Part shown: piece after piece, positions 1 to 28,275 of the stretch
How positions within the stretch are numbered: the stretch's first letter is position 1
Layout of the letters: the number at the start of each line of letters is the position of its first letter
Source: a virus
IMG/VR virus record: IMGVR_UViG_3300027782_000017
Coordinates: 1 to 28,275 of that record
Length of the DNA: 28,275 nt
Strand: one strand, 5' to 3'
Notes under the pieces: generated by a model
Databases searched by the model: none
Told to the model about the DNA's origin: nothing
What the model saw: the letters and a program-made list of their open reading frames with translations, nothing else
Program-made: the position numbers and the translations under genes

Positions 1-127
1 AAACCAGTCTCTGCCAGCGGCGCCGCCCCATAGGTTGGCAGCCACATCGGCAGGCGTATCGGCCTCGGCATCGAGGAATCGCTCGTTGCGTGCCCACCAG
101 GCCGCGGCCTTGACTATCTTTTCGGGG
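1..127. repeat. Left copy of 127-bp terminal direct repeat
   Basis: These 127 bases are identical to the last 127 bases of the window. An exact repeat of this length at contig ends is typical of a circular or circularly permuted genome assembled by a de Bruijn method with k = 127. The capsid reading frame passes through the join without interruption, because 855 nt equals 285 whole codons. The repeat is therefore most simply a contig overlap and not a biological terminal repeat. Confidence 0.95.
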
Positions 128-855
128 CTGGGCTCCTCGCCTTTGATCAGATTGCGGGCATCGATGACCGTGGCTTGCTCCAGGCCGTCACCACCGAGGC
201 CGGCCTCGTATTGTCGAATGCCACGCTCTAGGTTGGTTACAACCTGAGAAGGGGCGGTCTTGGTGACAGCCCGAGGGTGCCAGCAGGCAGCCATTGCGAG
301 TTGCTCGGTGGTCTTGTCGGCCAGGCCAAACTGGATGGCCTCCTGGGCGGTAAACCATGTTTCCGCGGTCATTGCCGCGCGGATCTGGGCCGAGGTCTTG
401 CCGGTGCGCTTGGTGTAGATGCCAGCCAGTATCTCGGCGTGCTGGTCGAGGGCATTGGCCATCTTCCGCATATCCTCTGAGGTGCCTGCAACCATTCCAG
501 ACGGGTCGTGGATCATAAACAGAGAAGCGTCGGCCATCTCGATGCTGTCGCCTGCCAGGGCTATAACTGAAGCAATCGAGGCAGCAATGCCGACCACCCG
601 TGTGGTCACCGGCGCCTGCCGGCCTCGAAGCATATTGTAGATTGCCAAGCCGTCCCAGACGTTGCCACCCGGGCTGTTGATCTCGACCACCAGGGGGCCT
701 GGGCCGACAGACTGGAGAGCGTCCGAGAAAGCCTTGGCTGAAATACCGGAACCGCCAAACCAGTCTTCACCGATCTGGTCGAATATCTGGAGCACCGCCG
801 GCTCATGAACCGAGGCGCGCGGCTGGTAGGAAAGCCAGTTGGTTACTTTAGTCAT
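1..855 (-). CDS. ClpP-like head maturation protease, N-terminal part of a protease-capsid fusion
   Basis: This is the first 285 codons of a 715-aa ORF that continues at 28148-26856 once the ends are joined. It starts at ATG 855, overlapping the portal stop as ATGA. Seen in the translation: the ClpP-fold strand-turn SPGGNVWDG (residues 61-69), the nucleophile region GIAASIAS with Ser93 in AAS, and the catalytic His116 in MIHDP. These match the S14 (ClpP-like) prohead proteases that process HK97-type capsids. The protease domain spans about residues 15-195. It is followed by a linker with a WW pair (253-254) and low-complexity sequence leading to the capsid. Its role is cleavage of scaffold and capsid during prohead maturation. 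No stop or frameshift separates protease from capsid, which is less common than separate genes. Confidence 0.9.
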   Translation of the reverse strand, partial: MTKVTNWLSYQPRASVHEPAVLQIFDQIGEDWFGGSGISAKAFSDALQSVGPGPLVVEINSPGGNVWDGLAIYNMLRGRQAPVTTRVVGIAASIASVIALAGDSIEMADASLFMIHDPSGMVAGTSEDMRKMANALDQHAEILAGIYTKRTGKTSAQIRAAMTAETWFTAQEAIQFGLADKTTEQLAMAACWHPRAVTKTAPSQVVTNLERGIRQYEAGLGGDGLEQATVIDARNLIKGEEPSPEKIVKAAAWWARNERFLDAEADTPADVAANLWGGAAGRDWF

Positions 856-2393
856 TCGGTTTTCTTGGCTCTGGTTTTCCGCTTCTTTGGCTCGAGCACC
901 GCAACCACCTCTTGGATGGGCTCGGCCGGGATCGGATCGGGCATTTCTTCGGAAGGAGGCTGCTCGAGAGCGGCCGCGGCCGGCTCCGGTGCTATCGGCT
1001 GCTTTTGAGCGGTCGAGATCTGTGAGACGTCCAGGCCGTACTTGACTGCCAGGTCTTGGATGTACCGGGCCTGTTGAGCCTTGGCCTCCAGGGCGGATCG
1101 CCAGTCGATGCCTCGGGCACCGTAGATCTCGTCGTAAGTGGTAATGCCTGCACCAAGTTCGTTTAGCTGGGCGGCAGAGTTGCGACCGACGTCGACGTTA
1201 GGCGCCCGGGGTGCCTGGATGGCGACCTCGTACCAGTCGTCGGGGCTGTCCCTGAGTGTCGGATCGGTGCGGATGGCGTACTCCATGACGTATTCCCAGA
1301 TGCGTCGAGCGGCCGAGGCCATCACCTGGTGCCGGCTGCGGAACCACACCGATGACATATCGAGTGAGCCTCGGTAGACGGTGCCTTGCATCGATTCTGG
1401 GAATACCAGGACGTAAGGAATACCGACGCCAGCACAGACCTTCTCGGTCAGGCTGCGCCAGTACTCGCGCATATTGACGTTGGGGCGGTCAGCGCTGAAC
1501 TGCTCAAACTCGTCGCCAGTCTTCATGACCTTCACCGAGGCGCCGAAGATATTCTCGTAGTAGTTCTGGGCGGTCCCTTGGGATCCAGCAACACCGGATC
1601 GGAGGCTGGTGGCCTGGACCTCGCCGGAGCTTGTCTTGATCACCTGGGCCACGCTCGAGGCGAGCTTGCAGGACTCCATCTCGAGCTTTTGGAGATCGTC
1701 CAGGTCGTGCAGGTCGTTGATCACACAAGCCACAAAAGGCAGGCCGCGGAGCTGGCCGGCACGCTGGGCCTCGTAAATGTGGACCACCGAGTCGGAAGAA
1801 ATGGATCGGATGTCGGTAAGTTGTCCCTGCTGCTGCTCCTGGCCGCAATAGAAGGAGATGGCCCGACCGGTCTTGGGGTCGAACCGAACGCCATCGAACA
1901 CATCAGGAAGACCCTCCTGGCCAGTGGGTGTCGACACTTGCTGCGGCTCAATGAGCTGCAATCGGGGCCGGCCGGTCTCGCCCTTGGTCAGGAGGATAAA
2001 GGATTCCCCGTCGTAGAACCAACCACGGGCGGCCAGGCTCATGAGGGTGCCGAAAGACTGCCGGGATCCGATGTCAGGGTAGCGGCTCCAGATGTCCCAC
2101 CATTTCTTAGCTCTAAGATTCCAGTCGGGATTTGAGCTGGCCGGCTGAACTGAGAAGTTGCTGCCGACGGTGTAGTTCTCAAACAGGTCTCCCAGGCGAT
2201 TCATCACCGCGTTGTTCTGCTCGAAGAATCGGGACTTTCGGACGATCTGCTGCCGGGTCGAAGCAGTCACGTCAAACCTCACCGAGGTGTAGCTGGTGTC
2301 CAGGAAGGACCGGCGGATCGAGTTGGACGCGCCCTCGTAGCGGTCGACAGGCGCCGACCGGAACTTGTTAAGGATGGTGTCGAGGAATCCCAT
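852..2393 (-). CDS. Portal protein (lambda gpB / phage_portal_2-like)
   Basis: This 513-aa protein has the length, composition and position expected of a lambda-type portal, between terminase and prohead protease. It would form the dodecameric DNA channel at the capsid vertex. The N-terminus carries DRYEGASNS and later RQQIVRKSRFFEQNNAVMNR, a pattern common in lambda gpB-like portals. The core contains REYWRSLTEKVCAGVGIPY, also typical of the family. The C-terminal 50 residues are Pro/Glu rich and end in a Lys/Arg-rich patch. ATG 2393 overlaps the preceding gene's stop as TAATG, and its own stop overlaps the protease start as ATGA, so the genes are probably translationally coupled. Confidence 0.9.
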   Translation of the reverse strand: MGFLDTILNKFRSAPVDRYEGASNSIRRSFLDTSYTSVRFDVTASTRQQIVRKSRFFEQNNAVMNRLGDLFENYTVGSNFSVQPASSNPDWNLRAKKWWDIWSRYPDIGSRQSFGTLMSLAARGWFYDGESFILLTKGETGRPRLQLIEPQQVSTPTGQEGLPDVFDGVRFDPKTGRAISFYCGQEQQQGQLTDIRSISSDSVVHIYEAQRAGQLRGLPFVACVINDLHDLDDLQKLEMESCKLASSVAQVIKTSSGEVQATSLRSGVAGSQGTAQNYYENIFGASVKVMKTGDEFEQFSADRPNVNMREYWRSLTEKVCAGVGIPYVLVFPESMQGTVYRGSLDMSSVWFRSRHQVMASAARRIWEYVMEYAIRTDPTLRDSPDDWYEVAIQAPRAPNVDVGRNSAAQLNELGAGITTYDEIYGARGIDWRSALEAKAQQARYIQDLAVKYGLDVSQISTAQKQPIAPEPAAAALEQPPSEEMPDPIPAEPIQEVVAVLEPKKRKTRAKKTE

Positions 2394-2800
2394 TAGCTCA
2401 TTCCCATCCGATAGCTTGCCTCACGGCGGAAGTTGGAGAAGTCACCGCCGAAACTGGTGGCTGCAACCAGAACCACGGCCACCATCTTGGTGTAGATCTG
2501 GGCGTCGGTGGGAGTGATGATGCCGTCCTGCTCGAGGTAATCGACAGCCAGGTCGTAATCGTCGACCAGGCTTTCCCACATCTCGACCATCTCGGAAGGT
2601 GTGGGGGCACCTTTGCCGGGCTCGGCGAACTCGACCGACACATCGGAGGATGATGTCGACCGGACCACCTGGCCGGACTCGATCACTGTGGCCGCGGCGA
2701 TAGACTTAGCAGCCAGTGCAGCCAGGAGCGTCACACCGCCCAGTGTCGCATAGACACTGCGGAGATAGGCCCTCTTGATGGCTACGGTAAACGTGAACAC
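2393..2800 (-). CDS. Small protein between terminase and portal
   Basis: This is a 135-aa ORF with a GTG start at 2800; no better in-frame start lies before the upstream TGA. Lambda-type phages carry the head-tail connector gpW at this position, but I see no clear gpW signature. Residues 20-40 are hydrophobic (LGGVTLLAALAAKSIAAA), the middle is acidic (VDDYDLAVDYLEQDG), and the end is RREASYRMGMS. The first residues FTFTVAIKRAYLRS are basic and could contact DNA or portal. Function is not established. It is almost certainly translated, because its stop overlaps the portal start. Confidence 0.7.
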   Translation of the reverse strand: MFTFTVAIKRAYLRSVYATLGGVTLLAALAAKSIAAATVIESGQVVRSTSSSDVSVEFAEPGKGAPTPSEMVEMWESLVDDYDLAVDYLEQDGIITPTDAQIYTKMVAVVLVAATSFGGDFSNFRREASYRMGMS

Positions 2801-2841
2801 CTTGGGCGGATCTTCACCGATCCCAGGGTGACTTCAATAGG

Positions 2842-4698
2842 TTAGCTGGCTATTGACTCACTTGACGTGACCAGATCATTCCAAAGCATCACCATGGCGA
2901 GCTGCATGATTTCGCAGTCGTGCAGATGGTCGGGCCACTTTTGGTTCCTTTTAACCCAGACGTGCTTGATGCGGCCAGCGCGGTTGGCTTGGGGTCGTAG
3001 GACGTGAGAGTCGAGGTGTCGCCAGTACAGGTCGGGCTCGGCGATGTAGGCTCCTTCGGCCTGGACGCTGGGCGGATCCTGATCAACGCCCCATTCCCGG
3101 TCGATGTCGCCCTTCCTTAGCCTGGAGAGCATATCGCGGAGGTGCTCGGTGTCGAACACCAGGAGCGGCTGCACCACGTCGGTCCTCATCGAGGAGGATG
3201 TCGACAGGCCGAAAGGGTGCACCGCCCCGGTGGCTGCTGTGAACCGCGCGCCGGTCTCCCGGCCTTTGAGTGGCATCCAGCCGATTACCATGGGCTTGCG
3301 GAGGCCGCCTTCCGGTGGGTAGCGGAGGCCGCATGGGAAGTTGATCGGGTTGGATGTCACTGAGGAATAGGAGGCACAGGCGTCGTAAACGGTCTGGGTG
3401 TTGAAGCCGCTGTCGATGCCGACATCCATGTCGTGGACCTCGAGGGCCACCTGCACCCGGCGAAGGGCTGCAAAGTCGTCGGCATGGCCGGCAGCAATCA
3501 GGGTAGAGTTGCCGTCTTTCCATTCCCTGCACACCCACCACAAGAACGGCGCCACAGCCTGGACGTCGGCGGTCAGATAGCGGCGGCCGCCATCGACGGT
3601 TACGGTGGCCGCGGTCTCAGTGCGCTCCTGCTGCACGTCCTGTTGCTCCCATGGCTCGGCAAGGTTTCCATTAATAAAGCCTTGGAGGCCGGCCATTGAT
3701 GCCTTGGCCTCGAGGAATGAGACCGCCAGATATCCCCAGGTGCATTTGCGGTCGGGGCTGTAGAGGCTGCTCAGGTGGTAGGACCGCACACCGGGCATGG
3801 CGTTTGGGTTCTCTGGGCGCCATTGGCCGTGTCGGAGGGCTGCCACCTTGTGAGAGTCGGTGATTTTGCCCTGGCAGAGCTGGCAGACGTAATGGGCCGA
3901 GGATCGGATCTTGCCCAAGTCGTGTTTGCCGTCCTCGGCCTTGGCGTCGTCCCAGGTGACCTGGCGCCATTCAAGCTTGATGTACTCACGGCAGTGGGGG
4001 CAGGGCAGGTAGTACTGGCGCTGGTCACCACGGAGGAAGCGCTGCCAGATCCGGCCTTCGACCACCGTCGGTGTGCTGGTCATAAAGGCCTTGGAGCTTG
4101 AGAAGCTCTTGAGGCGCTGCTCGGCCAGGTCGAGGGCGTCGGCCTCTCGGGCAGTAGCCTCGGCGAACTTGTCGACCTCGTCGGCGATGAGCACCCGAAC
4201 AGGGCGGCTGGCTAGGTTGGCCGGGCTGTTGGATCCTACGAAAGTCAGGGTCGAACGTGTGAAGTTCTGCTCTAGGTTGGTGATCTTGTCGGCCTCGGCC
4301 GGGTAGCACTCGAGCATGGCCGGGCTGTCCTCGAGCATGGGAAGCCAGCGGCTCTTCGAGAATGACCTGGCCAAGGACTCGGTAGGCATCAGCCACAAGG
4401 CCGGGCTCGGCTCGTTGGCGATTAGCCAGGCCAGGCCGGCCATCAGGGTGGTCGTCTTCGATGTCTGCGATCCCCAGCACAGGGTCACCTCGTAGACCGT
4501 CGGGTCTTTCCAGGCCTCCATGGGCTCCCGGGTATACGGTCGTACCGAGGTGCTGAATGGTCCTGGGTGCTCGGTCTGCCGTTGGGTCAGCCGGAGTGAT
4601 GCCTCGGCCCAGTCGACCACCGTCTGCATGGGTGTCGGCCGGTAGAGATTGCGTCGGTAGTCCAGGAGGCTGCGCTGGAGGTCGGTCAGGTTTTCCAT
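2842..4698 (-). CDS. Terminase large subunit (lambda gpA-type, GpA family)
   Basis: This is a 618-aa protein from ATG 4698; a longer frame extends to 4743 but starts with a non-ATG codon well inside the small terminase. It is the ATP-driven DNA packaging motor and nuclease. Visible motifs are a variant Walker A, WGSQTSKTTT (about 75-84), Walker B, VLIADEVDKF (about 169-178), and a Zn-binding pair CPHC (233-236) with CQLC (272-275), typical of the GpA family. The RNase H-like nuclease domain has acidic residues in TADVQ (Asp378) and VGIDSGFNT (Asp429). Length is close to lambda gpA (about 640 aa). It overlaps the small subunit by 13 nt and ends 41 nt before the next gene. Confidence 0.95.
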   Translation of the reverse strand: MENLTDLQRSLLDYRRNLYRPTPMQTVVDWAEASLRLTQRQTEHPGPFSTSVRPYTREPMEAWKDPTVYEVTLCWGSQTSKTTTLMAGLAWLIANEPSPALWLMPTESLARSFSKSRWLPMLEDSPAMLECYPAEADKITNLEQNFTRSTLTFVGSNSPANLASRPVRVLIADEVDKFAEATAREADALDLAEQRLKSFSSSKAFMTSTPTVVEGRIWQRFLRGDQRQYYLPCPHCREYIKLEWRQVTWDDAKAEDGKHDLGKIRSSAHYVCQLCQGKITDSHKVAALRHGQWRPENPNAMPGVRSYHLSSLYSPDRKCTWGYLAVSFLEAKASMAGLQGFINGNLAEPWEQQDVQQERTETAATVTVDGGRRYLTADVQAVAPFLWWVCREWKDGNSTLIAAGHADDFAALRRVQVALEVHDMDVGIDSGFNTQTVYDACASYSSVTSNPINFPCGLRYPPEGGLRKPMVIGWMPLKGRETGARFTAATGAVHPFGLSTSSSMRTDVVQPLLVFDTEHLRDMLSRLRKGDIDREWGVDQDPPSVQAEGAYIAEPDLYWRHLDSHVLRPQANRAGRIKHVWVKRNQKWPDHLHDCEIMQLAMVMLWNDLVTSSESIAS

Positions 4699-5318
4699 GG
4701 GTCGGTGTTGTGTAGGGTCTTGAGCGCCACCTCCTGGACCCACCGGGTCAGCTCGCGCTCGGCGTGCTCGGGGTCATGCGGTGCAATACGGCCGGAGAGC
4801 TGCTTAGGCATGGCCTTGATCAGCGAGGCCACGGCGCCGTCGTGCTCCTGCATCACCCGGCGCACCCAGTCGCCGGAGACCAGGCGACGCTCCTTCTCGG
4901 CCTGGGTGATCACCTCGTCCCTGGCGCTGGTAAGGTTCTTGGCTGCCGCGGCATGGATGGCGACCAGCCGGCCGGCGTCGGCTCGACCACCGCGGAGGGC
5001 ATCGACAGCCAGGTCATAGGCTGCACGCTCGATCTGGCGCTGCCTTTCGTAAGCGCCTTCTGGCGAGTCGGTGGCGGCTGTTGCGGTGTTGAGAGGGGTG
5101 TCTGCTTCAATAGGCCTGTAGGGGCCTTCCTGTTCGATTGCAGGGGCGTCTGGTATTGGTGGCGATTGTATGTGTTGAGTCGTCGACTTTGACCGGATGT
5201 TTTTCTTGCGCCAGGCATCGGCGACCTCGGGACTATGCATAGGCATTCCCTTGGCAGCCAGTTGTGTGACGTAGCCATGCGAAACACCGGCGTGCTTGGC
5301 GTATTCCCGCTGGGTCAT
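4686..5318 (-). CDS. Terminase small subunit (Nu1-like, HTH)
   Basis: This 210-aa protein begins with a helix-turn-helix of the Nu1/excisionase type: TQREYAKHAGVSHGYVTQL (residues 2-20), followed by GMPMHSPEVADAW. The N-terminus would recognise the packaging site and the long helical C-terminal part (about 95-200) would oligomerise and bind the large subunit. The middle (45-85) is Pro/Thr rich and probably flexible. It lies directly upstream of the large terminase, as in most tailed phages, and its ATG overlaps the stop of the 75-aa gene (ATGA). Confidence 0.85.
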   Translation of the reverse strand: MTQREYAKHAGVSHGYVTQLAAKGMPMHSPEVADAWRKKNIRSKSTTQHIQSPPIPDAPAIEQEGPYRPIEADTPLNTATAATDSPEGAYERQRQIERAAYDLAVDALRGGRADAGRLVAIHAAAAKNLTSARDEVITQAEKERRLVSGDWVRRVMQEHDGAVASLIKAMPKQLSGRIAPHDPEHAERELTRWVQEVALKTLHNTDPWKT

Positions 5319-5542
5319 GGCTTTAAGGCTCCCAGGATCTCAGGAGGCAGCATCGAGTCGGGCACGTCGCCAGCGTACTGCAAAGCCCTGAAAACGCCGT
5401 CGCGTCGGCTGTCTTGCGAGTTCGGCACGCAATAGCCGACGATTTGTTCCGGTGTGGTGCCACGTTTCATTAGCCGGATAAACCAGGCCACGTTTATCAG
5501 ACCGTATTGATCCACAAGAAACTGGATGTGATTGTTTTGCAT
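5315..5542 (-). CDS. Hypothetical protein upstream of terminase
   Basis: This 75-aa protein, starting at ATG 5542, is not a recognised family. It is mixed helical with no signal peptide, and its sequence includes GTTPEQIVGYCVPNSQDSR. It is the first gene after an 82-bp gap and is coupled to the small terminase by an ATGA overlap. It therefore probably belongs to the packaging transcript, perhaps as a terminase accessory or regulator. That role is inferred from position only. Confidence 0.65.
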   Translation of the reverse strand: MQNNHIQFLVDQYGLINVAWFIRLMKRGTTPEQIVGYCVPNSQDSRRDGVFRALQYAGDVPDSMLPPEILGALKP

Positions 5543-5624
5543 AGATATTGTGTTTTGTGCTTGATCACAGAAATTGATAGGGGTCTCGCGTTCACCTGTT
5601 ATTGGAGATATGTCAAAAGATTCC

Positions 5625-5996
5625 TTACACTTTTGGTTGTACGTAAGTGACCGTTGTTGTGTTATAGTCTATCCTCTGCTGCTTTAAATACATCTCATGG
5701 CCTTTGGCTATTATGTAAGCAACAGAACCACGGGCAACACCGCACGCCTTGGCTACATCGTCGAGGCTTAGGTCGCGCTCGCGTAGATCGTAAGCCTTGC
5801 GACAGATGTCTGCATCCTGCGCGGTGGCAGTGACTTCGTAGTCCTCCTGCTCCTCGAGCACCACGATTGGCGTGCCTAGGGCGCTTAGCTTGACGCTGCG
5901 AGGGTAGGACAACCAACCACGCTTGATGCCTAGGGCTACCAGGTCTTTGGCTTCGTTGAGGAGTTTGACGCGGTCGAGGTCGTATGGTGTTTTCAT
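5625..5996 (-). CDS. HTH-containing hypothetical protein
   Basis: This 123-aa protein starts at ATG 5996. Residues 76-98 (LSLDDVAKACGVARGSVAYI) fit a helix-turn-helix of the resolvase/sigma-4 kind. The N-terminal half is mixed with no clear motif, and the C-terminus is a Tyr/Thr/Val-rich tail. It begins 8 nt after DnaB ends and precedes the 82-bp gap before the packaging block, so it could control the switch to late genes. That is positional inference, and a replication accessory role is equally possible. Confidence 0.65.
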   Translation of the reverse strand: MKTPYDLDRVKLLNEAKDLVALGIKRGWLSYPRSVKLSALGTPIVVLEEQEDYEVTATAQDADICRKAYDLRERDLSLDDVAKACGVARGSVAYIIAKGHEMYLKQQRIDYNTTTVTYVQPKV

Positions 5997-6003
5997 TGTA
6001 GGA

Positions 6004-7299
6004 TTAAAAGGAAGGTGATGGGTCGGTGAACCGGCAGTATTGGCCTTCGTACCATAGGGGAACGAGGCCGCACTCGCCGTCTCGTTGTTTGGCGACAGCG
6101 ATGATAGCCTCGCCGTTGGCTTGGTTGCGTTCCCGGTTGACCAGCAGGACTAGGTCGGCGTCACGTTCTATCTGCCCAGAGTCGGCCAGGTCGGTAAGTC
6201 TAGGCACCCGGCCTTTGTCCTTTTCGTTCTCCCTGTTTAATTGCGCCAGGGCGACCACCGCGGTCTTGGTGTCGGAAGCAATGGCCTTGAGTCGACCGGA
6301 GACCTCGGCGATCTCGTAGGTCTTCTTCTCGGCCGCCTTGCTGCCGTGAATCTTCTGGAGGTAGTCGATCAACACCAGCTTGACGCCCCACTTCCTGACG
6401 GCCCGGCGGATCACCGCGGTGATGGTGGCGATGCCGGACACATCGGAACCGGAGACAAAGTAGATCGGGCTGCCGGCCACCTTAGCGGAGGCGCTGGCCA
6501 TAGCCTTCATTCCGCCTTCATCTAGGTCGCCGGTCTTGATGTCCTGCATCGGAATAGATCCTACGGTAGAGACCATTCTCCGAACAATAGACTCGTCGGA
6601 CATCTCCAGCGATATAAACAGGGTCGGCACCCGGTGCTCGATGGCTGCTGCCCGGGCTATTGCGATGGCAATGGCGGTCTTTCCGATGCTTGGCCTGGCC
6701 GCAATGATGGCAAGCTCGCCGAACTGAAATCCGTCTGTCATTAGGTCCAAACGCCGGAAGCCGGAGGTGATGCCGGACAGGTGGCCCTTCCTCGAGAAGC
6801 GCTCTTGGGTAGAGTCAATGAACCGACTGACTACCGACTTGCAGGGTTGCATCTCTTCCTTGGATGCCTCGACGGTGAGCCCTGCTTCGGCATTGGCGAC
6901 GATTTGATCCACAGACAGGGTGGTGACAGCAGAATCGCGAATCAGACGGTCACCGGCGAATCGTAACTGCCGGCGGTGATGGGCCTCGAGGACAGCCTTG
7001 GCAAACTCGGGATGGTTGGCCGGGCTGGCGCATATCTCGTCGCACTTGTTCAGAGCCTCGAAAGGCACCGGATTACCTGGCATCGAGCGTTTCCATTCCT
7101 TCACCACGCTCTGGAGGTTGACCGGCTCGGTCTTGGCGACCAGGCCTTTGGCCACCTCGTAGATCTGGCGCAGGCTGTCGTTCTGGATTGCCTCGGTGGT
7201 GATCCTTGAGAACACCTCGTAGCAGACATCCGAGCCACCGGATAGGCAGGCGCCCAGGAGTCCGAACTCGTCGTCCTCGGCGAAGTAGGGGTCGCTCAT
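6004..7299 (-). CDS. dnaB: Replicative DNA helicase, DnaB family
   Basis: This 431-aa protein has the DnaB layout: an N-terminal helical domain (about 5-110), a linker, and a RecA-fold ATPase. Walker A is ARPSIGKTA (201-209), the LEMS box lies at 231-234, and Walker B is VLIDYLQ (309-315). A QLNRENEKDKGRVPRLTDL segment and a late QRDGECG follow, the region where DnaB-family arginine finger and DNA-loop residues occur. It would unwind the phage replication fork as a hexamer. No primase domain is fused, so priming would depend on host DnaG. Its ATG overlaps the stop of the loader/initiator gene (ATGA). Confidence 0.95.
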   Translation of the reverse strand: MSDPYFAEDDEFGLLGACLSGGSDVCYEVFSRITTEAIQNDSLRQIYEVAKGLVAKTEPVNLQSVVKEWKRSMPGNPVPFEALNKCDEICASPANHPEFAKAVLEAHHRRQLRFAGDRLIRDSAVTTLSVDQIVANAEAGLTVEASKEEMQPCKSVVSRFIDSTQERFSRKGHLSGITSGFRRLDLMTDGFQFGELAIIAARPSIGKTAIAIAIARAAAIEHRVPTLFISLEMSDESIVRRMVSTVGSIPMQDIKTGDLDEGGMKAMASASAKVAGSPIYFVSGSDVSGIATITAVIRRAVRKWGVKLVLIDYLQKIHGSKAAEKKTYEIAEVSGRLKAIASDTKTAVVALAQLNRENEKDKGRVPRLTDLADSGQIERDADLVLLVNRERNQANGEAIIAVAKQRDGECGLVPLWYEGQYCRFTDPSPSF

Positions 7300-8051
7300 T
7301 GCCAGTTAGTGATGTCGGCGCTGATAGCGCCTGGGTTGTTGTTGCCGGAGATGAGATCGCTTTGAGTCTTGTCGATCTCACCGTTCCAGTGGTTCAACAA
7401 GGTCTCAAGTTCACGCCGGAGATACGGGTCGTTTGATTTGTAGCGTTGCTCCAGGCGAACGACATCTTCTTCAGGTGTGTTTAAGTCGAACACCTCTTTC
7501 AGCTTTTTGATCTCACTGGTAGACCATTTGGTCGAAGGCCTCCGGCGAAGCATAGCACCAACACGTAGTCGGAAGGCTTCAAGATCAGGAGCAAGCTCTC
7601 TCGTGGAAACTCCTTCCTTTCCCTTCCTTGTTCCCTTCCCTTCCTTGTGGCACGCGTCGTCGTCGCGTGGCTCACGCGTGGCTGACGCGTCGATTTCCTC
7701 GGTAATTGCGCCATTTTCCGAGTAATCCGGCAGGATTGATGCCCTTTCCTTGTTGTTGACCACTTGATGCTTTAGGAAGCTCGGAATGCATCCAAAATAC
7801 TCGTCATCTACGCGATATCTGAAAACGAAACCACGCGTGGTCAACGCGTCGAGCACGCGTGAAAAGTCGACCCCATCGTAGGGCAGCACCTGCACACCGA
7901 TGCGCCGAGGCTCCCACTTAAAACGGCCTTCCCGGTCAGCAATGCACCAGAGGCCAGCAAATGCCACGCGGATCGGTAGCTTGGTTTCCAGCTCGGCCTC
8001 GAACAGTCCCTCATGATGGAAGAACTCCGGCTTGATCGTGCGGATTCTCAT
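7296..8051 (-). CDS. Replication initiator / helicase loader-like protein with winged-helix N-terminus
   Basis: This 251-aa protein begins MRIRTIKPEFFHHEGL, and the N-terminal part (1-100), with LPIRVAFAGLWCIADREGR, matches the common phage replication proteins with a winged-helix fold (DnaD/DnaT or lambda O-like role). Residues 115-150 are charged low-complexity linker (EPRDDDACHKEGKG). Residues 155-240 form a second helical domain that could contact DnaB, which is encoded immediately downstream. The DNA for residues 63-74 and 119-134 contains 11-bp-phased ACGCGT iterons, so the gene may contain its own origin as lambda O does. ATG 8051 overlaps the HNH gene's stop (ATGA). The exact family is not certain. 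Confidence 0.75.
   Translation of the reverse strand: MRIRTIKPEFFHHEGLFEAELETKLPIRVAFAGLWCIADREGRFKWEPRRIGVQVLPYDGVDFSRVLDALTTRGFVFRYRVDDEYFGCIPSFLKHQVVNNKERASILPDYSENGAITEEIDASATREPRDDDACHKEGKGTRKGKEGVSTRELAPDLEAFRLRVGAMLRRRPSTKWSTSEIKKLKEVFDLNTPEEDVVRLEQRYKSNDPYLRRELETLLNHWNGEIDKTQSDLISGNNNPGAISADITNWQ
7610..7646. other. Polypyrimidine tract beside the iterons
   Basis: In these 37 bases the plus strand has only one purine (G at 7630), built from repeated CCTT/CCCTT units. The minus strand is correspondingly purine-rich and encodes the Lys/Gly/Glu linker KEGKGTRKGKEG of the initiator. Asymmetric tracts of this kind occur at some replication origins and can be easily melted or form triplexes. 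The role here is inferred from its position next to iteron cluster A. Confidence 0.5.
7651..7694. repeat. Iteron cluster A: four 11-bp units around ACGCGT (candidate origin)
   Basis: ACGCGT occurs at 7652, 7674 and 7685, with the one-mismatch copy TCGCGT at 7663. The four cores are therefore spaced exactly 11 bp apart, roughly one helical turn. The consensus unit is close to (c/g)ACGCGT(c/g)g followed by two variable bases. The core is its own reverse complement. It lies in the part of the initiator gene that codes for a charged linker. Confidence 0.7.
7832..7864. repeat. Iteron cluster B: three 11-bp units around ACGCGT (candidate origin)
   Basis: ACGCGT occurs at 7833, 7844 and 7855, again exactly 11 bp apart. 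The first sits in the 10-bp perfect palindrome CCACGCGTGG (7831-7840). A weaker ACGCGA lies at 7810. The stretch between clusters (7695-7831) looks richer in A+T than its surroundings and could be the unwinding region. Confidence 0.7.
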
Positions 8052-8536
8052 TGGTTAGAGGTTTGTTGTTTTCGGGTTGCCATAACCTGTTTAGAAAGGT
8101 TAGTCAGCCATTCTGCCGTCATAATCCCGTGATCGGCGGCGTCTTTCAAAAGGTGCATTGTCTCAAACGGAGGCCACCCAGCCTCCTGACCAGCTTTTTC
8201 GACCAAGAACAGAACACCTTTGTCGTGATCTATATCGTGGTGGTTCATTTGAATCTGGCGCTTGATCTCGTAACAAGCTGACAGCTCCCAAGAGGTAAAG
8301 AAGGTTGGGAACGACTGCGAATCCTCGTGACCTTCAAAGTGACATTTTCGGCACATCGTTGCCATTGATCCCCCTGGGTATTCCCAAGGCATTCTTCCCG
8401 AAACGTAGTAAAAGTGGTGAACCGTCAGTGTGTTGGTTTCGGACAAGCACTTTACGCACTGAAAGCCGTCTCTCGACATGATTTCTAGGCGCTTTTTCTG
8501 CCACCGCGGATGTTGGAGCTTTTCGGAGTAGGTCAT
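8048..8536 (-). CDS. HNH-type zinc-binding endonuclease-like protein
   Basis: This 162-aa protein has an N-terminal HNH-like domain: QKKRLEIMSRDGFQCVKC, then TVHH (the metal and catalytic His pair), then a second cysteine pair in MCRKCH. Two CxxC motifs around a central HH define the zinc-stabilised HNH fold. Residues 75-160 form a helical extension without a known motif. Possible roles are nicking during replication or packaging, or a homing nuclease. The location in the replication block, rather than beside terminase, argues for a replication or recombination function. It is ATGA-coupled to genes on both sides if the 32-aa ORF upstream is real. Confidence 0.75.
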   Translation of the reverse strand: MTYSEKLQHPRWQKKRLEIMSRDGFQCVKCLSETNTLTVHHFYYVSGRMPWEYPGGSMATMCRKCHFEGHEDSQSFPTFFTSWELSACYEIKRQIQMNHHDIDHDKGVLFLVEKAGQEAGWPPFETMHLLKDAADHGIMTAEWLTNLSKQVMATRKQQTSNQ

Positions 8537-8631
8537 AATTCAAACAGAGACCCCGTCACGCACCGTGCTAGGAACTCGCGGAGAAACAACGCGACGTTAC
8601 ACGATGCGGACGGGGGAAATTGGTTGAACAT
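8533..8631 (-). CDS. Possible 32-aa small protein
   Basis: The ORF starts at ATG 8631 with a weak purine-rich AGAGAAACC upstream and ends in a TGA that overlaps the HNH start as ATGA. The product begins MFNQFPPSASCN and is partly hydrophobic. The coupling geometry matches its neighbours, which is the main support. It could equally be a leader that couples translation of the HNH gene, or a chance ORF. Confidence 0.3.
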   Translation of the reverse strand: MFNQFPPSASCNVALFLREFLARCVTGSLFEL

Positions 8632-8717
8632 GGTTTCTCTTGTGGTGCCTGCGCTCGCTTCCTAGGGCTCACGCTGACGGTCTCTATCTATCTGCTCTCC
8701 TGGTCGATGTCCAGCCC
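8632..8717. other. Intergenic segment between exonuclease and HNH block
   Basis: Together with the 32-aa ORF this makes a roughly 180-bp gap between confident genes. I see a short AGATAGATAGAG run on the minus strand and no convincing promoter, terminator or RNA gene. Confidence 0.4.
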
Positions 8718-9380
8718 TCAGTAAGCCGGCATCAGGATGTCGGCCACCGCTTGGGTGAGCTTCACATCCTGGATGCAGTAGTTGATCGCCGCCTGCCGGT
8801 CGGTGTTCCACAGCAGGCTGAAGTCGGCGCCGTTGCCGCTCTTCTCGCCCAGTCCCAGGTGCCTCGAGATGGACGCAAGGCTGCCGTGGGACCGGTTGTC
8901 CCCGAGCTGCCACACCTCTCGAAGGTCGACCACCAGCTCCGACCAGTAGCGGCCATTCCTTAGCCAGTAGGGCGGCATGATCTTGTGGCGCCAGGAGCGT
9001 TTGATAAGGAAGGGCAAATCGAAGGCCTTGACGTTGAACCCGATGAGCTGGGGCTGGCGCTCGTAGTAGTTGAGAAGCGCCCACCATTGTCGCAGCAGGT
9101 GGGCCTCGCCGTCGGCATCGGCGCAGAGGATGTTTTGCTCCTGATGATCGACCCGGTAGCCGATGCAGAGCACCTGGCCCGACAAGGCATCCAGGGCGGC
9201 ATTGCGGATGTAGTCGGCCGTGTGACTTTCCTCGGCCTTCTGGAGCTTCTCGGCAATTAGGTCGGGGTTCTTGATGTTGCCCATCTTGACCTGCGTTGGG
9301 TCGAAGGGCGGGATGTTGAGCTGCTCGAGCGGTAAAGGCCCGGTCTCGATGTCGAAGTAGATGTTTGGATTGGCTGGCAT
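8718..9380 (-). CDS. 3'-5' exonuclease, DnaQ / DNA polymerase B exonuclease type
   Basis: This 220-aa protein carries the DEDDy exonuclease signature: motif I YFDIETGP (Asp10, Glu12), motif II IGFNVKAFDLPFL (Asp121), and motif III with Tyr201 and Asp205 in NYCIQDVKLT. The order and spacing match the stand-alone exonuclease domain of family B polymerases found in many phages. It would degrade or proofread DNA 3' ends in replication or recombination; no polymerase domain is attached. ATG 9380 is the first good start and lies 94 nt after the upstream gene. Confidence 0.88.
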   Translation of the reverse strand: MPANPNIYFDIETGPLPLEQLNIPPFDPTQVKMGNIKNPDLIAEKLQKAEESHTADYIRNAALDALSGQVLCIGYRVDHQEQNILCADADGEAHLLRQWWALLNYYERQPQLIGFNVKAFDLPFLIKRSWRHKIMPPYWLRNGRYWSELVVDLREVWQLGDNRSHGSLASISRHLGLGEKSGNGADFSLLWNTDRQAAINYCIQDVKLTQAVADILMPAY

Positions 9381-9446
9381 TTGTCAGAGTTGTTTAGAGT
9401 TGATGCGCGTTTGTCGGCCGATGCGCGCCCCCGGCACTACGAGTCC

Positions 9447-9467
9447 CCGACAGCAACAGGCTGCCGG
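9447..9467 (-). other. Stem-loop after the sigma4/alpha-CTD-like gene
   Basis: On the minus strand CCGGCAGC and GCTGTCGG can form an 8-bp stem (one G-U pair) around a 5-nt loop, beginning 7 nt after the stop codon at 9475. There is no T-run after it, so it may be an mRNA stabiliser or processing site and not a classical terminator. Confidence 0.4.
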
Positions 9468-9474
9468 AAAGTGG

Positions 9475-9870
9475 TTAGATCTTTTTGCCGCAATGTGGGC
9501 AGACGAGGAAGTTAATCGGCTCCCGGGTGGTCGGTACTTCCAGCCACTCGCAGATCTCATGATAGGAGACCCACCCAAAGCCTCGAACAGCTCCCGGTCG
9601 CAGGTGTCCGCTGTTATAGAGGTCGAGGGCCTGCTCACGGCTCTTGATGCACAGGCGTTCTAGAGTGTTGAACGTCCTAACCGAGAACGGGAAGCCCCAC
9701 AACTGAAGGATCTCCTCATGCATCTCGGCTGCCTGCTCAATCTGGTTGATGCGCTGCCTCGATAGGCCAAAATGCTCACCGATCTCCTTCAAACTCATCC
9801 CCTCAGAGCGCATCCGTACCACCTCGGGAATTTTGTCGACCAACTTAACGTATTTCTTTTTAGTTTTCAT
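9475..9870 (-). CDS. Putative transcription regulator: sigma-region-4-like HTH joined to RNA polymerase alpha-CTD-like domain
   Basis: This 131-aa protein starts at ATG 9870, one base overlapping the SSB stop (TGATG). Residues 25-47 (MSLKEIGEHFGLSRQRINQI) closely resemble sigma-70 region 4.2, the helix-turn-helix that reads the -35 element. Residues 58-112 contain SVRTFNTLERLCIKS and GFGWVSYHEICEWL, the pattern of the bacterial RNA polymerase alpha C-terminal domain, which binds UP-element DNA and activators. The tail has a CPHCGKK half zinc ribbon. The two modules together suggest a phage factor that redirects host RNA polymerase, possibly to late promoters. The domain calls come from reading motifs, and the function is inferred. 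Confidence 0.7.
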   Translation of the reverse strand: MKTKKKYVKLVDKIPEVVRMRSEGMSLKEIGEHFGLSRQRINQIEQAAEMHEEILQLWGFPFSVRTFNTLERLCIKSREQALDLYNSGHLRPGAVRGFGWVSYHEICEWLEVPTTREPINFLVCPHCGKKI

Positions 9871-10604
9871 CAAAAAGGCACGTCGTCAAAGTCGGGTTGG
9901 TCCTTAGCGTCGATCTCCTGCAGGCGCTTGATCACGGCTGCAATGAGCTGTTTGTCATCCGGGCTCTTGCCGGCGTTGACCTGCGCCTTGGGCAGCCAAT
10001 GCTCGCCCAGGCCTTTAACCGCGGAGTCTGTGAGCTCCGAGATGGCGGTGCCTTTGAACTTGCCCACGTGAACCTTGGTTGCTCCCAGGTCAACTGGTCG
10101 GGGTGTCGTGCTATTTGGGACCACGGTGGGGACCTTCTCATCCTTAGCCGGGCGGTCCTGCATTCTTACCCACAGGCCCGAGGGTTGAAGCGGCTCGCCA
10201 TGCTTGTGCGACATCATCAGCTTGATGTTCGCGTACGTCTTGGTGCCGTCCTGGCTTTGCTCGTGAGCAATGATGAGCGTCACCGGCTTGCCAATGAGCG
10301 ACTCGAGGTCGAGGCCGTTGTTCTCGGCATCGGTCAACTTACGGCCAAACCAGTCCTTGAGCACCTTGGTCAGGGCTGCCTTCTCGTGAAGGCTCGGGAC
10401 TAGGGGCTTGCTGAACACCACCCAGGGCTGCACTGGGTCGCGGGATCCGTCAATCAAGTCCAACTCAAAGGCGAACTTGAACTTCTTCTTCACACCGTAC
10501 TCGGTTTCGTACTCCTTCAACGGAGTCACATCTACGCACACTGCTCGTCCCGAGAACTCGGGGCACGGTGCGAACTCTTTACCGCCTGCTGCTTTAATGA
10601 TCAT
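9870..10604 (-). CDS. Single-stranded DNA-binding protein, phage type
   Basis: This 244-aa protein ends DFDDVPF, the acidic and aromatic tip by which SSBs recruit partner proteins. The N-terminal 130 residues (CVDVTPLKEYETEYGVKKKF, FAFELDLIDG, LIGKPVTLII) read as the beta-rich OB-fold region of phage proteins that bind ssDNA. Residues 130-175 are a flexible linker. A short helical stretch (175-235) precedes the tail. It would coat ssDNA during replication and recombination. It sits upstream of the regulator and exonuclease in the same transcript. Longer than E. coli SSB (about 178 aa), which is usual for this phage type. Confidence 0.82.
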   Translation of the reverse strand: MIIKAAGGKEFAPCPEFSGRAVCVDVTPLKEYETEYGVKKKFKFAFELDLIDGSRDPVQPWVVFSKPLVPSLHEKAALTKVLKDWFGRKLTDAENNGLDLESLIGKPVTLIIAHEQSQDGTKTYANIKLMMSHKHGEPLQPSGLWVRMQDRPAKDEKVPTVVPNSTTPRPVDLGATKVHVGKFKGTAISELTDSAVKGLGEHWLPKAQVNAGKSPDDKQLIAAVIKRLQEIDAKDQPDFDDVPF

Positions 10605-10631
10605 GTCTTACGTTTTGTTGTTAGTTATGTG

Positions 10632-10826
10632 TTATTTGGAGGCCTGTTTCTCGACCTCCGAAAGCTGTATTGCCATCTTGGTGTAGTTTGCCCAGTAGTC
10701 CGGGAACGCATCCCGGATCTGCTTAAGGTTGGAAGGATCAGCGGCTAGTGCTGCTGATCCCAATTTTGATATGAACGAACCCCCGTATTCGATCATGCAC
10801 CTGGCTACGTCTCTATCGTTGATCAC
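10632..10826 (-). CDS. Hypothetical 64-aa protein
   Basis: The product starts MINDRDVARCMIEYGGSF and contains DAFPDYWANYTKMA. It is helical and soluble with no known motif. ATG 10826 overlaps the preceding stop (ATGA). It lies immediately before the SSB gene with a 27-nt gap. Short proteins of this kind are frequent in phage early regions; function unknown. Confidence 0.7.
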   Translation of the reverse strand: MINDRDVARCMIEYGGSFISKLGSAALAADPSNLKQIRDAFPDYWANYTKMAIQLSEVEKQASK

Positions 10827-10975
10827 TTGGTTGCCTTTCTGCGCTTACGGTTCCAGAAGCTAATGAACTCCGTTTTAATCTTGCGAGCTGCACGGTATGC
10901 TTCGCCGGCCTGCTCCTTGGTCAACTGATATGGACCGCTGCCTTGGTTTATGATCTTAAGAACTTCCTTGCTCAT
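10823..10975 (-). CDS. Hypothetical 50-aa basic protein
   Basis: The ORF starts at ATG 10975; a longer frame exists but overlaps the upstream gene without a good start. The product begins MSKEVLKIINQGSG and ends in a strongly basic tail (WNRKRRKATK) that could bind nucleic acid. Its stop overlaps the next start. Function unknown. Confidence 0.6.
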   Translation of the reverse strand: MSKEVLKIINQGSGPYQLTKEQAGEAYRAARKIKTEFISFWNRKRRKATK

Positions 10976-11009
10976 GGTAATTGTTATTCGCAGGTGTAAA
11001 TGGTGTCGG

Positions 11010-11207
11010 TTATGGGGTTGGTTGGATGATGAAGTCGAAGTTGATCTTCCAGTTTTCTCCAAGTCGGTTGTATGTGTCGCCCTTAATTTTCCAAGTGCGC
11101 GGGTCGCGGGTCGTCTTGGTGTGACGGCAGCGGATTCTGACATCAATGTCTTTGAGCGCCACATTCCTTAGGCGGTCGTCCTCCGGTAGTTCGTGCAGGT
11201 GTTTCAT
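11010..11207 (-). CDS. Hypothetical 65-aa protein
   Basis: The product begins MKHLHELPEDDRLRNVALKD and is charged, probably beta-rich, with no membrane segment. ATG 11207 overlaps the stop of the upstream gene (ATGA). No family recognised. It is part of the run of short early genes between 10.6 and 12.0 kb, which looks more A+T-rich than the structural genes. Confidence 0.65.
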   Translation of the reverse strand: MKHLHELPEDDRLRNVALKDIDVRIRCRHTKTTRDPRTWKIKGDTYNRLGENWKINFDFIIQPTP

Positions 11208-11401
11208 TTTAGCAGGTGTTTGATGATGAGGTTACGGTCTTTGATCGTCGCTCGGAGAATTTGCTCCAGCACAACGTTAGGATTCACTGAGCTAACGTGC
11301 TTCCATTCTGGATTTCCATCAATGTGTTTGGCTGTATAAATATTCTCCACGCGAACTAGTCCGTTAGATTTGTGGACGTATATGAATGAGCAGTCTCTCA
11401 T
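11204..11401 (-). CDS. Hypothetical 65-aa protein
   Basis: The start at ATG 11401 is well supported by the Shine-Dalgarno sequence GGAGGACAA just before it. The product begins MRDCSFIYVHKSNGLVRVEN and has a C-terminal amphipathic helix. No motif recognised. Confidence 0.65.
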   Translation of the reverse strand: MRDCSFIYVHKSNGLVRVENIYTAKHIDGNPEWKHVSSVNPNVVLEQILRATIKDRNLIIKHLLK

Positions 11402-11589
11402 TTGTCCTCCTTCGTTTTGTGCGAGTTATTGTAGTTTTTCCACGCTGCCACTTCTAACCGTTTGATGAGTTCTTTCGCTTCATTGAGTTCGCGTTCTAGC
11501 TCGCGAGCAAACGCAATGTTAACAACTTCCTCTCCGTCGCATACGTCTACGCTGTATAGAACTTTGTCTGTTCTTGGTGTATCACTCAC
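11398..11589 (-). CDS. Hypothetical 63-aa 'SDTPRTD' protein
   Basis: This gene uses a GTG start at 11589 with GGAGGAC about 9 nt upstream. The product begins MSDTPRTDKVLYS and contains the helix ARELERELNEAKEL. Small phage proteins opening with (S)DTPRTD and holding a LERELN helix are common, but their function is unknown to me. It shares DTP and LERELN elements with the 87-aa protein encoded just upstream, so the two may be related. Confidence 0.7.
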   Translation of the reverse strand: MSDTPRTDKVLYSVDVCDGEEVVNIAFARELERELNEAKELIKRLEVAAWKNYNNSHKTKEDK

Positions 11590-11845
11590 GCCATTTGTCC
11601 TCCAAATAGAGCAATAGATCCGCTCTCATTGCGTCGTTTTCTTCCTCTAACTGTTTGATGCGGTCTTGTAGCCGCAGATTCTCTTCATCTAGCAATTGCT
11701 GCTGCCGGATGATTGAGTTTGCTGCGTTGAGTTCGCGCTCCAGCCTCCTGCATAGCATACCCAGATCGCCTACGTTGTGCGGGGTTGAGTCGCAGATGGG
11801 GGTGTCGCTAATCATTTTCGTGTGGTCAGGAATATGATCGCTCAT
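11582..11845 (-). CDS. Hypothetical 87-aa coiled-coil protein
   Basis: ATG 11845 is chosen because AAGGAGG lies at ideal spacing before it; a longer frame reaching 11929 lacks such a site. The product has MISDTPICDSTPHN (from residue 11) followed by a long heptad-like helix (about 30-80) with LRLQDRIKQLEEEN. A dimeric coiled coil is likely. It overlaps the GTG start of the 63-aa gene, and the shared DTP and LERELN motifs suggest a duplication. Confidence 0.7.
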   Translation of the reverse strand: MSDHIPDHTKMISDTPICDSTPHNVGDLGMLCRRLERELNAANSIIRQQQLLDEENLRLQDRIKQLEEENDAMRADLLLYLEDKWRE

Positions 11846-12039
11846 TTCGCCTCCTTCACTTGTTGCACCTGCACAAAGTCCAGTCGGTTCTCTTCGTTGA
11901 TTGCAATGCCCCAGCCGTTGCGTCGGCATGACAGTTCGATTGCGCTAAACAGTTCGTTCATAACTGCGTCGTGCAGATAAATAGACATAAGTCCTTTGAA
12001 TGTGAGTCGATACTGCTCCTTGTCTTCTTTTTTGCTCAT
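11842..12039 (-). CDS. Hypothetical 65-aa protein
   Basis: Its start at ATG 12039 has a GGAGGGAG ribosome binding site a few bases upstream. The product begins MSKKEDKEQYRLTFKGLMS and is mixed alpha/beta without a known motif. The stop overlaps the next gene's start (ATGA). Confidence 0.65.
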   Translation of the reverse strand: MSKKEDKEQYRLTFKGLMSIYLHDAVMNELFSAIELSCRRNGWGIAINEENRLDFVQVQQVKEAK

Positions 12040-12491
12040 TTTACTCCCTCCGCAATCAGCGCGTGCTCCAATATCAGAACCGCATCTGCCGTCTTAAGCG
12101 TAATGTGGAGGCTGGGCTGCCGTTGCTGCGCCAAGCCCTTCAGATGGCTCTTCCAGCGGGTTCCGTGTGTCTTGGTATTACCGGCACCCAAAGTCTTCTG
12201 CCAGCGCTGTGGGGTAACCTCGATCACCCTGGTCTTGGTGCTGGCTATCAGGCCATGGAGAAAGCCTACGTTGCGACCGAAGTTAAACATGGCCGAGCCC
12301 GGTGCGCCCTTCCCGCCCACATAGCCGCCCACCTTCTCGATGTACACCACGTCGGTCACGCCAAGCCTGTCGAGCACCAGGTCGCGCACATCAGCGTCGG
12401 TGGCCGGCATGGCGTCCAGCGTCACACCGCTCGGGCCATAGTGCGCCAGGCCGCCGGACATCCCTGGGTCGATTGCGAGGATGCGCTTCAC
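12036..12491 (-). CDS. RuvC-like Holliday junction resolvase
   Basis: This 151-aa protein has the RuvC/RNase H-fold catalytic pattern. Asp8 lies in ILAIDPGMSGG at the first strand, Glu52 in VYIEKV, and Asp136 in KTADAVLILEHAL near the C-terminus. Length is close to bacterial RuvC (about 170 aa). It would cut four-way or branched DNA, helping to resolve recombination intermediates or to debranch DNA before packaging. The GTG start at 12491 overlaps the stop of the small RHH-like gene (GTGA). Confidence 0.88.
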   Translation of the reverse strand: MKRILAIDPGMSGGLAHYGPSGVTLDAMPATDADVRDLVLDRLGVTDVVYIEKVGGYVGGKGAPGSAMFNFGRNVGFLHGLIASTKTRVIEVTPQRWQKTLGAGNTKTHGTRWKSHLKGLAQQRQPSLHITLKTADAVLILEHALIAEGVK

Positions 12492-12625
12492 TTGGCGGCC
12501 TTTCGTAGCCAGGCCTGAATGGCCTTGTCGGCTACCGCCTGCATTTTTAGGCCGGCTGCCAGGCAGTAGGCTCGCAGGATTTTGTGTGTGTCGGTGGTCA
12601 CGTTGATCGTTTTGGGTTTGGTCAT
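12488..12625 (-). CDS. Small ribbon-helix-helix-like protein
   Basis: This 45-aa protein starts at ATG 12625, overlapping the endolysin stop (ATGA). Its pattern, a short strand KTINVTT followed by two helices (DTHKILRAYCLAAG and MQAVADKAIQAWLRKA), is that of a ribbon-helix-helix DNA-binding dimer of the Arc/CopG type. It may regulate neighbouring genes. The assignment rests on the secondary-structure pattern and length only. Confidence 0.6.
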   Translation of the reverse strand: MTKPKTINVTTDTHKILRAYCLAAGLKMQAVADKAIQAWLRKAAK

Positions 12626-12954
12626 TTCAGATTGCGTTGAACTTTGAGCCAGTAGGCCTGAGTTGCCTGCTTCTTCTTGTGTCCCTGGGGCCCTGCATTC
12701 CATATCCGGGCCTGCTCCTCGGTGCTCTTGCCCTTGCCATAGTGGGTCAGGTAAGCCTCGCACACCGCCCTGGCCTGTACCCGGTTGGTCATGGCATCCC
12801 AGCGGTAATGCGACCCAGTGAATCGGTTCACGTCCTGCACCACACCGCGGTGGATCTGCAGGGGGCCTACAGCGCGTCCGTTGTCGCCGATGGCAAGATC
12901 GTTGCCCGAGGACTCCACCGCGATTAAGGCGGTGATGAGGTTTGAAAGGTTCAC
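12622..12954 (-). CDS. Lytic transglycosylase / endolysin (SLT-like)
   Basis: This 110-aa protein starts at GTG 12954, overlapping the upstream stop (GTGA). It contains AVESSGND with Glu14 as the predicted catalytic acid, GRAVGPLQI, and ARIWNAGPQG near the end, the order of the SLT goose-lysozyme-like domain. It would cleave the glycan backbone of peptidoglycan at lysis. No signal peptide is evident, so export would depend on holins, and the holin-like genes lie far away near 24.5 kb. Separation of endolysin from the holin/spanin cassette is unusual but not unique. Confidence 0.85.
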   Translation of the reverse strand: MNLSNLITALIAVESSGNDLAIGDNGRAVGPLQIHRGVVQDVNRFTGSHYRWDAMTNRVQARAVCEAYLTHYGKGKSTEEQARIWNAGPQGHKKKQATQAYWLKVQRNLK

Positions 12955-13115
12955 GAAGCAACCTCTTGTTCATCGGCCTGCCATGCTTCAAAGCACAGCC
13001 GGTCGCAGTGGTTGACCGTCTCGCGGTCCGGAACCAACACCGCGGAGCAGTGTTCGCAATTGGTCGGTTCCAATCCCGGAACCCCGGGAAATCGGCAGTT
13101 AAAATTGTTTTTCAT
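12951..13115 (-). CDS. Small zinc-ribbon-like protein
   Basis: This 54-aa ORF has cysteines at 20, 23, 37 and 41 (CEHC and CDRLC), compatible with one zinc site. The acidic C-terminus ends DEQEVAS. Its TGA overlaps the GTG of the endolysin. No matching family is known to me; a nucleic-acid or protein adaptor is possible. Confidence 0.65.
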   Translation of the reverse strand: MKNNFNCRFPGVPGLEPTNCEHCSAVLVPDRETVNHCDRLCFEAWQADEQEVAS

Positions 13116-13156
13116 GATTCGGTAGGTGTTGAAAGTTGTGCGCGTTGGCCAGTCAC

Positions 13157-13189
13157 GCCCCTGGGGGTGGTATTGGCCCCACCCGGGGC
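13157..13189 (-). other. GC-rich hairpin after the 110-aa gene
   Basis: GCCCC and GGGTGG pair with CCACCC and GGGGC, giving an 11-bp stem with a 3-nt bulge and an 8-nt loop. It starts 8 nt after the stop at 13197 on the minus strand. No T-run follows, so a transcription pause or terminator role is uncertain. Confidence 0.4.
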
Positions 13190-13196
13190 TAAAGTG

Positions 13197-13529
13197 TCAA
13201 ACCACTGCGTAATTGTAATGACCGCGGCAATAAGCATCGAGGCCTTCGTACAGCTTGTTGATCTTTGCAGCCGCAGATTCCAAAGTTGGAAAGGCACAAA
13301 CAAACCGATTGTAGGAACCAGCCAAAGCGTCGGTAGAAGCGCAGTGATACTCGCACTTCAAAACAACCACAAACAGGCCCAGAGCCTTGGCCTTGTTGAT
13401 TGAAACGCTCTCCTTAGCGGCGAGCTCGTAGGCAGCCTGCTGTGCCTCGGTGAAACAATTTTCAAACTCGCTGGCAGCGCCAGACTCAAACTCGTAGTGC
13501 TCTTCTTCTTGGAGTGTTGCGTATCTCAT
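13197..13529 (-). CDS. Hypothetical 110-aa protein
   Basis: The frame extends to 13550 with a TTG, but ATG 13529 is preferred because AAGGAAACACC sits just before it. The product begins MRYATLQEEEHYEFESGAAS, is rich in Ala, Tyr and Cys, and shows no known motif. It is the first gene after a gap of about 140 bp that holds repeated sequence, so it may be expressed from its own promoter. Function unknown. Confidence 0.65.
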   Translation of the reverse strand: MRYATLQEEEHYEFESGAASEFENCFTEAQQAAYELAAKESVSINKAKALGLFVVVLKCEYHCASTDALAGSYNRFVCAFPTLESAAAKINKLYEGLDAYCRGHYNYAVV

Positions 13530-13666
13530 GGTGTTTCCTTTTTCCTTCAAACTTGATTGCCCCGACGGAAGTCAAGCTGCCACAGAGATAGACACGAGTC
13601 TACAGCAATTTACTCTTTTCTGTAGATTTGAGAGAAAACCCAATGTTTGCAGGGGTCAAACAGGGG
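13530..13666. promoter_or_regulatory. Gap with repeated GACCCCTG elements and small palindromes
   Basis: This 137-bp gap lies upstream of the 110-aa gene. It contains a 17-bp sequence (13641-13657) found again at 15173-15189, and a second CAGGGGTC starting at 13661 that runs into the stop codon of the next gene. It also has the inverted repeat TAGAC-ACGA-GTCTA at 13589-13602 and a CTTGATT/AGTCAAG imperfect hairpin nearby. Together these suggest a control region. No clear -35/-10 pair was found. Confidence 0.45.
13641..13657. repeat. 17-bp repeat, copy 1
   Basis: CAATGTTTGCAGGGGTC, identical to 15173-15189. It lies 9 nt past a stop codon in the minus-strand sense. Confidence 0.8.
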
Positions 13667-13960
13667 TCACTCCTTGGGTATGTAAGGCTCGCCGGGGTGC
13701 GCCTGGGCGTGCTCGGCAAAGGCTGCGTAGGCCCGGAGGTCCACGTAGTTGTCGGCATGGAATACCCGGGCGCTGCGCTGGCATTTAAAGGTCACCATCA
13801 TCAGCTCCACCAGGTGGGCTGGCAGCGGCGCAGGCAGCGTGATGCCGTAGTACTGCTGGATTAGAGCTGTCCAGGCCAGGCCCACGTTGGTGTGGCTGTG
13901 GTGCGGCTCGCCGTAGATTGCGCTCCGCTGCTGGATGGTATCGTCAACTATGTCGTTCAT
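13667..13960 (-). CDS. Hypothetical protein, possibly DUF6378-like
   Basis: This 97-aa protein begins MNDIVDDTIQQRSAIYGEPH and ends with a FHADNYVDLRAYAAFAEHA helix. The pattern of an N-terminal RxxxYGxxH and a late (H)xDNxxDxxAYxxF resembles the phage DUF6378 family, whose function is unknown. ATG 13960 overlaps the stop of the upstream gene (ATGA). I am moderately sure of the family and sure that it is a gene. Confidence 0.65.
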   Translation of the reverse strand: MNDIVDDTIQQRSAIYGEPHHSHTNVGLAWTALIQQYYGITLPAPLPAHLVELMMVTFKCQRSARVFHADNYVDLRAYAAFAEHAQAHPGEPYIPKE

Positions 13961-14169
13961 TTGATGGGGATAAAACTGGCAAGGAATTCCGCCTTAGCGC
14001 GGACGTAAATTCGACCATTGTCTACCCGCCGATAAACCACCGACAGCCAGCGGTTTTCGCCTACTCTAAACTCGGCGTCGGCTGCGATTACTTCGACTAT
14101 GAGGCTGGGTTTAAAGGCGTTTTTAAAGCGCGGTAATGGGGCGTCGGATAGGATTGTCGGACTGGGCAT
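13957..14169 (-). CDS. Hypothetical 70-aa protein
   Basis: The product starts MPSPTILSDAPLPRFKNAFK and is mostly beta with RWLSVVYRRVDNG. The first 73 nt overlap the end of the 86-aa gene in another frame. A later start would remove a conserved-looking N-terminus, so the overlap is kept. No known motif. Confidence 0.6.
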   Translation of the reverse strand: MPSPTILSDAPLPRFKNAFKPSLIVEVIAADAEFRVGENRWLSVVYRRVDNGRIYVRAKAEFLASFIPIK

Positions 14170-14357
14170 GGTATGCGGAATATTTGGGTTTCAATTAGGC
14201 CGTTCGAGACTCCGGTGCTCAACAGTTTGTTTGTGTAAGCCCTGGCCAGCTTCCACTCTATAGCCCATTGCTGGGCAGTCTTCCACTCGTCTGGGACATC
14301 ATGGATATCTTTTCTAATCTCAGCCTTGATGCGCTTTAGAAGCTCGGCAGATTCCAT
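14097..14357 (-). CDS. Hypothetical 86-aa HTH-like protein
   Basis: ATG 14357 follows a strong AAGGAG site. It overlaps the metallophosphatase 3' end by 22 nt. Residues 1-30 form an amphipathic helix (MESAELLKRIKAEIRKDIHD). Residues 26-50 (KTAQQWAIEWKLARAYTNKLL) could be a helix-turn-helix followed by a beta wing (IFRIPCPVRQSY), so a small DNA-binding regulator is possible. The last 24 codons overlap the next gene. Confidence 0.6.
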   Translation of the reverse strand: MESAELLKRIKAEIRKDIHDVPDEWKTAQQWAIEWKLARAYTNKLLSTGVSNGLIETQIFRIPCPVRQSYPTPHYRALKTPLNPAS

Positions 14358-15097
14358 TTGGTTTCTCCTTGAGGCCACTGGTGAATGTAGAGTTGCGCCG
14401 AGTCCTCGGTGTACTCGCCGAAAACGATGCCATGAGACCATGCGAGCGTGTTGCGCCGCCTAAGTGCGTAATCCATGCATGGGGCGTCTGCAAGTGTTCC
14501 GGGCGACAAACACACCGGATGGTCGCTACGACGCCCTGTAGCCATCCCAGCGCGATGGGCATGGGCCACCACGGTGTTGCCCCAAGTCTCGGCGGTGTCT
14601 CTAAGAAAGTTCTCCGAGTAAAGCAGGCCATGGCCCCAGGAATAGCCGCCCAACTTATACCAGCTCCTGGGCAACACGTCGTGGTGTTTGATAAACACCC
14701 GGGCATGGCGCTCGATTGGCTCCCGCATTTTGTCCCAGATAGCCTCGGCAAATCCCCGTACCACGGTGTTGTGGTGATGTAGATATTTGAGCGCTCGTTG
14801 GTCGTGGTTTCCGAGGATGAAAACGGTCGGCCTCAAAGCGTTTAGAAACTCTCGACCGCACTCAATGTCGTCGAGGTAGTCGTCGGCATGGTCCGAGTCG
14901 TCAGGGTTGGCAAGAGAGCCTGCACGAAGGCTGGCCAGGTCGTAGGCGTCCCCCAGGTGGATCACCTCGTCGGGTTGGTACTGCTCCCGAAACAGCAGCA
15001 CCGCGGCCAGGGCGTCCTTGTTGGCCCGGTTGCCATGACTACAACCGATAGCCATCACACGTTTCCGGCCTTGGACATTTGTCACAAATGATTGCAA
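14336..15097 (-). CDS. Calcineurin-like metallophosphatase
   Basis: This 253-aa ORF (TTG at 15097; GTG 15085 or ATG 15055 are plausible shorter starts) contains the ordered metallophosphatase motifs GDAYD (GDxxD), GNHDQ (GNHD/E), SWGH and AHAHRA (GHxH-like). The first motif, normally DxHG, reads CSHG, so the first metal-binding Asp appears replaced by Cys. Such enzymes hydrolyse phosphomonoesters or diesters, and phage members may act on nucleotides, RNA ends or signalling dinucleotides. It is the first gene after the gap that follows the structural block, so it is likely to be expressed early. The substrate cannot be predicted. Confidence 0.8.
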   Translation of the reverse strand: MQSFVTNVQGRKRVMAIGCSHGNRANKDALAAVLLFREQYQPDEVIHLGDAYDLASLRAGSLANPDDSDHADDYLDDIECGREFLNALRPTVFILGNHDQRALKYLHHHNTVVRGFAEAIWDKMREPIERHARVFIKHHDVLPRSWYKLGGYSWGHGLLYSENFLRDTAETWGNTVVAHAHRAGMATGRRSDHPVCLSPGTLADAPCMDYALRRRNTLAWSHGIVFGEYTEDSAQLYIHQWPQGETKWNLPSF

Positions 15098-15194
15098 GCA
15101 TTATTTCAAATGAAACTCAAGCACTATGGCTGCGCGTTTCATTCAAACAGCAGGATGTTAGCTCTGTTGTCGCAATGTTTGCAGGGGTCGAAAA
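15098..15194. promoter_or_regulatory. Gap between structural and non-structural blocks, candidate promoter region
   Basis: This 97-bp gap contains the second copy of the 17-bp repeat (15173-15189) and inverted repeats AATGAAAC/GTTTCATT (15109-15116 and 15136-15143, 19-nt spacer). It also holds an extended -10-like TG-A-AATAAT on the minus strand at 15099-15108, next to the metallophosphatase start. The arrangement fits an early promoter with an operator; no good -35 is seen. Confidence 0.4.
15173..15189. repeat. 17-bp repeat, copy 2
   Basis: Identical to 13641-13657. It begins 5 nt after the stop of the 923-aa tail gene in the minus-strand sense. Confidence 0.8.
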
Positions 15195-17966
15195 CTATCG
15201 GAGATTAACGTATCGGATGCGGTCGAAATACTGAGTTGAGGTGGTCGGGTCGTAGTAACCGGATCCCTGGTTGGTCTCACCGAAGCTGTAGTTGCGCTTC
15301 GAAATGTAGCCTGTGGCTGCAATCGGAGGGCTGGCCCAGAATTGGCCGTTTTCGGTGTCGAAATTATACGAAATAAATCCCTGGCTGATGCTGTACGAAG
15401 CTAGATTTGCCGACGGAACATAATAACGAAGGTTCCCGACCGAATCTGTCGCTTGGTAGCAAATAATTCCGTTGGCAATTAGAAGGTCGTAAAGCGGCTC
15501 GGTCAGGTAAAAACATGGCCCACCGAACGCCTCTACGCCTGATGAATATATCAGCACCATTCCGATGGTCAGCACGCCCAGAACCCGAAAGGATCCGGTG
15601 GCGTCATACAGCGGGCAGGATGTTTCGCCATGGCATAGGGGCACCGCCCTGGTCCATGCACTGACCGACCATTCCATCAGATCCCAAAGCCAGGCCGACT
15701 TCGGGATCTTGTGGAAAAATGGGCCTCCTCCAGGACGGTAGGGGTTCTCAATCGGGCTGTAGGGCAGGTCAAAGCCGATTTGCTCGACGCCACCTGTCCA
15801 GCATATGTGGGTCATTTTGTCGAGATAGGGCGGTATGTAAGTCCCTGATTTGAACGGGACTGTTGATGCAAACGAGGCGCCGCGGCCGTCCTTGAAAACG
15901 TCATCTTTCCCGGCTGCCACTAGGTCGACGAAAGAGCTGTTTGGCGCTTCTGGTATGTATGAGTACTGCTCGGTCATGTTGGGCCTTCCTAGGATCCGCA
16001 CAGAGGCATCGGATCCGCCTGGGCCTCCCCACTTATTAACCCAGAAGTCGCCTCCCCATGGTCTGTCGTCTATTCCTGAGCTGAGGTCTATTTCGAGGAC
16101 CCTTACTAAGTCAAAGTCATAGATTGAACTGGAAAAACCCCAAGGGCCTCCTGGTGGAATGAACGCTGTATTGACCGCCTGCTCAGATGAACCAGGCACC
16201 GGGTTGCGAGCAGGTAAAATGTTGGACCATTGAAGCCTCGGGAAGGATCCTGCGACCTGGAGGTAGAAAATGTGAGTGCCTGAGGTGTACAGCCAGTTCC
16301 TCCAGGGGCCCACTCCGAATTGAGCGGCACGGTCTGCGACGTAGAGGGTCTCATTCGTGGCAATGGTCTCCAAGTTGTTGAGTAAGCTACCACCAATTCC
16401 CGATGAGGTTGCAGCCCGACACATCAGCCCCAACGGGGTCATGCTGATAATTGACACTTTTTCCTCCGTGATATCGTCGACCTCGGTGTAGTTGGTAAGG
16501 AATCCAACCTGGACGCCGATCTTGCGTCGGAGATCTCGCATCGAGTCGAATATGGTGGGCTCATTCCCGGCGTCCCATGTGTAGGTGCCTGGCCCGAGCA
16601 TAGGATCCATTCCCATGCTGTACTGGGCGGGGTAGATGGTCGAGATGGTGACCGGGCTCGAACCGATTTCCCAATACGGGTTTGACGTAGTCGTGAAGAT
16701 GTTGCTGTCGATGGGGTAGATTCGAATTGTTCCCATGGTGCTCGACAGCTCGATTTCGGTGTCGGTCACGTTCACAGTCGCCCCTAGGTCTCTTAGGTTT
16801 TGAACCAGATTATTGGCGCCGGAGAATATCTTGATGACGTCCGTGAATACATCACCCGCGGCGTTGGCGTAGGTTACCCGGGCACGTCCCCAGGTGAACA
16901 CGGCATCACCGATGGTCGTGTTGGCGTTAGATGGGTCGGCATAGACTCCGGTGTAGACTTGCCGCGGGTCGTACGGGATGAATGGGTCATGGACCGCGCC
17001 CATTACTTGGCGCCATTGAAACAAGATGAACGGGTTGGCGACGTTGTTAGCCTGCGCTGATTTCTCAATGGCTACAAAATTGGCCTGGGTTACACTGTCC
17101 GACCATTCTGGTGGGCCTTCTGCCAAGAACGGGATGTCCCCGCTGAAGTACGGAAAAAAGTAACAGCAGACTCCACCACTCGGGAATCGAGCTGCCCATT
17201 TGCCGTCAGGTCGGCGCCGGAATGCTCGACAGGATCCGCGGTCGACCAGGTGCCGGTCGGCGCTTCCGTCGGGATTCTGGAGGAACACGGTAACACCGCT
17301 CTGGCCGCACGCATGGACCCGCCAGCAGTCGTATCGCTGGTAGGTGTTTAGGATCTTAAACTCGGATGGGCCCTCGACTGCGATCTCGGCGACAGCCAAG
17401 CGGTGCTTGTGGATACGACCAGGAGGCAGTGTCGGGTCAATACCAGGTCCAAGGCTTCCGCGGACATAGGACGTCAGCCCCGATCCTTCTGGTGGATCCC
17501 AGCCCAGATGGACATCGTATTTTATGCCATCAATCTCTTTGGTTAACAGCTCAAAGCTGTAGTGGATGTCTGATATATTACAAGCAAATGTATCGTTAGG
17601 ATAAACCCAGTGATCAACATAAACCTGTCCGCCTTCTTTATCTACATATTGATTTTCAAGAGTTGATAGCTGGATGCCTGCGTTGATTTGTTGATAATTA
17701 TCAAGCCACTCGCCTCCAATTCCTGGTATGTAATTGGGGCCTACAGGGTTATCGGCCCTCAACCTTTTACATGAATTTGCGTCGTTTCTATAAACATACC
17801 ACACTCCGTATGGATATTTTCCTATCCAAGCTCCATCTGGTGAGTCAGCAAACAATGGACTCATGCCGTTAAGAGCCAGATAGCACTTCCGGTCAAAACG
17901 CGCATACAGATCGTTCAGGTTTTTGGCCGTGAACATCTTGTCTTTCCGATCTGTGGCGAAAGCCAT
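15195..17966 (-). CDS. Large tail-tip / receptor-binding candidate protein (923 aa)
   Basis: This is the largest protein in the genome and the last in the tail module. It begins MAFATDRKDKMFTAKNLNDL and shows no collagen-like or coiled-coil repeats. It is rich in Gly, Pro, Tyr and Trp, as expected of a beta-rich tail hub, tip or host-recognition protein. It follows small tail-tip genes, with a single base between the upstream stop and its ATG. I do not recognise a named family, so the role is inferred from size and position. Its 5' part (about 17500-17900) is noticeably more A+T-rich than the rest, possibly reflecting module exchange. Confidence 0.72.
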   Translation of the reverse strand: MAFATDRKDKMFTAKNLNDLYARFDRKCYLALNGMSPLFADSPDGAWIGKYPYGVWYVYRNDANSCKRLRADNPVGPNYIPGIGGEWLDNYQQINAGIQLSTLENQYVDKEGGQVYVDHWVYPNDTFACNISDIHYSFELLTKEIDGIKYDVHLGWDPPEGSGLTSYVRGSLGPGIDPTLPPGRIHKHRLAVAEIAVEGPSEFKILNTYQRYDCWRVHACGQSGVTVFLQNPDGSADRHLVDRGSCRAFRRRPDGKWAARFPSGGVCCYFFPYFSGDIPFLAEGPPEWSDSVTQANFVAIEKSAQANNVANPFILFQWRQVMGAVHDPFIPYDPRQVYTGVYADPSNANTTIGDAVFTWGRARVTYANAAGDVFTDVIKIFSGANNLVQNLRDLGATVNVTDTEIELSSTMGTIRIYPIDSNIFTTTSNPYWEIGSSPVTISTIYPAQYSMGMDPMLGPGTYTWDAGNEPTIFDSMRDLRRKIGVQVGFLTNYTEVDDITEEKVSIISMTPLGLMCRAATSSGIGGSLLNNLETIATNETLYVADRAAQFGVGPWRNWLYTSGTHIFYLQVAGSFPRLQWSNILPARNPVPGSSEQAVNTAFIPPGGPWGFSSSIYDFDLVRVLEIDLSSGIDDRPWGGDFWVNKWGGPGGSDASVRILGRPNMTEQYSYIPEAPNSSFVDLVAAGKDDVFKDGRGASFASTVPFKSGTYIPPYLDKMTHICWTGGVEQIGFDLPYSPIENPYRPGGGPFFHKIPKSAWLWDLMEWSVSAWTRAVPLCHGETSCPLYDATGSFRVLGVLTIGMVLIYSSGVEAFGGPCFYLTEPLYDLLIANGIICYQATDSVGNLRYYVPSANLASYSISQGFISYNFDTENGQFWASPPIAATGYISKRNYSFGETNQGSGYYDPTTSTQYFDRIRYVNLR

Positions 17967-17967
17967 G

Positions 17968-18177
17968 TTAGTAGAACCAGGACTCTTCGGACGTCTGCAC
18001 GGTGCTGGACATTACCGGGGTCTTTAGGGTCGTGCCGTTAGCATTCTGCTCTACCCGTTGGCCAGGTCCGGCGACGAGCTGGACCCGGCGCACGGCCTCG
18101 ATGAGCTGATTGATGGCCCGGGCATGATCTGCCTTGAAGCCGGTCTCAGCCAGTTTTGAGGGCAGTTGAATGGCCAT
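17968..18177 (-). CDS. Small tail-associated protein (69 aa)
   Basis: The product starts MAIQLPSKLAETGFKADHAR, has one amphipathic helix (RAINQLIEAVRRVQLV) and a Gly/Asn-rich segment (GPGQRVEQNANGTTLK). It resembles short linkers found next to tail fibre genes in environmental phages. It is separated by 1 nt from the 923-aa gene and 2 nt from the gene before, so it is firmly within the tail operon. Function unknown. Confidence 0.65.
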   Translation of the reverse strand: MAIQLPSKLAETGFKADHARAINQLIEAVRRVQLVAGPGQRVEQNANGTTLKTPVMSSTVQTSEESWFY

Positions 18178-18179
18178 GA

Positions 18180-18536
18180 CTATAGCTCGCAGTATTGGAC
18201 AAATATCTTAACTGGTGAGTTTTGGGCTTTGACAAACATCTGCATATTTACCAAAGGAATCAGCAGGAACTGTTGCGGAGGAACCCGGAAAGGGAATACG
18301 CCAGTGGGCCCGATGGCCACATCGTTTGAGAGGTCCATGTTGTAAATCAGCATCCGGTACGGTGTCGCCGTGTCGGAGCTAATCTCCAGGGCCTCGTCAG
18401 CGGTTCCGACGTCCTGAGTGATTTGACCCATGTCCCTGCCAGTCATGTTTGCCACGACAGTAAAGGAGTTGGAGTTAATCGAGGCTCCGCCTTTATTGGC
18501 GTAAAGCCGTGCCGACATCTCGACTTCGTTGGCCAT
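18180..18536 (-). CDS. Tail-region protein, paralogue B (118 aa)
   Basis: The product is similar along its length to the 121-aa protein encoded next to it: MANEVEMSARLYANKGGA against MADEIQMTARLYASKNGA, then (A/G)xDMG, a PYRMLIYNMD / PYKLLISNLD segment, (R)VP, LIP and a final CEL/CEV. It is beta-rich and probably a small virion or tail-tip subunit. The pair arose by tandem duplication. Confidence 0.75.
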   Translation of the reverse strand: MANEVEMSARLYANKGGASINSNSFTVVANMTGRDMGQITQDVGTADEALEISSDTATPYRMLIYNMDLSNDVAIGPTGVFPFRVPPQQFLLIPLVNMQMFVKAQNSPVKIFVQYCEL

Positions 18537-18548
18537 AGTGTTGGTGAG

Positions 18549-18914
18549 TCAAACTTCGCAGAAGGTGGCTTGGATCGTCACGGAAGACGTGTCAGCCCTG
18601 AGATACAGGGTAGATGCCGCGGCGACGTAAGGAATTAGCATTGTCTCACCTGCTGGGACACGCATGGTGTAGGTGCCGGACACAAAGCCAGCATCGACAA
18701 AATTAGTGCTGTCGAGGTTTGAGATCAGCAGCTTGTAAGGAGCCCCGACGTCGACAGGAACACTTAAAGCTTCGACAGTGGTTCCGATTAATTGGGTCTG
18801 TGATCCCATGTCGGTGCCGACCATCGTGGCGCTCTTAGTGTAGGTGACCGAAGGTAGGTAAGCGCCGTTTTTGGAGGCGTACAACCGGGCCGTCATTTGA
18901 ATTTCGTCTGCCAT
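18549..18914 (-). CDS. Tail-region protein, paralogue A (121 aa)
   Basis: This is the first copy of the tandem pair. Shared landmarks with the 118-aa copy include the ARLYA start region, DMG, the SNLD / YNMD turn and the last residues xxFCEV / xQYCEL. It is predicted to be beta-sandwich-like with no membrane segment. It lies between the 278-aa tail protein and its paralogue. Which tail part it forms cannot be told from sequence. Confidence 0.75.
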   Translation of the reverse strand: MADEIQMTARLYASKNGAYLPSVTYTKSATMVGTDMGSQTQLIGTTVEALSVPVDVGAPYKLLISNLDSTNFVDAGFVSGTYTMRVPAGETMLIPYVAAASTLYLRADTSSVTIQATFCEV

Positions 18915-18932
18915 AGTTTTAGTGGGTAGAGG

Positions 18933-19769
18933 TTAGAAGAACGGATAGATTAGTGTGTCGTAAGGTGCGAAAGTCCATGCGATGATCTGCTCGACCTGGT
19001 TTGTTTTGGTTATCAGACTGGTCGAGTAGTTTGTCTGCTTCCAGCCCCATACCGTGCCGTAAGGAGCCAAGACTGCTCCCGTGACGGTATCTTTGGGAAT
19101 TTTGGGAAGCATTTGTTGCACAGAAAATGGTAGTTGCCAATTCAGAACGAACGATTCCGGCAGGTAGACAGGCGGGATTCCGTTAGGAACTTGAGGAAGT
19201 CCCATGTTGCCGCTGAAGGTAGCTATCCTGGTCAGGCTGACTCGGGCAATAGGGAACGTATCTTGGCCGCGATAAAGCATCTGCCAGACTTTGTTCGCCA
19301 ACGGATAACGAGCTGGGTCTGCAATGTTAGTGTCTCTCTGGGATAGAACCTCGCCGTTCTTTGCTGCTGTCTCAATTACCAGCTTGTAGAGGTTTGGATT
19401 GCCTGTGGAGTTGGCCTCCTTGTCGACTGCCGGCAAAGCAAACACCGACACATCGAGGTAGTCGGTGCGGAACTCGTATCGAATGTCTGCTATTTCTCCA
19501 GGTAGCGGGGCCGACTGGTCTTGAATTGGTGTTCCAGGGTCAAAGGAACTCCCTCCGATTGTAACGGTGGCCTCGGAATACGGGCCGTCCTCGCGGATGC
19601 TGTATTTGGCGCCCAGGGCCACCCATTGAGCCGATGCGATGCGGAGGGTATTTTTGTCGCCGCGGAAAACTAACTGCACCACCCGTCCGTTGCCGTTGTT
19701 GTCGTAGGCGCGGCTTACTTCGATGTACTCGAAGTTGTTTGGGTTTGGTGAGCCTTGGAGTGTTGCCAT
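18933..19769 (-). CDS. Tail protein following tape measure (278 aa)
   Basis: In siphophages the gene after the tape measure usually encodes a distal-tail or tail-tip component, and this one has fitting size and beta-rich composition. It begins MATLQGSPNPNNFEYIEVSR, has REDGPYSEATVTIGG and ends in hydrophobic IYPFF. No specific motif of the Dit family is evident. It starts one base after the tape measure stop. The assignment is positional. Confidence 0.7.
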   Translation of the reverse strand: MATLQGSPNPNNFEYIEVSRAYDNNGNGRVVQLVFRGDKNTLRIASAQWVALGAKYSIREDGPYSEATVTIGGSSFDPGTPIQDQSAPLPGEIADIRYEFRTDYLDVSVFALPAVDKEANSTGNPNLYKLVIETAAKNGEVLSQRDTNIADPARYPLANKVWQMLYRGQDTFPIARVSLTRIATFSGNMGLPQVPNGIPPVYLPESFVLNWQLPFSVQQMLPKIPKDTVTGAVLAPYGTVWGWKQTNYSTSLITKTNQVEQIIAWTFAPYDTLIYPFF

Positions 19770-19770
19770 G

Positions 19771-20766
19771 TTATTCGACAGCCTGAGCTGTTCTGCCGGT
19801 GTTTACTCGGATCGCACGGGTCTCGTTGGTCTGGATCTTGATTTGACCCACCAGGGTGTTAACCCATCCAGGAGGCGCTTCCGTTGAGAACATTGAGGTC
19901 TCGCGTTTTGCCCTGCTGTCTATTGTGCCAATGGTTCCGCGTTGGATCGGTAATGCCTCGAAACTTCTGTTAACGTCCTGAGGCGAAGCAAACGCTTCTT
20001 GAAAGCTGGCTTTTAAAATTGATCCCTTGCCTCCTAGTGTTTGAAAAAAGCCAGTTAATCCATCTTCCATTGTTGCAGCATCTTTAGCAGCCCGCTCAAC
20101 TGCGTCTGCAAAGAAGTTGATCTCAGGAACTGCAGAAAGAATAATTGTGCGCTTTATCTCGTCGAATCGATCAGCCAATTTTCCAATAGAATCGATCTGC
20201 TCTTTTGAGATCAGATTGATCGGACCGATCTCCTTGATCTTGGCCATAGCACCCGCGGCCTTGAATGCCTTCTCACCCAGGATAGCGATCATGGCAGCCT
20301 GAGTCTGTGCGCTGCTGCCTGCATCCTTGTGGGCCTGGCCCATCCTCGAGATCAGGTCGATGTTCGAGATGCTCTTGTCGTTAAGTTCAGCGACTGAAAA
20401 ACCAAGTGCTTTAAAATATTCCCGAGCCTTTCCTCCCTCCTCAATAGCCTTTAGACGCTCCTGGCCGACTGCTGTGATCGACTTGGCCATGGACTCAAAG
20501 GAAACACCCGTCTGGCCTGCCAGCACCTGGAGGCGCTGCACGTCGTCGGTGCTGATGTTGAGTTGCTCGGACAAGTCCCCAATGGCATCGACTGTCTCGA
20601 CCACCTTTGAGACAAAAGAGCCAATGGCAGCAACAGACAGTGCTGCACCTAACTGCATCCCAACGGATGACCTGAACTTGTCGGTCACGCTCGACGCTCG
20701 TTTGAGGCCGCTTTCGTAGGCCGAACCGTCCAAGCCGAGCTTTGCAATAAGTGAGAAAATGGCCAT
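19771..20766 (-). CDS. Tape measure protein (short)
   Basis: This 331-aa protein begins MAIFSLIAKLGLDGSAYESG and carries the typical tape measure start: a beta strand, then SAYESGLKRASS, then a hydrophobic helix (LGAALSVAAIGSFVSKVV, about 38-55). Helical sequence with LSEQLNISTDDVQRLQVL follows. It acts as ruler and scaffold for tail assembly. At about 1.5 angstrom per residue it would give a tail of roughly 50 nm, short for a siphovirus. It follows the chaperone gene by 3 nt, with AAGGA at suitable distance. Confidence 0.85.
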   Translation of the reverse strand: MAIFSLIAKLGLDGSAYESGLKRASSVTDKFRSSVGMQLGAALSVAAIGSFVSKVVETVDAIGDLSEQLNISTDDVQRLQVLAGQTGVSFESMAKSITAVGQERLKAIEEGGKAREYFKALGFSVAELNDKSISNIDLISRMGQAHKDAGSSAQTQAAMIAILGEKAFKAAGAMAKIKEIGPINLISKEQIDSIGKLADRFDEIKRTIILSAVPEINFFADAVERAAKDAATMEDGLTGFFQTLGGKGSILKASFQEAFASPQDVNRSFEALPIQRGTIGTIDSRAKRETSMFSTEAPPGWVNTLVGQIKIQTNETRAIRVNTGRTAQAVE

Positions 20767-20769
20767 TTG

Positions 20770-21336
20770 TTAGTTCCTTACTGTCTCCCGTTCTTGACCG
20801 AGGCGCCAGAGGGCATCGTTCTTATCGTTCCACAATTCGACCTGACCGTGCATTTCTGCATTGGTCAGGAAGAACCTTTCGGCATCGGTCACCGGCATAT
20901 TCAGAACCGTCTCCTCGGTGAATCCAATGTCGACCAGGCCAACCAGCAGCCTTTCAGGCCAGGGCATGGCTGCCTCTCTAGATCCTGCACCTGGCTGCCT
21001 CAGAACCTCGGGGCAGTCGGATTTGTCGCCGATCCATTCCTGAAGGATTTGGCATTCCTTTACTATGTCAGAATTGCTGACCTTCTTGCGCATCAGCCGG
21101 AGCGGCACCCACCGGAACACCGAGGTCATGGTCTTGATCGACTCCTCGGCGGATTGGCTGCACACGATAACAGCCTCGACCAGGTCGTTAGCGGTGGCCC
21201 GGCCTCCGGTGACGAAGGGCGATCCCAGACGATGCAGCAGGATGGCGTGGCCGACAGTAAAGGGCACCATGCGGAGCCCGATCACCATCGGACAGGCCTT
21301 GGCTGTTGCGCTTAGGATGGCGGCCAGGCTGCTCAC
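20770..21336 (-). CDS. Tail assembly chaperone candidate (188 aa)
   Basis: It lies between major tail protein and tape measure, the slot of lambda gpG/gpGT. The product is helical, starts with GTG (overlapping the upstream stop, GTGA) and contains VGHAILLHRLGSPF and FRWVPLRLMRKK. Only 3 nt separate it from the tape measure, and I see no downstream frame for a -1 frameshift extension, so a single product is expected. The call is positional. Confidence 0.65.
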   Translation of the reverse strand: MSSLAAILSATAKACPMVIGLRMVPFTVGHAILLHRLGSPFVTGGRATANDLVEAVIVCSQSAEESIKTMTSVFRWVPLRLMRKKVSNSDIVKECQILQEWIGDKSDCPEVLRQPGAGSREAAMPWPERLLVGLVDIGFTEETVLNMPVTDAERFFLTNAEMHGQVELWNDKNDALWRLGQERETVRN

Positions 21337-21800
21337 ACGTTTAGGGCGACAGCGGCAGCGGTGGTCAGGTTCTTGAATTTCTTCACAGTGATCGAGACCA
21401 TAGCCTTGCCGCTCTGAGTCATTTTAACTGAGCCACCGCCGGCATAGATGAACCGTCCCGTGTTTAGGATGTCCGCTGTGCCCATCATCTTAATCACTGG
21501 AGCGCCGGTAATTCCCACGGTTCCGTTGACTGGAGCCAGTGAACAGAAGGCCAGGGCGGCGGCCGCATTGGCGCCTGAGGGAATTAGGTTCAGGTTAAGT
21601 GTCACCCGTTCATTGTAGCCGATGTGGCCGACCGTCTCACCAGCGCTATTTCGAACCTCATCGGTGTCGGCTTCGTGAGTCAGGTCGTAACTCTCAATCG
21701 ACGCCAGGGCCGTAAATATTGGGGTTGAGTTATCAGTGTCTAACATGGTCACCGTAGCCGGTGAACCAAACTGGTATGCGAGTCCTTGTGAATTAGCCAT
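21333..21800 (-). CDS. Major tail (tube) protein
   Basis: This 155-aa beta-rich protein begins MANSQGLAYQFGSPATVTML and has ESYDLTHEADTDEVRNSAG and GYNERVTLNLNLIPSG. This combination is typical of small siphophage tube proteins (gpV-like). It sits between the tail terminator candidate and chaperone, as expected. It would polymerise into the hexameric tail tube around the tape measure. No Ig-like C-terminal domain is present. Confidence 0.75.
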   Translation of the reverse strand: MANSQGLAYQFGSPATVTMLDTDNSTPIFTALASIESYDLTHEADTDEVRNSAGETVGHIGYNERVTLNLNLIPSGANAAAALAFCSLAPVNGTVGITGAPVIKMMGTADILNTGRFIYAGGGSVKMTQSGKAMVSITVKKFKNLTTAAAVALNV

Positions 21801-21812
21801 TCGTGTGGGTGG

Positions 21813-22295
21813 TTAGATGGTTGCCGAGCAGTAGAGGGTGAATGTCCTAGTAAACGTCCTGGACCGATTAGAGATTGAGGATGCCCCAAAGTCCAGAGGG
21901 GCGGCGAATTGCGCCGTAAACGGGCCGCTGGCGTCGTTTGATGGCGCGTTGAGAGCAGAGGCCCCGGTGTCGTCGAACAGTGGCAGGATCAGGTTGTCGA
22001 GCACCTGTACGGTGGTTAGGACAGCAGCCTCGTCAGTGTCGTCGGCCGATAGCTGAAGCTCGACAGCGATCTCGACCTCGCAGGTCAGGTCTGTGCGCTG
22101 CATTGGCCTGGCTGAGTTGGTTGAGACAACCAGGCGCGGAAAGTTGGGCATGACGTCCTGCTCGTCAGGGTCGTCGTAGAGGCCGCGGCTGTAGGACGTG
22201 AGGCAGGTGGGCGTGCCGGCGCCGGAGGTCGACCAGTCGGCGGCCGCCAGGTAGTCGGCGACTGCAAGTTCAGCTCTTAGGGCGACGGCGTTCAT
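21813..22295 (-). CDS. Tail terminator candidate (160 aa)
   Basis: It sits directly upstream of the tube protein, the usual place for the tail terminator (lambda gpU-like), a ring that caps the tube. The product is acidic and alpha/beta, beginning MNAVALRAELAVADYLAAAD and including FPRLVVST and EVEIAVELQL, which resemble the central sheet of that family. The ATG overlaps the previous stop (ATGA). Confidence 0.65.
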   Translation of the reverse strand: MNAVALRAELAVADYLAAADWSTSGAGTPTCLTSYSRGLYDDPDEQDVMPNFPRLVVSTNSARPMQRTDLTCEVEIAVELQLSADDTDEAAVLTTVQVLDNLILPLFDDTGASALNAPSNDASGPFTAQFAAPLDFGASSISNRSRTFTRTFTLYCSATI

Positions 22296-23107
22296 TTGAT
22301 TGAGATTCCGTTGTCTTCGAGAACCTTGCCGTTAGCCAGGAGGGCCTCGGTCATGTGGTTGATCATTTCCGTCGTCTCGTCGTCCATGGCCTTCTGCATG
22401 GCCGTGTTGTAAATTTCAGATACCCGGTTGTATTGATTGTCTGCAACACCTGTACGCATCGAAACGAAAGCGGTGGGATTGAATCCAGGAACCGCCTGAA
22501 ATCCATGTGCAACGGTGCCTTTGTGGATGCCTACATTCTCTTGAGGAAGACCATATTCATTGGCCATTGCAACTAAAGCGCTGTTTGTTTTCTTTGGCGC
22601 TCTGTAGCTGGCAGGTTTAGAAAGCGGTTTCCATTTAGGACTTTGAAATTGAGTGAATCCTCGGTTGTAAATTCTGATAGATTTTACCACTGCGGACCTG
22701 AGGTATCCAACCGATGCGATGGATCTCTTCATCAGCGCCGAGGCGGCTGCTTTCATTGCTTTTCCGTAAAGACCGTGACCTCCGTTTAGGTTTACTGTTG
22801 GGTTTTTAGCGGCTTTTGCTTGAACGATAAGGTGGACTCTCCTGAGAATCCTTGAGGTTCCAATGCGCTTACCAGTCTTCTTAGATTTTCTGTTTATGTT
22901 TCCGGCAGGTGCCCCTAAATAGTCGGCGATCCTTCGGCGCTCCTGGCCCGGGCTCTTGGGCGGCACCAGGACGAACAGTCGGACCATCAAATAAAAGAAC
23001 CGGCTGTTGATCGCCTTGTGAAGATCGCGGCTCGTCGTCAGCAGATACTGCTTCATTGCAAGGTCGAACTTGCTGCTGTCGACCGTCATGTTGACTCCGA
23101 ATTTCAC
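22292..23107 (-). CDS. Tail completion / HK97 gp10-like candidate (271 aa)
   Basis: It lies between connector and tail terminator candidates, the slot of the HK97 gp10-like protein that helps join head and tail. It is strongly basic (NRKSKKTGKR, RSIASVGYLRSAV), begins with GTG as MKFGVNMTVDSSKFDLAM, and has a C-terminal long helix. At 271 aa it is longer than typical gp10 (about 130-150 aa), with an insert in the middle. Part of it (about 22550-22900) is A+T-rich. The assignment is inferred from position. Confidence 0.6.
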   Translation of the reverse strand: MKFGVNMTVDSSKFDLAMKQYLLTTSRDLHKAINSRFFYLMVRLFVLVPPKSPGQERRRIADYLGAPAGNINRKSKKTGKRIGTSRILRRVHLIVQAKAAKNPTVNLNGGHGLYGKAMKAAASALMKRSIASVGYLRSAVVKSIRIYNRGFTQFQSPKWKPLSKPASYRAPKKTNSALVAMANEYGLPQENVGIHKGTVAHGFQAVPGFNPTAFVSMRTGVADNQYNRVSEIYNTAMQKAMDDETTEMINHMTEALLANGKVLEDNGISIK

Positions 23108-23559
23108 TTGGTCTTGGCCCCCAGCTCGAGGTTGTAGTAGGCGCCGGAGGCATCCACACGGCAGGACAGGATGCGGAGGGTCCGGCCTTGATAGACCAGA
23201 GTCCTACCGACCACCGGCCGCGGCTTGCAGAAGGTTAGGGCGATGCGGTCGCTGTTCTCCTGGAGAATGAACAGGCCGTCCTCCTTGAGTAGCCGGGAAA
23301 AGGTCGTGCCCTGATCGAGCGTGAACAGCGTCGAGTCCATCGAGACCAGGGTGCTGTCGCAGGTCTTCCAGTCGGAGAACATGACCAGGATCCTCGAGGT
23401 CACATTGTCTTGGAACCCACCGGAGATGGGCACGTTAGCATCGTTGACCGCTGCCGGGATGCATCGGATCGACGTCCCCTCCCAGATGAACATCGGCGCC
23501 CCCAGCATCTGCTGGAGCACCGCCATGCCCTGCTGGAGACTCGAGCCGATGGTGGTCAT
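23104..23559 (-). CDS. Head-tail connector / stopper candidate (151 aa)
   Basis: This 151-aa protein (MTTIGSSLQQGMAVLQQMLG) is beta-rich with PRPVVGRTLVYQGRTLRIL, a pattern seen in head-tail joining proteins of the gpFII/gp16 type. It is followed by the gp10-like and terminator candidates, the normal order of connector genes. It would seal the portal after packaging and bind the tail. Confidence 0.65.
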   Translation of the reverse strand: MTTIGSSLQQGMAVLQQMLGAPMFIWEGTSIRCIPAAVNDANVPISGGFQDNVTSRILVMFSDWKTCDSTLVSMDSTLFTLDQGTTFSRLLKEDGLFILQENSDRIALTFCKPRPVVGRTLVYQGRTLRILSCRVDASGAYYNLELGAKTK

Positions 23560-23560
23560 G

Positions 23561-24061
23561 TTAGGTGGTGAAATACGTGCCGGAGACTATTAGGCGGCTG
23601 GTGGCCTGGAGATGGGCGGCCAGGCTATTGGCTGCTCCGGTCTCGAAGTGCGACAGCTCGAGGTAGCTGGTGCCGGCGATTAGTCGAGCGATGATGGCGG
23701 TCTTGGCCTGGTTGGTGCCGTTGGTCAGCCACACCGTGGCGGCGGCCTCATAGGTGACGGCGTCAGGCAGCGACAGCCGGAGGTTGCCTGTGGCGGATCC
23801 GCTCACCGAGTTGACGGTGACGTCCGCGGTAAAGGTAGTCACGCATCCGATGGTGGTGTGCCGCGCGGTGTTGGTGGTGATGGCGAAGGTGCGACCACCG
23901 CCGGAGTCGATGAGGGTCGGCACCCAGGTCGTCGGTGTAACCAGCGGCAGGGCGGCATACAGCTCGTCGAAGTTGTCGTTTATCTTCTCGCCGGCGCCGC
24001 GGAGGGTGTCCCCGGTCTGGTCGTTGGCGATGGTGCCGATGTTGATCGTTTGCTGGGCCAT
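23561..24061 (-). CDS. Fibre- or decoration-like protein (166 aa)
   Basis: The N-terminus (TINIGTIANDQTGDTLRGAG, then EKINDNFDELYA) is a motif common at the start of phage tail fibre and virion-attached proteins, where it forms the virion-binding end. The rest is Thr/Ala/Ser-rich and beta-like. It is short for a full fibre, so it may be an adaptor or decoration protein. It sits between the lysis cassette and the connector gene. Confidence 0.7.
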   Translation of the reverse strand: MAQQTINIGTIANDQTGDTLRGAGEKINDNFDELYAALPLVTPTTWVPTLIDSGGGRTFAITTNTARHTTIGCVTTFTADVTVNSVSGSATGNLRLSLPDAVTYEAAATVWLTNGTNQAKTAIIARLIAGTSYLELSHFETGAANSLAAHLQATSRLIVSGTYFTT

Positions 24062-24065
24062 GATT

Positions 24066-24296
24066 TTATTCCTTAGGGAGAGCGTACCAACCTTCTGCGA
24101 GCGTTATACGGTTCCTGGAGAGAACAGGAACACCGTCTGCACCTTTGACCCAGACTCGCGCCTTAACACTCTCAGCCAGGCGCACAGGCTCGCCATGGGG
24201 CACATAGACCACACGGGTGGCGCATCCACAGCTAGACGCCAGACTTATCAATGCGATCCAGCAGCTTTTGTTTAAGGTCGGGGTCTGGTTTTGCAT
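24066..24296 (-). CDS. Outer-membrane lipoprotein, o-spanin (Rz1)-like
   Basis: The product is 76 aa from ATG 24296; the frame extends to a TTG at 24323. It has a hydrophobic segment WIALISLASSCGC with a lipobox-like cysteine (about residue 22) and a short mature part that begins ATRVVYVPHGEPVRL. This layout fits a small lipoprotein exported by signal peptidase II. The start lies inside the upstream 47-aa gene in a different frame, an arrangement seen for Rz/Rz1. Its mature part is less Pro-rich than classical Rz1, so an o-spanin role is probable but not certain. Confidence 0.65.
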   Translation of the reverse strand: MQNQTPTLNKSCWIALISLASSCGCATRVVYVPHGEPVRLAESVKARVWVKGADGVPVLSRNRITLAEGWYALPKE

Positions 24297-24375
24297 CTTC
24301 GGCTGTTGGTTCAGTTTTAGCAAGGCCGGTCAGCCATTTTAGAATAGCTGTCACGATCTGCTCGATCACGTTCAT
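24232..24375 (-). CDS. Small protein overlapping the lipoprotein gene, i-spanin (Rz)-like position
   Basis: This 47-aa ORF starts at ATG 24375 in an ATGA overlap and shares 65 nt with the lipoprotein gene. It begins MNVIEQIVTAILKWLTGL, a short hydrophobic helix, then a charged Pro/Glu/Lys region (AEDAKPDPDLKQKLLDR). It has an i-spanin-like membrane-anchor-then-periplasm layout but is much shorter than lambda Rz (153 aa). Confidence 0.55.
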   Translation of the reverse strand: MNVIEQIVTAILKWLTGLAKTEPTAEDAKPDPDLKQKLLDRIDKSGV

Positions 24376-24554
24376 TCCGGCTTCTTGTCGGCATCCTTAG
24401 CCATGATCAAACCAATGCCGGCGGTCACCGCTGCGATGGTCGAGGCGATGTCAATGTTGGTGCTGGGGTCACCGTCGAAGGCAGCCCGTAAGGCACCACC
24501 AACAGCGACCAGTATGGCACCGACACCGGCGAGAGTTGTTTTCGTGTTTTTCAT
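24372..24554 (-). CDS. Holin-like membrane protein (60 aa)
   Basis: Two hydrophobic segments (about 8-26 and 36-52) are separated by a short polar loop with FDGDPSTN, and the ends are charged (MKNTKTT at the start, KDADKKPE at the end). That is the layout of a class II holin, which would make lesions in the inner membrane. It is coupled by ATGA overlaps on both sides to other small lysis-type genes. Confidence 0.65.
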   Translation of the reverse strand: MKNTKTTLAGVGAILVAVGGALRAAFDGDPSTNIDIASTIAAVTAGIGLIMAKDADKKPE

Positions 24555-24721
24555 TTGTATCTAAATAATCGATATGCGGCGTAGATGGCGCAGGCTAAGC
24601 CAATGAGCGCGGTTATAAGCCTTACCCAGTCAGTGAGGGCTGGAATAAACGAAACAGCGGTGGCACCTGCCGCTGCTGCTAGCGATAGTCCAGGGCTGGT
24701 GCTGCTGTTCGTTGGTTCCAT
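24551..24721 (-). CDS. Second small membrane protein, holin/antiholin candidate (56 aa)
   Basis: The product begins MEPTNSSTSPG and has two hydrophobic stretches (about 12-30 and 34-52) and a basic end (RLFRYK). The start shares one base with the upstream stop (TAATG) and the stop overlaps the 60-aa gene (ATGA). A tandem pair of small membrane proteins suggests a holin with antiholin or a two-component holin. Confidence 0.6.
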   Translation of the reverse strand: MEPTNSSTSPGLSLAAAAGATAVSFIPALTDWVRLITALIGLACAIYAAYRLFRYK

Positions 24722-24870
24722 TACTCGGATTTAGGCTTCGCTGCGTCGAGGATGATGTCAGCCAATGGAACGCCTACCTTAGCGTTCTGATAGCCACCGG
24801 CTTTGATGGCAATGTCGATGAGTTGGAGGAGGCTGTTGGCCTGCTCCTGAGTGAGTTCGATCTTGATCAT
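24721..24870 (-). CDS. Hypothetical 49-aa protein
   Basis: The product begins MIKIELTQEQANSLLQLIDI and is a short amphipathic helical protein, a pattern seen in many phage ORFs of unknown role. It overlaps the upstream stop as ATGA and leads into the holin-like genes. Confidence 0.65.
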   Translation of the reverse strand: MIKIELTQEQANSLLQLIDIAIKAGGYQNAKVGVPLADIILDAAKPKSE

Positions 24871-25244
24871 ACGACGGGAGGATCGACAACAACAACCGGC
24901 TCCGCAACCACCTCCGGCGGTAAAGGCTGCGCCACCCACGGCAACGGCAGCGTCACCACCGGAGGATTGATCTGATTCTCGATCTGCTGCGTCACGTTCG
25001 CCTCAATAGCCGCTTGATCAACTCCGTTGCTGTAGCACCAACCAAGCACCTGCGATTGCGTCAGGTCAGGATATGGCGTGAAGTTATCAGACGGCGGAGC
25101 GAACGAGCATGAGCCGTAGCAGGTGCCGCTGTATTGATCCTGAGTGCCATTGCAACGCCAGTCGGCGGTGATTACGACATCGGTGAGAGTGCCTTCGACT
25201 TTGCGGACGAGAAGGCGTTCGATGATCCAAGAGAGGGTAATCAT
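24867..25244 (-). CDS. Hypothetical 125-aa protein (DUF7936-like)
   Basis: The N-terminal part (ITLSWIIERLLVRKVEGTLTD, DVVITADWRCNGTQDQ) resembles the small phage DUF7936 proteins found near fibre genes. Cys appear in YSGTCYGSCSF. The C-terminus is an unusual Pro/Val-rich tail (PPVV, PLPPEVVAEPVV) that may extend as a linker. It lies between the fibre gene and the lysis cassette, so a virion-associated role is likely. Confidence 0.65.
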   Translation of the reverse strand: MITLSWIIERLLVRKVEGTLTDVVITADWRCNGTQDQYSGTCYGSCSFAPPSDNFTPYPDLTQSQVLGWCYSNGVDQAAIEANVTQQIENQINPPVVTLPLPWVAQPLPPEVVAEPVVVVDPPVV

Positions 25245-25252
25245 GGTATTGG

Positions 25253-26110
25253 TTAGGCGAGCGTTATGTTGGCGACTCGGGTTGTACCATCAGATCCGCG
25301 AAAGCTGAAGCGGAGGTTGGTGTTGCTGGTAGCGTTGACGGTAAGCTGACCGTTGGCAGCAAGAGTCGGAGGTGTAGATGGTGAGGTTAGAATCAAATTG
25401 CCAAGATAATCAATCCGCATCCGCTCTCCCCATGCTGCTCCATTATACGTCTGGAAAGCAATGTTACCGCTCGCAGTACGAGAACCGATGACTCCGGTAT
25501 TCTCGGTTGTCATTGCCCCAATAATAATACCAGCCGAATTGCCGGAAACCAATTCTCGGACATCAAGACCAACCCGAGTGCTTGCGGTCAAAGAACCTGT
25601 TCCAGCCGCTTTGAAAGCACCAGAACCATCACCAGCAGCAGGCGTAAGCCCCACGCCCAACCCCGTAGCGTTCAGGGTCATTTTGGTGTTGCTGGCACCT
25701 TCGCTGAAAATCAATGCCTTACCGCCGAAGTATTGAATCTGCGTGTTGGCGTCAGCGGCTCCACCGTTGATGATTCCACTATCACCAAACTTGCTCTGGC
25801 TGTCCGAGCACAAAATAAAGCGAGAAGCACCTAGCGTAAGCGTGTTTGCGGTTGGAGATGTCGATCCAATACCAACCGCATTTCCAGCGCTATCAACCTT
25901 CAGCGTATTCGTATCCACCGTCAGATCGCCGGTGATGGTCAATGCTCCACTCGCAGTCGGAGAGCATGAAAGTAGATTGTTGACGCTAATGCGTTTAGTC
26001 GTACCAGATGCCGCCATTGTCGTGTCGGAGACATCGACTACCGGAAACATATCGTTGACTGGATCAGCAGCCGTTAAGGCTGTTAGTGCTGTAATCTTTG
26101 AATCTGCCAT
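25253..26110 (-). CDS. Tail fibre-like protein (285 aa)
   Basis: The sequence is typical of environmental phage fibres: N-terminal MADSKITALTALTAADPVND, then beta-repeat segments such as GNAVGIGSTSPTANTLTLG and LGNLILTSPSTPPTLAANGQ. Gly, Ala, Ser, Thr and Asn dominate. The last part (SFRGSDGTTRVANITLA) is a common C-terminal element in such proteins. It is likely a trimeric receptor-binding or side fibre, though no chaperone domain is visible. Confidence 0.8.
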   Translation of the reverse strand: MADSKITALTALTAADPVNDMFPVVDVSDTTMAASGTTKRISVNNLLSCSPTASGALTITGDLTVDTNTLKVDSAGNAVGIGSTSPTANTLTLGASRFILCSDSQSKFGDSGIINGGAADANTQIQYFGGKALIFSEGASNTKMTLNATGLGVGLTPAAGDGSGAFKAAGTGSLTASTRVGLDVRELVSGNSAGIIIGAMTTENTGVIGSRTASGNIAFQTYNGAAWGERMRIDYLGNLILTSPSTPPTLAANGQLTVNATSNTNLRFSFRGSDGTTRVANITLA

Positions 26111-26113
26111 AGG

Positions 26114-26344
26114 TCAGTTGGATTGGATTGCAAGTTTAAAGAGGTCTTCCTGTTGCAGAAAACCAGCGTCTTCTCGCAACAGAGAATCGAAAGTGCCAAG
26201 TGTAATAACAAGCTTTGAGGTTCCATCTTCCTGCCACAGGAAGCCCTCGTCTTCCCGCAGAACGTCTCGACGCAGCACCGGCGCATCAGTGCCACCGGCT
26301 TGACCGGAGAACAACCGATTCAGTGCTATGCCGAGTGAGATCAT
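26114..26344 (-). CDS. Small repeat-containing virion-associated protein (76 aa)
   Basis: The product has two copies of a LREDxGFLxQED motif (about residues 29-41 and 55-67), each followed by hydrophobic residues. Repeats of this kind occur in beta-solenoid-like phage structural proteins. The start ATG 26344 shares a base with the upstream stop (TAATG). Function is inferred only from its place between capsid and fibre genes. Confidence 0.65.
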   Translation of the reverse strand: MISLGIALNRLFSGQAGGTDAPVLRRDVLREDEGFLWQEDGTSKLVITLGTFDSLLREDAGFLQQEDLFKLAIQSN

Positions 26345-26604
26345 TAGCTGCGAGCGAGGAAAGCTACAACGCTACCGGATGAGATCTGGAATCCAGTGAT
26401 ATTACCCACCAGCGGGAATCCAGCAGGAATGGTCTTAGAAGTCCAAGTGCCAGATATTCCAAAGCCAGTGATGCTAGTAAACACCGTCGGCTCGGTAGGA
26501 ATCAAGCCAGCCCAGTTGCCGGTCTGAGCGGCGGTGCTGGTGATGAGCGCGAAGCCTTCTCGGCCCATGCTGTATTCAGTAGAAATGTCTGCTTGAACGG
26601 CCAT
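26344..26604 (-). CDS. Hypothetical 86-aa virion-region protein
   Basis: The product begins MAVQADISTEYSMGREGFAL and is small, Gly/Thr/Ser/Ile rich and probably beta. It is the first gene after the hairpin, so it may start a new transcription unit. No motif recognised. Decoration or minor head protein is possible from location. Confidence 0.65.
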   Translation of the reverse strand: MAVQADISTEYSMGREGFALITSTAAQTGNWAGLIPTEPTVFTSITGFGISGTWTSKTIPAGFPLVGNITGFQISSGSVVAFLARS

Positions 26605-26624
26605 AAAATTGTGTTTCGGTTAAA

Positions 26625-26657
26625 GGGGAGGCTGTCAGCGTGTCCAACAGCCTCCCC
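26625..26657 (-). terminator. Hairpin after the capsid unit, terminator candidate
   Basis: GGGGAGGCTGT and ACAGCCTCCCC form a perfect 11-bp stem with an 11-nt loop, 12 nt after the stop of the 58-aa gene (26670). On the minus strand it is followed by TTTAA, a short T-run; on the plus strand by AGTTTT. A rho-independent terminator or attenuator reducing read-through from capsid into the tail genes is the simplest reading. Confidence 0.65.
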
Positions 26658-26669
26658 AGTTTTGGTTTG

Positions 26670-26846
26670 TTAACCCTTACGAACTTTTGGTGCCAGTGCT
26701 CCCTGTACCCACAGGATGAGCTTCGAGCCCTCTGCAATCTTCGCGGTGTTGAAGTCTTCGCGCTGGGCAGTCGCGTCGACTTCGGGACCGGAAACAAGCT
26801 TAGTCTTGCCGTTCTTGTCCACCGAGATGGTTGTGGCGATTCTCAT
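26670..26846 (-). CDS. Small protein following the capsid gene (58 aa)
   Basis: The ORF starts at ATG 26846, 9 nt after the capsid stop, and ends just before the hairpin. The product begins MRIATTISVDKNGKTKLVSG and is mixed charged without Cys. It may be a capsid accessory or decoration protein. It is too short for most gene finders but fits the operon spacing perfectly. Confidence 0.65.
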   Translation of the reverse strand: MRIATTISVDKNGKTKLVSGPEVDATAQREDFNTAKIAEGSKLILWVQGALAPKVRKG

Positions 26847-26855
26847 GACTCAGCC

Positions 26856-28275
26856 TTAGGCGGTGACGAGAATCTCAGCCTGCGTGGTGTCCGCGGCGGC
26901 GGCGCCGAACATGATGTCGTAGGACGCCATGTGAGCGCGGGATGCGCGGCTGTACCAGACGGACAGTAGGACCGAGAGGCCGTTGGACAGTTCTACCGTG
27001 CGCTGCTCGAGGAACTCGCCGGCGATCATGCCGACCGGGAGACCGGAGGCCACCGCGATGGCGTCTTGGCCGCAAACGAAGCCGGCAGTGTTCGTAGCAG
27101 CGCTGGTCCAGTCGTTCTGCTCGAGGATGTTCGCAAATCCAAAATAGCCGTTGTTCAACGGACCATATCGGCTATCAGGGAACGGATTAGTTCCAGCGGC
27201 AGCAGTGAATTGACCGGTGAACATGAGGCGAGCCATGTGTCCGCCATCGAGCAGCAACAGCTTCTGACGGTAATTTTTGGCTAAGGCCAAAATCGCAGGA
27301 ATGTCGGAGCTGTCGAAGTTGGCGGCTATTCCAATGACAGTGGCGGCGCCGAACAGCGCAGTAGTCATTTGAGCGGTGATCTTCTTCGAGATACCGAGGG
27401 CGAAGATTTCGGCGCTGCCCTGGGCAAGATCGGACAATGCGAAGCCTTGATTAAGCTCCTGCTGGGTTACCGTGAAGGTCTTAGTGATCTGATTCACGGT
27501 CACCGAGGTGGCGGCCAGTGTGGACTGGTTAGCGGCGCCGTCCTCGAAGTTGGAGGCGTTGTCGACCGTGGCGTCGCCGGTGGTAAACTTCTTTACCTGA
27601 ACAGTGGCGCGAGGGCGGAGGTTGTCCAAGCCGACGTTGCGAGTGAAACCGCTGACCATAGCCAGCTTAGCGGTGGAGACGGTGATCACTGCATCGGCGA
27701 GGTAATCGACAACCAAACCAGAGGCGAAGGTGTTCGCGTTCTGGGGGGCGATCAAGCGATTCTGGCGCAGTAGCTCGCTGTGGTTCTCGATGAGGAAGCG
27801 CTGGCGCTCGGCACCGGCGCGAAAGCCCTTGTGCTTCTCGAGCAGTGCATTGCCGAGGTTCTCGATGCGAACCGGGGCGACTGGCTCCGGTGCAGGGGCG
27901 GCGGTGAAGGCTTTGGCGCTGATGGCAGCGGCAACCGCTTTGGCCACGATGGCGTCGATGTCGAGGGCGGTCGGCGCAATAGGAGCGGCCGCCACCACGG
28001 TGTTGGAATCAGTCATGTTGTGTGGTGTCTGCTGTGATGTCGGCGCGGTTGTCGCGCCATCGGCGGCAGCGTTAGTGCTGCCGGTCGAAATCTTGTCCTC
28101 GGTCTGCGAGGCGTCTTCATCCTGGTCGAGCTGGGCCGCTAGGGCCTCAAACCAGTCTCTGCCAGCGGCGCCGCCCCATAGGTTGGCAGCCACATCGGCA
28201 GGCGTATCGGCCTCGGCATCGAGGAATCGCTCGTTGCGTGCCCACCAGGCCGCGGCCTTGACTATCTTTTCGGGG
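26856..28275 (-). CDS. Major capsid protein (HK97 fold), C-terminal part of the protease-capsid fusion
   Basis: This is the continuation of the ORF that starts at 855; it is open at the window edge and ends at TAA 26856. In fusion numbering, residues about 271-400 are low complexity (Ala, Thr, Pro and Glu rich), then helical, and look like a scaffold or delta domain. From about residue 420 to 715 the sequence reads as an HK97-type major capsid protein, including SGLVVDYLADAV, a VTQQELNQG stretch and a final Ala-rich segment before EILVTA. Met330 (ATG 28016) could be an internal start giving a scaffold-plus-capsid product, but no Shine-Dalgarno precedes it. Proteolytic release of mature capsid near residue 400-420 is inferred from HK97 biology. 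The gene sits directly after portal and before a small gene and a hairpin. Confidence 0.88.
   Translation of the reverse strand, partial: PEKIVKAAAWWARNERFLDAEADTPADVAANLWGGAAGRDWFEALAAQLDQDEDASQTEDKISTGSTNAAADGATTAPTSQQTPHNMTDSNTVVAAAPIAPTALDIDAIVAKAVAAAISAKAFTAAPAPEPVAPVRIENLGNALLEKHKGFRAGAERQRFLIENHSELLRQNRLIAPQNANTFASGLVVDYLADAVITVSTAKLAMVSGFTRNVGLDNLRPRATVQVKKFTTGDATVDNASNFEDGAANQSTLAATSVTVNQITKTFTVTQQELNQGFALSDLAQGSAEIFALGISKKITAQMTTALFGAATVIGIAANFDSSDIPAILALAKNYRQKLLLLDGGHMARLMFTGQFTAAAGTNPFPDSRYGPLNNGYFGFANILEQNDWTSAATNTAGFVCGQDAIAVASGLPVGMIAGEFLEQRTVELSNGLSVLLSVWYSRASRAHMASYDIMFGAAAADTTQAEILVTA
28149..28275. repeat. Right copy of 127-bp terminal direct repeat
   Basis: This segment duplicates bases 1-127 exactly. 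Removing one copy gives a unique length of 28,148 bp. It codes for the linker between the protease and capsid parts of the fused head gene on the minus strand. Confidence 0.95.

Follow-up and report, generated by a model that had tools for sequence, protein, structure and literature searches.

The virus record analysed here (the window, 28,275 bases) very probably carries its phage replication origin inside the gene of its own initiator, in the segment 7599-7862, with a mechanism resembling that of phage lambda: binding of iterons, opening of a tract and hand-over to the helicase. A candidate origin of this kind, with iterons in the linker codons of the gene, had been proposed in an earlier note made from the letters alone, and it is now strongly supported by synonymous constraint, by the recurrence of the pattern in HK639-like phages, by family-wide phasing, by a disordered linker in the predicted structure and by a helicase-side neighbour. 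Origin activity and binding of the iterons by the gene's own product are what we infer from arrays that are phased, conserved and under selection as DNA, and from the domain layout and gene neighbourhood in which they are set.

Two phased iteron arrays and a purine tract

An exact search of the window finds ACGCGT six times (7652, 7674, 7685, 7833, 7844 and 7855) and nowhere else, always inside the initiator gene and in two arrays phased at 11 bp; a TCGCGT at 7663 falls within the 11-bp series of the linker array (Table 1). The earlier note had given these positions, with exact spacing in two clusters, and had seen by eye no further ACGCGT in the window; all of this holds over the 28,275 bases. 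The total, counted against random expectation as the note had advised, is not unusual (6 versus 7.05 expected from shuffles). What is unusual is that every copy lies in one of the two arrays, and in phase: there are three ACGCGT pairs at exactly 11 bp, plus one at 22 bp bridged by TCGCGT, and a single 11-bp pair arose in 0 of 300 first-order Markov simulations. A step of 11 bp does not divide into whole codons, so neither array can be put down to codons being repeated.

Table 1. Coordinates of the candidate origin, of the gene that contains it and of the adjoining helicase gene.
Feature	Position	Strand	Remarks
Initiator gene, 251 aa	7296-8051	(-)	phrog_16167 match; AlphaFold2 model
Predicted winged-helix N-domain	residues 1-110 of the initiator		AlphaFold2 topology
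Predicted disordered linker	residues 113-154 of the initiator		low pLDDT (AlphaFold2)
Predicted helical C-domain	residues 155-235 of the initiator		AlphaFold2, less certain
Linker iteron array	7652-7690	(-)	ACGCGT-ACGCGT-ACGCGA-ACGCGT in exact 11-bp steps, read from 7690 down to 7652 on the coding strand; encodes residues 121-134
Helix iteron array	7833-7860	(-)	three ACGCGT in 11-bp steps; codons of residues 64-73
Purine tract, 37 nt	7610-7646	(-), coding strand	AAGGAAGGGAAGGGAACAAGGAAGGGAAAGGAAGGAG; purine throughout except for one C; immediately follows the linker array; may serve as unwinding or single-strand element
Strong synonymous constraint, span 1	7599-7706	(-)	linker array and tract; residues about 116-151
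Strong synonymous constraint, span 2	7809-7862	(-)	helix array; residues about 64-81
DnaB-type replicative helicase gene, 431 aa	6004-7299	(-)	PF03796, E 3.9e-71; PF00772

The conserved purine tract beside the linker array had been missed at first reading. A tandem repeat (7614-7648) lies in this region, and on the plus strand the tract shows a GC skew of -0.69 and an AT skew of -0.75, an extreme strand asymmetry. It is not AT-rich: its GC content is 52-55% in the window's clade and about 0.46 in the sister clade, where stability is lower. In the window's clade the duplex stability of the tract is -1.395 kcal/mol per step versus -1.475 for downstream DNA, a modest melting advantage; in the other clade the values are -1.291 and -1.489. 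GC skew along the window is uninformative as a sign of an origin, since nearly all genes are on one strand.

Selection on the DNA itself

We collected relatives of the gene from 80 IMG/VR loci, at 54-100% amino acid identity. The search for them used peptide patterns, which kept DNA words from biasing the choice of loci. Almost all have ACGCGT at gene offsets 191, 202 and 213 (L049 is without the first), and every relative whose contig extends that far has a second array in phase, at about 361-396 or 373-418. Insertions shift this second array yet leave its 11-bp step intact, and a fixed phase between the two arrays is ruled out by a gap that varies from 135 to 190 bp.

Outside the arrays, the loci of the relatives, about half a megabase in all, contain just two ACGCGT. 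This depletion was considered as proof that titration of the initiator is avoided and was rejected, as unrelated palindromes such as CAGCTG are equally depleted and the wider clade shows the effect only weakly; rarity of ACGCGT outside the arrays is thus weak evidence for an origin. Outside the gene, CAGCTG, GCATGC, CGATCG, CACGTG and ACGCGT are all strongly under-represented in loci L002-L081, which suggests restriction avoidance in this phage group.

Synonymous diversity, defined as the probability that a pair of sequences sharing an amino acid differ in its codon, was computed from a codon alignment of 40 diverse relatives. It is 0.033 at iteron codons versus 0.364 elsewhere (Mann-Whitney p 8e-11), so that the synonymous conservation to be expected of iterons, as first suggested, is indeed found; over the purine tract it is 0.02-0.06. 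The sliding profile has two sharp troughs, which define the constraint spans of Table 1. With synonymous variation this low at both cores and tract, it follows that the DNA itself is under selection. The same analysis on 44 diverse HK639-like enterobacterial phage sequences gives a baseline of 0.4-0.5, with drops to 0.09-0.17 at residues about 108-124, to about 0.08 at residues 136-144 and to 0.01-0.12 over 152-188. These stretches correspond to two 11-bp arrays, for example GAAGCACCAGA AAAGCACCATG CAAGTACAGTG CAAGAACCAGT, and to a TTTAAATCC...TGATTCC tract. As the HK639-like clade parted deeply from that of the window, the layout of iterons and tract is a property of the family.

The initiator and its neighbours

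The product of the gene had been labelled a helicase loader, and this label needs correcting. A PHROGs profile search places the protein in phrog_16167, 'replication initiation protein' (E 3.2e-42), and its N-domain matches two other families of that name, phrog_1408 (E 1.9e-22) and phrog_2149 (E 3.8e-17). The Pfam search yields no family at E 0.1, and neither DnaC or lambda P nor an AAA+ loader or P-type domain is among the Pfam and PHROGs matches. The AlphaFold2 model, built from 85 sequences, predicts a winged helix (residues 1-110, each ten-residue block at pLDDT 89-98) and a helical C-domain, and the protein is better called an initiator.

When the model is set against the coordinates, the linker array and the purine tract prove to be exactly codons of the disordered linker, in agreement with the first assignment of one cluster to a charged linker. 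The odd composition of this linker (K, E, G, R) can be traced to selection on the DNA, these being residues encodable by purine-only codons. The helix array encodes most of a predicted helix (63-72) that lies just before the beta-hairpin wing and, judging from winged-helix topology, should be the recognition helix.

A PDB search with the protein sequence or its profile gives nothing credible. The fold search with the model returns mostly winged-helix DNA binders and regulators, all of them weak and none under E 1e-3, including the centromere binders AspA and TubR; BFVD viral models named 'replisome organizer' match the fold well. The prevalence of winged-helix regulators among the PDB matches would suit arrays that are operators, through which a winged-helix protein represses its own transcription or that of its operon, with the origin elsewhere. 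Such a protein can bind direct repeats, and one of the two arrays in the window's clade is far from the tract. However, both arrays are deep within coding sequence, the region 7200-9500 holds one weak sigma-70-like match, as many as in shuffles, and an operator would not account for the constraint on the tract beside the array, for the place of the array in the linker in both clades or for the neighbouring helicase or loader gene. We therefore regard operators as improbable.

That neighbour is in the window the DnaB gene immediately downstream, whose start shares 4 nt with the stop end of the initiator gene. In other family members it is a DnaB, DnaC or lambda-P-type gene where recognised, and many neighbours are without a match to loader or helicase queries. 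A centromere-like partition site, or a terminase packaging site, is very improbable: partition systems do use phased direct repeats and would fit the weak matches to AspA and TubR, but no ParA/TubZ-type gene is found among the ORFs scanned, the terminase small-subunit gene (4686-5318) is away from the arrays, and the site follows the initiator gene through differing neighbourhoods, together with a helicase or loader. As to the remaining genes, no polymerase is recognised among the ORFs scanned in the window, a short 3'-5' exonuclease-like gene lies upstream of the initiator (8718-9380, minus strand; DNA_pol_B_exo2, E 2.1e-11), and a 923-aa ORF near the tail genes (15195-17966, minus strand) has no PHROGs match at E 0.001.

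Constant phase and changing cores across the family

Phasing was then scored in 143 distant relatives from viral contigs, bacterial genomes and annotated phages, including HK639 and other phages and prophages of many phyla, by comparing a four-unit column score with the 99th percentile of codon-shuffled genes. Period 11 exceeds this null in 79% of them and periods 8, 9, 12 and 13 in 4-6%; periods 7 and 10 score about 30%, an excess that probably reflects short-period tracts. A stricter exact-6-mer test of 11-bp phasing gives 54% versus 0.2%. The earlier note had made its proposal depend on phasing being kept in relatives, and it is kept, both in the arrays of the 80 close ones and in the period of the distant ones.

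The core words vary while the phase stays (ACGCGT, AGAACC/GCACC, ACGGGG and others). The window's clade has the core ACGCGT, residues GRFxW and a GGGAA-type tract; the other clade has residues GRLEDRP, cores such as GCACC, AGAAC, AAGCC and GAAGCA, and a TGATTCC-type tract. Even within the window's clade the core has been switched with phase and tract kept, to ACGGGG in L181 and GCGTC in L178. Its member L180 has an ACATGC word at 10-bp steps (ACATGCACGC, repeated at about 440-480 of the gene), the single clear change of period found in the GGGAA clade. A tree of 130 genes shows a single change of tract type (GGGAA or TGATTC) and, by parsimony, at least 8 changes in the presence of ACGCG, a soft number given that many forks are poorly supported. 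The split in tract type coincides with the deepest split of the tree, which makes it a single event that alone cannot link protein to tract. The helix array was observed in the GGGAA clade alone, and even this clade can do without it, because in some members ACGCGT is confined to the linker. A residue-level specificity code was rejected: W46 marks the GRFxW clade yet stays in members with changed cores, and specificity is therefore assigned to no residue. Some distant members have DnaT, DnaB_2 or Phg_2220_C C-domains.

An RNA-level or coding feature is scarcely credible in view of these cores: neighbouring ACGCGT copies can form a 6-bp hairpin and the tract looks like a very long Shine-Dalgarno sequence, but hairpins are ruled out by non-palindromic cores at the same 11-bp step (AGAACC, GCACC, ACGGGG), an internal ribosome site by the absence of an ATG within ribosome-site distance after the tract in the window and by TGATTCC tracts that cannot serve as such, and codon constraint by a step that does not repeat codons.

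Proposed mechanism and likeness to known origins

In the lambda-like origin that we favour, the N-terminal winged-helix domain would bind head-to-tail 11-bp iterons through their ACGCGT cores, one per helical turn, and the phase would place several initiator molecules side by side on the same face of the double helix. The main platform would be the linker array, and the array in the codons of the putative recognition helix an accessory one. Once bound, the array may open the adjoining strand-asymmetric tract, and the C-domain of the initiator would pass the single strand thus exposed to the DnaB that the next gene of the phage encodes.

In lambda, and in Stx phages, the origin is in the middle of the initiator gene O, with direct-repeat iterons bound by the product, a composition-biased tract and a helicase-loading gene next to it (PMC7466680; lambda record). 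The window shares with it direct-repeat iterons inside the initiator gene, their place in codons for the flexible linker that joins the DNA-binding domain to the C-terminal one, and a helicase-side gene immediately downstream, DnaB itself in this case. It differs in that lambda has four 18-bp iterons at 20-24 bp steps whereas here there are 11-bp steps in two arrays, one of them within the codons of the predicted recognition helix, and in that the tract, AT-rich in lambda, is here purine-rich with a balanced GC content. A comparison by hhalign detects no direct homology to lambda O (probability 0.3%), the initiator has no match to Phage_rep_O (PF04492) at E 0.1 whereas lambda O scores 5.7e-36, and the two share only the distant PHROG phrog_5810. 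By the tests run, the initiator is thus putatively lambda-like in function but outside the O protein family, in a family that is widespread and little studied.

Phage initiator genes are known to carry origin repeats, as in SPP1 gp38 and the Gram-positive phage replisome organizers; the likeness to these is one of fold, through the BFVD models, and the sequence families differ. Plasmid iterons are as a rule outside the rep gene; they also exceed ours in length, and the region opened beside them is rich in AT. Phased direct repeats, an adjacent opened region, an initiator and DnaB come together in iteron plasmids, which use Rep and a DNA-unwinding element (PMC4081077, PMC4980987), and phased repeats, adjoining tract, initiator and DnaB are also found together here. 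The description of the system as an undescribed initiator-origin pair needs qualifying, since PHROGs names the family and the layout is lambda-like. No description of the family's origin was found in the literature searched, which includes few subscription journals.

It is possible, and we put it forward tentatively, that these phages represent a widespread class of origin. Its 11-bp iterons, with fast-changing cores, would be bound by the winged-helix domain that they partly encode, down to the codons of its recognition helix in the window's clade, and its slowly changing strand-asymmetric GGGAA- or TGATTCC-type repeat would be a specific single-strand element like the bacterial DnaA-trio, not a plain AT-rich melting region. 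The combination of 11-bp phased iterons in linker codons with a GGGAA or TGATTCC tract provides a sequence rule by which candidate origins can be found in many phages and prophages that carry no annotation beyond 'replication initiation protein', including E. coli phage HK639. Changing cores with constant phase and tract make initiator-DNA specificity a tractable problem of co-evolution, and protein linkers, as this case shows, can be shaped by selection on DNA.

In the window, an HNH-endonuclease-like gene (8048-8536, minus strand; phrog_119, E 3.8e-12) is directly upstream of the initiator, and the cultured phages JBD44, D14C and Louie have HNH genes at the same place. In L319 an HNH-endonuclease-like stretch is encoded within the initiator linker (gene from 1201), where iterons normally sit, as if a homing endonuclease had entered the origin; L322 and L323 (gene from 1201) match across the same enlarged length.
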